Notes under the pieces: model-generated
The model's input: the letters and a program-made list of their open reading frames with translations, nothing else
Databases searched by the model: none
Told to the model about the DNA's origin: nothing
NCBI GenBank assembly: GCA_024508855.1
Contig: JANINJ010000007.1
Span: forward strand, 1 to 63,801
Origin: Xanthobacteraceae bacterium
GTDB lineage: Bacteria > Pseudomonadota > Alphaproteobacteria > Rhizobiales > Xanthobacteraceae
DNA: 63,801 nucleotides
Direction of reading: 5' to 3'
Part shown: piece after piece, positions 1 through 63,801 of the stretch
Numbering within the stretch: position 1 is the stretch's first letter
How the letters are laid out: every line of letters begins with the position of its first letter
Made by a program: the position numbers and the translations under genes

Positions 1-158
1 CACGCCAAGCCAAAGGCTCCGGTCCAGCGCTGATCGGCGACGTTAAGTCGTGCCCCAAGGATCACGTGCCATTGTCGGGCGTGCGACCTAACCTGGGGGG
101 CTGGTTGAAAACGCCATCGCATTCTCGGTAGCTTTTCAGCTTTTAGAAATAAACGCTT

Positions 159-191
159 CCGTCATGGCCGGGCTTGTCTCGGCCATCCACG
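159..191. repeat. REP-like palindrome, copy 1
   Basis: A short palindromic unit with arms of the type ATGGCCGGG/CCCGGCCAT around a small loop (here one arm carries CTCGGCCAT). Near-identical units occur at 27425-27454 and 28085-28114, always outside genes. It lies just past the 3' end of the MAPEG gene, where such intergenic repeats usually sit. Whether it is mobile or a transcript-end structure cannot be told from sequence. Confidence 0.6.
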
Positions 192-223
192 TTTTCCCGG
201 CGGCAGCGCAATATGTCGCGACG

Positions 224-691
224 TCATGGACGCAAAGCAACAACGAGCGTCCAGCAACTCATAAAGATTAGGATCAGAGAACCCACCGTCCAGAGTGTTG
301 CGCGCGTATCGTGAGTCCTTGCTGTGAAATAGGCCGCGAAATGCAATAGCCGCGAAGCCACGTAACCATACAGCAGCCATCGGGCGAGCGCGATTGATGG
401 CTCTGTCAAGATGAAGAGAAATCCAGCAACCAGGAAGAACGGCAGATTTTCGAGATCGTTTAGCTGAATTCGCCGGATGCGATCCACATATTCATTGGGT
501 GCCAGTTGTTCGGAGCTCGGATGGGGGTTGAGGACAGTCTTCTTGATGTCCTCGGGTGAGCGAAACCCGCCTCTTACCTGCATCATGCGAACAACCGTCA
601 ACCACGACATCATGACAGCTTTGAGAATCATGATGCAGGCAGCGACCGCATAAGTACTAAAAAGCGGATTCTGAAAGCTGAGCTTGTCCAT
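224..691 (-). CDS. MAPEG-family membrane protein
   Basis: A 155-residue protein with about four hydrophobic segments. Its N-terminal half has the MAPEG hallmarks: a first membrane helix, then a loop with RGGFRSPED, and an ERxxRxxxNxxEN-like stretch, seen here as VDRIRRIQLNDLENLPFF. The family holds glutathione transferases and small membrane proteins of unknown role, so a substrate cannot be given. The start at 691 (MDKLSF) is preferred over a longer frame beginning at 730, because the extra residues look non-coding and the family starts close to the first helix. The gene stands alone and ends next to a REP-like palindrome. Confidence 0.8.
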   Translation of the reverse strand: MDKLSFQNPLFSTYAVAACIMILKAVMMSWLTVVRMMQVRGGFRSPEDIKKTVLNPHPSSEQLAPNEYVDRIRRIQLNDLENLPFFLVAGFLFILTEPSIALARWLLYGYVASRLLHFAAYFTARTHDTRATLWTVGSLILIFMSCWTLVVALRP

Positions 692-853
692 GGTGCTTGG
701 CCTTCGTTCTGCTCGGTCATTCAACCACACAGAAGCGAGGGTCAGCTAGGGGCTGAAAGTCCGCTCGGAGTAATTTTCGACGGTTTCGGTGGTGATTGTC
801 GGCTGGCTGCGCGGGGACGACGGCCGTGGAGTTTGCTCTTCGCCAGAAGATTT

Positions 854-2896
854 CTAGCGCTGCTCCGGTTGCGCGGGTTGTTGCTGTTGCGGCGGCTGTT
901 GCTGCGGAGCCTGCGCAGGGTCGAGCGGCTCCTGGATGACCTGAGGCACGATGGCATCGAGGCGTAGCACCGAGACGGCTGCGGGCAGCGTCGCATCTGC
1001 CATCGCAGCATGCCCTTCCGCGGTCGGATGCACGGCGCCGCCATAGACCGCCGAAAGCACGCCCCATGTCGCATCGTGCAGGTCGGAAGGCTGGGCTGCA
1101 GTGGGCAGACCTTGCGGATAGGTCATCGCGGCGAAGTAGCTGTCGTTGGCATCGCGGATCCAGCGTGCGCGCGGCAGATAGGCGCGGAATTCGCTGGCGC
1201 CGCGGCCACACGCCATCGGCTGCGAGGCGGCCGCCACCAGATCGTTGACGAAACTGTCGCCCTTGGCCGAGAAGCAGGCCTGATCGAATTCGGGATCTTT
1301 CGGCCCGCGCGCGCAGAAGCCGTGATCGGCGAAAGCAGTCTGATGCGCATCGACGAAGGTCATGCGATCGCCGCCCGGATCGCGGCACAACACGCCCGAT
1401 TGACACAGCGCCAGCGCCTTCAGCCCGGGCAGGAATTCCTTCTGCACGAAGCCTGCAACATTATTGAGACGCTTTGGATCGGCATTGAACGACGGATGCA
1501 CGTCGAATCCGGCACGGCCGCCGGGGCAGGGCGCGCCGTTGAGCAGCGCGGGATTGGCGTACGACACATAGATGACATGCGACATGTCGCCGACCAGCGG
1601 TTTGAGGGCGTTGCGCAACTTGGTGAAGCCGCGCGGCAGATCGTTGGTCAAGGCTTCGCGTGCATCGTCCACTGAACTCAGCACGCCGCTGCGCTTGAAG
1701 ATTTCGCGCTCGGTCGGACTGTCGACGATGACGTTGGCGACCAGCCCCGAGAAATTGATGTCGTTGGCGCCGATCGACAGCAGCACGAGGTCGAGCTTAC
1801 GGTCGGGCTGCCGCCGCTTGGCCGCAGTCACGGCATCGCGCAGTTCGGCGAGTTGCGCGTTGACCTTGCCCTGGCAATCGACGCCGGATTTGGTGACGAG
1901 GCATTCGCGCGCACGCTGGGTGCCGAACAGGCCGTCGGCGATGGTCGCGCCGGTGCAGGCCAGCGGCAGATAGGTGACGGCGATGTGCGGATACTGCACG
2001 GCCAGCGCGATCGCAGTGCGGGTCTGGTAGCTGTAGAGCGAGCGGTGGCAGGCCGGATTGAACCAGACCGCGCTATCGCGCTGCCAGGCCTGGATCTGGC
2101 CGCCCGAACCGCAGGCGCGGCCGCCCTTGTAGCCGGCGCGGCTGGGGCGGAAATATTCGCTGCCCGGTCCGCCGAGATAGGACTGGAAACAGAATCCCTC
2201 GTCGGAAAGCGCAATCTGCCGATCCGGATTGCCTTCGCCCGATGCGACGGAATCGCCGAGTCCTGCGATGAAGATATCGCGTACGGCGATTTCGGTGGAA
2301 ACGCGTTGCGCTGCCTCGGCGCCGCTGGAGACATCCACGGTGGCGACGGTGGTGCGGCCGTAGGCGACGCGCAGGTTGATCGGCTCGACGCAGTCCAGCG
2401 TCGACTGGCGCGGGCCCTGGCCGTCGTCGAAGGTCCATGCGCAGGTGGCGCCGACCGGAATGGGGCCGGCAAGACGGACGGTGACTGGATGGTCGGCCGG
2501 CGTCAGGTAACTTTCCTTGGTGCCGTCGCGGGTGCAGGGCTCGCTGACGCGGCCGGTGCGATCGATGCACAGCCGGTTGACGGCGTTGCGTGCCCAGCCA
2601 CGGCCGTCGCTCTGAACCTCCAGCGCGTCTTCGGCGGCTAGGATGCTGCCGTTGCGCAGCGCCTCGGCCTGGAGCTGGAAATCGCGCTCCTCGCGAAACA
2701 GCCGGAACCGGTTGCGGACTTCCCATACGATTTGCAGCGACGTGTCCGTGGTGGCGGGCTGCGCTGCGGGCGCCTGTTGTGTTGCCGCCGGCTGAGCCTG
2801 CGCGGGCGACGAGAACATCATCGCGACAACCAGCGGCAGGGCGGCCATCGCCGAGGCGAGAGAGAGCAACCGGGATTTCGACTGTGCTGCGATCAT
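854..2896 (-). CDS. Secreted SGNH/GDSL-type hydrolase
   Basis: A 680-residue protein with a Sec-type signal peptide (about residues 1-35, ending AQA). The SGNH blocks are visible: GLGDSVASGEG with nucleophile Ser216, SIGANDINFS with the block III Asn378, and a C-terminal HPTAEGH that supplies the catalytic His. The family hydrolyses esters of lipids or sugars, and the substrate here is unknown. An N-terminal domain of about 170 residues precedes the catalytic part. The tail is Pro/Gln rich, a low-complexity linker seen in envelope proteins. The ATG at 2896 is chosen because it opens the signal peptide; the open frame further upstream is Arg/Ser-rich shadow sequence. It lies 58 bp downstream of the UPF0104 gene on the same strand, so co-transcription is likely. 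Confidence 0.8.
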   Translation of the reverse strand: MIAAQSKSRLLSLASAMAALPLVVAMMFSSPAQAQPAATQQAPAAQPATTDTSLQIVWEVRNRFRLFREERDFQLQAEALRNGSILAAEDALEVQSDGRGWARNAVNRLCIDRTGRVSEPCTRDGTKESYLTPADHPVTVRLAGPIPVGATCAWTFDDGQGPRQSTLDCVEPINLRVAYGRTTVATVDVSSGAEAAQRVSTEIAVRDIFIAGLGDSVASGEGNPDRQIALSDEGFCFQSYLGGPGSEYFRPSRAGYKGGRACGSGGQIQAWQRDSAVWFNPACHRSLYSYQTRTAIALAVQYPHIAVTYLPLACTGATIADGLFGTQRARECLVTKSGVDCQGKVNAQLAELRDAVTAAKRRQPDRKLDLVLLSIGANDINFSGLVANVIVDSPTEREIFKRSGVLSSVDDAREALTNDLPRGFTKLRNALKPLVGDMSHVIYVSYANPALLNGAPCPGGRAGFDVHPSFNADPKRLNNVAGFVQKEFLPGLKALALCQSGVLCRDPGGDRMTFVDAHQTAFADHGFCARGPKDPEFDQACFSAKGDSFVNDLVAAASQPMACGRGASEFRAYLPRARWIRDANDSYFAAMTYPQGLPTAAQPSDLHDATWGVLSAVYGGAVHPTAEGHAAMADATLPAAVSVLRLDAIVPQVIQEPLDPAQAPQQQPPQQQQPAQPEQR

Positions 2897-2954
2897 GCCG
2901 TGTTTCAACGTCAAGGGTGAGGCGGAAATAAGGGAGATCACCCAGCCGTCGCGA

Positions 2955-4031
2955 TCATCTTCCCGGCACCTGTCCACGTCGGGGCGTGCCGGGATGGACG
3001 GATTGCGGAAGCGGCGTGGCGCCGTCGTGGCCGTTCGACTTGCGGCGCATCTGCCACGGCCGGACGACACTGAGCCAAAGCTCGCGCGTGCCCATGATGC
3101 TGATGGCGATGGTGAACGGAATGACGAAATAGAGCACACGGAATACAAGCAGCGTCGCCACCAATTGTTCCTTGCCGAACTGCGGCAGCGCCACCAGCAT
3201 CGCGGCATCGAACACGCCGAGACTGCCCGGCGCATGGCTGGCGAAGCCCAGCAGGGTCGCCAGAATGAACACCACCGCCAGCGACAGGAAATCGATATAG
3301 GGCGTCGCCGGCATCAGCAGATACATGGCGAGCGCGCAGAAGCCGAGATCGACGATGCCGATCAGTATCTGCAGCAGCGTCAGCCGTCCGCCCGGCAGCA
3401 CCACCTTCCAGCCGTTCTGGCCAAGCTCGCGGCGGTTGTCGCCCTTGGCGATCCAGATCAGGTAGATCACGATTCCGGCGACGCAGCCGATCCCGATCAG
3501 CCGGTTGATGGCGCTGGGCAACAGATCCATCATGCCCGCGGCATCCGGATGCACCGTCATGCCGATTCCCAGCACGAAGATATTGCCGAGCCAGAACGTC
3601 AGTCCGGAAATGAAACAGATCTTGGCGACGTCGATGGCGGTCAGGCCGTAGTCGGAATAAATCCGGAAACGGATCGCGCCGCCGGTGAACACCGTCGCGC
3701 CGATATTGTGCCCGATCGAATAGCTGGTGAAGCTCGACAGCGCCGCGATCCGGTACGGCACATGCGTGACGCCGAGCGTACGCAGGGCGAAGAAATCGTA
3801 GAACGTGAGCGTGCAGAACGCGCCGACCACGCACAGTGCGGCGAGTGCGATCTGGCCGGGGGATTTTTCCGTCAGCGCCACCAGGATGACGCTGCTGTCG
3901 ACGCCCTTGAGGGTGCGGACCAGCGTCATGACGGCGAAGCCGATGATCACGAGGCTCGCAACGACGCCCAGCCGTTTCCAGCCGATCCGCTCCTTGAAGC
4001 CACGCTGGAGCGTGGTCAACAGTCGATACAT
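2955..4031 (-). CDS. UPF0104/YbhN-type integral membrane protein (LPG-synthase TM-like)
   Basis: A 358-residue polytopic protein with about eight hydrophobic helices, matching the transmembrane half of lysylphosphatidylglycerol synthases (UPF0104). Typical blocks are a GHNIGATVFTGGAIRFRIY stretch near residue 110 and a GFASHAPGSLGVFDAAM stretch near residue 260. The soluble transferase domain of full MprF is absent, so lipid aminoacylation should not be assumed; stand-alone members are putative membrane or lipid transporters. It is followed on the same strand by the SGNH hydrolase, and an array of four 12-bp repeats lies 67 bp upstream of its start. Confidence 0.8.
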   Translation of the reverse strand: MYRLLTTLQRGFKERIGWKRLGVVASLVIIGFAVMTLVRTLKGVDSSVILVALTEKSPGQIALAALCVVGAFCTLTFYDFFALRTLGVTHVPYRIAALSSFTSYSIGHNIGATVFTGGAIRFRIYSDYGLTAIDVAKICFISGLTFWLGNIFVLGIGMTVHPDAAGMMDLLPSAINRLIGIGCVAGIVIYLIWIAKGDNRRELGQNGWKVVLPGGRLTLLQILIGIVDLGFCALAMYLLMPATPYIDFLSLAVVFILATLLGFASHAPGSLGVFDAAMLVALPQFGKEQLVATLLVFRVLYFVIPFTIAISIMGTRELWLSVVRPWQMRRKSNGHDGATPLPQSVHPGTPRRGQVPGR

Positions 4032-4468
4032 TCGTCCTCCCGGAGGGGTGCGAACAAGCCGAGAGCCGAACGGGCCGACCGGACGTCAGTGGCTGCCAAG
4101 TGACCTATCAAGCGACTTATGAAGTGACTCATACGTAACTCATACGCGCAAAACCCATGTCGCGAACTTTGGTGTCGCGGAGACCCTTAAAACAAAACTC
4201 CGGCGTTGCAACCCACCCCGAACGGGGGATGCGGGCTGCGGACCGGAATTCTGGCCGTCACAAGACTTTCATATGGACTTGAAGCAAGATGGTGTGGCGC
4301 AAATCGGTCAGGGTGTGATCGTAATGCACCGCTCTACCGCCATATATAGGACGCAGCATGGGTGACGCCACGTCAAGATCGTTCGCGGCGGCAAGATGCC
4401 TCGCGAGGCGGATCGGCGCATCCATCCGGATATCCATTCAGGGCCGAATATCGTTGCGCGATATATGA
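4032..4468. other. Intergenic region with a tandem-repeat array
   Basis: No convincing gene was found in this 437-bp stretch between the start of the UPF0104 gene and the 3' end of the next membrane-protein gene. It holds the 12-bp repeat array at 4098-4145 and an AT-richer stretch near 4180-4200. It presumably carries the promoter of the UPF0104/SGNH pair. Confidence 0.5.
4098..4145. repeat. Four tandem degenerate 12-bp repeats upstream of the UPF0104 gene
   Basis: Four consecutive 12-mers read AAGTGACCTATC, AAGCGACTTATG, AAGTGACTCATA and CGTAACTCATAC. The shared core is roughly A-C-C/T-C/T-A-T, repeated at a fixed 12-bp step. The array ends 67 bp upstream of the minus-strand start at 4031, where a regulator-binding array would sit. 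No binding protein is known; an operator role is inference. Confidence 0.5.
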
Positions 4469-4906
4469 TTATGCCTTGCGAAGCGCGAAATGCGCGCCGC
4501 AGAACGCCAGCACGACGCCGAGACACAGCGCCGTCAACCCGGCCAGCACGCCGGAAGCGGTAGGAATCGCGCTTGGCGCCGAGGCCGCCTGACCGGCGGC
4601 GGCCGCCAGCAACACGCCGGTGACGACGAGGAATTGCCGCATTCGCCGCGGGATATGCCCCGATACCGCGCTATGCATCAGGGTCGCGGTGAAATAGCCG
4701 CCGCAGAAGCCCACCGTGGCGATCAGCCACCAGGCCAGCGCAGCCCCCGCCGGCACCAGCACGCGGGCGTCGTCGACGCGCCAAAGTCCGCCGAGATCGA
4801 GACCGAATCGCTGCCCCAAGACATGCACGGCGAGCGCAAGCAGCATGCCGCACATCATGGCGCCGGCGAGAATCAATCGACGCGGAAAGAGAATCGGTGT
4901 CGCCAT
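4469..4906 (-). CDS. Small integral membrane protein of unknown function
   Basis: A 145-residue protein with about four hydrophobic helices and no family I can name. The ATG at 4906 (MATPILFP) is preferred. An in-frame ATG at 4945 would add 13 charged residues and would start inside the sequence shared with the copy at 7518, which looks like upstream DNA. The gene faces away from a broken copy of the 7630-8232 gene. Before the EamA/MocR pair arrived, the two membrane-protein genes were probably neighbours sharing one divergent control region. Confidence 0.6.
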   Translation of the reverse strand: MATPILFPRRLILAGAMMCGMLLALAVHVLGQRFGLDLGGLWRVDDARVLVPAGAALAWWLIATVGFCGGYFTATLMHSAVSGHIPRRMRQFLVVTGVLLAAAAGQAASAPSAIPTASGVLAGLTALCLGVVLAFCGAHFALRKA

Positions 4907-4929
4907 CGGGGTTCCGTTGCGGGCGGCAT

Positions 4930-5114
4930 CGCGCGCTTGCGCCATGGCCGTTGCCTGTGGCTTACAGGATAAACGTCAACGAGGGTGCAGGCAAACGGCC
5001 GCATTCCACAACAGCGGATGAGGCGCCGGCCTCCGGCACCAGCTACAAGGCATCGCTGATCGGGATGGACAGTTCGACCTGACCGATGACGGCCTATCGT
5101 GGCGCGTCAGCGAC
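4930..5114. repeat. Left copy of the long direct repeat flanking the EamA/MocR pair
   Basis: This stretch repeats 7518-7765 in the same orientation. The first about 70 bp are almost identical (GCGCTTGCGCCATGGCC, then CTGTGGCTTACAGGATAAA). About 50 bp present in the right copy are missing here. Similarity then resumes through GGCGCCGGCCTCCGGCACC to about 5114. Differences include a 6-bp in-frame indel and mostly third-position changes, which suggests the right-hand part is old coding sequence. Confidence 0.85.
5005..5114 (+). pseudogene. Truncated 5' copy of the 7630-8232 membrane-protein gene
   Basis: It encodes a recognisable start of the downstream gene (APASGTSYKASLIGM) and then loses frame: after GGGATGG, four bases of the intact gene's CCCAGCAGTTC are absent. 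The rest of the gene is missing, because sequence beyond about 5107 belongs to the 3' end of the minus-strand EamA gene. It is a remnant left by the event that placed the EamA/MocR pair here. Confidence 0.7.
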
Positions 5115-5973
5115 CAGCGAACCGCTTGGCACCGGCCACACAAGCGACGACGATCATCGTAGACGCAATCATAGTCCAGGCGATCGGTTCGCCAAGGAAA
5201 AATGCCGCCAGCAGGAACCCGAAGAAAGGTTGCAGGAGCTGCAGCTGGCCAACGCCGGCAATCCCGCCTAACGCAAGACCGCGATACCAGAAAATGAATC
5301 CTATCATCATGCTAAAGATCGAGACATATGCGAGTCCGATCCAAGCGGGGGCTCCAATGTTGCTCCATGTATTGGGCGAGGTGAATAGCGTGATCGCCGT
5401 CATGATCGGCAAAGACAGCAACAGTGCCCATGAGATGACCTGCCAGCCGCCAAGGCGCCGCGCAAGCGTCGCCCCTTCTGCGTAGCCGAGGCCGCACACC
5501 AGAATTGCGCCAAGCATCAGAAGACCGCCTGCCAGCGTTCCACCTTCGCTTCCGTATAGCGCGAAGCCAGCGACGGTTGCCGCGCCCAAGACAGAGAAGA
5601 ACCAGAAGATGGGCTTCGGGCGCTCGCCTCCGCGCAATACGCCAAAGATTGCGGTTGCGAGCGGGAGTAACCCGATGAAAACGATCGAATGCGCCGCTGT
5701 GATGTGTTGAAGCGCGAGAGCCGTCAACAGCGGGAAACCAATGACACCGCCGATCGCTACAAGTGTTAGCGGAAAAATGTCGCGGCGCTTGGGCCACGGT
5801 TGGCGAAGCGCAAATAGGAAGACCGCACCCAGCAGCGCGGCAATTACCGCACGTGCGGATGTGAGAAACATCGGCGACAAATCCGCGACGGCAACGCGCG
5901 TGGCCGGTAGCGAGCCGCTGAATATGATGACGCCCAAGAGGCCGCTGCTCCAGCCCGCGGTCGCTCGTTCCAT
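5107..5973 (-). CDS. EamA/DMT-family exporter
   Basis: A 288-residue protein with about ten membrane helices in two EamA repeats. Typical blocks are the N-terminal IIFSGSLPATRVAV stretch, a first-half GGVIGFPLLTALALQHI stretch, and the second-half GLAYVSIFSMMIGFIFWYRGLAL and GQLQLLQPFFGFLLAAFFLGE stretches. DMT transporters export small metabolites such as amino acids; the substrate is unknown. The start at 5973 (MERATAGW) fits the family; the frame continues upstream but through the divergent control region. It diverges from a MocR-type regulator, the standard partnership in which the regulator controls the exporter. Base composition looks slightly lower in GC than that of its neighbours. 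Confidence 0.85.
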   Translation of the reverse strand: MERATAGWSSGLLGVIIFSGSLPATRVAVADLSPMFLTSARAVIAALLGAVFLFALRQPWPKRRDIFPLTLVAIGGVIGFPLLTALALQHITAAHSIVFIGLLPLATAIFGVLRGGERPKPIFWFFSVLGAATVAGFALYGSEGGTLAGGLLMLGAILVCGLGYAEGATLARRLGGWQVISWALLLSLPIMTAITLFTSPNTWSNIGAPAWIGLAYVSIFSMMIGFIFWYRGLALGGIAGVGQLQLLQPFFGFLLAAFFLGEPIAWTMIASTMIVVACVAGAKRFAGR

Positions 5974-6033
5974 GTGTCCTCGCTTTCCGGGCCACTGCAA
6001 TAGCGGTTTCCGTCTGGTGTGGGCAGGAACAGT

Positions 6034-6067
6034 TGGATACAGTTTCATTAAACCGTATGGATAAAGT
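6034..6067. promoter_or_regulatory. Candidate MocR operator: two direct 10-bp repeats
   Basis: TGGATACAGT at 6034-6043 and TGGATAAAGT at 6058-6067 differ by one base and start 24 bp apart, in the gap between the divergent EamA and MocR genes. Well-studied MocR regulators (GabR, PdxR) bind direct repeats in such gaps. The assignment rests on position and repetition only. Confidence 0.45.
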
Positions 6068-6112
6068 GATCCACACAGTGAGCCGGAGTCGACGGTGCGC
6101 AACGGAGAAGAG

Positions 6113-7501
6113 ATGACACGGACAGAAACACTGATGAGAGCTGTCCGAGCCAAAATCGCGAACAGAGCGCTCGGCCCTGGCGACCGCTTGCCATCGGTTC
6201 GTCGCTTCGCCCAGACCATGGATGTTTCGCCGTCTACCGTAGTCGAGGCTTACGATCGCCTGGTCGCCGAAGGCGTCATCCGTGCTCGGCGAGGCTCCGG
6301 CTTCTATGTGACGGGTGCTGACCTGCCACCGATGGCTTTGGCTGAGATGGGACCGTCGCGGGAACGCGATGTTGATCCCTTTTGGGTATCCAAGCAGTCG
6401 CTTGATGCCGACTCCTCCTTCCTCAAGCCTGGCTGCGGGTGGCTGCCGGCCGACTGGATGCCGAATGTCGCACTTCGCAAAGGATTGAGGGCGCTCGGCC
6501 GGGCTGACGACACATTGCTGTCCGACTATGGAAGCACGCGCGGTTCGCTCGCCTTGCGTCGACTGCTGCTCGGCCGGTTTGCGGATGAAGGCATTACGGC
6601 GACGGCTCAACAAATTATCCTGACGGCATCAGGTACGCAGGCGATCGACCTGATATGCCGTTTGCTGCTGCGGCCCGGCGATACTGTTCTGGTCGACGAT
6701 CCTTGCTACTTCAATTTTCAAGCGCTGTTACGCGCGCATCAGGCCAAAATCGTCGGCATTCCCTTCACGCTAGGCGGTCCGGACACAACCGCTTTCGAGC
6801 AAGCCCTGATCCACCAAGATCCCCGCCTCTATATTACCAACTCGGCCCTTCATAATCCGACAGGCGCGAGTCTCTCGCCGCAAACCGCGCATCGTGTGTT
6901 GAGCGCAGCGGCGGCTCGGGGATTGACGATCGTGGAAGATGACATTTTCGCAGACTTTGAGCCGGCCCCGTCGCCACGCCTTGCCGTCCTCGACGGCCTC
7001 AATCGCGTTATCAGGATCGGCAGCTTCTCCAAGACACTCTCCGCCTCCGTGCGATGCGGCTATATCGCTGCCCGGCCAGATTGGATCGAAGGACTGGTTG
7101 ACCTCCAGGTCGCGACAAGCTTCGGGGGGCCGAGCCCAGTTGCAACGGAGTTGATTGCGGGCGTTCTGGCGGGCGGCACCTATCGCAAGCATATGGATGA
7201 AGTGCGCCGACGTCTAACTCAGGCGAGGAAAGGAGCGATAGACCGGTTGAAGCCACTTGGTCTCGCTCCCTGGATCATGCCGCGCGGCGGTTTCTATCTT
7301 TGGTGCCGTTTGCCCGATGGTTACGATTCCGCCGTCATCGCGCGGCGTTGCATGGAGGAAAAAATCGTTCTCGCGCCGGGAAACGTGTTCAGCGTTTCTC
7401 AATCCGCGACCTCATTCCTCCGCTTCAATGTCGCGCAGCTCAACGACAGGCGAATCTTCTCGGTCCTCAAAAGGGCGATGGAGGAATATCGAGAGGGTTG
7501 A
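6113..7501 (+). CDS. MocR-type transcriptional regulator (GntR HTH plus aminotransferase-like domain)
   Basis: A 463-residue fusion. Residues about 1-75 form a GntR winged helix-turn-helix (GDRLPSVRRFAQTMDVSPST, then EGVIRARRGSGFYV). The remainder is a fold-type I aminotransferase domain with the PLP lysine in GSFSKTLSASVRCGY. Such proteins sense PLP or an amino-group ligand and control nearby transporter or amino-acid genes; EamA, its divergent neighbour, is the likely target. The ATG at 6113 is chosen because GGAGAAG sits just upstream; a GTG at 6095 would bury that site. The pair is bounded by long direct repeats, a sign of insertion as a unit. Confidence 0.88.
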   Translation: MTRTETLMRAVRAKIANRALGPGDRLPSVRRFAQTMDVSPSTVVEAYDRLVAEGVIRARRGSGFYVTGADLPPMALAEMGPSRERDVDPFWVSKQSLDADSSFLKPGCGWLPADWMPNVALRKGLRALGRADDTLLSDYGSTRGSLALRRLLLGRFADEGITATAQQIILTASGTQAIDLICRLLLRPGDTVLVDDPCYFNFQALLRAHQAKIVGIPFTLGGPDTTAFEQALIHQDPRLYITNSALHNPTGASLSPQTAHRVLSAAAARGLTIVEDDIFADFEPAPSPRLAVLDGLNRVIRIGSFSKTLSASVRCGYIAARPDWIEGLVDLQVATSFGGPSPVATELIAGVLAGGTYRKHMDEVRRRLTQARKGAIDRLKPLGLAPWIMPRGGFYLWCRLPDGYDSAVIARRCMEEKIVLAPGNVFSVSQSATSFLRFNVAQLNDRRIFSVLKRAMEEYREG

Positions 7502-7517
7502 ATTGCAGGGCGTAAAT

Positions 7518-7765
7518 TGCGCGCTTGCGCCATGGCCGCTGCCTGTGGCTTACAGGATAAACGTCAACACCGACCGAGGCAAACGGCCATGACGCCGAAG
7601 CCGATGCCGCCCAGCGAAAGGCCGTTATCTTGCCACCGCAGATTCACACGACCGCGGACGGGGCGCCGGCCTCCGGCACCAGCTACAGCTACAAGGCGTC
7701 GCTGATCGGGATGGCCCAGCAGTTCGACTTGACCGACGACGGCCTGTCGTGGCGCATCGGCGACA
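7518..7765. repeat. Right copy of the long direct repeat flanking the EamA/MocR pair
   Basis: This is the intact partner of 4930-5114. It begins 17 bp after the MocR stop and runs into the 5' part of the membrane-protein gene at 7630. It contains about 50 bp between CAAACGGCC and CAGATTC that the left copy lacks. The two copies have diverged by scattered substitutions, so the duplication is not very recent. Confidence 0.85.
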
Positions 7766-8232
7766 AGCAAAGCGTCTGGCCGTATGCCTCGATCGCCTCG
7801 ATTACGCTGTCGTATCGTCCGGTGTCGATGCAGTCGCGGCGCTTCCGTGCCGACATCGCCAACCAATCCGGCCAGCGGCTCGCGATCCTGTCGACGACGT
7901 GGCAGACCATTGCGCTGATGACGGCGCAGAACGAAAGCTACCGCGCGTTCGTCACGGCACTGCATCGGCGTCTGGCGCAAGCGGACAGCAAGGTCGTGTT
8001 GAGCGGCGGCATGCGGCCGTTGCCTTATGCGCTGAGCGCCGGCGTCCTCGCCATCGTCGCGCTGGCGGTCGCGGGGCTGCTGGTGCGCGCGATCACGACG
8101 GGCGCGAACGCCGGTGCGTTGTTTCTCGTCGCATGCGCTGCGTTGTTCGGCTGGCAGACCGGCGGCTTCATGTGGCGCAACAAGCCGCGCAGCTACACGC
8201 TCGAGGCGTTGCCGAAAGAACTGCTGCCCTGA
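7630..8232 (+). CDS. Membrane protein of unknown function
   Basis: A 200-residue protein with a soluble N-terminal half (about residues 28-125, strand-rich and PH-like in look) and two hydrophobic helices near residues 132-180. I do not recognise a family. The start is uncertain: TTG at 7630 gives the length used here, and an ATG at 7711 (MAQQFDL) gives 173 residues. Codon-like conservation with the broken copy at 5005-5114 upstream of 7711 (a 6-bp in-frame indel and third-position changes) favours a start before 7711. It faces the cytochrome gene tail to tail. Confidence 0.6.
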   Translation: MPPQIHTTADGAPASGTSYSYKASLIGMAQQFDLTDDGLSWRIGDKQSVWPYASIASITLSYRPVSMQSRRFRADIANQSGQRLAILSTTWQTIALMTAQNESYRAFVTALHRRLAQADSKVVLSGGMRPLPYALSAGVLAIVALAVAGLLVRAITTGANAGALFLVACAALFGWQTGGFMWRNKPRSYTLEALPKELLP

Positions 8233-8253
8233 CCGGCCATGACCGATACGTCA

Positions 8254-8712
8254 TCACTGCGACGCGGAGCGGTGGCTGATGGCCCAGACATAGGCCGACA
8301 CCGCGTCGACATCGTCCGGCGTCAGGTCGCCGTCCATGCGCGGCGCCACCGACATGTTATGCAACACGGTCCGCTTCAATTCCTTCACGCTGCCGTCGCT
8401 CCAGACGAACATGCCGGCGGTGAGGTCGTTGCCGTTCGGCGTTCCCTTGCCGTCGATGCCATGACACACGCTGCATTGGCCGTTCGCAGCTTCGCCGTGG
8501 AAGACGCGGTCGCCGTGCACGATCTGCTCCCGGCTGAATCCGGTCGGCACCGGCAGGGTGTCAGCAGGGGGGCGTATCTGGTCCCTGAACATGCTGAGCG
8601 GCGGGGTGACGAGCTTGAGCTCCTGCTGATCCGCCCGCGCGCTCGAGACGACGAGCGCTGCGGAAACTATCGCGCTCGCAGCCGTTGCCAGAACAATGAA
8701 ACGCGCCGCCAT
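8254..8712 (-). CDS. Exported c-type cytochrome
   Basis: A 152-residue protein with a signal peptide (about residues 1-27, ending ARA) and one haem-binding CSVCH motif near residue 81. A C-terminal helix and candidate axial methionines lie in GMFVWSDGSVKELKR and MSVAPRMDGDLT. This is the mono-haem class I cytochrome c layout; it would carry electrons in the periplasm, and the partner is unknown. The ATG at 8712 is supported by GGGAGAGG a few bases upstream. It lies downstream of a universal stress protein gene on the same strand with a 61-bp gap. Confidence 0.8.
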   Translation of the reverse strand: MAARFIVLATAASAIVSAALVVSSARADQQELKLVTPPLSMFRDQIRPPADTLPVPTGFSREQIVHGDRVFHGEAANGQCSVCHGIDGKGTPNGNDLTAGMFVWSDGSVKELKRTVLHNMSVAPRMDGDLTPDDVDAVSAYVWAISHRSASQ

Positions 8713-8773
8713 GAATCCTCTCCCAGAATATTGCATTCCCGACTGCCGGAGCGGAGTACCGTAGTCGTCGCTT

Positions 8774-9199
8774 CTATTTACGCACCACCAGCACCGAGCA
8801 CTTCGCGTAACGCACCACGTGTCCGGCATTGGAGCCGAGGAAGTAGGTCTTCATCGCCGGCCGGTGCGATGTCATGACAATCAGATCGGCATGGATCGCC
8901 GCGGCTTCTTCCAGGATCTCGTGATAGATGCCGCCCTGGCGTACCGCGCTGGAGACGACGGCGGGATCGATGCCGGATTCGCTCGCCACGATGGCGATGG
9001 CTTCTTCGCAGGATTGCCGTTGCTGGCTGTCGAAGTTCGCCGGCACATATTCGGCGAGCATCACCGGCGTCATCGGCAATACGTTCAACAGCCGTACTTT
9101 GGCATTGTAGGTTTTCGACAGCGTCGCAGCCGTCGCAATCGCCGGCTTGGCGAGTTCGGTATCGGCGAGGTCGATCGGGACCAGAATGGATGTGAACAT
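8774..9199 (-). CDS. Universal stress protein, UspA family
   Basis: A 141-residue single Usp domain. The first strand ILVPIDLAD, the central block HADLIVMTSHRPAMKTYFLGS and the ending VVRYAKCSVLVVRK are family signatures. The ATP-binding G-2x-G-9x-G(S/T) pattern is only partly kept (FLGSNAGHVVRYAKCSV), so nucleotide binding is uncertain. The start at 9199 (MFTSILVP) has GGAGG about eight bases upstream. These are usually cytoplasmic proteins that help survival under stress. Confidence 0.88.
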   Translation of the reverse strand: MFTSILVPIDLADTELAKPAIATAATLSKTYNAKVRLLNVLPMTPVMLAEYVPANFDSQQRQSCEEAIAIVASESGIDPAVVSSAVRQGGIYHEILEEAAAIHADLIVMTSHRPAMKTYFLGSNAGHVVRYAKCSVLVVRK

Positions 9200-9461
9200 C
9201 TCTGCGCCTCCGTGCTCGTGATCCGATCCTAACATTCGGCTCGCGCGTTTGCCAATGTAGCGGCCTTGGCATGATGAAGATCATGCGGGAGCATTGGCCG
9301 GCCGGCCGCCATTGCCTGCCCAGCGGGAACGGTCTAACGTCCCATGCCCGACGTGTTTTTCATTTCGCGTTTGACGCAATGTCATTCGCGGTGCGGCCGA
9401 TCGGCCGCCATCCGGCAACGGTGGATGAAAGCACCAACGCGCGACGCAACAGTGAGCGATA

Positions 9462-10148
9462 ATGGCCGCCCTCACGCCCTCCGAAGTCCCTCCGCCCCAT
9501 AAGCCGGACGCTTCGGAGATTGGCGCGATCGCGCATCTTTATCGTGCCGAGATTTATCGCAGCACGATCTGGCGGACCCGGCTCGACAACACGACCAACT
9601 GGGCCATCGTGACGATGGGGATCGCGCTGTCGGTGACGTTTGCGAGCGAGCATTCCTCGCCGTTGCCGCTCGTGCTCGTCGGGTTGCTGATGATGGTCTT
9701 CCTGATCTTCGAAGCTCGCCGCTATCGCTACTTCAATGTCTGGCGTGCGCGTGCGCGATGGATGGAAAGATACTTCTACGGCCCGATGCTGCTCGGTGAA
9801 CCGGTCCTGTTGGGTACGGGCTGGTCGGACGTGCTGGCGCGCGACTTGCTCGCGCCGCGCTATCACATCAGTTTTGTGCGCGCGGCCGGCCGGCGGCTAC
9901 GCCGCAACTATCTCTGGATTCTCGCGATCCAGGATATCGCTTATTACGGCAAGGTCGCGATCCATCCGACCCCGCTGACAAGTTGGGCGAATCTGTGGGA
10001 GCGCACCGCAGTCGGCCCGATTTCCGGTCAGATCATGATCGTCGCGGGAATTCTCTATACCAGCGCCTGGATCGTTTTTGCGCTGGTTACGCTTCACCTC
10101 GATCGGAAGTCACGCGCTTCGACGTCAAGCGCCACCGCGATGGGATGA
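9462..10148 (+). CDS. DUF2270-type membrane protein
   Basis: A 228-residue protein matching the pattern of DUF2270 (predicted integral membrane proteins). It has a conserved start, HLYRAEIYRSTIWRTRLDNT, two central helices, the block EARRYRYFNVWRARARWMERYFYGPML, and a final helix near residue 200. Function is unknown. It is a single gene, facing dodecin tail to tail. Confidence 0.75.
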   Translation: MAALTPSEVPPPHKPDASEIGAIAHLYRAEIYRSTIWRTRLDNTTNWAIVTMGIALSVTFASEHSSPLPLVLVGLLMMVFLIFEARRYRYFNVWRARARWMERYFYGPMLLGEPVLLGTGWSDVLARDLLAPRYHISFVRAAGRRLRRNYLWILAIQDIAYYGKVAIHPTPLTSWANLWERTAVGPISGQIMIVAGILYTSAWIVFALVTLHLDRKSRASTSSATAMG

Positions 10149-10232
10149 GCTGGAATTCGACCCAACCCATCGACAGGTTGTCGTCATCGTTCGACGTACT
10201 GCTAAGCAACCCGCAAGCCCAACGCAGGACTG

Positions 10233-10460
10233 CTATCCTTCGAGCGTAAATCCGACTCGCACCGTGACCTGATAGTGGCGCACGGTGCCGTCTTCGATGT
10301 GACCTCTGGTCTGCACGATTTCGAACCACTTCATGTCGCGAATAGTCTTCGATGCACGAGCAACGGCATTCTGCACCGCATCTTCGATGCTCTTTTCGGA
10401 AGAACCGACGAGTTCCAGTATCTTGTAGACGTGATCCTTCGCTTCGTTTTTCTTTGTCAC
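10233..10460 (-). CDS. Dodecin-family flavin-binding protein
   Basis: A 75-residue protein with the dodecin pattern: [22 protein letters not shown], then [13 protein letters not shown] with the Trp that stacks on flavin, and a final strand [10 protein letters not shown]. Dodecins form hollow 12-mers that store or buffer riboflavin, FMN or FAD and limit light and redox damage. Length and motif order are standard. It lies between the DUF2270 and SixA-like genes. Confidence 0.9.
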
Positions 10461-10591
10461 GACGAACCTCCATCGGATGGATCGCAGGGCGGGCAGCCCG
10501 GCGTTCTCGCTCCGTGATCCTATCGCGTTTTGAAGGGAAGGCGAGACCGGTTCGTGTCACGAAGCGGCGCGCGGGTCATTGCCCGAATGCG

Positions 10592-11134
10592 TCAGGAGCC
10601 GCTGGATTTCTGCAGCAGCTTCGGGCTTACGAACGTATCAAGCCGCCCGCGCTGGAACGATATGTCGCGCCAGTCGTCGGCATCGAAATCGATGACCACG
10701 AGGCCACTGGTCGGCAGGTTGCCGGAAAGGGCGCGCCGCGCGGTCGCGTTGCCGCTCGCGGTCAGTCCGAGCGCCAGTTCGTGCATTCCGGGATTATGTC
10801 CGATCACGAGCAGGCCGCCGGGAGCCCGTGTTTCAACGCCATGGACGGCGCGCAGGATGTCGGCCGGGTCGGCGAGATAGAGTTCCGGCAGATAGGCGAC
10901 CTTTGCCCGCGGCATGATCTTCGAAAGCGGCGGTGCGACGATGTCCCAGGTCTGGCGCGCACGCACGGCGGTGGAAACCAGTACGAGATCGGCCGCGTAG
11001 TCGTGCTGCGCCATCCACAGACCGATTTCGGCGGCGTCCTCGTTGCCACGCTCGTTGAGCCGGCGGTCGATGTCCTCGCCGCTGGGCGCGTCGCTTTCGG
11101 TCTTGGCGTGACGCAGCAGCATCAGTCGGCGCAT
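10592..11134 (-). CDS. SixA-type histidine phosphatase
   Basis: A 180-residue member of the histidine phosphatase superfamily. The phosphate-accepting RHA motif is near the N-terminus (LMLLRHAKTE), a second Arg lies in VRARQTW, and the second catalytic His is in VIGHNPGMHELA. This compact SixA-like form removes phosphate from histidine residues of signalling or PTS proteins in characterised cases; the target here is unknown. The start at 11134 opens directly on the first strand, as is usual. Confidence 0.85.
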   Translation of the reverse strand: MRRLMLLRHAKTESDAPSGEDIDRRLNERGNEDAAEIGLWMAQHDYAADLVLVSTAVRARQTWDIVAPPLSKIMPRAKVAYLPELYLADPADILRAVHGVETRAPGGLLVIGHNPGMHELALGLTASGNATARRALSGNLPTSGLVVIDFDADDWRDISFQRGRLDTFVSPKLLQKSSGS

Positions 11135-11250
11135 GGCAATCTCGATTCGAAGGCGATGAGGATGGCCCGGAAGGGCGATCTTCGCCGATTACTGTACAAG
11201 TTTGTGCGAGACAAGGTGACAAGCGCCGCACGGCTTCGTAAGAAAACAGC

Positions 11251-12618
11251 GTGCCGACACCGATGACAAGCGCGCTATCCCCCGACGCCACGACGGCTGT
11301 GCAAAACACAGCCGGGCCTCGCCGCCTCACATTGGATACGGATGTCGACATCTGTGTGGTCGGCGCCGGGCTTGCCGGCCTTACGGCGGCCTTGGAATTG
11401 GCGCGCAAGGGCATGGACGTTGTCGTCCTCGAACGCGAGCATGTCGGATGGAATGCCTCCGGCCATCCGCTCGGAACGGTGATGCCGGGATATGGCCTGC
11501 CGGTCGGCGATATCATGTCCCGCGTCGGCTTCGACACCACGCGCGAATTGTGGGCGCTGTCGCGCCGCGGCGCGGCCTATGTCCGCCATACCGCCGAGCA
11601 GCTCGGTCCGGACCTGGCCTTGAGCGATGGCGCGCTCGAGGTTTCCAACGTCGATATCGGCGATCAACTCATCGGCAGGCTGCAAATGCTGGGTGAGGAT
11701 TTCGGCACCGACGTCGAAGGCTGGCAGATCGAGCGCGTGCGCGACGTGCTGAAGACGCGGCGCTATTTCCACGCGGTGCACTATCCCACCGCATTCCAGA
11801 TCGACGGCAGCCGATATCTTCACGGTCTCGCGGTCCTTGCGAAAGCCGCGGGCGTCCGGATCTTCGAACAGACGCCGGTGGTGAGCATCGATGCCGGCGG
11901 TATCCGCAAGCGCATCGTCACGCCGGCGGCGCGGCTGCGGGCCTCGCACATCGTGCTTGCCGGCAATGTGCATCTCGGGTCGCCGTCGCGGCGGCTGACC
12001 GATACGCTGCTGCCGGTGTGGCGTTATGCCGCCGTGTCCGAGCCGCTTGGCGAACGCCTGGCGGAGGTCATCGCCTTCCAGGGCTCGGTGATGGATACCG
12101 ACGGCATCGATCATTTCCGTATCGTGCAAGGCGACCGGCTGATGTGGTCGAGTCCCGAGACCACCTGGTCCGGCAATCCGCAACGCTTCCGCCGTACGAT
12201 CCAGCGCCGCATCCGCACCATCTTTCCGGCGCTGGGGCGGGTGCCGCTGGCGGAGACCTGGAGCGGCGTCATCGGCCAGACGGTGCACGGCATGCCGCAG
12301 ATCGGCCAGTTGCGCCGCGGTCTGTGGGTCGCCAGCGGCTTCGGACGGCAGGGGCTGAACACCACGGCGCTGGCGGGACAATTGATCGCAGACGGTATCC
12401 TGTTGCGTGACGACCGTTGGCGGCTGTTTGCGCCCTTCGAACTGGTATGGGCGGGCGGCCGGGTCGGGCGCGTCGCCGGACAGGTAGTCGTGGGGTGGAC
12501 ACGAGGCCGCGCAGCCACTGCCGGGGTGCTGGCGCGCTGGCGCGAACGCGCCGCCGCCCGCGAGCGTGCCCGCGAGGCCCGGCTTGCCGCCGCCAACCGG
12601 CAGGTGGAGATCAGATAA
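11251..12618 (+). CDS. DAO-family FAD-dependent oxidoreductase
   Basis: A 455-residue flavoprotein with an N-terminal dinucleotide fold (DICVVGAGLAGLTAALELA, about residues 32-50) followed by the DAO substrate domain, ending in VASGFGRQGLNTTALAG near residue 370. Proteins of this layout oxidise secondary amines or amino acids such as glycine-type substrates; specificity cannot be read here. The final 60 residues are rich in Arg and Ala and probably helical. The start may be GTG at 11251 or ATG at 11263; the first 30 residues are not conserved in the family. The gene is monocistronic and followed by msrB. Confidence 0.8.
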   Translation: MPTPMTSALSPDATTAVQNTAGPRRLTLDTDVDICVVGAGLAGLTAALELARKGMDVVVLEREHVGWNASGHPLGTVMPGYGLPVGDIMSRVGFDTTRELWALSRRGAAYVRHTAEQLGPDLALSDGALEVSNVDIGDQLIGRLQMLGEDFGTDVEGWQIERVRDVLKTRRYFHAVHYPTAFQIDGSRYLHGLAVLAKAAGVRIFEQTPVVSIDAGGIRKRIVTPAARLRASHIVLAGNVHLGSPSRRLTDTLLPVWRYAAVSEPLGERLAEVIAFQGSVMDTDGIDHFRIVQGDRLMWSSPETTWSGNPQRFRRTIQRRIRTIFPALGRVPLAETWSGVIGQTVHGMPQIGQLRRGLWVASGFGRQGLNTTALAGQLIADGILLRDDRWRLFAPFELVWAGGRVGRVAGQVVVGWTRGRAATAGVLARWRERAAARERAREARLAAANRQVEIR

Positions 12619-12725
12619 CGCTCGCAAAAACGTGAGCGGAGCGGGGCGGTTTGGGTGTAACTTTCCTGCACCTGAACCGTATTTGGGACCATCGGCACCA
12701 TGCCTTGTCTTCACGGAGTCCCGAG

Positions 12726-13226
12726 ATGATCGACCGTCGTATGCTGTTCGCGTCCGCTGCCGCACTGGGCGGGTTCGCTACCTTCAAATGGCTTCGCGTC
12801 GCGCCCGCCGAGGCTGCGGAGAAGTTTCCGGTCGAAAAGACCGAAGCCGAGTGGCGCAAGCAACTGACGCCGGCGCAGTACAAGATCCTGCGCGAGGAGG
12901 GCACCGAACCGCCGGGATCGAGCCCGCTGCTGAAAGAGCACCGCAAGGGCATATTCGCCTGCGCCGGATGCGATCAGCCGCTGTATTCCTCCGAAACCAA
13001 GTTCGAGAGCGGCACCGGCTGGCCGAGCTTCTACCAGCCGCTGGAGGGCGCCGTGGGCAAGACCGAGGACCGCACCTTCGGCATGCTGCGGACCGAAATC
13101 CATTGCAGCCGTTGCGGCGGTCATCTCGGCCACGTGTTCGACGATGGACCGAAGCCGACCGGCCTGCGTTACTGCATGGACGGGCTGGCGCTGGTGTTCC
13201 ACCCCGCGACGCCGTCGGCGACCTGA
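12726..13226 (+). CDS. msrB: Exported peptide-methionine (R)-S-oxide reductase
   Basis: A 166-residue MsrB with an N-terminal export signal containing DRR followed by a hydrophobic run ([16 protein letters not shown]), of twin-arginine type. The catalytic domain has both zinc CxxC pairs (CAGC and CSRC), [19 protein letters not shown] and the catalytic Cys in GLRYCMDG. It would repair methionine-R-sulfoxide in exported proteins. The ATG at 12726 has GGAG upstream and opens the signal; the open frame before it is not needed. RYCMDG instead of the common RYCIN is a small departure near the active site. Confidence 0.9.
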
Positions 13227-13271
13227 TCCGCCTTCGCGTCTCCCGGCAATTGTTGCCCCGCTAGGCAATTG

Positions 13272-13295
13272 TGCCCCGGTCGATCGGCCGGGGCA
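13272..13295 (+). terminator. Hairpin after msrB
   Basis: An 8-bp stem, TGCCCCGG pairing with CCGGGGCA, encloses a TCGATCGG loop. It is followed only by TTGCATTTAT, so the U-tract is poor. It lies 45 bp after the msrB stop and ends upstream of the flgE promoter, as a separator would. Confidence 0.5.
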
Positions 13296-13333
13296 TTGCA
13301 TTTATGTGGCTGAAATAGCTGCCTTATCCCCTC

Positions 13334-13349
13334 TGGCACGACCCTTGCG
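13334..13349 (+). promoter_or_regulatory. Sigma-54 promoter of flgE
   Basis: TGGCACGACCCTTGCG matches the sigma-54 consensus (TGGCACG-N4-TTGC) at every conserved base, with 10 bp between the GG and GC pairs. It lies 73 bp upstream of the flgE start. Hook genes in Caulobacter and relatives are read by sigma-54 with the activator FlbD, so this fits. Confidence 0.85.
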
Positions 13350-13421
13350 ACGTCCCGCTCCGAATGCGGCATTCGACCACCCTTCCGGCATGCCGCCCGG
13401 AATGAAGCTGGAGACGATGTT

Positions 13422-15221
13422 ATGGGTATCTTCGGGGCTCTCACCACGTCGGTGGCCGGTCTGCGCGCGGAATCGTACGCGCTGCAAAACGTCTCCGGCA
13501 ACATCGCCAATTCGCAGACGACGGCGTTCAAGCGCATCGACACCAGTTTCCTCGATCTCATTCCGGAAACCGGACAGACCCAGCAACTTGCCGGCAGCGT
13601 CACCTCGGCCTCGCGCAGCACCAACACGGTGCAGGGCGACATTCAGGCCGCATCGGTCTCGACCTACATGGCCATCAACGGCTCCGGCTTCTTCGTCGTG
13701 CAGAAGCCGGGCACCGTCACCGACAACCAGCCGGTGTTCGACGGCGTCGAGAACTACACGCGGCGCGGCGACTTCACGCTCGACAAGAGCGGCTATCTGG
13801 TGAATGGCGCCGGCTATTATCTCGAAGGCATTCCGATCGACCCCACCACCGGCAACCTTTCCGGCAGCGCGCCGCAGGTGCTGAAGTTCAAGAACGACTT
13901 CCTTCCCGCGCAGGCGACGACCAAGGTGGAGTATCGCGCCAACCTCGCGAGCTATCCGCTCACCACCAAGCACGACACGTCCGTTCCGGGATCGGAATTG
14001 CTCAATCCGGGCGACTTCAGCACCAATCCGCTGATCCTCGGCACGCCGGCAACGCCTTATGCCGATGCGAGCCGTAACGGCGCGACTATCAACAACCAGG
14101 ATTCGCCGGTCGCACATGTCAGCGGCACCACCGCATTGTCCGGCACCGCTCCGAGCGATTCGCTCACCTCGGGCTTCGCGGTCGGCGACACCATCACGGT
14201 CAACGGCACGGTGCTGACCTTCGTGGCGTCGGGCGCGGGAGCGAACGAACTGAACGTCACCGATACGGTCGACGACCTGCTGGCCAAGATCAACGGCATC
14301 ACCTCGTCGGCGCCGCCGTCAGCCATCAGCAATGGCGTCATCACGCTGCATTCCGGAACGGCGTCGGACCTGACCATCACGAGTTCGAACGCGAACGCAT
14401 TCGGCGCGCTGGGCTTCAGCGGCACCGTGCAGGTCAACCGCACCGGCGGCGGCACCGCGGGCACCGGGCAGGTGATCGCCAACGACAACCAGTCCTTCAT
14501 CGACGAGTCGATCGCCGGCGGTGCGGTGACGGCCTACGACGTTTCCGGCGCGCCGGTGAATCTGCAGTTCCGCTGGGCCAAGACCGACAGCGCGTCGCTC
14601 GGGACCGGCCACACCGATACCTGGAATATGTTCTATCAGGTCAATCCAAACGCCACCGGCACCGACGTGGCGTGGCAGAATGTCGGCATCAACTTCACCT
14701 TCGGCGCCAACGGCCAGCCCAATCCGCCGATCGCATCGGTGACGCTGACCAACGCGACGGTGAACGGCGTCTCGCTCGGCAATCCGGTGGTGAATTTCTC
14801 CTCCGGCGGCCTGACGCAATACGCCGACGCCAACGGCAACGTGCAGGTCAACCAGATTCAGCAGGACGGTTTCCCCGCCGGCCAGTTGCAGTCGGTGTCG
14901 ATCAGCAACAACGGCCGCGTCGTCGGCAACTATTCCAACGGCCGCAACCTCGACCTCGCGGAGATCACGCTGGCGACGTTCAACGGTCCTGATTTCCTCA
15001 AGCGCGTCGACGGCGGTGCGTTCGAAGCCACCGATGAATCCGGACAGGCGCTGTTCGGCAACGGCGGCACCATCGTCGGATCGTCGCTGGAAGGATCGAA
15101 CACCGATATCGCCGACGAATTCACCAAGCTGATCGTGACGCAGCAGGCCTATTCGGCGAATACCAAGGTGATCACGACGTCGAACCAGATGGTGCAGGAT
15201 CTTCTGAACGTGCTGCGTTAA
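13422..15221 (+). CDS. flgE: Flagellar hook protein FlgE
   Basis: A 599-residue hook subunit. The N-terminal rod/hook signature (GALTTSVAGLRAESYALQNVSGNIAN) and the C-terminal FTKLIVTQQAYSANTKVITTSNQMVQDLLNVLR, which form the coiled D0 core, are both present, as is the internal GYLVNGAGYYLEG block. It is about 200 residues longer than the enterobacterial protein; the extra length lies in the Ser/Thr-rich middle that faces outward. The subunit passes through the flagellar export gate and polymerises into the hook. It starts a plus-strand run flgE-flgK-flgL, with flgK 35 bp on, under a clear sigma-54 promoter. Confidence 0.95.
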   Translation: MGIFGALTTSVAGLRAESYALQNVSGNIANSQTTAFKRIDTSFLDLIPETGQTQQLAGSVTSASRSTNTVQGDIQAASVSTYMAINGSGFFVVQKPGTVTDNQPVFDGVENYTRRGDFTLDKSGYLVNGAGYYLEGIPIDPTTGNLSGSAPQVLKFKNDFLPAQATTKVEYRANLASYPLTTKHDTSVPGSELLNPGDFSTNPLILGTPATPYADASRNGATINNQDSPVAHVSGTTALSGTAPSDSLTSGFAVGDTITVNGTVLTFVASGAGANELNVTDTVDDLLAKINGITSSAPPSAISNGVITLHSGTASDLTITSSNANAFGALGFSGTVQVNRTGGGTAGTGQVIANDNQSFIDESIAGGAVTAYDVSGAPVNLQFRWAKTDSASLGTGHTDTWNMFYQVNPNATGTDVAWQNVGINFTFGANGQPNPPIASVTLTNATVNGVSLGNPVVNFSSGGLTQYADANGNVQVNQIQQDGFPAGQLQSVSISNNGRVVGNYSNGRNLDLAEITLATFNGPDFLKRVDGGAFEATDESGQALFGNGGTIVGSSLEGSNTDIADEFTKLIVTQQAYSANTKVITTSNQMVQDLLNVLR

Positions 15222-15256
15222 TTCGTGGCACCTGAATCCGGAGTGGGGCATTTGTC

Positions 15257-17149
15257 ATGAGTTTGAGTCAGGCCCTCGCGACCGCCATGTCCGGCCTGCG
15301 CGCCAACCAGGCCGCACTGGCGCTGGTGTCGTCGAACGTCGCCAACGCGGAGACGCCGGGCTACGTCAAGAAAACGCTCAACACGATCGCGACGACGACG
15401 GCCGATTACGGCTCCAGCGTTCGCATCAACGGCGTCAATCGCGAACTCGACCAGTTCGTGCAGACGCAGTTGCGCACCGAGACCTCGGGCGCGGCCTATG
15501 CCGATATCCGCTCGAGCTTCCTCGCCAACCTGCAGGGCGTCTATGGCGATCCGGATTCGACCGGTACGCTGGAATCCGCGCTGAATGCGCTGACCACGGC
15601 GGTGCAGGCGCTCTCCACCAGTCCCGACTCGCAGTCCGCGCGCATCGGCGTCGTCAATGCGGCGCAAACGCTAGCGCAACAGCTCAACGCGACCTCGCAA
15701 GGCATTCAGGCGCTGCGCGGCAGCGCCGAAACCGGATTGAGCAACGCCGTCTCCACCGCCAACAATGCGATGGCGCAGATCGCGACCATCAACAACCAGC
15801 TCGCGGGCGGCGGGCAGACCGACGCGTCCACCGCGGCGCTGCTCGACCAGCGCGATCAATACATCACGCAGCTGTCGCAGCTGATGGATATCCGCGTCGT
15901 CACCAACGACAACAATCAGGTGTCGGTATTCACCAATTCCGGCGTGCAGCTCGTCGGCGTCCAGGCGGCGAAACTGTCGTTCAACGCGCAAGGGACGGTG
16001 ACGCCGAACACGTCGTGGAATGCCGATCCGTCCAAGAGCAATCTCGGGACGATCAGCATCGATTTCCCGAACGGCGGCAGCATGGACCTGGTCTCCACCG
16101 GTTCGATCCGATCCGGTGCGATCGCCGCGTATCTCGAGCTGCGCGACAACACGCTGGTGCAGGCGCAAGCCCAGGTCGATCAGCTTGCCGCATCGATGTC
16201 GAGCGCGCTGTCGGACCAGACAACGTCGGGCACTGCGGCGACCTCGGGTGCGCAGAGCGGATTCGATCTCGATCTGTCGGGGCTGCAGACCGGCAACGTC
16301 GTCCATGTCTCGTACACGGACAGCATCACCGGGCAGACGCATAATCTTTCTCTTGTGCGCGTGGACGATCCATCGGTGTTGCCGCTGTCGAATTCCGCGA
16401 CGATCGATCCCAACGACGAAGTGCTCGGCATCGATTTTTCCGGCGGCATGTCGTCCGTCGTCTCGCAACTCAATGCGGCGCTCGGGCCTGCCGGTCTTCA
16501 GTTCTCCAGCCAGCCGCCATCGGGCTCGTCGACGGGACCGGTGTTGCGCGTGCTCGACGACGGCGCAACCAATCGCGTCGACGTCACTGCGGCATCGGTG
16601 ACGACGACTGCCACATCGCTGACCGGCGGTTCGCCGCAGCTCTCGCTGTTCACCGACGGTGGTCAGCCCTATACCGGCGCGATCACCGCCAGCGGTTCGC
16701 AGCAAACCGGTCTCGCCGCACGCATCTCGGTGAACCCCGGACTGCTGGCCGATCCATCGCGGATGACGGTCTACAGCACGTCGCCCGCGACGCCGTCCGG
16801 TGACGCGACGCGCGCCAACTTCATCCTGTCGCAATTGAACAGCGCCAGCCTCTATTACGGTCCGCAGACTGGCGTCGGTACCGCTGCAGCGCCGTACAAG
16901 GGAACGCTGCTCAGCTTCACGCAACAGATGCTCAGCATGCAGGGCAACGCCGCCGATGCCGCCAAGCAACTGGCGGACGGGCAGGACGTGGTTCTCAATA
17001 CGCTGCAGAACAAGATGAATGCCACATCCGGCGTCAATATCGACGACGAGATGGCGCATCTGCTGTCGCTGCAGAATGCATATTCGGCCAACGCGCGCGT
17101 GATGTCTGCAGTCAAGGACATGTATACCGCGCTGCTACAATCGATCTGA
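15257..17149 (+). CDS. flgK: Hook-associated protein 1, FlgK
   Basis: A 630-residue junction protein between hook and filament. The N-terminus (LSQALATAMSGLRANQAALAL, then VSSNVANAETPGYVKKTLN) and C-terminus (MAHLLSLQNAYSANARVMSAVKDMYTALLQS) are the FlgK terminal helices. The middle is Ser/Thr/Gly rich and variable. It lies between flgE and flgL, with only 7 bp to flgL, so all three are probably one transcript. A TGGCAC at 15226 upstream is not followed by a -12 element, so no separate sigma-54 promoter is claimed. Confidence 0.95.
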   Translation: MSLSQALATAMSGLRANQAALALVSSNVANAETPGYVKKTLNTIATTTADYGSSVRINGVNRELDQFVQTQLRTETSGAAYADIRSSFLANLQGVYGDPDSTGTLESALNALTTAVQALSTSPDSQSARIGVVNAAQTLAQQLNATSQGIQALRGSAETGLSNAVSTANNAMAQIATINNQLAGGGQTDASTAALLDQRDQYITQLSQLMDIRVVTNDNNQVSVFTNSGVQLVGVQAAKLSFNAQGTVTPNTSWNADPSKSNLGTISIDFPNGGSMDLVSTGSIRSGAIAAYLELRDNTLVQAQAQVDQLAASMSSALSDQTTSGTAATSGAQSGFDLDLSGLQTGNVVHVSYTDSITGQTHNLSLVRVDDPSVLPLSNSATIDPNDEVLGIDFSGGMSSVVSQLNAALGPAGLQFSSQPPSGSSTGPVLRVLDDGATNRVDVTAASVTTTATSLTGGSPQLSLFTDGGQPYTGAITASGSQQTGLAARISVNPGLLADPSRMTVYSTSPATPSGDATRANFILSQLNSASLYYGPQTGVGTAAAPYKGTLLSFTQQMLSMQGNAADAAKQLADGQDVVLNTLQNKMNATSGVNIDDEMAHLLSLQNAYSANARVMSAVKDMYTALLQSI

Positions 17150-17156
17150 GGGTATC

Positions 17157-18932
17157 ATGGCAATCGATGGCGTTAGCGGTCGCACTTCCTACATCGGATC
17201 GTCGATCCTCAATATCAGAAGTCAGCTCGACGATCTGACGCAGCAACTCGCCAGCGGCAAGATATCGAATACCTATGCCGGGCAGGGCGTCAATCGCGGC
17301 CTCGCGGTCGGCCTGCGCGCGCAGATCAACAATCTCGATGCCTATTCCGATGCCGCGACGAACGTGAACACGCGTATCAATGTCGCCAACCTGTCGTTGC
17401 AGGGCCTGATCGATATCGGCACGCAAGTGCAGAACGCGGCCAACGGTTCGTCGATCACGCTCGGCAACAACGGCCAGACCAGCGGGCAGGTGACCGCGCA
17501 AGCCGCCTTCGCCAACGCGATCGAATTGCTCAACACGCAATCCGGAGACCGCTATCTGTTTTCCGGCCGCGCGACCGATACGCCGCCGACCGCTTCCGCG
17601 AACGACATTCTCTACGGCAGTTCCGATGGCACCAAGGCGGGACTGACGCAACTGATCAACGAGCGCAAGCAGGCCGACCTCGGCACCGACGGCATGGGCC
17701 GCGTGGTGATCTCGCAACCCACGCCAACCTCGGTCGGTATCGCCGAGGATGCCGCGCCGTCGCCATTCGGATTGAAGCTAAGCGCGGTGACTTCCACAGC
17801 GTCCGGCGCGACCGTGACATCGACGCCGACGTCGGTGGGACTTGCGACCAATCCGGGCGAAGGCGACAGCTTCAATTTTTCCTTCACGTTGGCGGACGGC
17901 ACCAGCAAGACCGTGCAACTTACCGCGACCAACACGGCGCCGCCGCCGGCGGGTTCGTTCGCAATCGGCGCCGATGCGACAGCGACGTCTGCAAACCTCA
18001 ACACGGCGCTTGTCAGCGCGGAGGGGGCCACGTCCGCGCAATTCGGGGCGCAGGTGAGTTCGCTCAGTTCGTCTTCCGCGGGCGTTACCGTGACGCCGGC
18101 AAGTGCGAGCATCGATCTCGGCACCACCAATCCAAGCGAAGGCGATAGCTTCAAGTTCACGTTCACGCTGCCCGACGGCACCAACGAGACCATTCAACTG
18201 ACGGCGACGAATACGGTGCCGCCGCCGGCGGGGTCGTTTGCCATCGGCGCGGATCCCACGGCAACGGCTGCGAACCTCAACACGGCTCTCACCGGTTCGG
18301 TAAAGACGCTGGCCAACACATCGCTGGTGGCAGCTTCCGCCGTCGCCGCATCGAACAACTTTTTTGACGATCCGCCGATGCGGGTCGATACGTCATCGAC
18401 GTCGTTGACGTCCGCGACGTCACTGGTCGCCGGCACGCCGGCCAATACGGTTTCCTGGTACACCGGCGAAGACGGCACCGATCCGGCGCGCGGCACCGCC
18501 GTCGCGCAAGTCGATCAATCGATCACGGCGCAATATGGCTCGCGTGCCAACGAGCCGGCATTCCGCGCGCTGTTGCAGAACATCGCGGTCTACGCCGCGG
18601 TGACGACGTCCGCGGGCGATCCCAATGCCAATGGCCAGATCACCGCGCTGAGCCAGCGTGTGGCGCAGACGCTGTCGCCGCAACCCGGCGCGCAGACCAT
18701 TCAGGACATTCAGGCCGATTTCGCCGGTGCGCAGACCGCGATCAAGGCTGCGACCGATCGCCAGGCGCAGGTGAAGACGATGGCGCAGACGATGCTGGAT
18801 TCGATCGAGGGCGTGAATCAGGATGAAGTTGCCACCAAGATCCTCGCGCTGCAGACCAGCCTGTCGGCATCGTATCAGACCACGGCGATGCTCTATCAGA
18901 TCAACCTGACGAAATATCTGCCGATCAGCTAA
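17157..18932 (+). CDS. flgL: Hook-associated protein 3, FlgL, with an enlarged repeated middle
   Basis: A 591-residue protein with flagellin-like ends: N-terminal LNIRSQLDDLTQQLASGKIS and NTQSGDRYLFSG, C-terminal ALQTSLSASYQTTAMLYQINL. It forms the second junction layer on which the filament grows. It is much longer than the roughly 300-residue enterobacterial FlgL. The extra length contains a tandem duplication (residues about 232-285 and 325-378; see the repeat entries) with motifs GEGDSF/SEGDSF, QLTATNT and PPPAGSFAIGAD. It is the last gene of flgE-flgK-flgL and is closed by a strong terminator. Confidence 0.92.
   Translation: MAIDGVSGRTSYIGSSILNIRSQLDDLTQQLASGKISNTYAGQGVNRGLAVGLRAQINNLDAYSDAATNVNTRINVANLSLQGLIDIGTQVQNAANGSSITLGNNGQTSGQVTAQAAFANAIELLNTQSGDRYLFSGRATDTPPTASANDILYGSSDGTKAGLTQLINERKQADLGTDGMGRVVISQPTPTSVGIAEDAAPSPFGLKLSAVTSTASGATVTSTPTSVGLATNPGEGDSFNFSFTLADGTSKTVQLTATNTAPPPAGSFAIGADATATSANLNTALVSAEGATSAQFGAQVSSLSSSSAGVTVTPASASIDLGTTNPSEGDSFKFTFTLPDGTNETIQLTATNTVPPPAGSFAIGADPTATAANLNTALTGSVKTLANTSLVAASAVAASNNFFDDPPMRVDTSSTSLTSATSLVAGTPANTVSWYTGEDGTDPARGTAVAQVDQSITAQYGSRANEPAFRALLQNIAVYAAVTTSAGDPNANGQITALSQRVAQTLSPQPGAQTIQDIQADFAGAQTAIKAATDRQAQVKTMAQTMLDSIEGVNQDEVATKILALQTSLSASYQTTAMLYQINLTKYLPIS
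17850..18010 (+). repeat. FlgL internal repeat, unit 1
   Basis: A 161-bp in-frame unit with a close relative 279 bp downstream (18129-18289). By eye about 80 percent of bases agree, and many differences are at third positions. It encodes part of the outward-facing middle of FlgL. Confidence 0.85.
18129..18289 (+). repeat. FlgL internal repeat, unit 2
   Basis: This is the second copy of the 161-bp unit, in the same frame, with a period of 93 codons. Shared peptide motifs include QLTATNT and PPPAGSFAIGAD. Confidence 0.85.
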
Positions 18933-18953
18933 GCCGAACTCGGTTGCAAATGA

Positions 18954-18987
18954 AAAGGCCCTCGCAGCGAGGGCCTTTTGTTTTTTG
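18954..18987. terminator. Terminator between flgL and flbT
   Basis: A GC-rich hairpin with arms AAGGCCCTCG and CGAGGGCCTT and a CAG loop, followed by TTGTTTTTT on the plus strand and preceded by A-rich bases for the minus strand. It lies between the convergent flgL and flbT genes and can serve both. Confidence 0.9.
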
Positions 18988-19007
18988 GTGTACGATGCGA
19001 TCCGGCG

Positions 19008-19448
19008 TCATGCGGATTTGCGGCTGCCTTGTTTGGCGAGACTTTGTTTGACGCGGAGGCGCCGTGCGGTCTCGAGCAATTCTGCTTCGTGCGCGATCAG
19101 GTTCTTGGCTTCCTTGAGCGCGTGATACAGATCGCCGTTGAGGATGTGATTGTTGATCGCCTCGATGAACGGCCACGTGCTGTGGGCCGTGCTGAGGACA
19201 TCGCGGACCAGACTGAAATAAGTCGGGTGATGCGTCATCGGATCCGGCGACAGATACATCAACTGGACCGCGAGATAGATCAGCTTGGCCGGAGTGTCGG
19301 CGCTTTCCGGCGTCAGGATGTCCTTTTCGCGCAGGATCGGAATCCGGTCGCCTTCGATCAGGAGTTTTGCGCGCTGGTCGGTATTGGTGATGACGCAAGC
19401 GCCGATGATGATCCGCTCGTGCGGCTTCAGTTCAACCTTCAACGCCAT
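19008..19448 (-). CDS. flbT: FlbT, post-transcriptional regulator of flagellin
   Basis: A 146-residue FlbT. The conserved start LKVELKPHERIIIGACVITN, the central ILREKDILTPESADTPAKLIYLAVQLMYL and the DPMTHHPTYFSLVRDVL block fit the family. In Caulobacter FlbT binds flagellin mRNA and lowers its translation until the hook is complete. The ATG at 19448 is chosen because GGAGA sits six to seven bases upstream; an ATG two codons earlier would touch that site. It diverges from the flagellin gene, its expected target, and a CtrA-type box lies in the gap. Confidence 0.92.
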   Translation of the reverse strand: MALKVELKPHERIIIGACVITNTDQRAKLLIEGDRIPILREKDILTPESADTPAKLIYLAVQLMYLSPDPMTHHPTYFSLVRDVLSTAHSTWPFIEAINNHILNGDLYHALKEAKNLIAHEAELLETARRLRVKQSLAKQGSRKSA

Positions 19449-19568
19449 GTGCATTCTCCATTCGCCGGTATCGCGCCGGCGTTGTGCATGGAACGTGCGC
19501 CATCGCTCAAGCTGAATGCGACGATCGGCGCGGACGTGTTCCTGCTTGCGGTGATCCTTTCCGATCAC

Positions 19569-19585
19569 GGTTAACGATCGGTAAA
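19569..19585 (-). promoter_or_regulatory. CtrA-type box upstream of flbT
   Basis: Read on the minus strand this is TTTA-N7-TTAACC, one base from the CtrA consensus TTAA-N7-TTAAC. It lies about 120 bp upstream of the flbT start in the flbT-flagellin gap. The same variant occurs before fliX. Confidence 0.5.
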
Positions 19586-19730
19586 CGCGCTTCGCCGGCG
19601 AATGCACGCGGCGGGCGAATTATGCCGTCAGGACAACGACATTGATTGAAATGGCTGCTCGGAGCGAGACGGCGGAATTCCTGCAGGTCGTTCGAACTGC
19701 ACGAGAGGAATTCATGTTTTTTTAGAGTCT

Positions 19731-19746
19731 TGGCTCCAGTGTGGCG
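19731..19746 (+). promoter_or_regulatory. Probable sigma-54 promoter of the flagellin gene
   Basis: TGGCTCCAGTGTGGCG keeps the invariant GG and GC pairs at 10-bp spacing, with one change in each half (TGGCTC for TGGCAC, TGGC for TTGC). It would give a leader of about 55-60 nt before the start at 19815. The call is weaker than for flgE. Confidence 0.5.
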
Positions 19747-19814
19747 CTGTCGTCCGATGGAAAAGATCGGCGCTACGCTCGCACACTACGTTCACACCAG
19801 AAAGGTATGACACA

Positions 19815-21341
19815 ATGTCCGATATCGTTCTCTCGGCGTCAGTACGCCAGAACCTCCTCTCCCTCCAGTCCACCGCCGATCTGCTCTCCACGACGCAGAA
19901 CCGCCTTGCCACCGGCAATAAGGTTAACTCGGCGCTCGACAATCCGACCAACTTCTTCACCGCGCAGGGCTTGAACAACCGCGCCAGCGACATCAACAAC
20001 CTGCTGGACTCGATCGGTAACGGCGTGCAGGTGCTGCAGGCTGCCAACACCGGCATCACCTCGATCCAGAAGCTGGTCGATACCGCGAAGTCGATCGCCA
20101 ACCAGGCGCTGCAGACTCCGTCGGGCTATTCCACCAAGTCCGAAGCCAGTGCCACCATCACCGGCGCGACCGCATCGAACCTGCTCGGCGGCACGACGAC
20201 CGCGGCGACCAATGCCAAGACCACGAGCACCGTCGATCTGAGCGGCGGAATCGATGCCTCCGGCGGTGCCAAGACGTTCACGATCAACGGTCAGACCGTG
20301 ACGCTGGCCACGAACGGCGGCAGCGGCGGTGACGGCAACTATTCGATCAGCGACATCGAAGCCGCGATCAACGGTACCACCGGTGTCGGCGTGAACGCCA
20401 CCGATGACGGCGCCGGCCACCTGGTTCTGACCAGCACGGGCACCGCGGGTGCGGCCGATGCCATTACGCTCGGCGGCACGGACGTTGCTGCAGTATTCGG
20501 CGCCACCCCCACGGAGACTGCCGGCGCTGACGCCAGCACCACGGGCGGTCTGTCGGGTACGACCCTGAGCATCGCTGCGACCGGTAGCACCGGCACCGCG
20601 ATCAACATCGCCTTCGGCACCGCAAGCGGTCAGGTTTCGACCCTCGATCAGTTGAACACGGCGCTGGCCGCGAACAACCTGACGGCGTCGATCGACACAA
20701 CCGGCAAGCTCACGATCACCACGACCAACGACTACGCGTCGTCGACGATCGGTGCGCTCAGCGGTTCGGCTACGGGTACGGGTCTGTTCACTGCCGGTGC
20801 AGGTTCTGCCCCGGTTGCGGACGCTAACTCGCAGAACACCCGCGCCAGCCTGATCTCGCAGTACAATCAGGTCATCGACCAGATCAAGACGACGGCGCAG
20901 GACTCCTCGTTCAACGGCGTCAACCTGCTGAACGGCGACCAGCTCAAGCTGGTGTTCAACGAAACCGGCAAGTCTACGCTGACGATCTCCGGCGTGACCG
21001 ACGATCCGGCCGGTCTCGGCCTGTCGAAGCTGGCTTCCGGCACCGACTTCCTCGACAATGCCTCGACCAACAGCGTTCTCGACTCGCTCAACAACGCGTC
21101 GAGCACCTTGCGTTCGCAGGCGTCGAGCTTCGGTTCGAACCTCTCGATCGTGCAGATCCGTCAGGACTTCAACAAGAACCTGATCAACGTGCTGCAGACC
21201 GGTTCGTCGAACCTGACGCTCGCCGACACCAACGAAGAAGCGGCCAACAGCCAGGCGCTGTCGACCCGCCAGTCGATCGCCGTCTCGGCGCTGGCACTGG
21301 CCAACCAGTCGCAGCAGAGCGTGCTGCAGCTGCTCCGCTAA
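19815..21341 (+). CDS. Flagellin
   Basis: A 508-residue flagellin. The terminal D0/D1 helices are clear: N-terminal LSASVRQNLLSLQSTADLLS and GVQVLQAANTGITSIQKLVD, C-terminal FNKNLINVLQTGSSNLTLAD and SVLQLLR. Between them lies a Gly/Thr/Ala-rich variable region of about 200 residues (about 105-330) with TFTINGQTVTL-type modules like the DUF1522 insertion known in related flagellins. It is the only flagellin gene in the window. flbT and flaF flank it, and a strong terminator follows. Confidence 0.95.
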   Translation: MSDIVLSASVRQNLLSLQSTADLLSTTQNRLATGNKVNSALDNPTNFFTAQGLNNRASDINNLLDSIGNGVQVLQAANTGITSIQKLVDTAKSIANQALQTPSGYSTKSEASATITGATASNLLGGTTTAATNAKTTSTVDLSGGIDASGGAKTFTINGQTVTLATNGGSGGDGNYSISDIEAAINGTTGVGVNATDDGAGHLVLTSTGTAGAADAITLGGTDVAAVFGATPTETAGADASTTGGLSGTTLSIAATGSTGTAINIAFGTASGQVSTLDQLNTALAANNLTASIDTTGKLTITTTNDYASSTIGALSGSATGTGLFTAGAGSAPVADANSQNTRASLISQYNQVIDQIKTTAQDSSFNGVNLLNGDQLKLVFNETGKSTLTISGVTDDPAGLGLSKLASGTDFLDNASTNSVLDSLNNASSTLRSQASSFGSNLSIVQIRQDFNKNLINVLQTGSSNLTLADTNEEAANSQALSTRQSIAVSALALANQSQQSVLQLLR

Positions 21342-21366
21342 GCGCGACGCTAGACTTCAAGACGAA

Positions 21367-21398
21367 GGCGGCGGGGGAAACCCCGCCGCTTTTGTTTT
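21367..21398 (+). terminator. Terminator after flagellin
   Basis: A perfect 9-bp stem (GCGGCGGGG with CCCCGCCGC) with a GAAA tetraloop is followed by TTTTGTTTT. It lies 26 bp after the flagellin stop. Confidence 0.93.
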
Positions 21399-21537
21399 GG
21401 GAGGTGCGATCCGATCGACGAGCGAAAAATCGCCCGGATTAAGACACAGTTGAAAACAGCCGGTAACCATATCTAAAGAGCTGCAGTACTAGAGTGTTGC
21501 TACCCGCTTCCTTCAGCGAATCCCATCGAGGTCGTGA

Positions 21538-21903
21538 ATGTCCAATGCCGCTTCAGCCTATGCCCGCACGTCGCAAACGACGGCGTCCCCTCGCGAGATC
21601 GAAGCACAGGCGTTGCTGAAGGCAGCACGACAACTCCAGGAAGTGCAGTCCAACTGGACCGGTCCCGACAAGAACATGCACAACGCATTGCTGTTCAACC
21701 GCCGGCTCTGGTCGATCTTCATGAGCGCGGCCGAGAGCGACGAGAATCCGCAGTCGCTGGAAATCCGGCAGAACATCGCCAACATCGGCGTGTTCGTCAT
21801 GAAGCAGACGGTGGAAATGCAGACCAATCCCGATCCGTCGAAGCTGAAGTCGCTGATCGACATCAACTGCAACATCGCGGCGGGTCTTTCGGGCCGCGCC
21901 TGA
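21538..21903 (+). CDS. flaF: FlaF, flagellar biosynthesis regulator
   Basis: A 121-residue FlaF. The pattern ASAYARTSQTTASPREIEAQ, then LWSIFMSAAESDENPQSLEIRQNIANIGVFV, is the family signature. FlaF promotes flagellin translation or secretion and works against FlbT in Caulobacter and Brucella. It lies 196 bp after flagellin, beyond its terminator, so it needs its own promoter. A TTAA-N7-TTGA sequence about 95 bp upstream is one base from a CtrA box but is not claimed as a site. Confidence 0.92.
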   Translation: MSNAASAYARTSQTTASPREIEAQALLKAARQLQEVQSNWTGPDKNMHNALLFNRRLWSIFMSAAESDENPQSLEIRQNIANIGVFVMKQTVEMQTNPDPSKLKSLIDINCNIAAGLSGRA

Positions 21904-21924
21904 GACAAACGTCAAGGCGACGCC

Positions 21925-22302
21925 ATGTCGGACATCTGGAATATTATTTCATCGAACTACGTGACGGTGGGCGGCGCCGTGCCGTCCAACTCGAAATACG
22001 TCGCGGTCGATCCGGATGCCTATCAGGGGACGTGGTCCGGTCAGTACGGTGACGGGCAAAAGTTCGACGTCTCGATCTCGAATGTCGACGGCTTCCGCGC
22101 CAAGGTGAAGTACCAGAGCGGCAGCACCGTCAAATATCAGGACGTGCTGATCCGTGACAGCTCGTTCCGGATCGGGGATTCGAAATTCATCCTTACCGGC
22201 AAGGACGCGGACGGCAACGACACCGCGCAGATCGCCACCGTTGCGACGAGTCCGGTGACGGGTGTATCGACGCTGGAGAAAGCGGTCGCAACGCGCAGTT
22301 GA
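21925..22302 (+). CDS. Unknown protein in the flaF locus
   Basis: A 125-residue soluble protein with no family I recognise. A short helix (MSDIWNIISSNYVTVGG) is followed by a strand-rich body: YQGTWSGQYGDGQKFDVSISNVDGFRAKVKYQSG, then DVLIRDSSFRIGDSKFIL. It looks like a small beta-barrel or beta-sandwich. It starts 21 bp after the flaF stop on the same strand, so it is probably co-transcribed and linked to flagellin handling or filament assembly. No signal peptide or membrane helix is seen. Confidence 0.7.
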   Translation: MSDIWNIISSNYVTVGGAVPSNSKYVAVDPDAYQGTWSGQYGDGQKFDVSISNVDGFRAKVKYQSGSTVKYQDVLIRDSSFRIGDSKFILTGKDADGNDTAQIATVATSPVTGVSTLEKAVATRS

Positions 22303-22329
22303 GCGCGCCGGCGATCGGCAGCCGGCCGA

Positions 22330-22695
22330 TCAGGCCAGTAGGTCGGCGGCGGGCTCGCGGACCGGATTGTTCTTCATCATATCGAGCGTGTGGAAATAGG
22401 CGCGCCGGCGCAGCATCGCTTCGTCCGGGAATTGCCGGACCACCAGACTCGTGCGGTTATCCACCACCTGATACACGATCGAATTCGACGACCGGTCGAT
22501 GACGGTCTGGTGCGAGGTGCTGTCGGGCGAGGGCTGCGAGTCGTTACGCATGCGCGCAGCCGCATTCGCCGCCGAGACGCTCTGGCTGGCGGGCAGGTCG
22601 GTCGCGACGGCATCCTTCGGTGCCTCGCTTGAAGGTTGCGGCAGCGCGACTGCCGTCGCAGCGCTCACACCCTTGATGTTGAAATCCGTACCCAT
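22330..22695 (-). CDS. FlaG-like protein
   Basis: A 121-residue protein with a low-complexity N-terminal half and a C-terminal block, SIVYQVVDNRTSLVVRQFPDEAMLRRRAYFHTLD, of the FlaG pattern (hydrophobic strand, Asp, turn, VVRQxPxE, Leu). FlaG proteins affect filament length in several bacteria. Identity is weak, and it could be another small flagellar-locus protein. It faces the unknown gene tail to tail with 27 bp between them. Confidence 0.55.
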   Translation of the reverse strand: MGTDFNIKGVSAATAVALPQPSSEAPKDAVATDLPASQSVSAANAAARMRNDSQPSPDSTSHQTVIDRSSNSIVYQVVDNRTSLVVRQFPDEAMLRRRAYFHTLDMMKNNPVREPAADLLA

Positions 22696-22843
22696 GGCAG
22701 CCTCCAGGCATGCTGTGAGTCAAATCCCAACCCCTCTCCCTAATCAAGTATGGGGAACCGGTCTCAACATCGCGTTAGGAAAAGCGATGAATAGGTCGCT
22801 GCAACAGGCTGAATAATTTGAATTAAATGCAGACGTCGCGCAG

Positions 22844-23713
22844 TCAGGCAGCCGCCGCGCTTCGCGTGATGCCTCGCCGGATGTAGCGGCCAAGCTCGAC
22901 CGTGGCCGGTCTCGCGTGACGCGCAGGCATGTGCAGGTTGATGGCAAAAGGCGGCAGCTCGGGCAGCCCGTCTTCCGCCGAGAGAATGTCGAGGTCGGAA
23001 GGTACGGTGAAGGCGAGCCAGGCAGTGACGGCGATATCGTTTCGCACTGTCGCTGCCGTTGCATCGATGCTACCGTTTTCGAACATCGTCTTCCACACGC
23101 GGCCGTGATCGTGCAGCGCGGAGAGAACGGCCGGCCGAAATGCGCACGTCTCCGCGACCATCGAGATCGGCAGCGGCGTCTTTCTGTGCGCCGATCCGTT
23201 TCTGGCGCCGACCCAGACCAGCCGTTCGACGCCGAGGCATTCGCCGCGCGAAGGCCCAACGGTTTCCTCGATGACGGCGATGTCGATCTCGCCGGCCTCG
23301 AGATGCCGCGCCAGTTCCGGCGACGAGGCGCAATGGAGCGAAATCTCGACGCGGGGAAATGCCTCCGCATAGTCTTTCAGCGCGGACGCAATCGACGTGC
23401 CGGCAAGGTCGTAAGGTACGCCGAGGCGAACGCGGCCATCGATCCGCGCCGTCGTCATGTCGGCCCAGATGTCGTCGTTGAGGTCGAGCATGCGGCGCGC
23501 CTGTCCGAGCAGGCGTTCGCCGTGAGAGGTCAACCGCATCTGCCGCCGGTCACGCACGAACAAGGCATGGCCGAGCTGTGCTTCAAGCCGCGCGATCTGC
23601 TGGCTGACGGCACTCTGGGTCAGGTTCAGCATATTCGCCGCCGCCGTCATGCTGGCGCAGTCGGCGACACCGACAAAGGTCCGGAGCAGCGCCGTGTCGA
23701 GGTTGCGTGTCAT
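22844..23713 (-). CDS. LysR-type transcriptional regulator
   Basis: A 289-residue LysR protein. The N-terminal helix-turn-helix is clear (LLRTFVGVADCASMTAAANM, then LNLTQSAVSQQIARLEAQLG) and is followed by an effector-binding domain starting near residue 90 (RVRLGVPYDLAG). The start at 23713 (MTRNLD) is preferred; the earlier in-frame ATGs would cover the palindrome at 23729-23747. It diverges from a beta-hydroxyacid dehydrogenase gene, its likely target. The pair interrupts the flagellar cluster without any flagellar link. Confidence 0.9.
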   Translation of the reverse strand: MTRNLDTALLRTFVGVADCASMTAAANMLNLTQSAVSQQIARLEAQLGHALFVRDRRQMRLTSHGERLLGQARRMLDLNDDIWADMTTARIDGRVRLGVPYDLAGTSIASALKDYAEAFPRVEISLHCASSPELARHLEAGEIDIAVIEETVGPSRGECLGVERLVWVGARNGSAHRKTPLPISMVAETCAFRPAVLSALHDHGRVWKTMFENGSIDATAATVRNDIAVTAWLAFTVPSDLDILSAEDGLPELPPFAINLHMPARHARPATVELGRYIRRGITRSAAAA

Positions 23714-23728
23714 GGTCCCATTATCGAT

Positions 23729-23747
23729 GCTTATGCAGTCCATAAGC
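23729..23747. promoter_or_regulatory. LysR-type operator palindrome
   Basis: GCTTATGCAGTCCATAAGC is a perfect 7-bp inverted repeat with a 5-bp centre and contains T-N11-A, the LysR box. It lies 16 bp upstream of the regulator start and 98 bp from the divergent target gene, so it suits autorepression with activation of the neighbour. Confidence 0.7.
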
Positions 23748-23844
23748 AATATGCGCTTCCTTCATATCAGCCAGCGGAATAGCAACGCCCGTATCATCGC
23801 GGGGCGGACAGCTTGTCATTTTCATTGAAGATCGGGAGACGCGC

Positions 23845-24768
23845 ATGACCTTGGGCTTCATTGGCCTTGGCGTGATGGGGCAGCCCATGGCCTTGAACCT
23901 CGCGCGGGCCGGCGCCTCGCTCCTGGTCTGGAATCGCTCGGCGGAACGATGCGACGCGTTACGCGCAGCCGGTGCAACCGTAGCAGCGAACGCGGCCGAG
24001 GTGTTTCGGCAGGCGCGCATCGTGATCCTGATGATGGCCACCGACGCGGCGATCGACGCCGTGCTGGAGCGCGGGACGCCAGCCTTTGCCATCAATGTCG
24101 CCGGAAAAATCGTCGTCCACATGGGAACGACGGCGGCTGATTATTCCCGGCAGCTCGAAGCGGATATTCGCGCGGCGGGCGGGCGTTACGTGGAGGCTCC
24201 GGTGTCCGGCTCGCGCAAGCCGGCCGAAGCCGGACAACTGGTGGCGATGCTTGCGGGCGATGCGGATGCGGTTGCGGAGGTTCGTCCGCTGATCCGGCCG
24301 GTCTGCCGCGAGGCGGTCGTCTGCGGTGCCGTGCCGAACGCGCTGCTGATGAAACTCGCGGTGAACGTGTTTCTGATCACCATGGTCACCGGCCTCGCCG
24401 AAGCGGTGCATTTTGCGAAGGAGCACGGGCTGGACCTGTCGCTGCTCGCGACGATTCTCGATGCAGGGCCGATGGCGAGCGATGTGTCGCGGGTCAAAGT
24501 CGCAAAACTGGTCGCGGATGATTTTTCCGTGCAGGCGGCGATTACCGACGTGCTCAAGAACAACCGGTTGATTGCCGAGGCGGCGCGGCAGGCCGGCATC
24601 GCGTCGCCGCTGCTGGATGTCTGCTACGCGCTCTATGGCGAGACCGAGCGCATGGGGCTCGGGCAGTCGGACATGGCTGCGGTCGTTCACGCGATCTCGC
24701 AACGGACGGCTGCGTCACGGGATCGCGCTGCCGATGTGTCGTCCGCAACGACTAGAGCGAACGGCTGA
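23845..24768 (+). CDS. 3-hydroxyisobutyrate dehydrogenase-type oxidoreductase
   Basis: A 307-residue beta-hydroxyacid dehydrogenase. The NAD(P) fold opens with [21 protein letters not shown], with [12 protein letters not shown] after it. The substrate motif [16 protein letters not shown] is near residue 118, and the catalytic Lys lies in [12 protein letters not shown] near residue 171. The family reduces or oxidises small beta-hydroxyacids or succinic semialdehyde-like compounds; the exact substrate is open. Its 3' end overlaps the 3' end of the minus-strand flgN-like gene by 17 bp, a tight junction that marks where this block meets the flagellar genes. Confidence 0.87.
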
Positions 24769-25228
24769 CCGCGAGCGGAGTGAAGTGGCGCGGGCTGGGC
24801 GCCGCGCGCTGGCCGTTCGCGGTATAGGTCTGCGGAATATTGCGGCGCTGCATCTCGGCGTTGACGCCGCGCACGATGCCTTCGGAGACCGCATGGGCCG
24901 TCGCCAGCACGGTCAGGTTCATCTGCAGCATGGCGCGAAACACGTCGTGGTGGCGATGCAGCGTCGCCAGCAGGTCGGGCGACGTCGATTTCAGGTAATC
25001 GCGGTTGGCCTTCAGCGTCGAGACGATGCCGACATAGTGCCGTGACAGTTCGGTCTTCCTGACATCGAGCGCCATCCCGTCGGCAATCTTCCCGGCGCGC
25101 ACTAGTTCGGTTTCCTGCTCGACGACCTTGAGCAGCGCGTCCATCACGTCGACAAGTTCGGCCGCGAGCCTGCGCACATCGGCTTGCGTGATCGCGGGCG
25201 TCGCCACGGGCTGCGGTTGATGCATCAT
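24752..25228 (-). CDS. FlgN-like flagellar chaperone
   Basis: A 158-residue, mainly helical protein ([28 protein letters not shown], then [20 protein letters not shown]) with the FlgN pattern of two long helices with E-x-L-x-x-G. FlgN-type chaperones bind FlgK and FlgL and bring them to the export gate. The C-terminal 30 residues are Pro/Ala-rich. It is the last gene of flgI-flgJ-flgN on the minus strand, with 15 bp to flgJ. Co-location with the hook-associated genes supports the role. Confidence 0.72.
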
Positions 25229-25243
25229 GATGTCCTCGAGGGC

Positions 25244-25579
25244 TTAGCTTGCGCGATTGGCTTGTTGCATGATCAGCGTGCGATAGACGTCATTGGAAAT
25301 GCCGATGCCGCCGGATTGCGCGAACGACTTGGCGTATTGTTCGGTGAGCATCGAGCGCCACACGCCGGTGCCGGTGGTATCGCCGAACGGGCCTTCGCCC
25401 TTCAGGCCGGTGGTCATCTGCGCGAACATGGTGTTGAGGAACATCGCCTCGAAATCCTGCGCCGTGGCCTTGGCCTTCTTCTGCGCTTCCGGCGAGACCT
25501 TGGCGAGCGCGTTGGCGAACAGCGTATCGGGACGGCTGTTGACCTGTGGCCGGGCGGCGGGGGCGAAGGAATTCATCAC
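25244..25579 (-). CDS. flgJ: FlgJ rod-binding domain protein
   Basis: A 111-residue protein covering only the N-terminal rod-capping part of FlgJ: ATAQDFEAMFLNTMFAQMT and GTGVWRSMLTEQYAKSFAQSGGIGISNDVYR. The muramidase domain of enterobacterial FlgJ is absent, as is usual in alphaproteobacteria, where another enzyme opens the wall. It helps build the rod in the periplasm. The start overlaps the flgI stop by 4 bp (ATG at 25579 or 25576), so translation is coupled. Confidence 0.88.
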   Translation of the reverse strand: MMNSFAPAARPQVNSRPDTLFANALAKVSPEAQKKAKATAQDFEAMFLNTMFAQMTTGLKGEGPFGDTTGTGVWRSMLTEQYAKSFAQSGGIGISNDVYRTLIMQQANRAS

Positions 25580-26715
25580 ATCACCTCGATGTCGGCTTCG
25601 ATCGCGCCTGCAGCCTTGATCGCCTGCAGGATGCCGATGAGGTCGCGCGGACCGATGCCGAGGCCGTTGAGGCCGTCGACGAGTTGCTGCAGCGAGACGC
25701 CGTCCTTCACCAGCGCCAGCTTTTTGCCATCCTCCTGCACGCCGACGCGGGTGTTCGGCGTCACCACGGTGCGGCCGCGCGACAGCGGATTGGGCTGGCT
25801 CACCTGCGGGCTTTCGGAAATCGAGACGGTGAGATTGCCTTGGGCGACGGCGACGGTGGCGACGCGCACGTCGCGGCCCATCACGATGATGCCGGAGCGT
25901 TCGTCGATGATGATCTTTGCGGCGATGTCCGGCTCGACCTGCAGTTGCTCGATTTCGGTCAGCAGCGCGACGACGTTGCCCTTGAAGTCGCGCGGGATCG
26001 ACAGTTGCACCGTCGAAGGATCGATCGGCTCGGCGGTCTTGGTGCCGAGATAATCGTTGACGGCGGCGGCGATGCGCTTGGCCGTGGTGAAATCCGCGTT
26101 GCGCAGCGCCAGCCGTACGTTGGGCAGGCGATTGAGCGCGAACTCGATTTCGCGCTCGACGATGGCGCCATTGGCGATGCGGCCGTTGGTCGGTACGCCG
26201 CGGGTGATGCTGGCGGCAGCGCCCTCGGCCTGGAATCCGCCGATGGCGAGCGAGCCCTGCGCGACCGCGTAGACATTGCCGTCGGCGCCGAGCAGCGGCG
26301 TGACGAGGAGGGTGCCGCCCTGCAGGCTCTTGGCGTCGCCGAGCGCGGAGACGGTGACGTCCATCCGCGTGCCCTGGGTCGCGAAGGCGGGCAGGTTGCC
26401 GGTGACCATCACCGCGGCCACGTTGCCGGTGCGGATGGTGGCGCCGCGGATGTTAACGCCCATCCGTTCCAGCATCGCCTGCAGCGACTGCTTGGTGAAG
26501 GGGATATTGTTGAGGGTGTCGCCGGTGCCGTTGAGGCCGACCACGAGACCGTAGCCGATCAACTGGTTCTGGCGCACGCCTTCGACATTGGCGAGATCCT
26601 TGATGCGGGAAGTGGCGGATGCCGGGCTCGTGAGGGCAGGCGCAAGCATGACGATCGCCATGCACACCGCATGGGCCATCTTCCGCACCAGTCCTGAAAT
26701 ACGCACGCTTGGCAT
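25576..26715 (-). CDS. flgI: Flagellar P-ring protein FlgI
   Basis: A 379-residue FlgI with a signal peptide (about residues 1-34, ending ASA). The mature start TSRIKDLANVEGVRQNQLIGYGLVVGLNGTGD, the central VMVTGNLPAFATQGTRMDV and the C-terminal GVSLQQLVDGLNGLGIGPRDLIGILQAIKAAGA are all typical. It forms the P ring in the peptidoglycan layer. Its partner flgA lies 13 kb away in block C. A near-consensus sigma-54 promoter lies upstream. Confidence 0.95.
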   Translation of the reverse strand: MPSVRISGLVRKMAHAVCMAIVMLAPALTSPASATSRIKDLANVEGVRQNQLIGYGLVVGLNGTGDTLNNIPFTKQSLQAMLERMGVNIRGATIRTGNVAAVMVTGNLPAFATQGTRMDVTVSALGDAKSLQGGTLLVTPLLGADGNVYAVAQGSLAIGGFQAEGAAASITRGVPTNGRIANGAIVEREIEFALNRLPNVRLALRNADFTTAKRIAAAVNDYLGTKTAEPIDPSTVQLSIPRDFKGNVVALLTEIEQLQVEPDIAAKIIIDERSGIIVMGRDVRVATVAVAQGNLTVSISESPQVSQPNPLSRGRTVVTPNTRVGVQEDGKKLALVKDGVSLQQLVDGLNGLGIGPRDLIGILQAIKAAGAIEADIEVM

Positions 26716-26787
26716 CCTCTGCTCCCCGCTGAGGCCGTTGCTGGATCGCGTCCCATGCTCCCCACGAGATCAATCCGGCGTTAACCA

Positions 26788-26803
26788 TGCCAGAGCCGTG
26801 CCA
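26788..26803 (-). promoter_or_regulatory. Sigma-54 promoter of flgI
   Basis: Read on the minus strand, TGGCACGGCTCTGGCA has a perfect -24 half and one change in the -12 half (TGGC for TTGC), with correct 10-bp GG-GC spacing. It lies 73 bp upstream of flgI, the same distance as for flgE. A TTAACCAT half-site on the plus strand overlaps its downstream edge (26781-26788). Confidence 0.7.
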
Positions 26804-26884
26804 TCTTCAGATAGCGAGGTAGCGCATTGATATTTCGAGATAAAATATTTCGTGCGAATTCCGGATGAACGGCCGGACGCGGGC

Positions 26885-26909
26885 AAAACTGCCGCTGGCG
26901 GCAGTTTTT
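26885..26909. terminator. Terminator-like hairpin in the flgI-fliX divergent gap
   Basis: A perfect stem of 11 bp (AAAACTGCCGC with GCGGCAGTTTT) with a TG loop is flanked by A and T runs, so it could stop transcription in either direction. It lies between two divergent genes, 73 bp upstream of the fliX start and just before a CtrA-type box, where a terminator is not expected. Confidence 0.6.
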
Positions 26910-26918
26910 GCCGGGCCG

Positions 26919-26937
26919 TTTACGGTCTTTTAACCAT
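26919..26937 (+). promoter_or_regulatory. CtrA-type box of fliX
   Basis: TTTACGGTCTTTTAACCAT is TTTA-N7-TTAACC, one base from the full CtrA consensus and with the extended TTAACCAT half favoured in rhizobial relatives. It lies 45 bp upstream of the fliX ATG. fliX is CtrA-controlled in Caulobacter, which fits. Confidence 0.6.
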
Positions 26938-26981
26938 AACCGGCGAGGGTGCGAGGACGATTTTACCGGCGAGGTCGCGCA

Positions 26982-27392
26982 ATGCGAATCTATGGACCGA
27001 ACGGCACCACACTGGGGTCTTCCGCCGGAACGACGCGGCGCACCGGCTCCGGCGGATTTTCCCTGCCGGACATGAGTTCGGCCGCCGAAAGCCGTCCGGC
27101 GATGGCGCCCAAGGCCGCGACCGGCATCGACGCGCTGCTGGCATTGCAGGGGATCGAAGACCCGGTCGAGCGGCGCAAGCGCTCGGTCAAGCGCGGGCGG
27201 GGCGCGCTGGACGTGCTCGACGAACTCAAGATCGGGCTTCTGGCCGGCTCGTTCGATCAAGGCACGGTGGCACGGCTGCGTGCCGCCGCCGCCGATCTCA
27301 AATCGTCATCCGGCGATCCCGGCCTCGATGCGGTGTTGTCGGAAATCGAACTGCGGGTCGAGGTCGAACTGGCCAAGGTCGGGCAGGCGTAA
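26982..27392 (+). CDS. fliX: FliX, flagellar assembly regulator
   Basis: A 136-residue FliX. The start MRIYGPNGTTLG, FSLPDMSSA and the C-terminal RGRGALDVLDELKIGLLAGSF, then RAAAADLKSSSGDPGLDAVLSEIELRVEVELAK, are typical. FliX couples completion of the basal body to FlbD, the sigma-54 activator that turns on hook and filament genes. It diverges from flgI, with a CtrA-type box upstream. The sigma-54 promoters found before flgE, flgI and flgF are the expected downstream targets. Confidence 0.93.
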   Translation: MRIYGPNGTTLGSSAGTTRRTGSGGFSLPDMSSAAESRPAMAPKAATGIDALLALQGIEDPVERRKRSVKRGRGALDVLDELKIGLLAGSFDQGTVARLRAAAADLKSSSGDPGLDAVLSEIELRVEVELAKVGQA

Positions 27393-27424
27393 GCGCGCGC
27401 CAACTGCAAAACAAATTTATACTG

Positions 27425-27454
27425 TTCGTCATGGCCGGGCTCGTCCCGGCCATC
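27425..27454 (+). repeat. 30-bp palindromic repeat, left border of the kinase gene
   Basis: This 30-bp sequence is identical to the reverse complement of 28085-28114 and is itself a palindrome (ATGGCCGGG with CCCGGCCAT). It lies 33 bp after fliX and 17 bp before the 3' end of the kinase gene. Confidence 0.85.
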
Positions 27455-27470
27455 CACGTTGCGATGGCGT

Positions 27471-27983
27471 TCAGCAGGTATGAGCCAAATTCTCGATGAT
27501 GCTTTTTACACAATCACTTCTGGACAGCTTGCTGGTATCCAGCACGAGCCGATGGACGGTCCACGCTTCGTAGTCGCGGTTTTGAACGCGCTTCCAATCC
27601 GGCAGATCGAGACCGACGATATCGCTTTGGCGGGTCTCTATCCGGCGCCGGTGTTCGGTTTGGTCTGAGCAGACAATCTCTACGTTCAACAATCGTGCGC
27701 GGCAGGCGTCTGCTACGTCAGACCACAATCTCCTTGTTACATCGATAGGGTTCACGGTGTCAGCGACGACGTCGAGGCCTAGTGCCAAATTATCTTTCGC
27801 AACCGCAACGGCTGCAAGGTACCCGGCATCCTCGGCTGGATGGATTTGCAAGCTGCTGTTTTTCATCGCCGCCTCGATGGAGTCCACGCGTATATAAGCG
27901 GCGCCGATTTCCTGAGCCAAAGCACGGGCAATGGTCGTTTTTCCGACCCCCGGCAGTCCAGAGAATGAGATCAAAACAGACAT
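27471..27983 (-). CDS. P-loop AAA-type small-molecule or nucleotide kinase
   Basis: A 170-residue protein with a Walker A motif at residues 9-17 (GLPGVGKTT), an Asp-rich second strand (YIRVDSIEAAMK) and a RRRIETRQSD lid. The layout is that of the AAA_33/zeta-like kinase group, which phosphorylates small molecules such as sugars, antibiotics or nucleotides. The substrate is unknown, and no antitoxin partner lies beside it. Its GC content looks lower than that of the flanking flagellar genes. It sits between perfect 30-bp inverted repeats at 27425-27454 and 28085-28114, which suggests it was acquired. Confidence 0.75.
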   Translation of the reverse strand: MSVLISFSGLPGVGKTTIARALAQEIGAAYIRVDSIEAAMKNSSLQIHPAEDAGYLAAVAVAKDNLALGLDVVADTVNPIDVTRRLWSDVADACRARLLNVEIVCSDQTEHRRRIETRQSDIVGLDLPDWKRVQNRDYEAWTVHRLVLDTSKLSRSDCVKSIIENLAHTC

Positions 27984-28084
27984 ACTGCATTCATACCGTA
28001 CGACTGGCCGCCAACCAGCTAAGCGATTTTGTTTTGTTCGTTGTGGTCGGATTTGCTCCGGCCATTCACATTCGGCCTATCGTA

Positions 28085-28114
28085 GATGGCCGGGACGAGC
28101 CCGGCCATGACGAA
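28085..28114 (-). repeat. 30-bp palindromic repeat, right border of the kinase gene
   Basis: This is the inverted partner of 27425-27454, identical over 30 bp. A weaker relative of the palindrome, with arms TCGGAT and CTCCGGCCAT, lies about 20 bp to its left (near 28040-28070). Confidence 0.85.
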
Positions 28115-28146
28115 AAAGATGCTGCTGCCCTAAAATTCCGAACAGG

Positions 28147-28521
28147 TTACGCTGCGACAGATTTCTGATTTGCATCGTAGCGCCGCTGTGCCGCAAACAC
28201 CTCGCGCAGATTTTGCTCCGCCCATCGGCGCAGCGGATCGACCGCGTTCGCAAGCGTGACGCCAAGCGGCGTGATCGAATATTCGACCGTCACCGGAACG
28301 GTGGCGATGGCGCGGCGGCGCACCAGACCATCGCGTTCTAAGCTCTTGAGCGTTTGCGACAGCATCTTCTGCGAGATGCCTGCGATGCGACGACGCAATG
28401 CGTTGAACCGCAGCGGCTCCTCCAGCAGCAGACCCAATAGCAGCACCGCCCATTTGTCGCCGACCCGATCCAGGATCAGGCGGGTGGGACAGTCCGCGGC
28501 ATAGGGATTCCCGACTTTCAT
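28147..28521 (-). CDS. HxlR-type transcriptional regulator
   Basis: A 124-residue HxlR winged-helix protein. Cys11 of DCPTRLILDRVGDKWAVLLL and the block LRFNALRRRIAGISQKMLSQTLKSLERDGLVRR, then PVTVEYSITPLG, are typical. Members sense electrophiles or redox state through the conserved N-terminal Cys. It diverges from an NAD(P)-binding oxidoreductase, the usual target of such regulators. The 114-bp gap contains an AT-rich stretch near 28560-28605 where an operator is likely, but I could not define a clean repeat. Confidence 0.9.
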   Translation of the reverse strand: MKVGNPYAADCPTRLILDRVGDKWAVLLLGLLLEEPLRFNALRRRIAGISQKMLSQTLKSLERDGLVRRRAIATVPVTVEYSITPLGVTLANAVDPLRRWAEQNLREVFAAQRRYDANQKSVAA

Positions 28522-28635
28522 GCGGTTACTCCGGGGTGATCTGGTCAGCGCAAAGTGCCTTCTTTTCAGTTACTCGATTTTGGTTATCTAGTCACTATTG
28601 GAAACCAGATATCCGAAACCGGAGTGGAGATCGTC

Positions 28636-29247
28636 GTGAAAATTGCAGTCATTGGAGCTACCGGCCGCGCGGGATCGCGCATTGTCGATGAATTGGTGCG
28701 TCGCGGCCACGCGATCACGGCGATCGTCCGCCATCCGGACAAGGTGCAAGGGAGCGCCAACGTCACCGCCGTGAAGGGCGATGTGTTCGATGCGCCCGGA
28801 CTGGCCAAGCTGCTCGCCGGCCACGACGTGGTCGTGAGCGCGGTGCATTTCACCGACAGCGACCCGGCGCTGCTGATCGCCGCCGTGAAGGAGGCCAAGG
28901 TGGGCCGTTATCTGGTGGTGGGCGGTGCCGGCAGCCTGGAGGTCGCGCCGGGCGTCCAACTGGTGACGACGCCGAATTTTCCGGCCGCCTACAAGGCCGA
29001 GGCCGAGAAGGGCGGGGCTTTCCTCGATCTGCTGCGGGCCGAAAAGGAACTGAACTGGACCTTTTTGTCGCCGTCCGCTCTGTTCGTCGAGGGTGAGCGG
29101 ACCGGAAAGTTCCGCCTGGGGGCCGACCAGTTGCTGGTAGGGGCCGACGGCAAGAGTTCGATCTCGTTCGAGGACTACGCGGTCGCGCTGGCCGACGAGA
29201 TCGAGCGGCCGGCGCATCTGCGCCAGCGATTTACCGTGGGATATTAA
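28636..29247 (+). CDS. NAD(P)H-binding protein of the atypical SDR type
   Basis: A 203-residue protein that opens with the dinucleotide motif KIAVIGATGRAGSRIVDELVRRGH and has DVVVSAVHFTD and GRYLVVGGAGSLEV. This is the NmrA/YwnB-like short form lacking a YxxxK active site, often a quinone- or NADPH-linked stress protein. A GTG start at 28636 is chosen because GGAG lies seven bases upstream and the fold starts directly there. It diverges from the HxlR regulator. A long GC hairpin follows. Confidence 0.82.
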   Translation: MKIAVIGATGRAGSRIVDELVRRGHAITAIVRHPDKVQGSANVTAVKGDVFDAPGLAKLLAGHDVVVSAVHFTDSDPALLIAAVKEAKVGRYLVVGGAGSLEVAPGVQLVTTPNFPAAYKAEAEKGGAFLDLLRAEKELNWTFLSPSALFVEGERTGKFRLGADQLLVGADGKSSISFEDYAVALADEIERPAHLRQRFTVGY

Positions 29248-29260
29248 GGTCTTCCGGCCA

Positions 29261-29293
29261 CCGGCCCGGGTTCCACGGGATAACCCGGGCCGG
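29261..29293 (+). terminator. Strong GC hairpin after the SDR gene
   Basis: A perfect 12-bp stem, CCGGCCCGGGTT with AACCCGGGCCGG, around a 9-base loop. No U-tract follows, so it may be a Rho-assisted or RNA-stabilising structure rather than a simple terminator. Confidence 0.45.
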
Positions 29294-29318
29294 CGGCTCC
29301 GGTCGGCCGTCACGAATA

Positions 29319-29347
29319 TTGTCTGTCACAAGGCACCGCTATATAAG
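29319..29347 (+). promoter_or_regulatory. Probable sigma-70 promoter of dksA
   Basis: TTGTCT, 17 bp, then TATAAG gives four and five matches to the -35 and -10 consensus. The start point would be near 29354, upstream of the TTG at 29394, which argues against the longer reading frame that begins at 29319. Confidence 0.5.
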
Positions 29348-29393
29348 CTGCCGCGCGCCGGACCCATTCCGGAGCCTTGCAGACAGAGATGGA

Positions 29394-29810
29394 TTGGCCT
29401 TGGAAAAGTTGAAGAATTATCGACCGTCCGAAAAAGAGCCTTTCATGAACGACCGCCAGCGCGATTATTTTCGCGCCAAGTTGCTGGCCTGGAAGGACGA
29501 AATCATCAAGGAATCGAAGATTACGTTGCAGACGCTCCAGGAAGAGAACGTCAATCATCCGGATCTCGCCGACCGTGCGTCGTCGGAAACCGATCGCGCC
29601 ATCGAGCTGCGCGCCCGGGACCGGCAACGCAAGCTGATCTCGAAGATCGACGCGGCACTGCAACGCATCGAGGACAACACCTACGGCTATTGCGAAGAGA
29701 CCGGCGAACCGATCTCGCTCAAGCGGCTGGAAGCACGGCCGATCGCAACGCTCTCGGTCGAGGCGCAGGAGCGTCACGAGAAGCGCGAGAAGGTCTATCG
29801 CGACGAATAG
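29394..29810 (+). CDS. dksA: DksA/TraR-family RNA polymerase-binding regulator
   Basis: A 138-residue DksA. The conserved N-terminus EKLKNYRPSEKEPFM is followed by the coiled coil with the tip motif DLADRASSETD, and a zinc-finger region YGYCEETGEPISLKRLEARP. Only the first Cys of the zinc finger remains; later positions read SVEAQERHE, a form common in alphaproteobacteria. DksA works with ppGpp in the polymerase secondary channel. The start is a TTG at 29394 or 29400; an ATG at 29445 would remove conserved residues. Its last 55 bp are duplicated at 30789-30843. Confidence 0.85.
   Translation: MALEKLKNYRPSEKEPFMNDRQRDYFRAKLLAWKDEIIKESKITLQTLQEENVNHPDLADRASSETDRAIELRARDRQRKLISKIDAALQRIEDNTYGYCEETGEPISLKRLEARPIATLSVEAQERHEKREKVYRDE
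29756..29810 (+). repeat. Direct repeat, left copy: 3' end of dksA
   Basis: These 55 bp, ending at the dksA stop codon, recur at 30789-30843 with a single difference (GAATAG here, GAGTAG there). The copies lie 1033 bp apart and enclose the beta-lactamase gene. Confidence 0.95.
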
Positions 29811-29890
29811 CCGGACGGTCATCGTCCCGGCGCAATGATGCTGAAGCTGGGCAACGCCTTGGCGTCAAGGCCTTGGCTTCAGGGATTCTC

Positions 29891-30748
29891 ATGAAGATTG
29901 ATCGACGTGCCTTGCTCGCCGCCGTTCCCGGTCTGGCGTTGTGGCCGGTTGCGGCGCAAGCGGCTTTGCCCGCTCTCACGGCCTATGAGCGCGAGAGTGG
30001 CGGCAGGATCGGCCTCTATGCCGCGAATGTCGGCTCCGGCAAGACGCTGTCCTGGCGCGCTGGTGAGCGCTTCGTCATGTGCAGCACATTCAAGGCGTCG
30101 CTTGCGGCATGCGTTCTTGCACGAGTCGACCGTGGCGTGGACCGCCTCGACCAGATGATCGCGTACGGACAGAAGGATCTTCTCGCCCATGCGCCGGTTG
30201 CCAGACAGAAACTCGCCAAGGCCCGCATGTCGCTCGGCGAGATGTGTCAGGGCGCGGTGGAATTGAGCGACAATACCTGCGCCAACCTGTTGCTGGACCA
30301 TATTGGCGGTCCTATCGCGCTGACCGATTTCTGGCGCTCGACCGGTGACGCGCTATCGCGTCTCGATCACAACGAGCCTGAACTCAATCGCTCGCCGCCG
30401 GGCGATCCGCACGACACGACAACGCCAGCGGCGATGGCCGGTAACCTCAAGCGTTTCATCCTCGGTGAAGTGTTGTCGCCAACCTCGCGCGGGCAATTGA
30501 CGGAATGGATGGTCAACTGCAAGACAGGCGCCAAACGCTTGCGCGGCGGGTTGCCGAACAACTGGCGGATCGGCGACAAGACCGGCAGCAATGGCAAGGA
30601 TGCGGCTGGCGACATTGCGGTGGTCTGGCCGAAGCCCGATACGCCCATCATCGTCGCTGTCTATACGCAAGGTGGCAAGCCGAATGCCGCGCAGCACGAG
30701 CGGGTGTTCGCCGCGATCGGGCGAATGGTCGCCGAGCGCCTGACCTGA
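29891..30748 (+). CDS. Class A beta-lactamase
   Basis: A 285-residue class A serine beta-lactamase with an export signal (MKIDRRALLAAVPGLALW, a DRR twin-arginine-like start, cleavage after AQA). All catalytic motifs are present: STFK at 65-68 (active Ser65), SDN at 126-128, EPELN at 162-166 (general base Glu162) and KTG at 230-232. Cys64 just before the active Ser matches Ambler Cys69, but the position after KTGS is Asn, so the Cys69-Cys238 bridge of class A carbapenemases is not predicted. It would hydrolyse beta-lactams in the periplasm; the spectrum cannot be read. No ampR-type regulator adjoins it. It lies between two copies of the dksA 3' end. Confidence 0.93.
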   Translation: MKIDRRALLAAVPGLALWPVAAQAALPALTAYERESGGRIGLYAANVGSGKTLSWRAGERFVMCSTFKASLAACVLARVDRGVDRLDQMIAYGQKDLLAHAPVARQKLAKARMSLGEMCQGAVELSDNTCANLLLDHIGGPIALTDFWRSTGDALSRLDHNEPELNRSPPGDPHDTTTPAAMAGNLKRFILGEVLSPTSRGQLTEWMVNCKTGAKRLRGGLPNNWRIGDKTGSNGKDAAGDIAVVWPKPDTPIIVAVYTQGGKPNAAQHERVFAAIGRMVAERLT

Positions 30749-30788
30749 TCCCTTTCGTTATAAGCTATTGTTTGATCACGACACTTTG

Positions 30789-30843
30789 GGTCGAGGCGCA
30801 GGAGCGTCACGAGAAGCGCGAGAAGGTCTATCGCGACGAGTAG
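30789..30843 (+). repeat. Direct repeat, right copy: detached 3' end of dksA
   Basis: 54 of 55 bases match 29756-29810. It sits 40 bp after the beta-lactamase stop and includes the stop codon of the copied frame, but has no start of its own, so it is a non-functional dksA fragment. Sequence on either side does not match around dksA. Confidence 0.95.
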
Positions 30844-30975
30844 GCTGCAGGTCTGTCGTCATTAGGTCTATCGGCATTTGATTGGGGAAGCGCGGCGTGC
30901 GCGACCTCAATCGACACATCACAGACACGCCATAAGCGTATCAATACGCGGAGATTTTCTGCGGGCGTTCGCGAA

Positions 30976-31509
30976 TTACTTGATCAGCGTAATCGCTTGC
31001 CGGAAGTGCGGGTTGTCCGCCGTCGCAAGCCATTCGAAGACCACCATCTCCGTCGTGACGATCTCCGCGCCATGGCGCTCCATGCGGCGGATCGCAGTAT
31101 CCTTGTCTTCCGGATGCCGTGAGCCGAGCGCGTCGCGCACCACGTAGGTTTTCCGGGAAGCTTCCACCAGGCCGAGCACCGATTGCTGGACGCAGACATG
31201 GGATTCGCAACCCGCGACCACGACATGCGCGTCGGCCGGAATGCGATCCAGAAAACCATCCTCCCTGCATGCATCGAAGAACTGCTTGTGGACCAGCCGA
31301 TCCTTCTCGACCGGAATGTCGGCGACGGTCGGCCCCAGTCCCTTTGAGTTCTGTTCGGTGAACAGCCGTGGAATGGCGAACAGCTTCGCGGCCTCGATGA
31401 GCCGATTGGCGTTGCGAACGGCCGTCGCGCCCTCATGGATCACCGGCATCAGCCGTGACTGGAAGTCGACGATCAGGAGCAGCGAGCGCTTCGGGTCGAT
31501 GGTGAGCAT
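30976..31509 (-). CDS. Isochorismatase-family cysteine hydrolase
   Basis: A 177-residue single-domain member. The catalytic Asp is in LLLIVDFQSRL (Asp15), the Lys lies in RLVHKQFFDAC, and the nucleophile Cys is in AGCESHVCVQQS with the usual preceding block. Family enzymes hydrolyse amides or vinyl ethers (nicotinamidase, isochorismatase, N-carbamoyl compounds); the substrate is open. It starts 3 bp after the stop of the TetR-type regulator gene on the same strand, so the two form a transcript. Confidence 0.87.
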   Translation of the reverse strand: MLTIDPKRSLLLIVDFQSRLMPVIHEGATAVRNANRLIEAAKLFAIPRLFTEQNSKGLGPTVADIPVEKDRLVHKQFFDACREDGFLDRIPADAHVVVAGCESHVCVQQSVLGLVEASRKTYVVRDALGSRHPEDKDTAIRRMERHGAEIVTTEMVVFEWLATADNPHFRQAITLIK

Positions 31510-31512
31510 GTT

Positions 31513-32136
31513 TCATCCCTCGGACAGATGGGAGATACGGTCCTTGACGTAGGCTTCCATGAGGTCCGGTGCCGATGCGCCGAACATCCGGATGCGGCCG
31601 GTGTGCAGCAGCAGGAGCAGCCCGGTGGCATGGGCGAAGCAATCGACCATCAGCAGGTTGGCCTTCTGCCGCGAAGCCCCGAGGTCGATTGCGGCGACGG
31701 CGATCGGGCGTAGCGCAGCCTCGAGCGCCGCGTTCAAAACTTCGTCGCGTTGGTGTCCGAGGCCCGCCGGCTTCATGCCGCCGCGGAACAGATAGAAGCC
31801 GAGATCGAGATCCTGCGGATTTTCCGCATAGAAGCGGAAGAACGACATGGCGGCCGCCTTCAGTTTCTGCGCCGGCGTTTTCGCCACCGCGACTGCCCGG
31901 TCGACCGCCGCGCCCAGCGAGGCGAGAGACGCCTTCAGCACTTCCGCATAGATCGCTTCCTTGGATTCGAAGTGGAAGTAGAGCGCTGCGGCGGTGTAGC
32001 CGGCGCGGACCGCGATTGCGCGGAGGCTCGCGCCCTCGAGACCTTCTTCCGCGAACACCTGCTTCGCGGCATTCAGGATGAGTTCGCGCTTGTGCCCGTT
32101 CACCGCGGCGCGCCGGCTCTGCCGTTTCTCGACCAT
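31513..32136 (-). CDS. TetR-family transcriptional regulator
   Basis: A 207-residue TetR protein. The N-terminal helix-turn-helix is clear: KRELILNAAKQVFAEEGLEGASLRAIAVRAGYTAAALYFHFESKEAIYAEVL. The C-terminal ligand domain is helical with a hydrophobic run near residue 175. The start at 32136 (MVEKRQ) has a run of G just upstream; the longer frame reaches into the divergent promoter. It is transcribed with the isochorismatase and diverges from the HpaB/AbfD-family gene, so these three probably form one regulated pathway. Confidence 0.9.
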   Translation of the reverse strand: MVEKRQSRRAAVNGHKRELILNAAKQVFAEEGLEGASLRAIAVRAGYTAAALYFHFESKEAIYAEVLKASLASLGAAVDRAVAVAKTPAQKLKAAAMSFFRFYAENPQDLDLGFYLFRGGMKPAGLGHQRDEVLNAALEAALRPIAVAAIDLGASRQKANLLMVDCFAHATGLLLLLHTGRIRMFGASAPDLMEAYVKDRISHLSEG

Positions 32137-32154
32137 CTGCCCCCCGAATCCTGC

Positions 32155-32207
32155 TTGACAAGATTTCAGCAATGTCAAAAAATCTAACACCGTTCAATTA
32201 ATCGAAC
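32155..32207. promoter_or_regulatory. Promoter and candidate TetR operators between the divergent genes
   Basis: Two inverted repeats lie here. One is TTGACA-N12-TGTCAA (32155-32178), whose left arm is a perfect -35 hexamer with AAAAAT 17 bp on. The other is GTTCAATTAATCGAAC (32192-32207), a 16-bp palindrome with one mismatched pair. Both lie within 60 bp of the two starts, as expected for a TetR-type autorepressor. Confidence 0.55.
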
Positions 32208-32223
32208 AAGCGGGAGAAGCGTC

Positions 32224-33774
32224 ATGCTGATGTCGGGTGCCGACTACCGGGAATCCCTGCGCGCCTACAAGCCTCGGGTGTTCTTGAACGGAAACGCCGT
32301 GGACAGCGTCGCGGACGAACCGCTGCTCGCACCCGGCGTCGCCGGCGTCGGCGTCACCTACGATTTCGCGCTCAAGCAGGAACACGTGCCGATCATGACG
32401 GCGCGGCAGAGCACGTCCGGCAAGATCGTGAACCGGATGCTGCACATCAACGAGACCTCGCAGGATCTGCTGTTCAAGCTCGAGGCGGTGCGATTGGTCT
32501 GCAAGACGGTCGGCTGCGCGCAGCGCTACCTGACGCATGACGCACTCAACGGTCTCTATCAATCGACGATGCTGACGGACGATCGTCACGGCACCGATTA
32601 CAGCCAGCGATTCCTTGCTTACCTGCACGAGGTTCAGGACAAGGATCTCACGCTCGGCGTCGCCATGACGGATGCCAAGGGCGACAGGTCGAAGCGCCCG
32701 AGTCAGCAGGTCAATCCGGACGTCTACGTTCATATCAAGGAGCGCCGTCCGGACGGCATCGTCATCCGTGGCACCAAGGCGATCGTGACCGGCGCGCCCT
32801 ACATGCACGAGTTTCTCGTGATGCCGTGCCGGACCCACACTCCGGAGGACAAGGATTGCGCCGTGTGCTGCGCCGTTCCTTGCGATGCGCCCGGCGTCAC
32901 CATTATTGCGCGCCCGGCCGGGCGTCCCGGCGAAGCCGCCGCCAAATTTTCCGCCAAGTACGGCCAGTCGGTCGGCGTGGTGATGTTCGACGACGTGTTC
33001 GTTCCGCACGATCGCGTCTTTCTCGCCGGCGAGACCGAGGAGGGCGGCTTCCTCACCACGTCCTACGCGACGCATCACCGGCACTCCTGCATCGGTGCGC
33101 GCGCGGGATTCGGCGATCTCTTGATCGGCGCCGGCGCGCTGATGATCGAGGCCAACGGCCTCGACATCGAACGTCATGCGCACATCCGCGAGGCGATGGT
33201 CGAACTCATCACCATCACCGAGAGTTTCTATGCCTGCGGCGTCGCGTCGTCGGTCTACTGCACCAAGGACCCGGCCGGATCGGTAATGCCGGACGCGGTA
33301 TTCTCCAACATCGGCAAGCTGCTGCTCGCGACCAAGATCTACGACATGCATCGCGTGGCGCATTACGTTTCGGGTGGCCTGATCGTGGCGTTGCCGGGAC
33401 CGGAGGAAGACCACAACCCGGAAACGAGAGCGTCGATCGCGGCGGTCATGGGCGGGCGACCGGACATCCCGGCGGATAAGCGCGCCGAGGTCGCCCGGTT
33501 TATCGAAGACCTGACGGTCTCGCACGAGGCGGGCTGGTACTCGGTGATCTCCCTGCACGGCGGCGGCTCGCCGGAAGCGATGAAGCGGGAAATCTGGCGC
33601 AACTATCCGGTCATGGAGAAGATCGAACTGGTGGAGGGTCTGCTCGATCGCGGCGTTCTCGACGAAGGCCGGCGCGTATCGAAACAACCCGGACGTTGCT
33701 GCACGACCGGATGTCAGGTTCCGGAGCCACCTCAGCACGCCGAAGTGTCGGCGCTGGAAAGTGCCGCCGAGTAG
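32224..33774 (+). CDS. HpaB/AbfD-family flavoprotein (4-hydroxyphenylacetate 3-hydroxylase type)
   Basis: A 516-residue protein with the HpaB N-terminal and C-terminal domains; VYVHIKERRPDGIVIRGTKAIVTGAPYMHEFLVMP and VFVPHDRVFLAGE are family blocks. The superfamily includes FADH2-dependent phenol hydroxylases and 4-hydroxybutyryl-CoA dehydratase (AbfD), which carries a 4Fe-4S cluster on Cys99, Cys103, His292 and Cys299. Here the matching positions are Cys98, Tyr102, His285 and Ala292, so the cluster is probably absent and a flavin-only enzyme is more likely. No hpaC reductase gene adjoins. A CC-x3-C stretch near residue 493 is unusual. It diverges from the TetR regulator. Confidence 0.8.
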   Translation: MLMSGADYRESLRAYKPRVFLNGNAVDSVADEPLLAPGVAGVGVTYDFALKQEHVPIMTARQSTSGKIVNRMLHINETSQDLLFKLEAVRLVCKTVGCAQRYLTHDALNGLYQSTMLTDDRHGTDYSQRFLAYLHEVQDKDLTLGVAMTDAKGDRSKRPSQQVNPDVYVHIKERRPDGIVIRGTKAIVTGAPYMHEFLVMPCRTHTPEDKDCAVCCAVPCDAPGVTIIARPAGRPGEAAAKFSAKYGQSVGVVMFDDVFVPHDRVFLAGETEEGGFLTTSYATHHRHSCIGARAGFGDLLIGAGALMIEANGLDIERHAHIREAMVELITITESFYACGVASSVYCTKDPAGSVMPDAVFSNIGKLLLATKIYDMHRVAHYVSGGLIVALPGPEEDHNPETRASIAAVMGGRPDIPADKRAEVARFIEDLTVSHEAGWYSVISLHGGGSPEAMKREIWRNYPVMEKIELVEGLLDRGVLDEGRRVSKQPGRCCTTGCQVPEPPQHAEVSALESAAE

Positions 33775-34219
33775 GGAACGGTCACGATCTGCACTCCCGC
33801 CGTGCAGCGATCCCGAATTGATCGCCACGCGAATGCAGTGCAGGATCAGGTGGGGCCGCCGTACGCACACAAAATCCGACGGCCCCGTGCCGCACAATTG
33901 AAATCGTGGCCGGTCCCTCTTGGTTTTGACTGTCCGGCCAGCTCTGCGCGACATTTTCAATGATAGCCGCGCGAAGGACCGCATCAATTTAACTCGCATC
34001 TTAACCTAACCGATCAAGGTTACTGGCGGGGCTTGCCGCGCGCCGGTGCAAACCGCATTTGTCAGTCGACGACACCAATTGCCCGCATAACGCCCAGCGG
34101 TCGCGTTCGCGGGTGGCAGGTCATGTCGATCTGCATGGTTAGGCTGGACTGTTTTCGCTATATTCGGCCGTAGTCAACGAACCTGCGACAAAGAAAAGCA
34201 GGCAACACGGAGGAACGCT
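33775..34219. other. Intergenic region before the SMP-30-like gene
   Basis: No gene is supported in these 445 bp. A 16-bp inverted repeat, TAACC-N6-GGTTA, lies at 34007-34022. GGAGG sits just before the downstream ATG, and TATATT near 34163 could be a -10 box, with a poor -35. Confidence 0.4.
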
Positions 34220-35209
34220 ATGTCACACGGCACGTCAGGGCTTGTGAACTATCGATCGTTATGGAGCGGTTTCGGCCTGCTCACGTTACTGGCCGTCTCG
34301 GCTCCCATGCCGGCGTCGGCCACGCCGAACGAGATTTCAATTCCCGGCGACCGCGCCTTTCCCGAAAGCATCACGTCGACGTCCGATGGCACGATCTATA
34401 TCGGAAGCATGGCGGAGGGACTTGTGTTTCGTGCGTCGCCTGGCGCGGCCAAGGCCGAGGTGTGGATCAAGCCCGGCACCAATGGGCTTTTGTCGGTGCT
34501 CGGCGTGCTGGCGGACGAGAAATCCGGCACGCTATGGGCATGCTCGTCGGACCTCTCGGGCATGGGCGTCAAGGTCGGCGGCGATAACAGGCAGGTAGCG
34601 CTCAAATCCTTCGATCTGAAAACCGGTGCAGCGAAGGCCAGCTATCCGCTGCCGGGCGGCAAGGCCTTGTGCAACGACATGGTGGTTGCCGCCGACGGCA
34701 CGCTGTATGTGACGGACTCGCTCAATCCGCACATCCTGCGGCTCAAGCCCGGCGCCTCGGCGCTCGAAGTCTGGGCGGAGAATCCGTTATTCCATGTAGA
34801 GAAGGGGGCGGGCCTCGACGGCATCGCCATAGGCAGCGACGGCAGCATCGTCACCAACACGTTCAATGGCGGTGGGCTGTTCAAGGTGGAGATGAAGAGC
34901 GACGGCAGTGCAGGGGCGGTGACGCAACTCAAGACCTCGCGTCCGATCACCTTGCCGGACGGGCTGCGCAAGCTTGGCAACAACACATTCCTGATGATCG
35001 AGGGCGAGGGGCGTCTCGACGTCGTCACGATCGATGGCGCGAATGCAAAGATCGATACCGTTAAGGACGGCTACAACGGACCGGTGGCGGTGACGCAGGT
35101 CGGCCCGATGGCATGGGTGCTGGAAGGCCAACTCACGCACCTGTTCGATCCCAAGACCGGCAAGCCGGGTCCGTTCCATGCGACCGCGGTGGCGATCCCG
35201 GCGCATTGA
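34220..35209 (+). CDS. Exported SMP-30/gluconolactonase-like beta-propeller protein
   Basis: A 329-residue protein with a signal peptide (about residues 1-35, ending ASA). The propeller blades repeat a pattern of DGTIYIGSMAEGLVFR, DGTLYVTDSLNPHILRLKPG and DGSIVTNTFNGGGLFKVEM. SMP-30-like proteins hydrolyse lactones or simply bind ligands; the metal-binding residues cannot be assigned confidently, so catalysis is unproven. It is monocistronic, with GGAGG upstream of ATG 34220, and converges with the next gene. Confidence 0.75.
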   Translation: MSHGTSGLVNYRSLWSGFGLLTLLAVSAPMPASATPNEISIPGDRAFPESITSTSDGTIYIGSMAEGLVFRASPGAAKAEVWIKPGTNGLLSVLGVLADEKSGTLWACSSDLSGMGVKVGGDNRQVALKSFDLKTGAAKASYPLPGGKALCNDMVVAADGTLYVTDSLNPHILRLKPGASALEVWAENPLFHVEKGAGLDGIAIGSDGSIVTNTFNGGGLFKVEMKSDGSAGAVTQLKTSRPITLPDGLRKLGNNTFLMIEGEGRLDVVTIDGANAKIDTVKDGYNGPVAVTQVGPMAWVLEGQLTHLFDPKTGKPGPFHATAVAIPAH

Positions 35210-35235
35210 CGCCCGGACGTGAAACGGAAGTGTTC

Positions 35236-35967
35236 TTAGTTTGGCTCGCCTGGGCGGCGCGGATGCCGCTTGGCGAGCCGCTTGCCGTGCGCCGGCTCGA
35301 CGCGCGACGATGCCGCGATATCGGCGGTGACAACCGGCTTCGGCTCATCGAGGCAACCGCGGAACAGCACGTAGTGCATGCAGTTGCCCTGTCCGTTCGG
35401 AGGGGCGGTTGTTGCGGTTTCCGGTGCTGCTGCCATCGCATTCGCCGCGGCGGCGCGCTCCATCTCGGCACCGACGCCGACCTCGCAATGGACGCCTTCC
35501 GAACGCAGTGCCTGCGCGACCTCCGGATCGTTGCACAGGATCTGGGTCGCCGCCTTGCGGTGGCCGAGATTGTACAGCGTTCGCGAGAACAGACGCAGGT
35601 TACATCCCTTGTCCGTGACGGTGCCGGCGATGGTGACACCGACGCCGCCGCCGGCGCCGCCGATGCTGTTACTGCCGAGGCAGCTTTCTATGCCGGCGGC
35701 CGTCAGACTGGGAGCAACCACGGCGGGCGTATTGCCGCGCGCGGATACGTGGACGTTGCTGGACGACGATCCCGCCGTTGCCGTGCTGGCGCCGGTGGTT
35801 GCGGTGGCGGTCGTCGTGTTGCCGCTGCCGTTACCGTTGCCATTGCCGCTGCCGTTACCGTTTCCGAAGCCGGTGTTGTTGTTGGAATTGCCGTTGCCGT
35901 TGAGGACCTGGGCATGCGCGCCTGTCACAGCCAGCAGAAAGACCGAAGCGAAAATCAAGCTTTTCAC
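35236..35967 (-). CDS. Secreted Gly/Asn-rich protein of unknown function
   Basis: A 243-residue protein. A signal peptide (VKSLIFASVFLLAVTGAHAQ) is followed by a low-complexity Gly/Asn run with GNGN steps (about residues 21-50), a Thr/Ala/Ser segment, and a folded C-terminal part with several Cys (SCLGSN, DKGCNL, ILCNDP, VHCEV, NCMHY, RGCLDE). The GTG at 35967 is chosen because TTGGAGG lies seven bases upstream and the signal starts at once. I recognise no family for the Cys part. Such Gly/Asn stretches are flexible and sometimes self-associating. Confidence 0.65.
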   Translation of the reverse strand: MKSLIFASVFLLAVTGAHAQVLNGNGNSNNNTGFGNGNGSGNGNGNGSGNTTTATATTGASTATAGSSSSNVHVSARGNTPAVVAPSLTAAGIESCLGSNSIGGAGGGVGVTIAGTVTDKGCNLRLFSRTLYNLGHRKAATQILCNDPEVAQALRSEGVHCEVGVGAEMERAAAANAMAAAPETATTAPPNGQGNCMHYVLFRGCLDEPKPVVTADIAASSRVEPAHGKRLAKRHPRRPGEPN

Positions 35968-36213
35968 GTGCAGCCTCCAATTCATGCATAAAGAGAAAAG
36001 GTGCTGCATATTGACGCTTAATTGTAACGGACGAAATCGGCCTGCCGGGATTTCTCAAACAAAGTAAACGGTTGTGGCCTTCGGGTCCGATTGCGTCAGA
36101 AGTCGTGACCTATAATCGGACGAGTCGGCACATTCCTCAACGCGAGGCTGCCCGTCCGAAGGACGAGCAGGCCATCAGTCCGAGATACGAACCGAGAGAT
36201 ACGAAGCAAGCCG

Positions 36214-36645
36214 TCAGTACTTGAATTCCGGCATCGCCTTCAGCTGATCCTTGGTGGCGTTGAGCACCGCGCGATCCGGATACCATTCCTTCTTGGTTTC
36301 CGATGTCTGGCCGCCGGTGGTCTTGCCCGCCTTGTTGGCGAACTTCAGTTTGTTCATCGGCACGAGCACGTCGTGTTCGCCCATCCCGAGAAATCCGCCG
36401 ACGCCGATCACGGCGCCATTCACGCGGCCGTCCGAGTCGACGATCAGCTCGGAGATATCGCCGACCTTTTCGTTCTGCTCATTGTAGACATTGACGCCAA
36501 CGAGCTTCGACGCGCGCCACTCTCCGGCAGCCGCAATCGGTGCAGCGGCCTGCGATGGCGTGTTGGCCGGCACCTGAGCGTGAGCTGCCGATGAAGCGAG
36601 AGCGATGGCGAGAGCTGCTATAACTGTGCGCAAGATAACCTCCAT
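36214..36645 (-). CDS. Exported PRC-barrel domain protein
   Basis: A 143-residue protein with a signal peptide (MEVILRTVIAALAIALAS, cleaved after AHA) and a PRC-barrel: WRASKLVGVNVYNEQNEKVGDISELIVDSDGRVNGAVIGVGGFLGMGEHDVLVPMNKLKF. The role of exported PRC-barrel proteins is unclear; they are often induced by stress. It diverges from csbD with 208 bp between the starts, and both look like stress genes. The ATG at 36645 opens the signal; the open frame beyond it is not needed. Confidence 0.8.
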   Translation of the reverse strand: MEVILRTVIAALAIALASSAAHAQVPANTPSQAAAPIAAAGEWRASKLVGVNVYNEQNEKVGDISELIVDSDGRVNGAVIGVGGFLGMGEHDVLVPMNKLKFANKAGKTTGGQTSETKKEWYPDRAVLNATKDQLKAMPEFKY

Positions 36646-36853
36646 GTTGTGTGGAGAGAGAAGTGCACAGCAATCGAAATGTTCCTGGAGTTGTCGATGA
36701 TGATTTTCCAAACAGAAGTTCGGTACGAAATCGTACACAACGCCGCGCACGTATCGCTTCGTCGTCATCGATGCGCATCAAGCTATCTTGTCGCATGCCG
36801 GAACGGTGAGCGGCGATCGCTCTTATCCCGTATTCAAAACGGGAGACATCGTC

Positions 36854-37057
36854 ATGGATTGGAATCGTGTTGAAGGAAACTGGAAGCAGGTCAAAGGCAA
36901 GATCAAGGAGCAGTGGGGCAAGCTGACCGATGATGACCTCGATGTGATCAACGGCAAGCGCGAACAACTGGAAGGCAAGATTCAGGATCGATACGGCTAC
37001 CAGAAGGATCAGGCCAGGAAAGAGATCGATACCTGGTACGACAAGCAGACCTGGTAG
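36854..37057 (+). CDS. CsbD-family stress protein
   Basis: A 67-residue CsbD protein: MDWNRVEGNWKQVKGKIKEQWGKLTDDDLDVINGKREQLEGKIQ, then YGYQKDQARKEIDTW, matches the family over its full length. It is a small charged helical protein induced by general stress in other bacteria, with no known activity. The start at 36854 is the family start; the frame also opens further upstream. A terminator follows at 37108. Confidence 0.92.
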   Translation: MDWNRVEGNWKQVKGKIKEQWGKLTDDDLDVINGKREQLEGKIQDRYGYQKDQARKEIDTWYDKQTW

Positions 37058-37107
37058 CCGCAAGATCGTCGCGCGATGAGATAACTGAAGCCATTTTCGC
37101 CGTGGGT

Positions 37108-37143
37108 ACGGTCGCCGCGAATTCAAGCGTGGCGGCCGTTTTT
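37108..37143 (+). terminator. Terminator after csbD
   Basis: A 12-bp imperfect stem (ACGGTCGCCGCG with CGTGGCGGCCGT) with an AATTCAAG loop, followed by TTTTT. It lies 51 bp after the csbD stop. Confidence 0.7.
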
Positions 37144-37246
37144 GATGGCTGTGCGGGGCGCCGAAATCGAAGGCTTGTGTATACAACCAGACAGACGGCA
37201 ATAGAGCGAATGCGGGATTATTGCCCATAGCTGGGAGGTAACCGCG

Positions 37247-37423
37247 ATGATGGATTTTCAGAGACGGATCGACGATCTGGAAAAACGATCCCAGGAGAGC
37301 GCCCTGATTGCGCAACTGGCGACCGATCCGGATGTGCGACTTCACAATACAAACCTGGCGAAAGAGCTGAACCGCCTCGCTAGAGAACTCAGGAAGCAGT
37401 TGCCGTTGCTGCGCGCGCTCTAG
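37247..37423 (+). CDS. Small helical protein, 58 residues, unknown
   Basis: An ORF starting ATGATG with GGGAGG eight bases upstream. It encodes a charged, heptad-like helical protein (FQRRIDDLEKRSQESALIAQ near the start, LARELRKQLPLLRAL at the end). It may form a coiled coil. No known family was recognised. The good ribosome site and coding-like composition support it, but it lies alone between the csbD terminator and a convergent gene. Confidence 0.6.
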   Translation: MMDFQRRIDDLEKRSQESALIAQLATDPDVRLHNTNLAKELNRLARELRKQLPLLRAL

Positions 37424-37537
37424 TCCTGAGCGTCTGTGGTCGTATCAAGCAGCAGTCGGTAACGAGCGATTTCTTCGTTGTCGGTTGGCTCGAAGCGTCG
37501 ATGTGCGTGTCGATGTCAGCGCGGCTACCATCGAAGA

Positions 37538-38128
37538 CTAGCCGATCGTATCGAAGAGACGCAGTATCCACGTCGTTTGATAGGCCAGAGTTCCTAGAAC
37601 GAAGATGGTGTGAAATTTTCGATTGTCGGTCAGAACCGCGATAACGCACAGGGTAATGAGAACGGGCGTTCGAAAAAGATACTCGTGGCCGAATTGGGCG
37701 AAGTGGTCTTTTCCCTTCAAAAAGGTGTCGACAACATCAAGAGCATAGGCGAGGGCCAAAAGCCCGAAGAGCCACGCGCGCCGTGAATAGAAATAGTTTT
37801 CGTAGCTGCTGTAGTCCTCCATCGAGTCCGGAAACAGCATCGCGCAAATCAGGAATAGAACGATCGCATATCCGATCAGGAAGAGGTACGTTCCGAAGGT
37901 CCAATGTCCGATCTGGAAAAGACCGAACTCCCACCACCAGAAATGAACAAGCATCAAGAGAGCCGCGACCACCCAGGCAAGATGCACGGAATAAAGGCGG
38001 TACTGCTTCGGGTGCTGAATGATACGGGCGACCCCGGACAAAAGGCGTGCAACGCCCAGACCTATGATCATTCCCAGCACGATTCGAATGTGAGGAAAGA
38101 TATCGTGCGTCGTAACTATCTTATCCAT
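37538..38128 (-). CDS. Multi-pass membrane protein of unknown function
   Basis: A 196-residue protein with about six hydrophobic helices (IRIVLGMIIGLGVARLLSG, LAWVVAALLMLVHFWWWEF, GTYLFLIGYAIVLFLICAM, AWLFGLLALAYALDVVD, TPVLITLCVIAVLTD and a last helix). I do not recognise the family. The start at 38128 (MDKIVTTHD) is preferred; the reading frame continues to 38377 but overlaps the next gene's opposite frame. It has lower GC than the flagellar genes, as does much of 36-38.6 kb, which suggests accessory origin. Confidence 0.65.
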   Translation of the reverse strand: MDKIVTTHDIFPHIRIVLGMIIGLGVARLLSGVARIIQHPKQYRLYSVHLAWVVAALLMLVHFWWWEFGLFQIGHWTFGTYLFLIGYAIVLFLICAMLFPDSMEDYSSYENYFYSRRAWLFGLLALAYALDVVDTFLKGKDHFAQFGHEYLFRTPVLITLCVIAVLTDNRKFHTIFVLGTLAYQTTWILRLFDTIG

Positions 38129-38196
38129 CAGTTTCAGGCGCTGTTCGGGCTTATGGAGAGATACGCCGGGAAATTCGCGGCGGTGGACGGATGCGG

Positions 38197-38562
38197 TTAC
38201 TGTGCCGGCACCGGACAGCTGAGATCGCCTTCCTGGCAATTGAGGTAGGCTTTCAGCTGCGCTGTCCGATCTGCGCTCAGCGTTGCCCTGCATTCGGCAA
38301 TGACCATGGGCGCGGCACTTCCACCGTCTTCGCCGCTGGACTGGAACGTGCATTCGGCGTCCCGGAACGCAATCCATGCCCGCTGCGCGTGGATGAGGCG
38401 CGTCTTGCCATTGGCGTCGTCGGCCAGACGTTTCTCGACCTGTTTGAACATCTCGTTCAGCAACTTGTCGGCTTTCTGAAAGTCAGCGCCCGGATCATTG
38501 TCCGCGCGGGCGGCCGATACGGTCAAAGACAGCATGGCAAAGACAACAAGCAGTCGTCGCAT
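38197..38562 (-). CDS. Exported DUF1311/LprI-like protein
   Basis: A 121-residue protein with a signal peptide (about residues 1-20, ending AARA) and the DUF1311 pattern: LLNEMFKQVEKRL, then KTRLIHAQRAWIAFRDAECTFQSS, CRATLSADRTAQLKAYL and a final Cys pair. Members related to LprI inhibit lysozyme in some cases; most are unstudied. It lies 68 bp upstream of the membrane-protein gene on the same strand. Confidence 0.8.
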   Translation of the reverse strand: MRRLLVVFAMLSLTVSAARADNDPGADFQKADKLLNEMFKQVEKRLADDANGKTRLIHAQRAWIAFRDAECTFQSSGEDGGSAAPMVIAECRATLSADRTAQLKAYLNCQEGDLSCPVPAQ

Positions 38563-38685
38563 AGTAAAATCCTTCCTGTCAGCATCGATCGACGATAGTC
38601 AGGGGTATTCCGATGTAGCAAGAGCTTATCTGACGAGAGGCAATGCGCTGATCGCGCAGCTTCGCCTGGTTTTATTCATTGGCGT

Positions 38686-38730
38686 GTAAAATAAGCACGG
38701 CCCTCGGCAGGGGAGCTACCGAAGGCCGTG
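38686..38730 (-). terminator. Terminator of the flgF-flgG-flgA-flgH operon
   Basis: On the minus strand a long stem (CACGGCC with GGCCGTG, extended by TTCGGTAG against CTGCCGAG) is followed by CTTATTTTAC. It lies about 60 bp after the flgH stop and closes the operon. Confidence 0.85.
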
Positions 38731-38790
38731 TCGTACGTCGCATCGCGCCTAGGTTCGCGATGTGACGTGGGAGCTGGGTGAACCGTCTGG

Positions 38791-39543
38791 TTAGAACGGC
38801 AGCAGCACGTCGAGCACCTGCTGGCCGTAGCGCGGCTGTTGCACGTCGGTGAGCTGGCCGCGGCCGCCGTAGGCGATGCGGGCTTGCGCGATCTTGCTGG
38901 AATCGATGGTGTTGTCGCTCTGGATATCCTCCGGCCGCACGATGCCGGCGACCACCAGTTCGCGCACTTCGAAATTGACGCGGATTTCCTGCTTGCCCTC
39001 GACGACGAGATTGCCGTTCGGCAGGAGTTGCGTCACCACGGCGGCGACGCTGGTCTGCAGGTTCTCCTGACGCTGCACCGTACCTTTGCCGTCGCTGGAC
39101 GACGTGGAGTCGGCGGTGAGCAGCCGGCCGGGGAACACCGATGCCGCCGCGCCCGTAAGCAATTTGCTGCCGGCGAAGTCCGTCAGTCCGGTGTCTTCCT
39201 TGTTGGCGCGGCTGCGTTGGGTCTCGTTGGCGATGTTGGCCTTGTCGGTGAAGTTCACGGTGACGGTGAGGATGTCGCCGACCTGATGCGCGCGCTGATC
39301 CTTGAAGAACGCGCGCGAGCCGTTACGCCACAGCGAGTTCGCATTGTAGGACGCCGCTTCCGGCACCGGCATCGGCATCTGCACCGGCTTGTAGCCCGGC
39401 TGCGTCGTCGGATTGTCGATCGAGGTCAGCGCCGGCTTCTCCCCGATGGCGGAGAGGCGGTTGATCGCCGAGCATCCGCTGGTAAGAGCGGCTGTCGTCA
39501 GCAGCGCAGTGGTGAGGATGACGCGGTTCAACTTGCTGGACAT
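38791..39543 (-). CDS. flgH: Flagellar L-ring lipoprotein FlgH
   Basis: A 250-residue lipoprotein. The signal ends in a lipobox with the lipid-carrying Cys24 (ALTSGCSAINR). SLWRNGSRAFFKDQRAHQVGDILTV, the NPNG-like LLPNGNLVVEGKQEIRVNFEVRELVVAGIVRPEDI and the C-terminal GGRGQLTDVQQPRYGQQVLD blocks are typical. It forms the outer-membrane L ring. It is the last gene of the minus-strand flgF-flgG-flgA-flgH operon, with 5 bp to flgA. Confidence 0.95.
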   Translation of the reverse strand: MSSKLNRVILTTALLTTAALTSGCSAINRLSAIGEKPALTSIDNPTTQPGYKPVQMPMPVPEAASYNANSLWRNGSRAFFKDQRAHQVGDILTVTVNFTDKANIANETQRSRANKEDTGLTDFAGSKLLTGAAASVFPGRLLTADSTSSSDGKGTVQRQENLQTSVAAVVTQLLPNGNLVVEGKQEIRVNFEVRELVVAGIVRPEDIQSDNTIDSSKIAQARIAYGGRGQLTDVQQPRYGQQVLDVLLPF

Positions 39544-39548
39544 CGACG

Positions 39549-40589
39549 TTACTCGGCTTTCCGGGATACGGGCGTATGATCGTTGGCGGCGACTGCGACG
39601 GGGGCGGTGACGGCTGCGGTAGCGGTGCTGACGACGGCCTGCGGCGTCACCGAAACCTGCCCGCGACCGACGACGACGCCGGAGAAAATGCGTTTCGTTT
39701 GCAGGTTGGTGACGTTCACCACGTCGCCCTCGCTGCCGTTCTCCAGCGCCTTGCCGCGAATGGTCAACGTGATGCCGGCGGCGCGGTAAACGATGGTCAC
39801 CGCCTGATCGCGCTGCACGAGATCGGGCTTGGAGACATCCGACGTACGCAACGCCTGGCCGGTGCGCAGTTGTCGCCGCGCCTGCATGCCGACGATCTGG
39901 TCGCGGCTCGCGCCCTCGCGGCCGACTTCGACGCGCGGACGGCGCTCGACGACGACGTCGGAAGCCTTGATGATCTCGTTGCGGTCGATGCCGCGCGTCA
40001 GCACGGCGGCTTCGACGGTGTCGACGGCGGTGCCGGTGAAACGCAGGCGCGTCGGCGTTCCGGCGCTCTCGTTGTCAATCTCGAAAACGATGTCGAAACG
40101 GCTGCTGCGCGGCTCGAAGCGGATCGAGACGGGACGCATGGGGCCGCTGTTCGAAGCGTCGAGCTGCAGGGTTTGCAGGCCGCGATCGAAATTCAGTTCG
40201 ATATCCCGAGCATCGTTGAAGCCGTTGCGGTGCTCCAGCACGTGGGCGACCTGGCGTTCGACATCGGCCGGCTCCAGCGTGCGCGCCAGCCGCGTCACCG
40301 AGATTTCCTGCAGGTCCTTGGTATCGACTCCGATCACCTGATGCGCGCGCAATGCGGCGAGCACCTGCGCGGTCGGCAGCGAGCCGGTGGTGCCGAGATC
40401 GGGCGCGCGGTAGATGGCGATCTGTGCTGCATCGCCGGCATTGTCGATGACGTCGCCGATGCGTACCACGTCGGAGGCCACCGACACATTGGCGCGGAGC
40501 ACTGGCGGCGTCGGTGCGGCCGTGCTTTGCGCCATTGCCGCAATCGGCGTGGCGGCGAGCAGGGCGGCGATGAGGAGCGGGCGGAACAT
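39549..40589 (-). CDS. flgA: P-ring assembly protein FlgA
   Basis: A 346-residue FlgA with a signal peptide (ending AMA) and a C-terminal SAF-type domain: ILTRG-like VLTRGIDRNEIIKASDVVVERRP, LRTGQALRTSDVSKPDLVQRDQAVTIVYRAAGITLTIRGKALENGSEGDVVNVTNLQTKRIFSGVVVG. FlgA guides FlgI into the P ring in the periplasm. It is longer than the usual 220-odd residues because of an N-terminal extension and an Ala/Val-rich tail. It lies between flgG and flgH. Confidence 0.92.
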   Translation of the reverse strand: MFRPLLIAALLAATPIAAMAQSTAAPTPPVLRANVSVASDVVRIGDVIDNAGDAAQIAIYRAPDLGTTGSLPTAQVLAALRAHQVIGVDTKDLQEISVTRLARTLEPADVERQVAHVLEHRNGFNDARDIELNFDRGLQTLQLDASNSGPMRPVSIRFEPRSSRFDIVFEIDNESAGTPTRLRFTGTAVDTVEAAVLTRGIDRNEIIKASDVVVERRPRVEVGREGASRDQIVGMQARRQLRTGQALRTSDVSKPDLVQRDQAVTIVYRAAGITLTIRGKALENGSEGDVVNVTNLQTKRIFSGVVVGRGQVSVTPQAVVSTATAAVTAPVAVAANDHTPVSRKAE

Positions 40590-40601
40590 GGGTATTCGTC
40601 C

Positions 40602-41390
40602 TTACCGGAACAGGTTCGATGCCGATTGCAGCATCTGGTCGGCGGCGCTGATGACCTTGGCGTTCATCTCGTAGGCGCGCTGCGCGGCGATCAGGTCGGA
40701 GATTTCCGACACCACTTCCACGTTGGCCTGTTCGAGATTGCCCTGCTGCATGTCCCCGAAGCCGTCGGCATTCGCGGTGCCGTCCTGCGGCGGACCTGAA
40801 GCGGGCGTTTCGGTGAAGAGGTTGTCGCCGATCGGCTGCAGTCCGGTCTTGTTGATGAAGCGGGTGAGGCCGATCTGGCCGACGATGTTCGGCGTCGTCT
40901 GTCCCGGTAACGTCACGGATACCTGGCCTTGCGCGTTGATGGTGAGGCCCGAGGAGTTTTGCGGAATGCTGATCGTCGGTTGCAGCAGGTTGCCCTGCGC
41001 GTTGACGACGCGGCCCTGCTGGTCGGTGGTGAAGGAGCCGTCGCGCGTATAGGCGTAGGTGCCGTCCGGCATCTGAATTTTGAAAAAGCCTTCGCCGCGG
41101 ATCGCGATGTCGAGATCGTTGCCGGTGGGCGAGAGCGTGCCCTGACCCATCAGTCGCGGGGTGCCGACGGTCTTGACGCCGCCGCCGATATCGATGCCGA
41201 CCGGAAGGATGGTGCCCTGATCGGACGCCTGCGCGCCGACGCGACGGACGTGATCGTAGATCAGATCCTGGAACGCCACGCGCTGCTTCTTGTAGCCGGT
41301 GGTGCGCAGGTTGGCGATGTTGTTGGAAATCACCTGGACGTTGAGTTCCTGGGCGGCCATGCCGGTCGCTGCGGTGTAAAGAGCGCGCAT
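40602..41390 (-). CDS. flgG: Distal rod protein FlgG
   Basis: A 262-residue FlgG. RALYTAATGMAAQELNVQVISNNIANLRTTGYKKQRV at the N-terminus, the FlgG-specific SDQGTILPVGIDIGGGVK, and the C-terminal EVVSEISDLIAAQRAYEMNAKVISAADQMLQ are all standard. It polymerises into the distal rod. It lies 12 bp after flgF and 12 bp before flgA. Confidence 0.96.
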   Translation of the reverse strand: MRALYTAATGMAAQELNVQVISNNIANLRTTGYKKQRVAFQDLIYDHVRRVGAQASDQGTILPVGIDIGGGVKTVGTPRLMGQGTLSPTGNDLDIAIRGEGFFKIQMPDGTYAYTRDGSFTTDQQGRVVNAQGNLLQPTISIPQNSSGLTINAQGQVSVTLPGQTTPNIVGQIGLTRFINKTGLQPIGDNLFTETPASGPPQDGTANADGFGDMQQGNLEQANVEVVSEISDLIAAQRAYEMNAKVISAADQMLQSASNLFR

Positions 41391-41402
41391 CGGTCTGTGT
41401 CC

Positions 41403-42167
41403 TTATGCCGGAACGTCGGCGAGTTTTTCGATTGCGGATTTGCGCAGGTCGCCCTGCTGCTGCAGCATCGTGGAAATCTGCGTGTAGGCGCGCGTCACTT
41501 CGATCATCCGGCTCATCTCGGCGACCGAATTGACGTTCGACTTCTCGATGAAGCCTTGCTTGACGGTGGCGTTGACGTCGGGCTGCGGCGCCATGCCTTC
41601 GGCGGCGTAGAGGTTCGAGCCTTCCTTCAGCAGCTTCTGCGCCTGCGCGAAGCTGACGAGCCGCAGCTTGCCGCGGATGGCGTCGGCGGCGTTGTTGACG
41701 CCTTCGAGCACCGTCACCGTGCCGTCGGGAGAAATCGTGATGTCGTGGTCGGTCTGCTGGAACGTGATCGGGCCGTTGGCGCCCATCACTGGATTGCCGG
41801 AGGCGGTGACCAACTGGCCTTTCGAATTGATCTGCAGGCCACCGTCGCGGGTATAGCGCTCGCCACCCGGGGTCTGCACCACGAGGAACGCGTTGCCGTC
41901 GATCGCGACGTCCAGCGGGTTCTTGGTCTGCTCGGTGGGACCATGCGAGAAATCGTGGAACGTCGCGCGGTCCTGCACATAGCTGAGGCGACGGTCGCCG
42001 CCGACGAAGTTGTCCTCGCGCGCGACCGGCATCAGATATTCCTGGAACAGCGAATTATCGGCCTTGAAGCCGTTCGTGTTCACGTTGGCGACGTTGTTGG
42101 CGACGACGTCGAGTTGCCGCTCCAGCGTGACCTGCCGCGACAGTCCGATGAGGAGTGAGTTCTCCAT
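41403..42167 (-). CDS. flgF: Proximal rod protein FlgF
   Basis: A 254-residue FlgF. The N-terminus SLLIGLSRQVTLERQLDVVANNVANVNTNGFKADNSLF and C-terminus VEVTRAYTQISTMLQQQGDLRKSAIEKLA (preceded by SNVNSVAEMSRMI) are rod-protein helices. It heads the minus-strand operon flgF-flgG-flgA-flgH. A good sigma-54 promoter lies about 100 bp upstream. Confidence 0.94.
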   Translation of the reverse strand: MENSLLIGLSRQVTLERQLDVVANNVANVNTNGFKADNSLFQEYLMPVAREDNFVGGDRRLSYVQDRATFHDFSHGPTEQTKNPLDVAIDGNAFLVVQTPGGERYTRDGGLQINSKGQLVTASGNPVMGANGPITFQQTDHDITISPDGTVTVLEGVNNAADAIRGKLRLVSFAQAQKLLKEGSNLYAAEGMAPQPDVNATVKQGFIEKSNVNSVAEMSRMIEVTRAYTQISTMLQQQGDLRKSAIEKLADVPA

Positions 42168-42269
42168 CGGTCATTCTCCCCTGGTTGAACCGCGATCCGC
42201 TCTCCCAAGCCGATCGCCGATCCCTTAAACCGCCGAGGCTCTCCCAAGCCCGCGGTTCGCCAGTCTCTA

Positions 42270-42285
42270 AGCGAGAGTCGTGCCA
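42270..42285 (-). promoter_or_regulatory. Sigma-54 promoter of flgF-flgG-flgA-flgH
   Basis: On the minus strand, TGGCACGACTCTCGCT has a perfect -24 half (TTGGCACG) and one change in the -12 half (TCGC for TTGC), with 10-bp GG-GC spacing. The leader would be about 90 nt. Its sequence resembles the flgE and flgI promoters. Confidence 0.72.
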
Positions 42286-42414
42286 AGTCTAAAATGCAAG
42301 CTATTTCAATTGCTTGATGTTTTCGTGGGGTGAGGGCCGGGCGGCAATAAACGACTTGTTGACCATGTTGCCCCGGCAAAATTTTCCCACTTCACCCCCG
42401 AAAGAAAGCTTTCG

Positions 42415-42422
42415 TTAACCAT
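42415..42422 (+). promoter_or_regulatory. CtrA half-site upstream of fliL
   Basis: TTAACCAT is the extended CtrA half-site known from rhizobial relatives. It lies about 96 bp before the fliL start in the 350-bp gap between divergent flgF and fliL. The second TTAA is not present seven bases upstream, so the site is weak. Confidence 0.35.
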
Positions 42423-42517
42423 TGCAACCTAGCGTCGAGAACGGCAGGGCGCTTGGGCGCCGGGGGCGTTTGTTTCGCGTATTTCAGCTTGCTCGGCAGC
42501 ATCGAGCTCACCCCAGA

Positions 42518-43036
42518 ATGGCGGGCGGGCAGACGGTGGCAGATAACGAACAGACCGAGGACGGTAGCGTGCCGGCGGCAGATGCTGCGGCTGCGCCGAA
42601 AGGCAAGCGCAAGCTGATCCTCATCGCAGCCGCGCTGCTCGTGGTGATCGGTGCAGGCGCTGGCTCCTGGTTCTTCTTCTTCAATCATCATGGCGACGAG
42701 GTGCATGCGGAAGCGCCGCCTCCGAAGCCGCCGGTGTTCGTCGACGTGCCCGATATCCTGGTCAATCTGGCCGGCGCGCCGGGCGAGCGCGTGCAGTATC
42801 TCAAGATCAAGGTCGTTCTCGAAGTGAAGGACGAGCTGCTGGTCGAGAAGATCAAGCCGACCATGCCGCGGGTGATGGACATCTTCCAGACCTATCTGCG
42901 CGAATTGCGCGCCACCGACCTCGCCGGATCGGCGGGGCTGTTCCGTCTCAAGGAAGAGCTGACCAAGCGCGTCAACGCGGCGATCTCGCCGGGGCAGGTC
43001 AATGCCGTGCTGTTCAAGGAAGTCGTCGTGCAATGA
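42518..43036 (+). CDS. fliL: Flagellar basal body-associated protein FliL
   Basis: A 172-residue FliL: a short cytoplasmic part, one membrane helix (KLILIAAALLVVIGAGAGSWFFFF), and a periplasmic domain with PVFVDVPDILVNLAGAPGERVQYLKIKVVLEV and the C-terminal INAVLFKEVVVQ-like NAVLFKEVVVQ. FliL rings the stator and stabilises motor torque. The start is ATG 42518 or GTG 42536; the second has the better upstream G-rich site. It heads fliL-fliM-DUF6468-motE-like, with 17 bp to fliM. Confidence 0.92.
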   Translation: MAGGQTVADNEQTEDGSVPAADAAAAPKGKRKLILIAAALLVVIGAGAGSWFFFFNHHGDEVHAEAPPPKPPVFVDVPDILVNLAGAPGERVQYLKIKVVLEVKDELLVEKIKPTMPRVMDIFQTYLRELRATDLAGSAGLFRLKEELTKRVNAAISPGQVNAVLFKEVVVQ

Positions 43037-43053
43037 CGAGGCGGATGTGAACC

Positions 43054-44256
43054 ATGGCGGATAACGACCCCGTCGATCAGGATGCCATCGCGGCGCAATG
43101 GGAAGCGTCGCTGGATTCGGAAGATCCTGCGGAGGCTGCGAAGGAAGCCGCCGCCAATGAGATCACCGGCACCATGGCGGACCAATGGGCTGCCATGGTC
43201 GAGGACGGCGGCCGCGACTACGGCAGCAGCAAGACCAATGGCGAGCGCGTCCTCTCGCAGGAAGAGATCGACAACCTGCTGGGCTTCAGCGTCGGCGAGG
43301 TCAATCTCGACGACAATTCCGGCATCCGCGCCATCATCGATTCGGCGATGGTCTCCTACGAGCGTCTGCCGATGCTCGAGATCATCTTCGACCGGCTGGT
43401 GCGGCTGATGACCACCAGCCTGCGCAATTTCACCTCCGACAACGTGGAAGTGTCGCTCGACCGTATCACGTCGGTGCGGTTCGGCGATTACATGAATTCG
43501 ATTCCGCTGCCTGCCGTGCTGTCGGTATTCAAGGCGCAGGAATGGGAAAACTTCGGCCTCGCCACCGTCGATTCCAGCCTGATCTATTCGATGATCGATG
43601 TGCTGCTCGGCGGCCGCCGCGGCCCGACCTCGCTGCGCATCGAGGGGCGGCCCTACACCACGATCGAAACCAATCTGGTGAAGCGCCTCATCGAGGTGGT
43701 GCTGGCCGATGCCGAGCAGGCGTTCCGGCCGCTGTCGCCGGTAACCTTCACGATCGACCGGCTGGAGACCAATCCGCGCTTCGCCGCGATCAGCCGGCCC
43801 GCCAACGCCGCCATCCTGGTGCGGCTGCGCGTCGATATGGAAGACCGCGGCGGCAATATCGAGCTGCTGCTGCCTTATGCGACCATCGAACCGATCCGCA
43901 ACGTGCTGTTGCAGATGTTCATGGGCGAGAAGTTCGGCCGCGATCCGATCTGGGAGAGCCATCTCGCCACCGAGATCGCGCAGGCGCAGATCGCCGTCGA
44001 TGCGGTGCTCTACGAGGCCGACATTCCGCTAAAGCAACTGATGCAGCTGAAAGTCGGCGACACGCTGCCGCTCGACATGCGCGCCGATGCGCTGGTCGCG
44101 GTGCGTTGCGGCAATGTCACGTTGACCGAGGGCCGCATGGGCCGCGTCGGCGACCGAGTCGCCATCCGCGTCACCAAGCAGCTTCGCAAGCCCAATACCA
44201 CCTTCGCGATGTTCGAGAAGGCTGACGAACAAACCAAGATGATGGAGGCACAGTGA
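43054..44256 (+). CDS. fliM: Flagellar switch protein FliM
   Basis: A 400-residue FliM. The CheY-binding segment LSQEEIDNLLGF is at residues 67-78, not at the very start. The middle domain (YERLPMLEIIFDRLVRLMTTSLRNFTSDNVEVSLDRI) and the C-terminal SpoA part with LKVGDTLPL follow. The 66 residues ahead of the CheY segment contain two related pieces, IAAQWEASL and MADQWAAMV. FliM is the C-ring protein that sets rotation; fliG and fliN are not in this window. The 3' end overlaps the next gene by 4 bp. Confidence 0.94.
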   Translation: MADNDPVDQDAIAAQWEASLDSEDPAEAAKEAAANEITGTMADQWAAMVEDGGRDYGSSKTNGERVLSQEEIDNLLGFSVGEVNLDDNSGIRAIIDSAMVSYERLPMLEIIFDRLVRLMTTSLRNFTSDNVEVSLDRITSVRFGDYMNSIPLPAVLSVFKAQEWENFGLATVDSSLIYSMIDVLLGGRRGPTSLRIEGRPYTTIETNLVKRLIEVVLADAEQAFRPLSPVTFTIDRLETNPRFAAISRPANAAILVRLRVDMEDRGGNIELLLPYATIEPIRNVLLQMFMGEKFGRDPIWESHLATEIAQAQIAVDAVLYEADIPLKQLMQLKVGDTLPLDMRADALVAVRCGNVTLTEGRMGRVGDRVAIRVTKQLRKPNTTFAMFEKADEQTKMMEAQ

Positions 44257-44696
44257 ACCACACATTCGGAATTGTGATCGAAGGCCTTGTGGCGGTCCTT
44301 CTGGTGGTCACCATCGGCTACTGCATGCTGCTCAACAAGCGCCTGCAGCGGCTGAAGTCCGATGAGCAGTCGCTCAAGGCGACCATCGGCGAACTCATCA
44401 CCGCGACCGAAATTGCCGAGCGCGCCATCGGCGGGCTCAAGCATGCGGTGCGTGATGTCAACGAGAACCTTGGCGAGCAACTGGCATCCGCAAACGAGAT
44501 GTCGCAGGTGCTGACCAGGCAGCTTGCCGAAGGCGACGATGTGCTGCGCCGCCTGTCCAAGATCGCGGCCGCCGCGCGTCCGCCGTCAGCGGCACCGGTT
44601 GCTCCGGAGCCGCCGCGGATATCTGCGGCGAAGGCGACGGTGGCGGCTGCGCAGGCCTTCGCCGAGCGCAGAAGGACGAGCGGCATCGCTGCATGA
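44253..44696 (+). CDS. DUF6468-type membrane-anchored flagellar-locus protein
   Basis: A 147-residue protein with one N-terminal membrane helix (GIVIEGLVAVLLVVTIGYCMLLN) and a helical, probably coiled-coil body (RLKSDEQSLKATIGELITATEIAERAIGGLKHAV), then a Pro/Ala-rich tail. It matches the DUF6468 pattern found next to fliM in alphaproteobacteria. Its start overlaps fliM by 4 bp and its end overlaps the motE-like gene by 4 bp, so the three are translated together, which points to a motor or switch role. Confidence 0.8.
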   Translation: MNHTFGIVIEGLVAVLLVVTIGYCMLLNKRLQRLKSDEQSLKATIGELITATEIAERAIGGLKHAVRDVNENLGEQLASANEMSQVLTRQLAEGDDVLRRLSKIAAAARPPSAAPVAPEPPRISAAKATVAAAQAFAERRRTSGIAA

Positions 44697-45481
44697 AAAA
44701 GGCGCCGACCATACGTGTATTGCCTGTGGTGCTGGTGGCGGTGTTCGGCCTTGCGGTGCTGAAGATCGCCGGCATCTTCATCGATGGCGGTTATGTGTTC
44801 GACTACCAGCCGAGCACAACCAAGAAGTCGTGGGCGCAGGAAACCTTCAATTTCCCGTCCGGCAATCGCGTCCAGGTCGCCGATGACATCACCGGTTCGG
44901 TCGAGGCCAAGCCGAAGGACGCGCACGGCAGCGCCGAGGCTACAGCCAAGCCCGCCGTGAAACCGGCGGAGACTGTGCCGCCGATGGGCACGGTCGTTCT
45001 TCCCGATCCGACCAAGCCGGTCTCGGCTTCGGAACGCGCGATCCTTGAGCGGCTGCAGGCGCGGCGGCAGGAACTGGATGCGCGGGCGCGCGAGATCGAC
45101 ATTCGCGAAAACCTGCTCAAGTCGGCCGAGCAGCGCATCGAGAACAAGGTCAAGGAGCTCAAGGAAGTCGAAGCCCGCATCGTCACCAAGACGCAGGAAA
45201 AGAACGACGCGGAAGCGGCGCGTTTCAAGGGGCTGGTAACGACCTACGAAGCGATGAAGCCGAAGGATGCCGCGAAGGTGTTTGATCGCCTTGAAATGCC
45301 GGTGCTCTATGAGATCGCCTCGCAGATCGCGCCGCGCAAGATGTCGGATATCCTTGGCCAGATGTCGCCGGAGGCGGCCGAGCGCCTGACCGTCGAAATG
45401 GCGCGGCGGGCAGGGACCGACAAGACGGCATCGGCCGCCGATCTTCCCAAGATCGAGGGCAAGCCGACGCAGGATCATTGA
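44693..45481 (+). CDS. MotE-like motility chaperone
   Basis: A 262-residue protein with an N-terminal membrane or signal helix (VLPVVLVAVFGLAVLKIAGIF), a Pro/Lys-rich linker, a coiled coil (LERLQARRQELDARAREIDIRENLLKSAEQRIENKVKEL), and a C-terminal MgtE-N-like domain (YEAMKPKDAAKVFDRLEMPVLYEIASQIAPRKMSDILGQMSPEAAERLT). This is the layout of MotE of Sinorhizobium, which stabilises periplasmic MotC. No motC is seen in the window. It ends the fliL operon. Confidence 0.8.
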   Translation: MKKAPTIRVLPVVLVAVFGLAVLKIAGIFIDGGYVFDYQPSTTKKSWAQETFNFPSGNRVQVADDITGSVEAKPKDAHGSAEATAKPAVKPAETVPPMGTVVLPDPTKPVSASERAILERLQARRQELDARAREIDIRENLLKSAEQRIENKVKELKEVEARIVTKTQEKNDAEAARFKGLVTTYEAMKPKDAAKVFDRLEMPVLYEIASQIAPRKMSDILGQMSPEAAERLTVEMARRAGTDKTASAADLPKIEGKPTQDH

Positions 45482-45528
45482 CGGTTTTTCGTCGGGCGCC
45501 AAAACCAACATCAACGACGGGTGAGATC

Positions 45529-45837
45529 ATGATCCTTCAAATCGTCACCCATCCGGTCACGACGCGGATGTCGCGAGAGGAATATCTCGCCGATGCCCGC
45601 ACCACGCTCGAGACCTGGAAGAACGAACCCGATCTCGTCAGCAAGCTTTATTGCGAAGGCCCGGACGGATCGCTGGTCGGGGTCTATCTGTGGAAATCGC
45701 GCGAACGCGCCGAAGCCACGCACGATCGGCACTGGATGCAGACCGTGCTTGCCAGGCGCGGTGTTCTTCCGCTCGTCGAATACAAGGATGTCCGTATGAT
45801 CCTCGATAACGAGAAGGGCACCGTCACCGAGTTCTGA
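45529..45837 (+). CDS. Small ABM-like (ferredoxin-fold) protein, unknown role
   Basis: A 102-residue protein with the beta-alpha-beta look of the dimeric alpha-beta barrel group (ILQIVTHPVTTRMSREEYLADARTTLETWKN, then GVYLWKSRERAEATHDRHWMQTVL). It resembles YdhR-type putative monooxygenases, but no catalytic residues are known, so activity is not assigned. The ATG at 45529 starts the first strand. It sits 47 bp after the motE-like gene and is probably unrelated to motility. Confidence 0.6.
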   Translation: MILQIVTHPVTTRMSREEYLADARTTLETWKNEPDLVSKLYCEGPDGSLVGVYLWKSRERAEATHDRHWMQTVLARRGVLPLVEYKDVRMILDNEKGTVTEF

Positions 45838-45880
45838 CGCGACGTTACGTCCGGCCACGGCTGCCTCGCCATGATTGGCG

Positions 45881-45897
45881 TTAACAAGTCCTTAAAC
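45881..45897 (+). promoter_or_regulatory. CtrA box upstream of the TPR gene
   Basis: TTAACAAGTCCTTAAAC is TTAA-N7-TTAA with a following AC, a full match to the CtrA core. It lies 71 bp upstream of the ATG at 45968. Confidence 0.65.
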
Positions 45898-45967
45898 GGC
45901 TATTTCTAGAGTGGTGGGCGGTTACGGCAGGCCGCCGATCACAGCACTGGATTCAAAGACGTTCGAG

Positions 45968-48900
45968 ATGGCGCGCAAGAATGCACGGCGCTCTTGGTGG
46001 CGAGCCCGCACCCTGCGGGCCTTTGCCGCGTGCCTCGGCATCGTGCTTTGCTTCGCCGTACCGGGTGAAACCCGTGCCCAGGCGGTGGGTGGCGAAGCCA
46101 CACTGTCTGCTGCCGATGGTTATGCGCGGCTGGTCGTGAAGCTTGCCGAGGACGTCGATTCGGAAGTCTCGCTCGCGGGCACGATCCTCGTTATTCGGTT
46201 CAAACGGCCGGTCGATGTGCCGGTCGATCAACTGTCGGATGCGCTGCCGGATTACGTCGGGTCAGCCCGGCGCGATCCGGACGGCACCGCGATCCGGCTG
46301 GCGCTATCGCGCAAGGTCAAGGTCAATTCGATGGTCGCCGGCGAGCGGCTGTTCGTCGATCTGTTGCCCGACAGCTGGAAAGGCTTGCCGCCGGGCCTGC
46401 CGCAGGATGTGGTGCGCGAATTGTCGGAGCGTGCGCGTGCGGCCGAGCGTGCATTGCGCCAGCAGCGGGCGTCGGCGGAAGCGAAAAAGCAGCCTCCGGT
46501 TCGCGTGCGCGCTTCGGTGCAGCCGACCTTCGTCCGCTACGTATTCGAATTGCCGAACGGGGCCGGCGTTTCGTCGTCGCTGAACGAGCACAAGTTCTCG
46601 CTCATGTTCGACAGCCCGCTGACATTCGATCTCGCCGATGCCAAGCTGGCCGCGCCCGCCAGCGTCGGCAACATCAGCCAGAAGATCGACGGCAACACCG
46701 CCAAGGTCGACCTTGCCTTGATCGGCGATGTCGACGTGCATTCGTTCCGCGAAGACAAGAACTACGTCGTCGATGTCGGTTTCAAGCCAGCGGAGCGGCC
46801 GCAGGTGCTCCCGGTGGTGCCAGCGCCGGCCAAGCCGTCAGCCGATGCGGTCCCGCCGAAGGACAGCAGTGCGAATGCGCCGGTGCCGCCGATCGTGCCG
46901 CAGGACAAAGCCGAGAGCAAAACGCCCGCTCTACCGGCGCCGAAGATTGCAGAGGCAGCCAGGGATGACGTGCTGCCGCCTGTTCAGCCGCTCGACCTTG
47001 CATCGAAGCCGAAACCCGTGCCCGCACCAGTGGCGGCCGTCGCAGCCGCCGCGGCGGACGATAGTCATGCTGCACCGGTTAAAGTCGAGCGCAGCAGCGA
47101 CGGCTTGCGCGTGACGTTCTCCTTCGCGACGCCGACGCCGGTGGCGATGTTCCGGCGCGGCGACGCGGTGTGGCTGGTGGCGGATTCCGCGCAGCCGATT
47201 GATCTCGAACCGATCCGCCGCAACGCCGGGGCGGAATTCGGCGACGTCAGCGCGCTGGCCTTGCCGAAGGGGCAGGCGATTCGTCTTCGGCTGGCGCGTC
47301 CGCAACTCGCCTCGCTCACCGGCGACGCGGCGGGCGATGGCGCCGTCAAGGCATCGGATGCCAAGCCGGGCGCGCGCTGGACGCTGACCTTCGCCGATAC
47401 GCTGAAGGCGTCGTCGCAGCCACTGGTGGCGCGGCGCAACGTCAACGACGTCAAGCGCGCGAGCATCACCGTTCCGCTGGCGCGGCCGGGCCTCCTGCAT
47501 CGCATCACCGATCCCGACGCCGGTGACACGCTGCTGGTGGTGACGGCATTGCCGCCGGCGCAGGGATTCATCAAGCGGCAGGATTTCGTCGAGCTGTCGG
47601 TTCTCGAATCCATTCAGGGCGTCGTGGTGCGTCCGAATTCCGACGATGTCACCGCGGACGTCGCGTCCGACGTGGTGACACTGACGCGTCCGGGAGGCCT
47701 GACGTTATCGGCTGCGGATATCCGGCCGGAACGCGCGACGTCCTCGGTCGGCCCGACCTTCGACGATGCCGAGTGGCGGCAAAATCGCGCTGCGAATTTT
47801 TCGAAGCGCCGCGACGAATTGATCGAGGCGACCGTGGCCGCCACCGATCCCGCCGATCGCAACGCAGCGCGGCTGGCGCTGGCGCGTTTCTACATGGCGT
47901 GGGCGATGTATCCGGAAGCCAAGGCGGTGCTCGATCTCACCATCGCCGACAGCAAGCCCGGCAATGAAGATGCGATGACGCTGATCGTGCATTCCGTCGC
48001 ATCGAGCCTGATGGGGCGACCCGAACTCGCATTGAAGGATCTCGCCAACCCGGCGATCGGGGCGAACTACAATTCTCAACTGTGGAAGGGGCTGGCTCTT
48101 GCGCGCCAGCACAAATGGCCGGCGGGGCGCGAGGCATTCAAGAACGCCGAGTTCGCCATCACCACGATGCCGCTCGAATTGCAGCGCGCTTTGATCGCGG
48201 ATGCCATGCAGGCTTCGCTCGAGGTCAAGGACTATGCCGGCGCATCGTCGCGCAGCGACGATCTGGATTCCATCGGCATTTCGGAAGAGCAGAAGCCTGC
48301 CATCGCGGTGCTGCGCGGCCGGCTTGCCGAAGGTCTCGGACACGACAAGGATGCCTTGAAGCAATATCGCGCCGCGGTGGCTTCGCCGGATCGCGCGGCG
48401 GCAGCAGAAGCCACGCTGCTGGAGGTCGCACTCCGCGAGCGTCGCAACGACATCAGCCAGGACGATGCGGTGCGCGATCTGGAGATGCTCTCGATGCTGT
48501 GGCGTGGCGATGGCATCGAGGTCCGGACCCTGGGCATGCTGACGCAGCTTTACGGCGACGCCGATCGTTACGCGGAAGCGCTCGCGGCGGCGCGTACGGC
48601 AACGCAGTTGCAGCCAAATTCGGAAGCCTCGCGGAAGGCGCAGGACGAAGCGTCGGCGCTGTTCGTGAAGCTGTTCCTCGGTCCCAAAGGCGATGACATT
48701 CCGCCGATCGATGCGCTGGCGACGTTCTACGACTACCGCGAACTGACGCCGATCGGGCGGCGTGGCGACGAAATGATCCGGCGATTGGCGGATCGTTTAA
48801 TCGGCGTCGATCTGCTCGATCAGGCGGCTCAGTTGCTGCAGTATCAAATCGACCATCGGCTGGAAGGTGCCGCGCGTGCTCAGGTCGCGACGCGTCTCGC

Positions 48901-49549
48901 CATGGTCTATCTGATGAGCCACAAGCCGGATCGCGCCATCACGGCGTTGCGCACGACGCGGATCGCCGATCTCGCGGGCGAGCTCCGCCAGCAGCGGCTG
49001 TTGCTCGAAGCGCGTGCGCAAAGCGACGTCGGCCGTCGCGACCTGGCGCTCGAAATCATTTCCAACATGACCGGCCGCGAGGCGATCCGGTTGCGCTCGG
49101 ACATCTACTGGGCGGGGCGGCGCTGGCGCGAATCCGCCGAGCAGATCGAACTTTATTACGGCGACCGCTGGCGCGATTTCAAACCGCTGAACACGACGGA
49201 GAAGGGCGACGTGATCCGCGCCGTCATCGGCTATGCCCTCGCGGAGGACGCGCTGGGCCTGGCCCGGTTCCGGGAAAAATATGCGCCGCTGATGAACAGC
49301 AAGGCGGATCGCGCGGCCTTCGACCTCGCCAGCAAGCCTGCGGCAGCCAGCAGCGCTGACTTCGAGCGGATCGCCAAGATGGCGGGCAGCGTCGATACGC
49401 TCGACGGCTTCCTGCGCGAGATGCAGGCGCGCTTCCCCGACACGATCACCAAGGCAGCATTGCCGCCTGCATCAGCAAGCGCCGATCCGACATCCACAGG
49501 CGCGCTGCCCGCCATCGTCGGCACCAGACGCGCGGATGCGACGCGCTGA
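45968..49549 (+). CDS. Large exported TPR-repeat protein of the flagellar locus
   Basis: A 1193-residue protein with a signal peptide (ending TRAQA). The N-terminal 300 residues are strand-rich with repeated RLVVKLAEDVDSEVSLAGTILVIRF and FVRYVFELPNGAGVSSSLNEHKFSLMFD units like AMIN-type envelope domains. A Pro/Ala/Lys linker follows near residues 280-360. The second half is helical with TPR-like units (MAWAMYPEAKAVLDLTIADSK, YGDADRYAEALAAARTATQLQPNS, DAAQLLQYQIDHRL-type). It is periplasmic, possibly a scaffold for the motor or wall remodelling around the rod. A full CtrA box upstream and its position between fliM and fliP support a motility role. The ATG at 45968 opens the signal; the frame also extends 19 codons upstream. 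Confidence 0.75.
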   Translation: MARKNARRSWWRARTLRAFAACLGIVLCFAVPGETRAQAVGGEATLSAADGYARLVVKLAEDVDSEVSLAGTILVIRFKRPVDVPVDQLSDALPDYVGSARRDPDGTAIRLALSRKVKVNSMVAGERLFVDLLPDSWKGLPPGLPQDVVRELSERARAAERALRQQRASAEAKKQPPVRVRASVQPTFVRYVFELPNGAGVSSSLNEHKFSLMFDSPLTFDLADAKLAAPASVGNISQKIDGNTAKVDLALIGDVDVHSFREDKNYVVDVGFKPAERPQVLPVVPAPAKPSADAVPPKDSSANAPVPPIVPQDKAESKTPALPAPKIAEAARDDVLPPVQPLDLASKPKPVPAPVAAVAAAAADDSHAAPVKVERSSDGLRVTFSFATPTPVAMFRRGDAVWLVADSAQPIDLEPIRRNAGAEFGDVSALALPKGQAIRLRLARPQLASLTGDAAGDGAVKASDAKPGARWTLTFADTLKASSQPLVARRNVNDVKRASITVPLARPGLLHRITDPDAGDTLLVVTALPPAQGFIKRQDFVELSVLESIQGVVVRPNSDDVTADVASDVVTLTRPGGLTLSAADIRPERATSSVGPTFDDAEWRQNRAANFSKRRDELIEATVAATDPADRNAARLALARFYMAWAMYPEAKAVLDLTIADSKPGNEDAMTLIVHSVASSLMGRPELALKDLANPAIGANYNSQLWKGLALARQHKWPAGREAFKNAEFAITTMPLELQRALIADAMQASLEVKDYAGASSRSDDLDSIGISEEQKPAIAVLRGRLAEGLGHDKDALKQYRAAVASPDRAAAAEATLLEVALRERRNDISQDDAVRDLEMLSMLWRGDGIEVRTLGMLTQLYGDADRYAEALAAARTATQLQPNSEASRKAQDEASALFVKLFLGPKGDDIPPIDALATFYDYRELTPIGRRGDEMIRRLADRLIGVDLLDQAAQLLQYQIDHRLEGAARAQVATRLAMVYLMSHKPDRAITALRTTRIADLAGELRQQRLLLEARAQSDVGRRDLALEIISNMTGREAIRLRSDIYWAGRRWRESAEQIELYYGDRWRDFKPLNTTEKGDVIRAVIGYALAEDALGLARFREKYAPLMNSKADRAAFDLASKPAAASSADFERIAKMAGSVDTLDGFLREMQARFPDTITKAALPPASASADPTSTGALPAIVGTRRADATR

Positions 49550-49599
49550 TTTTGCGCGGCCTATTTGTGGATAAGATGAATGCGAGGGGGCGGTGGAAA

Positions 49600-49782
49600 C
49601 TACGCTGCGCGCCTTGCTTCCGTGTCGTTGAGGAAGTCGCACAAGGCAGCTGCTTCTTCCTCGGTTCCCAGCACAAGAAATTCGCCGTCGAATTTTGCGA
49701 TATCGTCTCGCTCGAGGTCCCAGATGATCCAGTTGTTGATCGGATCGGGGAACGTTTCGTATCGGGGGACGACGACTTCCAT
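49600..49782 (-). CDS. Small unknown protein, 60 residues
   Basis: A 60-residue protein starting MEVVVPRYETFPDPINNWIIWD, acidic in the middle, ending DTEARRAA. The ATG at 49782 has AGAGG about seven bases upstream; the open frame to 49866 is Arg/His-rich and less likely. I recognise no family. It lies between the TPR gene and fliP on the minus strand. Confidence 0.6.
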   Translation of the reverse strand: MEVVVPRYETFPDPINNWIIWDLERDDIAKFDGEFLVLGTEEEAAALCDFLNDTEARRAA

Positions 49783-49905
49783 GTGCTGCCTCTTCTGAAT
49801 GTGGGCGATGCCGTTAGAACATTGGCCAAAATAGGCCACAATGCGGCGCAGCAACGCGTTATCCACTGAGCGCTATATTTGAATCGAATAGCGAAACGTT
49901 GCGCG

Positions 49906-50661
49906 CTATCCGCCGTAACTCTGTACAAGGCTACCAGCGACCAGCGACCAGCCGTCTACGAGAACAAAGAAGATAAGCTTGAACGGCAACGATACGACGA
50001 CGGGGGGCAGCATCATCATGCCCATCGACATCAGCACCGATGCGACCACGAGATCGATGATCAGGAACGGCAGGAACAGCAGGAAACCAATCTCGAAGGC
50101 GCGTTTCAGTTCCGAGATCATGAAAGCCGGCACCAGGATGCGCAGCGACATCTCGTCGGGCGTTGCCGGTGCAGGCTCGCCGGAGAGATCCATGAACAGC
50201 TTGAGGTCCTTCTCGCGGACGTTCTTCTGCATGAAGCCGCGTAGCGGCACCGAGGCGCGTTGCAGCGCTTCCTCGACCGTGATCTGGTTCGCGACCAGCG
50301 GCTTGATGCCGTCGTCATAGGATTTTTGCAGCACCGGTCCCATCACGAAGGCCGTGAGGAACATCGCAAGCGCGATGATGACGGAGTTCGGTGGCGCGGT
50401 CGCGGTGCCGAGCGCAGTGCGCAGCAGCGACAGCACGACGACGATGCGCGTGAACGACGTCATCATGATCAGGATCGACGGCGCGACCGACAGCACGGTG
50501 AGCAGCGCGATCAGCTGGATCGCACGCTCGGTCACGCCGCCGTTGCCGGCGCCGAGATTGATGCTGATATCTTGCGCCAACGCCGGATCGGCCAACGATC
50601 CGGCGGCGAGCAGTGTGATGAGGAATATGAAAACTCTACGCGGGAATGACGCCGGCCTCAC
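49906..50661 (-). CDS. fliP: Flagellar export gate protein FliP
   Basis: A 251-residue FliP with a cleavable signal (ending ALA). IQLIALLTVLSVAPSILIMMTSFTRIVVVLSLLRTALGTATAPPNSVIIALAMFLTAFVM and FMISELKRAFEIGFLLFLPFLIIDLVVASVLMSMGMMMLPPVVVSLPFKLIFFVLVDGW are near-invariant family blocks. With FliQ and FliR it forms the export channel; those two genes are on the other strand in this window. Its start overlaps the fliO stop by 4 bp. Confidence 0.96.
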   Translation of the reverse strand: MRPASFPRRVFIFLITLLAAGSLADPALAQDISINLGAGNGGVTERAIQLIALLTVLSVAPSILIMMTSFTRIVVVLSLLRTALGTATAPPNSVIIALAMFLTAFVMGPVLQKSYDDGIKPLVANQITVEEALQRASVPLRGFMQKNVREKDLKLFMDLSGEPAPATPDEMSLRILVPAFMISELKRAFEIGFLLFLPFLIIDLVVASVLMSMGMMMLPPVVVSLPFKLIFFVLVDGWSLVAGSLVQSYGG

Positions 50662-51647
50662 GTAGGCGTCTTCGGACGACCGAGCAGCGATGCCATTTCG
50701 TCCTCGAGATTTTCAAAGTCGCCCTTGGGGGTCGGCGGCGCGACCGGCGGTGCCGACGACGACTCGCTCACATTACCGGCAGGCGGCGTGACGGTGACCC
50801 GGGGCGCAGAGCGGACCGGGGGAGCCGATTCAGATGCCGACGGTGCGGGCATCGTCGGACGATCGCCGCCAGGCCGGCGCAGCGCAGCTTCGAGCCGCTT
50901 GGCCATCTCGGCAAGGTTCTGGTCGGCAGACGAGGGAAGCTGCGGAGGCGGCGACGGCGGAGCGGCAGGCGTCGGCTCCGGACCGCGAACCGGCGGAGCC
51001 TTTGCGGCGGGCGGTTCGCTTGGCCGCAGCGGCGGGAGCGGGGGACGCGATACCTGCGGTTCGGGCCGGGGATTGGCGCGCGGCAACGGCGATTCGGCGC
51101 GCAGGTCGGGACGAGGCTCCGGACGAAGCACCGGTTCGGACGAGATCGTAGCCAGCGGGTCGTGCCGGTGTTCCGGCACCGGAGGTGGTGGGGGGCGACG
51201 CAATTCATCGGCAAACGACGGCCGCGTCGGGCGTGACGGTGCGACAGGTGGCGGCAACGCCGGCTCCGGGGGAGTATCCAGCCGGGGCGATTCCTCGGCC
51301 CAATTGGCGGTTTCGGACGGCGGTGCACCGCGCGCTTCGCCACCAAGGCCCGGCCGCGGCGACATCTGATCGCGGCTCGGCATCGCCCGTACGATATTGG
51401 GTTCCACGACGATGTCGGTCGGGCCGCCGATCATCAGCAGATGTTCGACGTTGTCGCGGCGGACGAGCACCAGGCGGCGGCGGCCATCGACCGCGGCAGC
51501 GTCGATCACCGCAAGCCGCGGCATGCGGCCTCGGTTGGCGCTGCCGCCGAGCCGGTTGCCCGCGAATCGCCTTACCAGCCAGGCCACGATGCCGATCAGC
51601 ACCAGGACCGCCACGAAGGCGATAAAGAATGTGAGTGGTGTCTGCAT
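50658..51647 (-). CDS. fliO: FliO-type protein with a long Pro-rich tail
   Basis: A 329-residue protein. The first about 95 residues fit FliO: one membrane helix (FIAFVAVLVLIGIVAWLVRRF) and the strand pattern RLAVIDAAAVDGRRRLVLVRRDNVEHLLMIGGPTDIVVE. The remaining about 230 residues are Pro/Arg/Ala-rich and low in order, with PPLPPLRPSEPPA-type runs. FliO helps assemble the FliPQR gate. The tail is an oddity of this lineage, and its role is unknown. It is followed directly by fliP. Confidence 0.85.
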   Translation of the reverse strand: MQTPLTFFIAFVAVLVLIGIVAWLVRRFAGNRLGGSANRGRMPRLAVIDAAAVDGRRRLVLVRRDNVEHLLMIGGPTDIVVEPNIVRAMPSRDQMSPRPGLGGEARGAPPSETANWAEESPRLDTPPEPALPPPVAPSRPTRPSFADELRRPPPPPVPEHRHDPLATISSEPVLRPEPRPDLRAESPLPRANPRPEPQVSRPPLPPLRPSEPPAAKAPPVRGPEPTPAAPPSPPPQLPSSADQNLAEMAKRLEAALRRPGGDRPTMPAPSASESAPPVRSAPRVTVTPPAGNVSESSSAPPVAPPTPKGDFENLEDEMASLLGRPKTPT

Positions 51648-51997
51648 GCTGTATCCCCGGCAAATAACGCGCTTGGCAGCCAGAATCGTCGAGTGTTGAT
51701 CGGAAACGATACAACAAACGACGGACGCTGCGTAAGTGATGCGCTACTTGTTAACGCCCCTTGGCAAAAATTGCCGTCCCACGCCCTTCTTACCCCAGGA
51801 ATGCTGCAAACCAAACCCGGTTGTGAACCGCAGGATTTTCGGGCTTCCACCGCTGCCGCAGCCCCGTGAGGAAAATGCACCCGGGCAAGCGTTGTTCCGC
51901 CCAATGCCGTGGTTCTTAACTCGCCGTTAACCATACACACGGCAAATTCTGCCTACCTTCGCAGGAGCCAGGACGGCGGCGAGGGCGGGGGCAGCCG
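51648..51997. other. Divergent control region of fliO-fliP and flgB operons
   Basis: No gene is supported in these 350 bp. It holds the CtrA box at 51916-51932. A GGCAAAAATTGCC palindrome at 51762-51774 and a TTAACGCC near 51750 are also present, but neither fits a known site well. Confidence 0.5.
51916..51932 (+). promoter_or_regulatory. CtrA box of the flgB operon
   Basis: TTAACTCGCCGTTAACC is a perfect TTAA-N7-TTAAC match with the extended CC. It lies 66 bp upstream of flgB. The early rod and export operon is a known CtrA target in Caulobacter. Confidence 0.8.
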
Positions 51998-52411
51998 ATG
52001 GCCATCAACGATCTTCCCGTTTTGTCCGCATTGCGGACCAAGATGCAATGGCATCAGGAGCGGCAGCGGGTGCTTGCCGAAAATATCGCCAATTCCGATA
52101 CGCCGAATTTCCGGCCGCGCGATCTCGTCGAACCGACATTCGGCCCCTCGGGCACGAATGTGGCAGGCGGGATGGGCACGCTGCCGATGATGCGGACCAG
52201 CGGCACGCATATGGCGGCGAGCGGCGGCACATCGAGTTTCCCGCAGGATCGCAAGAACAGCGGCGGCTTCGAGACCCGTCCCGCGGGCAACGCGGTCAAT
52301 CTCGAAGACCAGATGCTGAAGGTCTCCGCCAACCAGATGGACTACGCGGCGGTGACGTCGCTCTACAGCCGCAGCCTCAATCTGTTGAAGACCGCGATCG
52401 GCAAGCGCTGA
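51998..52411 (+). CDS. flgB: Proximal rod protein FlgB
   Basis: A 137-residue FlgB: LSALRTKMQWHQERQRVLAENIANSDTPNFRPRDL at the N-terminus and DQMLKVSANQMDYAAVTSLYSRSLNLLKTAIGK at the C-terminus are rod-protein helices. It heads the plus-strand run flgB-flgC-fliE-fliQ-fliR-flhB, with a CtrA box upstream. Confidence 0.95.
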   Translation: MAINDLPVLSALRTKMQWHQERQRVLAENIANSDTPNFRPRDLVEPTFGPSGTNVAGGMGTLPMMRTSGTHMAASGGTSSFPQDRKNSGGFETRPAGNAVNLEDQMLKVSANQMDYAAVTSLYSRSLNLLKTAIGKR

Positions 52412-52451
52412 TCGCAGCTTGAGATTGATCTTGGGATAAGGACATCACGCC

Positions 52452-52877
52452 ATGGCAGACGAGCAGATGGATTTCGTCAGGTCGATGAGCATCGCCACCT
52501 CCGGGTTGCGGGCGCAGGCCGGGCGCATGCGGGTCATCTCGGAAAACATCGCCAACGCCGACTCGACCGCGCAGACCGCGGGCGGCGATCCGTATCGTCG
52601 TAAGGTGCCGACATTCTCATCCGAACTCGACCGAACCCTCGATGCGCGCGTGGTATCGCTCGGCCGCATCCGGCCGGACAATTCCGCATTTCGCGTCAAG
52701 CACGAGCCCGGCAATCCGGCCGCCGACGCCAGCGGCAACGTCAAGTATCCCAACGTCAACCCGCTGATCGAAATGACCGACATGCGCGATGCGCAGCGAT
52801 CCTACGAAGCCAATCTCAACATCATCAGCGCCACGCGGCGCATGATCCAGCGCACGCTCGATATCCTCAAGGCCTGA
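52452..52877 (+). CDS. flgC: Proximal rod protein FlgC
   Basis: A 141-residue FlgC: MDFVRSMSIATSGLRAQAGRMRVISENIANADSTAQTAGGDPYRRK, the YPNVNPLIEMTDMRDAQRSYEANLNIISATRRMIQRTLDIL ending and length are standard. It joins FlgB and FlgF in the proximal rod. It lies 40 bp after flgB. Confidence 0.96.
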   Translation: MADEQMDFVRSMSIATSGLRAQAGRMRVISENIANADSTAQTAGGDPYRRKVPTFSSELDRTLDARVVSLGRIRPDNSAFRVKHEPGNPAADASGNVKYPNVNPLIEMTDMRDAQRSYEANLNIISATRRMIQRTLDILKA

Positions 52878-52894
52878 TCCGGGAGACATCAATC

Positions 52895-53206
52895 ATGGCA
52901 TCGCCTACCGCAGCCGCCAACGCCTATGCCAGCCTCGCGCGCATGATGGAGCGCAGCGCCGGCGTTGAGAAATCGCCGGATGCCAACGGTCCGTCGTTCG
53001 GTGCGCTGCTCAAGGATGCGCTCGGCAGCGTGATGGATGCGGGCCGGAAATCGGATGCGCAAACGGTCGCAATGGCCAACGGGAAAGCCAACGTCATGGA
53101 TGTGGTGACGGCGGTTGCGGAAACCGATGTTGCGGTATCGACGCTGGTTTCGGTGCGCGATCGCGTCATCCAGTCCTACGAAGACATCATGAAGATGCCG
53201 ATCTGA
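52895..53206 (+). CDS. fliE: FliE, MS-ring to rod junction protein
   Basis: A 103-residue FliE. The C-terminal block VMDVVTAVAETDVAVSTLVSVRDRVIQSYEDIMKMPI is the family core, and the N-terminus is short. It connects the MS ring to the rod and is among the first exported subunits. It lies 17 bp after flgC. Confidence 0.94.
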   Translation: MASPTAAANAYASLARMMERSAGVEKSPDANGPSFGALLKDALGSVMDAGRKSDAQTVAMANGKANVMDVVTAVAETDVAVSTLVSVRDRVIQSYEDIMKMPI

Positions 53207-53240
53207 AAAATCCTCGGTGCGAGGAAAGGAAGAAATCCAA

Positions 53241-53504
53241 ATGACAGGCCCGGAAACTCTCGACGTCGCCCGCGATGCGATCTGGACCATCGTGGTGGTG
53301 TCGTCGCCGCTATTGATCGTCGGCCTCGTGGTCGGCGTCGCGATCTCGCTGGTGCAGGCACTGACCCAGATTCAGGAACAGACCCTGGTGTTCGTGCCCA
53401 AGATCATTGCGATCTTCGTGACACTGGTGCTGGCGCTACCGTTCATGGCGGACGCATTGCACGCCGAGATGTTGCGGATTTCGTCGCGAATCATCGGCGG
53501 TTAG
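53241..53504 (+). CDS. fliQ: Flagellar export gate protein FliQ
   Basis: An 87-residue FliQ with two membrane helices (IVVVSSPLLIVGLVVGVAISLVQALTQIQEQTL and VFVPKIIAIFVTLVLALPFM). The QEQTL motif between them is typical. The ATG at 53241 has AAGGAAG upstream and is preferred over an upstream GTG-like start at 53217. It is part of the FliPQR channel. Confidence 0.95.
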   Translation: MTGPETLDVARDAIWTIVVVSSPLLIVGLVVGVAISLVQALTQIQEQTLVFVPKIIAIFVTLVLALPFMADALHAEMLRISSRIIGG

Positions 53505-53518
53505 CGCATGTTCCGCAC

Positions 53519-54289
53519 ATGCGCATCGACATCTCGTTCCTGCCGGCCTATGGCGCCGCCTTCATGCTGGTATTCGCCCGCATCGGCGCCATGGTGATGC
53601 TGTTGCCGGGGCTGGGTGAGGTCAACATTCCGGTTCGCATCAAGCTCGCGATCGCATTGTTGCTCACCATGATCCTGCTGCCGCTGCATCGCGCGGCCTT
53701 CCACGTCGACATGCAGACGCTGGCGCCGCTCGCGGTGCAGATGGTGCAGGAGATTTTCATCGGCATCGTGCTGGGGGCAACCGCGCGCGTGACGTTGTCG
53801 GCCTTGCAGGTGGCGGGCTCGGTGATCGCCCAGCAACTCGGACTGGGTTTTGTCACCGCGGTCGATCCGACGCAAGGGCAGCAGGGGCTTCTGATCGGAA
53901 ACTTCCTGACGCTTCTCGGCGTCACGTTGCTGTTTGCGACCGACAGCCACTATCTGGTGATCGCCGCGCTTAACCAGAGCTATACGATTTTCTCGCCGGG
54001 CGAGTTGATGCCGAGCGGCGATGTCGCCGATCTCGCGGTGCGTGCGTTCTCCGGGGCCTTCAAGATTGGTATTCAGCTTGCCGCGCCGTTTCTGGTGTTC
54101 GGGCTGGTGTTCAATATCGGACTCGGCGTGCTGGCACGATTGATGCCGCAGATGCAGGTCTATTTCGTCGGCGTGCCGCTGTCGATCATGGCAGGCTTCC
54201 TGATCCTTGGCGGCGTGATTGTCGTGATGATGAGCGTCTTCCTCGATTATTTCGGTGGCGTGATGCACGAACTGACGCCGGGGCGCTGA
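53519..54289 (+). CDS. fliR: Flagellar export gate protein FliR
   Basis: A 256-residue FliR with about six membrane helices. PAYGAAFMLVFARIGAMVMLLPGLGEVNIPVRIKLAIALLLTMIL, EIFIGIVLGATARVTLSALQVAGSVIAQQLGLGF and VFNIGLGVLARLMPQMQVYFVGVPLSI are family blocks. It lies 14 bp after fliQ and 11 bp before flhB. Confidence 0.95.
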   Translation: MRIDISFLPAYGAAFMLVFARIGAMVMLLPGLGEVNIPVRIKLAIALLLTMILLPLHRAAFHVDMQTLAPLAVQMVQEIFIGIVLGATARVTLSALQVAGSVIAQQLGLGFVTAVDPTQGQQGLLIGNFLTLLGVTLLFATDSHYLVIAALNQSYTIFSPGELMPSGDVADLAVRAFSGAFKIGIQLAAPFLVFGLVFNIGLGVLARLMPQMQVYFVGVPLSIMAGFLILGGVIVVMMSVFLDYFGGVMHELTPGR

Positions 54290-54300
54290 GAGGCTGATCG

Positions 54301-55380
54301 ATGTCCGAGGAAAGCGACGGCCCGGAGAAGACAGAAGACCCGACCCAAAAACGGTTGGACGATGCGCTCGAGCGTGGCGATGTTGCCAAGAGCCAGGAAG
54401 TCAACACCTGGTTCGTGATCGCCGGCGCGGCTTTGCTGCTGACGTCGTTTTCCGGTTCGGTCGGCAGCGGCCTGCAAAATCCGCTGCGCAATCTGCTGGC
54501 CAATTCCTGGATGATCCGTACCGACGGCGCGGGTCTGCTCGCGCTGGCACGCGACATCGAATACATCCTGATCGTCGTGCTCGGCGTGCCGTTCCTGTTG
54601 CTGGCGCTCGCCGCGATTGCCGGCAACATCGTGCAGCACCGTTTCGTCTGGTCGACGGAAGCGCTGAAGCCGAAATTCAGCAAGCTGTCGCCGCTGGCCG
54701 GCGCCAAGCGCATCTTCGGCAAGCAGGCCGCGGCCAATTTCGGCAAGGGCCTGTTCAAGGTGATCGCGCTCGGCGCGGTGATGACCATGGTGCTGTGGCC
54801 GGATCGTTTCCGCCTCGACGCCATGGTGCGCTCGGACCCGGCAAGCCTGCTCGGAATCACGATCTCGCTGACCTCGCATCTGCTGACGTCGGTGGTGGCG
54901 ATGCTCGCGCTGGTCGCCATTGCCGATTACCTGTTCCAGTACCGGCAATGGTTCCAGCGGCAGAAGATGTCGCTGCAGGAATTGAAAGAGGAATTCAAGC
55001 AGACCGAAGGCGACCCGCACATCAAGGGACGCATCCGCGCCTTGCGCCATGCCCGCATGCGCAAGCGCATGATGGCGGCGGTCCCCAAGGCCTCGGTCAT
55101 CATTACCAATCCGACCCACTATTCGGTCGCGCTGCAATACGATCGCGGCATGCCGGCCCCGATCTGCGTCGCCAAGGGTACCGACGCGGTTGCGCTCAAG
55201 ATCCGGGAAATTGCGAAGGAGCACGACATTCCGATCGTCGAGAACGTGCCGCTGGCCCGCGCTCTTTACGCAACCGTGGAGATCGACGACGAGATTCCGG
55301 TCGAGCATTACCACGCGGTCGCCGAGATTATCGGCTACGTCATGGGCCTGAAACGCGGCCTTTCCGGACGCCGGACCTGA
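54301..55380 (+). CDS. flhB: Flagellar export switch protein FlhB
   Basis: A 359-residue FlhB: EKTEDPTQKRLDDALERGDVAKSQEV at the N-terminus, four membrane helices, and the self-cleaving NPTH at residues 270-273 (IITNPTHYSVALQYDRGM). Cleavage at Asn-Pro switches the export gate from rod and hook to filament subunits. The conserved C-terminal IVENVPLARALYATVEIDDEIPVEHYHAVAEIIGYV is complete. It is the last flagellar gene of the run and is followed by cckA. Confidence 0.96.
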   Translation: MSEESDGPEKTEDPTQKRLDDALERGDVAKSQEVNTWFVIAGAALLLTSFSGSVGSGLQNPLRNLLANSWMIRTDGAGLLALARDIEYILIVVLGVPFLLLALAAIAGNIVQHRFVWSTEALKPKFSKLSPLAGAKRIFGKQAAANFGKGLFKVIALGAVMTMVLWPDRFRLDAMVRSDPASLLGITISLTSHLLTSVVAMLALVAIADYLFQYRQWFQRQKMSLQELKEEFKQTEGDPHIKGRIRALRHARMRKRMMAAVPKASVIITNPTHYSVALQYDRGMPAPICVAKGTDAVALKIREIAKEHDIPIVENVPLARALYATVEIDDEIPVEHYHAVAEIIGYVMGLKRGLSGRRT

Positions 55381-55534
55381 GAACGGGTGTGGATTTCGGC
55401 CCGGAGAGCCAGGAAAAGCGCGTATTGGGTGGAAATGACCCTATGTTCGGCTTGCGTTTGCGGGGCCGATTCGGGCACTCACGGCAGAACCGCAAACGCC
55501 GGTGTTCCATTGTGACAGGCAAGCGCAGCATTGC

Positions 55535-58087
55535 ATGACGACCGCTTCTGACAATCATCCGCTGCCCGAACCGGCTGTCGCACAGGAACCGGTCGGGCGC
55601 AGCGGCAGCATCGTGCTGGTCCTGCTGGTGGCTGGCGCCATCGTTGCCGCGGCCGTCGGCTTCATGGCGCTCGGCAAGGCCCAGGCGCAGCCCTACATCG
55701 TCGGCCTGCTGGCCCTGCTGGCGATGGTCGGGCTGTTCATGCTGTTCGCCTTTGCTACCGGTATCGTCCGGTTTGCCGATCGCGCGACCGACAACCCGCT
55801 GATGCGGCCGATTGCCGATCATGCGTTCGACGGCATCGCGGTGACGGATTCGCGCGGGCATGTGGTCTATGCCAACACGGCCTACCTGACCTTGACCGGC
55901 GCAGCGTCGGTGCAGGACGTCCGTCCGGTCGAACGGGTTTTCATCGGCAACCCCGACGTATCGGAAGCGGTATTCCGCCTGCTCAAGGCGTCGCGCGAAG
56001 GCAAGCGCCTGCAGGAGGAGGTCCGTGTTGCGGGCCCCGATGGCACGCAGGGCCGCTGGTTGCGGATGCGGGTGCGTCCGCTCGATGACGCCAAGCGCAA
56101 GGCAAAGTTCTCGGTGTGGTCGGTCGCCGACATCACCCGCGACCGCGAACGCCAGGAAGACGTATTCAAGGAATTGCAGCACGCGATCGAATATCTCGAT
56201 CATGCGCCATGCGGCTTCTTCTCGGTCAACGCATCGGGCGATCTGGTCTACGTCAACGCGACGCTGGCGAACTGGCTCGATCACGATCTTGCGGAGATCG
56301 GCTCCGGGGGCCTCAAGCTTGGCGACATCGTCTCGGGCGACGGCGCTGCGCTGTTGACCTCGATCGTGCCGGCGCCGGGCGAGGTGAAGACCGAAGTCTT
56401 CGACGTCGACCTGCGGATGCGCAACGGCCGGACCATGCCGGCGCGGCTGTTCCACAAGCTTGCCTTTGGCGCCGACGGCGCGCCGGGTGCGTCGCGCACG
56501 CTGGTTATCAGCCTTGCCCGAAACGAGCGCGCCGATCCGCAGCGTTCGGCCGAAGTCCGCTTCATGCGCTTCTTCGACCACACGCCGATGGCGATCGCCA
56601 CGGTCGACAAATCCGGCACGGTGGTGCGCGCCAATGCACGCTTCGCGCGGCTGACGCAGGATCTCAAGCCGGGCGCGGCCAACTCCGCTTCGATCCTCGA
56701 TGCGGTTAACGAGAAGGATCGCGCCGCACTTGCGGCGGCGATTACCCTGGCTGCCGAGGGGCACGGCGATATCGCCCCGGTGGAAGCGGCGCTCGACGGC
56801 GCCAAGGAGCGCTGGGGCGAATTCTTCGTCACCGGCGTCAGCGAGCCGGGCGATGCGGAAGCCGCGATTGTCTATCTGCTGGAGACCACCGAGAAGCGGT
56901 CGTTGGAAAGCCAGTTCGCGCAATCGCAGAAGATGCAGGCGGTGGGGCAACTGGCCGGCGGCATCGCGCACGACTTCAACAACGTGCTCTCCGCCATCAT
57001 GATGGCGAACGACTTCCTGCTGAACGCGCACAAGCCGACCGATCCGTCGTTCCAGGACATCATGCAGATCAAGCAGAACGCCACGCGCGCCGCGACGCTG
57101 GTGCGGCAACTGCTGGCGTTCTCGCGGCGCCAGACGCTGCGGCCGCAGGTATTGCATCTCGGGGATTCGCTGTCCGACCTCACCATGCTGCTGCGGCGGC
57201 TGATCGGCGAAAAGGTGAAGCTCGATCTCGTGCACGGCCGCGACCTGTGGCCGGTGAAGGTCGACGTCTCGCAATTCGAGCAGGTGATCGTCAATCTCGC
57301 GGTCAATGCGCGCGACGCCATGCCGAACGGCGGCAAGCTGACCGTGCGCACTGGCAACGTCTCCGCACAGGACGCCGAGCGGCTGCCCTACAAGGGAATG
57401 CCGGCGGCGGATTACGTGCGCATCGAGGTCGCGGACAGCGGCACCGGCATTCCGCCCGAAATCGTCGACAAGATCTTCGAGCCGTTCTTCTCGACCAAGG
57501 AAGTCGGCAAGGGTACCGGCCTCGGGCTCTCCACGGTCTACGGCATCGTCAAACAGACCGGCGGCTTCATCTATGTGGATTCCGAAGCCGGCAAGGGTTC
57601 GTCGTTCGTGATCTTCTTGCCGCGGCATGAGGCCGAGAAGGAGGCGCCTGCCGAGGCGTCGGCCGCCAACGGCAAGGAAGCGTCGCCCGAGGCGAAGCCG
57701 CGCGCGGCCGATCTCACCGGGCAGGGCACCATCCTGCTAGTGGAAGACGAGGAGGGGCTGCGTTCGCTCAACGCGCGGGGCCTGCGCTCGCGCGGCTATA
57801 CGGTGATCGAGGCGGCCAACGGCGTCGAGGCGCTGGAAGAACTCGAAGCCAACGACGGTGGCGTCGATCTGGTCGTGTCCGACGTGGTGATGCCGGAAAT
57901 GGACGGGCCGACGCTGCTGAAGTCGATGCGGTCGCGCAATCCGGACATCAAGGTGATCTTCGTGTCGGGCTATGCCGAAGATGCCTTCGCCAAGAGCTTG
58001 CCGGAGAATCAGCAGTTCGCCTTCCTGCCGAAACCGTTCTCGCTGAGCCAACTGGTGGCGGCGGTGAAGGAAACCATCGCGGCCTAG
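55535..58087 (+). CDS. cckA: CckA hybrid histidine kinase (CtrA phosphorelay)
   Basis: An 850-residue kinase. Two N-terminal membrane helices (about residues 25-75) are followed by three PAS-like segments (starting near 97, 217 and 340), the H-box [14 protein letters not shown] with His479, a HATPase domain ([58 protein letters not shown]), and a C-terminal receiver with Asp783 ([16 protein letters not shown]). This order, and the flhB neighbour, is that of CckA, which sends phosphate through ChpT to CtrA. Its targets include the CtrA-box flagellar genes found in this same window. The ATG at 55535 is chosen at MTTASDNH. Confidence 0.92.
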
Positions 58088-58107
58088 CCGCATTCCACGC
58101 TTACGGT

Positions 58108-58190
58108 CGTCATGCCCGGACTTGATCCGGGTATCCATCGCTCTTCTCTCCAAAAGGCGATGGATTGCAGGGTCAAGCCCGGCAATGACG
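58108..58190. repeat. Long-loop REP-like inverted repeat
   Basis: A CGTCATGCCCGGACTTGATC unit at 58108-58140 and its approximate inverse at 58158-58190 form a long hairpin with CCATCG/CGATGG inner arms. It lies after cckA and differs in sequence from the ATGGCCGGG palindromes. Confidence 0.6.
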
Positions 58191-58346
58191 TGTGATATTG
58201 CGATGACGATCTGAGATCAGTTCCCTGCCTCAGAGCGGAACCGCGACCGAGCGCCGCATGGGTGCGGCGCTATTCGCACTTCTCTTTTTGCGGCCGTTCC
58301 CCATGTTAGGCAGCGTTCCCCTTGTCGGGGACAGAGGAAACAACCC

Positions 58347-59318
58347 ATGACTTTTCTTCGACGCCCAATTCTTCGTGGTCCCCGCGGTTTCGTCCAGACG
58401 CTGGCTCTCGCGGCCGCTCTGGCGTTCCCGGTGATGATGGTCGCGGTCTCGGCCGCAGATGCGCGCGCGGGCCGCAGCTTTAGCTCGGGATCGCGCGGCT
58501 CGCGGACATTCTCCGCGCCTGCGCCGACCACGACTGCGCCCGGCGCTGCGCAACCCTTCAACCGCACCATGACGCAGCCCGGCGCGGCCACGCGCGCGCC
58601 CGCGGCCGGTGGTGGCATGTTCAACCGCCCCGGCATGGGCATGCTCGGCGGTCTTGCCGCCGGCTTCCTCGGCGCAGGCCTGTTCGGCATGCTGTTCGGT
58701 GGCGGCCTGTTCGGTGGCCTTGGCGGGCTGTCGTCGCTGCTCGGACTGATCCTGCAGATCGGCCTGATTGTGATCGTCGCGCGGTTTGCGATGTCGTGGT
58801 GGCGCCGCCGCAATGGCGGTCCGGCCTACGCGGGTCCGGCAGCCGGCCCCGACGTCGGTCCGGGACCGCAGGCCAACCTGCGCACCGGCGGTTTCGGGCT
58901 GGGCGCGAATGCGCCCGCGCTGGAGATCAAGCCGGATGATTACGATGCCTTCGAACGGGTGTTGAGTGACGTTCAGGCCGCGTGGTCGGACGAGGACGTC
59001 GCCCGGCTGCATACCCTCGCGACGCCGGAGATGGTGTCCTACCTGACGCAGGATCTTGCGGCCAACAAGGAGCGCAACACGATCAACAAGGTCAGCGACG
59101 TCAAGCTGCTGCAGGGCGACCTGTCGGAAGCATGGCGTGAAGGCACAACCGACTATGCGACCGTCGCGATGCGCTTCAGCCTGGTCGACAAGACATTGGA
59201 TCGTGCAAGCGGCCGCATCGTCGAAGGCAGGGATCAGCCGATCGAAGCGACGGAGGTATGGACCTTCGTGCGGCCGCGCGGCGCGAACTGGGAGCTTTCC
59301 GCGATCCAGCAAGTGTGA
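58347..59318 (+). CDS. Tim44-like domain protein with a membrane segment
   Basis: A 323-residue protein: an export-type N-terminus (to about residue 40), a Ser/Thr/Pro-rich stretch, a Gly/Leu-rich hydrophobic run (GMGMLGGLAAGFLGAGLFGMLFGGGLFGGLGGLSSLLGLILQIGLIVIVARFAM), and a C-terminal Tim44 fold (DDYDAFERVLSDVQAAWSDEDVARLHTLATPEMVSYLTQDLAAN, then TEVWTFVRP). Bacterial Tim44-like proteins are membrane-linked and little studied. A good terminator follows at 59342. Confidence 0.85.
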   Translation: MTFLRRPILRGPRGFVQTLALAAALAFPVMMVAVSAADARAGRSFSSGSRGSRTFSAPAPTTTAPGAAQPFNRTMTQPGAATRAPAAGGGMFNRPGMGMLGGLAAGFLGAGLFGMLFGGGLFGGLGGLSSLLGLILQIGLIVIVARFAMSWWRRRNGGPAYAGPAAGPDVGPGPQANLRTGGFGLGANAPALEIKPDDYDAFERVLSDVQAAWSDEDVARLHTLATPEMVSYLTQDLAANKERNTINKVSDVKLLQGDLSEAWREGTTDYATVAMRFSLVDKTLDRASGRIVEGRDQPIEATEVWTFVRPRGANWELSAIQQV

Positions 59319-59341
59319 TCGCGTGCGGCATCGATACAGAC

Positions 59342-59380
59342 GAGAAGGCGTTGCGACTGAATTCGCAGCGCCTTCTTTTT
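59342..59380 (+). terminator. Terminator after the Tim44-like gene
   Basis: An interrupted stem with AGAAGGCG pairing with CGCCTTCT and inner GCG/CGC, closed by an ACTGAATT loop and followed by TTTTTA. It lies 24 bp after the stop. Confidence 0.8.
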
Positions 59381-59488
59381 ATCTGCGGCGGGATACTTGT
59401 GCATCCGACGGCGTTGTCGATCGGGGAATAATCGTCCGCGGCGGGGGTTGGTCGATCGATTCCCGATCGTACAAAACCGGAGGCTTTG

Positions 59489-60172
59489 ATGTCAGTCGTT
59501 CTCAAGACCGTCTCGCTAATGAGCTTTGGCGTTGCCGCGTTGGTAGCGCCGTCGGTACTGCAGCCGGCACATGCACAGAATGCCAACGCCACGTTTTTCG
59601 TGACCAGCCATGGCATCGGCAACGGCGGCAACCTTGGCGGTCTGGCCGGCGCCGATAACTGGTGTCAGGAACTGGCACAGGCCGCGGGCAGTGGCAGCAA
59701 GACCTGGCACGCCTATCTTTCCACGCAAGAGGTGGACGGCAAGCCGGCGGTGAATGCAAAAGATCGCATTGGCAAAGGGCCATGGCAGAATACCAAGGGC
59801 GAAGTGATCGCCAAGGATGTCGCGGATTTGCACGGCAGCAATAACCTCACCAAGCAAACGGCGTTGAGTGAAAAAGGCGAGGTGATCAACGGACGCGGCG
59901 ACAAACCGAACCGCCATGATATCCTGACCGGGTCGCAGCCGGATGGCACGGCATTCCCATCAGCTGAAGATCGCACCTGCAAGAACTGGACGAGCAGCAC
60001 GCAGGGTTCGGCGATGCTCGGTCATTCCGACCGCATGGGGCTTAACGACGAGCCGCCGGCGAAATCATGGAATTCATCGCACCCTTCGCGCGGCCCGGAT
60101 GGCGGCTGCTCGCAGAACGATCTCAAGAGCACCGGGGGCGACGGCTTGCTATATTGCTTCGCGGTGAACTGA
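59489..60172 (+). CDS. Secreted protein of unknown function (collagen-tail lectin-like)
   Basis: A 227-residue protein with a signal peptide (ending AHA) and a single domain that opens ATFFVTSHGIGNGGNLGGLAGADNWCQELA and ends GPDGGCSQNDLKSTGGDGLLYCF. The N-terminal FFVTS, the central WHAYLSTQ and the paired Cys resemble small extracellular domains found in many bacteria without a known role, some with lectin-like folds. The ATG at 59489 has CGGAGG about six bases upstream. Confidence 0.65.
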   Translation: MSVVLKTVSLMSFGVAALVAPSVLQPAHAQNANATFFVTSHGIGNGGNLGGLAGADNWCQELAQAAGSGSKTWHAYLSTQEVDGKPAVNAKDRIGKGPWQNTKGEVIAKDVADLHGSNNLTKQTALSEKGEVINGRGDKPNRHDILTGSQPDGTAFPSAEDRTCKNWTSSTQGSAMLGHSDRMGLNDEPPAKSWNSSHPSRGPDGGCSQNDLKSTGGDGLLYCFAVN

Positions 60173-60258
60173 GCGTTCTTTCGCGCGTTGGTGTAGGCTT
60201 CAGGGATGCGGCTTCGCCCGGCGGAGCCGCGTTCGTGTGAGCGGATGAGGATCTACCG

Positions 60259-60966
60259 ATGCGCTACGAACTCTATTACTGGCCGAGCATTCAGGGGCGG
60301 GGCGAGTATGTCCGCCTCGCGCTGGAAGACGCCGGCGCCGACTATGTGGATGTTGCGCGCGAACGCGGCACCGCAAGCATGATGGCGCTGATGGACGGCA
60401 AGGCGACGGATACGCCGCCGTTCGCGCCGCCTTTTCTCAAGGCCGGGAAGATGGTCATCGGCCAGACCGCGAATATCCTGCTCCATCTAGGCGCACGGCT
60501 CGGCCTCGCGCCGAAGACCGAGCCGGGGCGGCTATGGGTGCATCAACTGCAATTGACGATCACCGACCTTGTGCTGGAAATCCACGACACTCATCATCCG
60601 TTGGGGCCGTCGCTGTATTACGAGGAACAGCGCACGCCGGCGAAAAAGCGCACCGCGGAGTTCTGGAACGAGCGGGTGCCGAAATATCTCGGCTATTTCG
60701 AGGGCCTGATTGCAGCGCGCGGCGGTGCCTATGTCACCGGCCGCAGGATCACCTATGTCGATCTGTCGCTGTTCCAGATCGTCGCCGGACTGCGCTACGC
60801 GTTTCCGAAACGCATGCAGAAATTCGAGCGCGAGATTCCCGGGCTGGTGTCGCTGCACGATCGGGTTGCCGCACGGCCGAATATCGAAGCCTATCTCGCA
60901 AGCCCGCGCCGCATTCCATTCAATGAGGACGGCATCTTCCGTCACTACAAGCCACTCGATCTTTGA
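60259..60966 (+). CDS. Glutathione S-transferase family protein
   Basis: A 235-residue GST. The N-terminal thioredoxin-like part YELYYWPSIQGRGEYVRLALEDAGADYVDV and the PPFLKAGKMVIGQTANILLHL block (G-site with the conserved Pro) are followed by an all-helical C-terminal domain with ITYVDLSLFQIVAGLRYAF. The first strand lacks a Cys, and a Tyr in YYWP is the likely active group. It would conjugate glutathione to an electrophile or act as a binding protein. It converges with the methyltransferase gene. Confidence 0.85.
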   Translation: MRYELYYWPSIQGRGEYVRLALEDAGADYVDVARERGTASMMALMDGKATDTPPFAPPFLKAGKMVIGQTANILLHLGARLGLAPKTEPGRLWVHQLQLTITDLVLEIHDTHHPLGPSLYYEEQRTPAKKRTAEFWNERVPKYLGYFEGLIAARGGAYVTGRRITYVDLSLFQIVAGLRYAFPKRMQKFEREIPGLVSLHDRVAARPNIEAYLASPRRIPFNEDGIFRHYKPLDL

Positions 60967-60985
60967 CAAAGGTCACCGTCTGCGT

Positions 60986-61660
60986 TCACCAGATCCCTGG
61001 GACAATGCGATAGCGGACGCGGGCTAGATAGTCGGCATAGCCCGGCAGGCCCTCGACCAGTGCGCGCTCTTCGAGCCGCGCACGAAATCCGAACAGCACG
61101 ACGAACAGTGGCGCCAGGATCAGGCCCCACCACGATCCGAGCAGCAGCGGCACGCCCGTGAAGAAGAAAATTGTGCCGCTGTACATCGGGTGCCGGACCC
61201 AGGCGTAAGGGCCCGTGCTGATGACGTGATGGCCGCGCTCCGTCTGGATCTTCACGACCGGCGCGGCGAAGGAATTCTCGCGCATCACCCACAGCACGAA
61301 GACGGTGGATAGCACCAGCAGCAACAGGCCGAGGATTTGCAGCGCGGTCGGCATGCCGGATGGGCTCACGCGATGTTCAAACCCGATCAGGATGAACCAG
61401 CTCAAGGCCACGATGCCAAACACCACCACGAATATTTTATCCGATGCCGGCTGGCCGCCTTGCATCATCGAATTCATGCGCTCGCGCAGCAGCGCCGGAT
61501 CGATCCGGGCGAGCCATAGGCCGGCGGCGAGGCCGGTGACGGCCATGGTGGCGAGGAAAACCCATGCGGCGGGCCAGTGCCACGTGCCGGCCGATGCGAA
61601 CAGCACGGCGCCCATGCCGACGATCCAGATCACGTTTTGAATCAGCAGACGTGCGATCAT
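60986..61660 (-). CDS. Isoprenylcysteine carboxyl methyltransferase-type membrane protein
   Basis: A 224-residue protein with about five membrane helices and the C-terminal ICMT/PEMT signature: GPYAWVRHPMYSGTIFFFTGVPLLLGSWWGL, then RARLEERALVEGLPGYADYLARVRYRIVPGIW. The RHPMY and EERAL motifs bind S-adenosylmethionine. Bacterial members methylate small lipid-like or isoprenoid acceptors; the substrate is open. A 59-residue ORF lies just upstream on the same strand. Confidence 0.88.
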   Translation of the reverse strand: MIARLLIQNVIWIVGMGAVLFASAGTWHWPAAWVFLATMAVTGLAAGLWLARIDPALLRERMNSMMQGGQPASDKIFVVVFGIVALSWFILIGFEHRVSPSGMPTALQILGLLLLVLSTVFVLWVMRENSFAAPVVKIQTERGHHVISTGPYAWVRHPMYSGTIFFFTGVPLLLGSWWGLILAPLFVVLFGFRARLEERALVEGLPGYADYLARVRYRIVPGIW

Positions 61661-61745
61661 GCGATGACCTTTGCTCGAAAGGTCATCCGACGCGATCTTC
61701 GCGGCATTCGTGGGACAGGACGAAAACTTCAGCGCAGCAGGCAGC

Positions 61746-61925
61746 TCAGACCAGCACGTCGACCCGCGTTCCCTGGCCTGGTGGAAGGGCGGCGCGCTGC
61801 GGTGGCTGTGCGGCGCGTGCGCGGGCCTCGTCGGACGGGGTGTCTTTCCGTTCCGGATCGGATTGGCGAGATGCGGCGTTCGGCGCCGTTGCCGGAACTG
61901 ACGTGCTGACGCCCGAGATATTCAT
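61746..61925 (-). CDS. Possible 59-residue protein, Pro/Arg/Ala-rich
   Basis: A small frame starting MNISGVSTSVPAT and ending LPPGQGTRVDVLV, rich in Pro, Ala and Arg. An AGGA about ten bases upstream and the orderly ends suggest a real gene, but no family is known. It lies 86 bp upstream of the methyltransferase gene on the same strand. Confidence 0.45.
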   Translation of the reverse strand: MNISGVSTSVPATAPNAASRQSDPERKDTPSDEARARAAQPPQRAALPPGQGTRVDVLV

Positions 61926-62226
61926 CGCGACCTGGTCCTCGTTGACCCGCCCTCGGCTTTATCGTGGGCGAACGAACGCAACCAAGCCATGAATTGCAGG
62001 CGCATGTCGCTGCGATTTTGCGGCAATGGTGAACGGCCCGGGCGCCGTTTCGTTAAAAGGCCACCGGTTCGCGCGGTCGCGATTTGCCCGCTAACTCGCC
62101 CATCCCGATGCGGAAACGCCCGAATTGTGGTTCGGGCAGGCCTCCCGAGCAGTTTTGAAGCCTTCAAAAGTGCGATGGAAGTGCTTAAACAGGGGCCAAA
62201 TTCCGTTCCCCACGAGGCCTAATCTC
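61926..62226. other. Intergenic region before the fumarase gene
   Basis: About 300 bp with no supported gene. It presumably contains the fumarase promoter; GAGG lies about ten bases before the ATG. Open frames on both strands have Arg/Ser-rich shadow composition. Confidence 0.45.
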
Positions 62227-63801
62227 ATGAATGCACCCACTGCGATCCCCGATGCCAAGCCGGTTCCGCCCTACAAGCACACGCCGCTGTTTCCGCTCGG
62301 CAAGGACGAGACGCCGTATCGGAAGATCAGCAGTGACGGGGTGCGGGTCGAGAAGGTGCTCGGCAAGGACATGCTGGTGGTGTCGCGCGAGGCATTGCGT
62401 GCGCTCAGCGAGGCCGCGTTCGGCGACATCAACCATTACCTGCGGCCGGGACACCTGAAGCAGCTTCGGAACATCCTCGACGACAAGGAGGCGAGCTCGA
62501 ACGACAAGTTCGTCGCGCTCGATTTCCTGAAGAACGCCAATATCGCCGCCGGCGGCGTGCTGCCGATGTGCCAGGACACCGGCACCGCGATCATCATGGG
62601 CAAGAAGGGTTGCAACGTCATCACCGATGGCGAGGACGAAGCCGCGCTGAGCGAGGGCGCGCGCGACGCCTATCTGCGCCGCAACCTGCGCTATTCGCAG
62701 GTCGCGCCGCTGTCGATGTATGAGGAGAAGAACACCGCCAACAACATGCCGGCGCAGTGCGAGATTTATGCCGAAGGCGATGATGCCTACAAGTTCATGT
62801 TCATGGCCAAGGGCGGCGGTTCCGCCAACAAGAGCTTTCTGTTTCAGGCGACGCCGTCGGTGCTGACCAAGGATCGTCTGCTGGCGTTCCTCAAAGAGAA
62901 GATCATGACGCTCGGCACCGCCGCGTGCCCGCCGTATCATCTCGCTATCGTCATCGGTGGCACCTCGGCCGAACTGTGCATGAAGACGGTGAAGCTGGCC
63001 TCCGCGCGCTATCTCGATGCATTGCCGACCCATGGCAGCGAGAACGGCAATGCCTTCCGCGATCTCGAAATGGAGCAGGAAGTGCTGAAGATGACGCAAA
63101 GCTCCGGCGTCGGCGCGCAGTTCGGCGGCAAGTATTTCTGCCACGACGTGCGGGTGATCCGCATGCCGCGCCACGGTGCGTCATTGCCGATCGGGCTCGG
63201 CGTCTCGTGCTCGGCGGACCGCCAGGTGCTCGGCAAGATCACCAAAGACGGCGTTTACCTCGAAGAACTTGAGCACAATCCGGCGCAGTATCTGCCGGCG
63301 GTGGAAGAAGCGCTTGGCGGCGAGGTGGTGAAGATCGATCTCAATCAGCCGATGAGGGACATTCTCGCCACGCTGTCGAAATATCCGACCAAGACGCGGT
63401 TGTCGCTCACCGGCACCATGATCGTCGCGCGCGATGCGGCGCATGCCAAGCTGCGCGAGCGGTTGGACAGGGGCGAGCCGCTGCCGGATTACTTCAAGAA
63501 CCATCCGGTCTATTACGCCGGTCCGGCGAAGACGCCGGAAGGCTATGCCTCCGGTGCGTTCGGGCCGACCACGGCGGGACGCATGGATTCCTTCGTCGAT
63601 CAATTCCAGGCCGCGGGCGGCTCGATGGTAATGGTCGCCAAGGGCAATCGTGCGGTGGCGGTGCGCGAGGCGTGCAAGAAGCACGGCGGTTTCTACCTCG
63701 GCTCGATCGGGGGCGCCGCGGCGAACCTTGCCGAACACTGCATCAGGAAGGTCGAGGTGGTGGAGTATCCCGAACTCGGCATGGAAGCGATCTGGCGAAT
63801 C
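62227..63801 (+). CDS. Class I fumarate hydratase, 3' end beyond the window
   Basis: 525 codons are visible without a stop, so a short C-terminal part (family length about 545-550) lies outside. The 4Fe-4S cysteines of the FumA/FumB family are present at the expected places: Cys115 (LPMCQDTGT), Cys234 (GTAACPPYH) and Cys328 (GLGVSCSA). [16 protein letters not shown] near residue 450 is another signature. It hydrates fumarate to L-malate in the TCA cycle and is oxygen-sensitive. The gene is complete at its 5' end, with ATG at 62227. Confidence 0.95.

Follow-up and report, generated by a model that had tools for sequence, protein, structure and literature searches.

Genomic islands and other integrative elements that occupy the 3' ends of genes are bordered on either side by a directly repeated gene end and leave the gene intact, and when such repeats flank a resistance gene they are usually taken as the mark of an integrase. 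The available part of a study on E. coli lacZ describes a Campbell-type insertion in which the insert is bordered by a partial duplication of the gene end and no integrase is needed (PMC3240628). In the conjugation tests reported there, 56 of 60 integrants gave a PCR product diagnostic of the duplicated gene end, which was confirmed in the 14 that were sequenced; the integrants had been meant to show one-sided homology, and the authors ascribed the duplication to one crossover by a molecule that had recircularised and was missing part of the homology, whereas 4 of the 60 appeared to stem from homology-facilitated illegitimate recombination (PMC3240628). Displaced immunity genes and gene ends of the Vibrio cholerae T6SS offer a second likeness, for in the portion of the report at hand a homology-anchored module replaces a gene end and the old end lies downstream (PMC5361080). 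The locus described here, a beta-lactamase gene between two copies of the 3' end of the core regulator gene dksA, resembles both. It differs from the lacZ integrants, which involved a laboratory plasmid, a selected marker and duplications of 109-950 bp (PMC3240628, as far as the excerpt goes), in being natural, in having a 70-bp duplication and in keeping its gene intact; from the T6SS loci, where toxin-immunity modules stand in arrays according to the same portion of PMC5361080, it differs in that a lactamase follows a core regulator and one junction is visible. With genomic islands it shares the gene-end repeats and the intact gene, but the contig has no PF00589 match, the cargo is 1 kb, and a 70-bp query found no second element at the site.

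The window, that is, the whole stretch of 63,801 nucleotides that was analysed, is all of contig C7 of a genome (G000) of 5.16 Mb in 107 contigs. On its plus strand, dksA occupies 29400..29810 with an uncertain start (TTG at 29400 or an ATG further in); the TIGR02420 profile scores 149.9 bits for 29403-29810 against a cut-off of 115.5, and the Pfam domains DksA_N and zf-dskA_traR are found as well. A spacer (29811..29890, +) separates it from a gene for a protein of 285 aa (29891..30748, +), which scores 309.5 bits with NF033103 (cut-off 200) and in which alignment located STFK, SDN, EPELN and KTG, which we take to be the class A active-site motifs; family profile and motifs together identify it, by sequence, as a class A beta-lactamase. 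The preliminary description of this DNA had reported that the last 55 bp of dksA, stop codon included, recur 40 bp past the lactamase stop, and its coordinates were confirmed: 29756-29810 is repeated at 30789-30843, 40 bp downstream of the stop at 30748, with 54 of 55 bases identical and an A at 29807 against a G at 30840 as the sole mismatch. The repeat is confirmed as real and not a chance likeness by a repeat search of the window, which lengthened the pair to 80 nt at 88% identity, and by the same order of dksA, lactamase and repeat in G003, a genome of the same genus (apparently the record titled MAG: Hyphomicrobiales bacterium, JAFKKN010000006.1), with 92% identity to the window over 1441 bp. 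With this order found in two genomes, a chimeric join in the window's assembly is unlikely.

Seen from G003, the full duplicate is 70 bp long. The left copy, the dksA 3' end with its stop, runs from 29741 to 29810 (+) and the right copy from 30774 (GATC...) to 30843 (+), that is, from 15 bp left of the 55-bp stretch; a stretch of 25 bp (30749..30773, +) lies between the lactamase stop and the right copy and meets it in the same junction as in G003. The earlier statement that the flanking bases do not match has therefore to be moved 15 bp to the left (30774) and is correct beyond that, where homology is absent (2/10 and 1/10 bases alike between the two sides in the two genomes). The two parts of the duplicate have diverged differently: right and left copies differ at 1/15 positions in G003 and 5/15 in the window over the first 15 bp, and at 7/55 in G003 and 1/55 in the window over the remaining 55 bp. 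The whole repeat is dksA coding sequence, and a complete dksA paralogue on the right, a reading that the preliminary description had itself named as damaging, was set aside, since homology ends at 70 bp. As to the cargo of about 1 kb without an integrase, C7 has no PF00589 match, and all other listed frames of at least 80 aa in the insert overlap the lactamase. The repeat search detected no inverted pair at both insert borders that could serve as the terminal inverted repeats of a transposon or IS.

Within the genus, the 70-bp query matched seven of the eight genomes, with two copies in G000 and G003 and one copy in five; the eighth, G006, which is 86% complete, had no dksA match. The lactamase protein is present in two of the eight, again G000 and G003, and is without a match in the five genomes with a single dksA end. 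The lactamase is thus supported as an insertion in this genus with the dksA end intact on its left, as had been proposed. Among the 391 family genomes searched (330 matched, 61 with no match), two long copies of the dksA end occur in these two genomes, both with this lactamase; the search scored the two best candidates per genome, and short attachment cores would escape a 70-bp query. Besides G000 and G003, a second match appeared in 21 genomes, 23 to 54 bp long and lying either on a different contig from dksA or, where both shared a contig, no nearer to it than 38 kb; among these are one of 54 bp at 83% in G388:C52 and one of 38 bp, at the very end of its contig, in G335:C64. A widespread attachment site at dksA was rejected in view of the shortness of these second matches. 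As far as the 70-bp query sees, the duplicated dksA end is so far tied to this lactamase.

A third form of the locus was found in a second genus, to which two records titled Afipia belong. In four of its 29 genomes, namely G150 (Afipia sp. 64-13), G268 (Afipia sp. Root123D2), G252 (probably CP078014.1, AGun1) and G305, dksA is directly followed by a related lactamase after a related spacer, and each of the four gives one 70-bp match; taking the best-ranked rows, dksA and the lactamase fall in one match in at least 6 of the 391 family genomes. Among the best 80 of 149 stretches with a lactamase relative, dksA lies directly upstream in four, L084 (G003), L085 (Afipia sp. 64-13), L086 (Bradyrhizobiaceae AGun1) and L138 (Afipia sp. 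Root123D2). In the same best 80, none of the dksA-linked loci is titled Bradyrhizobium sp. (L154 has one weak 49-bp dksA match), the class A lactamases of Bradyrhizobium and Afipia belong to the same protein family at 67-84% identity apart from G003, and the closest lactamase outside the genus has 84% protein identity. A remnant of the right copy 3' of the lactamase was not found in L085, L086 or L138 (scores of 12, 10 and 11 against shuffle maxima of 16, 19 and 15). The comparison of dksA loci with and without the lactamase, suggested in the preliminary description, returned insert-bearing loci, insert-free loci and a repeat-free form; the condition that it had named as refuting, that all relatives have the lactamase without the fragment, is true of some relatives, and others lack the lactamase. 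The lactamase is probably not an independent element that selected dksA as its target.

The spacer is related across these genomes, its aligned differences from G000 being 0/66 in G003, 7/66 in G305 and 20/64 in G252. Homology of G000 to G305 is clear up to about the lactamase stop; the 25 bp beyond differ at 6/25 positions from G003 and at 16/25 from G305, and they match none of the Afipia-type genomes. In a lactamase tree built from nine rows of fetched genomes and 12 loci chosen among the 80 best of the 149 stretches, G000 and G003 are sisters (100/100) within a clade with G150 and G305 (100/99), and a topology that united the four Afipia-type copies to the exclusion of G000 and G003 was rejected (p-AU 9e-5); the grouping of all six dksA-linked lactamases, with support of 79/93, is not firm. 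The backbone tree of six flagellar genes, in which G001 and G007 fill 32% of the columns, conflicts with this: in it G003 groups beside G002 and G004, the partners of G000 are G005 and G007, these four relatives being lactamase-free, and G000 and G003 as one backbone clade was rejected (p-AU 3e-52).

Synonymous divergence was compared between the lactamase and its nearby genes. Between G000 and G003 it is 31.5/213.7 (0.15) in the lactamase versus 483/1249 (0.39) in seven nearby genes including dksA (Fisher p 1.6e-12); the pooled nearby genes omit flaN (uncovered in G003) and, for pairs with G305, flgF, and they include incomplete sequences for flgI in G003 and flgG in G305. The lactamase is also the closer sequence in the pairs with G305 (0.32 versus 0.45 for G000 and 0.32 versus 0.43 for G003), and it is no closer than the nearby genes in the pairs with G150 (0.43 and 0.43 for both) or with G252. 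Two further observations concern the lactamase phylogeny. Between the close genomes G150 and G305 (loci L185 and L176), the lactamase differs at 0.33 of synonymous sites and the nearby genes at 0.18, which suggests that members of the second genus, too, may have exchanged the lactamase. The lactamase of L134, a record titled Frankia sp. RB7, falls among Bradyrhizobium copies, and this record may be mislabelled or mixed.

The identity of the right copy is best seen in G003. The 150 bp 3' of it match the sequence that follows dksA in its lactamase-free sisters G002 (122/150 columns) and G004 (125/151), with alignment scores of 91 and 95 against shuffle maxima of 19 and 17, and do not match the post-dksA sequence of the Afipia-type genomes. 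This flank identifies the right copy of G003 as the end that the recipient's own dksA had before the insertion, and we read the window's right copy likewise. In the window, native sequence 3' of the right copy is not recognisable (no score above shuffles against 11 genomes), since a 3-kb block sits there. The bases of the right copy are too alike to separate native from donor by themselves: that of G003 is equally far from G002 and G305, with 7 differences in either case, and that of the window has 6 each to G000, G003 and G305, 7 to G007 and 8 to G005. The window's left copy ends in GAA TAG, as does dksA in the four Afipia-type genomes, and its right copy in GAG TAG; GAG ends are found in the sisters (GAG TAA in G005, GAG TAG in G007). 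This reciprocal hybrid site (dksA site 405) is the only one in the window's two copies, and GAA/GAG varies within the genus, with GAA in G001 and G002 and GAG in G004. In dksA of G003, the sister type is seen at every informative site between 237 and 333 (both included) and the donor type at 171 and 222, and site 351 is its own; with the start of the repeat at 339, the most likely place for the crossover in G003 is within the 70-bp repeat. In dksA of G000, donor-type bases occur at the upstream sites 118, 135, 249 and 264; its sites are mixed, and its sisters are less close. Of what a single crossover should leave, the partial gene duplication is seen in both genomes, and the native flank beyond the far copy is seen in G003 and unrecognisable in the window.

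From these results we consider it probable that a fragment holding a dksA end and the lactamase, likely circularised, entered by one homologous crossover in the end of dksA and that the module later moved between species. The source would be a genome of an Afipia-type genus in which the lactamase already stood directly behind dksA. The incoming DNA, probably circular, may have comprised the dksA end, the spacer and the lactamase with roughly 25 bp beyond it; one recombination, presumably by RecA, with the recipient's dksA inside its last 70 bp would complete the recipient's gene with the incoming dksA end and displace its own 70-bp end, together with the native downstream sequence, to the far side, where it would form the right copy. 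G000 and G003 share the same right junction, which on this reading means that the junction formed once and that a later exchange carried the module to at least one of their lineages. Against this origin, the donor is not in hand, given that the nearest lactamase outside the genus is at 84% and the 25 bp are unmatched in Afipia-type genomes. The donor-type sites upstream in dksA, the single hybrid site in the window, the pairs with G150 and the support of 79/93 weigh on the same side. The labels SCN18 and SCNpilot in the titles of G003 and Afipia sp. 64-13 presumably denote thiocyanate bioreactor projects, and co-occurrence in the same habitat, if it was so, would make exchange plausible. The locus suggests that a lactamase moved between genera, no mobile-element gene having been found beside it.

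A variant that we hold to be possible, though rather unlikely, would make the module a mobile cassette that lacks an integrase: a circle with one repeat would leave and re-enter the dksA end of relatives by homologous recombination, the end of a core gene acting as a docking site shared across species. Such a cassette would fit the finding of one right junction in both species, which are not each other's sisters, and likewise the step in the window from 5/15 to 1/55 differences between its two copies (Fisher p 0.001, a value that is too small since the boundary was chosen from the data).

Homology-facilitated illegitimate recombination of a linear fragment, with a homologous joint in dksA on the left and a non-homologous joint on the right, is in our view unlikely. 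It would leave the former gene end, now displaced, downstream of the incoming module, which is what the available part of PMC5361080 proposes for the Vibrio T6SS arrays; yet such a route is expected to delete recipient DNA, and G003 would allow for no more than a few lost bp, with the crossover confined to the roughly 6 bp that separate site 333 from the first base of the repeat at 339. The E. coli test, within the excerpt of PMC3240628, also gave few apparently illegitimate events against its many duplications (4 of 60 versus 56).

Site-specific integration, of which the preliminary description had called the restored gene end typical, we now judge improbable; the 1-kb module would then be a minimal or decayed integrative element with the dksA end as its core and an integrase acting in trans. 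The topology is that of an integrated element, with its core at the end of an intact gene, an insert flanked by the two copies and one site used in both species, and the genome does have nine PF00589 matches, on other contigs. The anatomy is supported as integration-like; by itself it does not distinguish RecA from an integrase that acts in trans. Site-specific integration itself is not supported: none of the nine PF00589 matches is on C7; the suggestion that the repeat might form the core of other element borders found no case in the 391 family genomes (70-bp query, 330 matched); and the lactamase stands behind a single dksA end, without repeats, in 4 of 29 genomes of another genus, the likely donor genus, which also speaks against a minimal integrating element as the source. 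Homologous recombination in a shared dksA end would produce the same anatomy without an integrase. In essence, recombination in a shared core gene can write an integrase-like signature, recognised here from relatives with the insert, relatives without it and a repeat-free version, and caution should be exercised so that attachment sites are not called from repeats alone.

Least probable, and indeed very doubtful, is an event of insertion or partial duplication that dates back to the common ancestor of the genus, the other species having lost the lactamase by recombination between the repeats. Such a loss would leave dksA intact, and the reading would accord with a right junction that is the same in G000 and G003, with 10/40 differences between them in the 40 bp around it (near chromosomal levels) and with a survey, in the part of PMC2884548 at hand, in which empty loci of repeat-flanked segments are over-represented in E. 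coli and in S. pyogenes, though not in S. aureus. It is opposed by the low synonymous divergence of the lactamase relative to its nearby genes and by its absence from G002 and G004, the genomes closest to G003. Vectors were considered separately. A plasmid source was rejected both by DNA (26 plasmid records with weak matches of 60-80% identity, none covering 80% of the query) and by protein (at least 5000 records, those listed all below 60% identity, the best listed at 56.3%), and so was a phage source, phages giving no DNA match and none of 18 pattern-matching stretches in viral contigs encoding a relative.

Some features of the wider locus can be described in their own right. The spacer has a predicted hairpin (29841-29882 in the window) in all six genomes with dksA and the lactamase; judged by eye, its 3' arm reaches the putative ribosome-binding site of the lactamase, and in the window it is 14 bp longer than in G003. 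Its cells are paired in 96.9% versus 93.1% in shuffles (3/500 shuffles reach 96.9%), two pairs changed on both sides are no more than shuffles give (187/500), and fold z-scores range from -0.9 (G003) to -4.1; no known RNA family was detected at 29300-31000 at E up to 0.1. The 3-kb block, 30844-33848, lies between the right copy and conserved sequence from 33849 and holds isochorismatase-like, TetR-like regulator and HpaB-like hydroxylase genes. It has no match in G003, a relative at 81% on other contigs in G002 and G004, and matches in 11 of 101 genomes; no direct repeat was found at both of its borders, near which there is one weak 14-nt inverted pair. The dksA-flgH interval as a whole (29811-38793 in the window) seems to collect insertions, as its length varies from 489 to 8983 bp in the 15 genomes measured.
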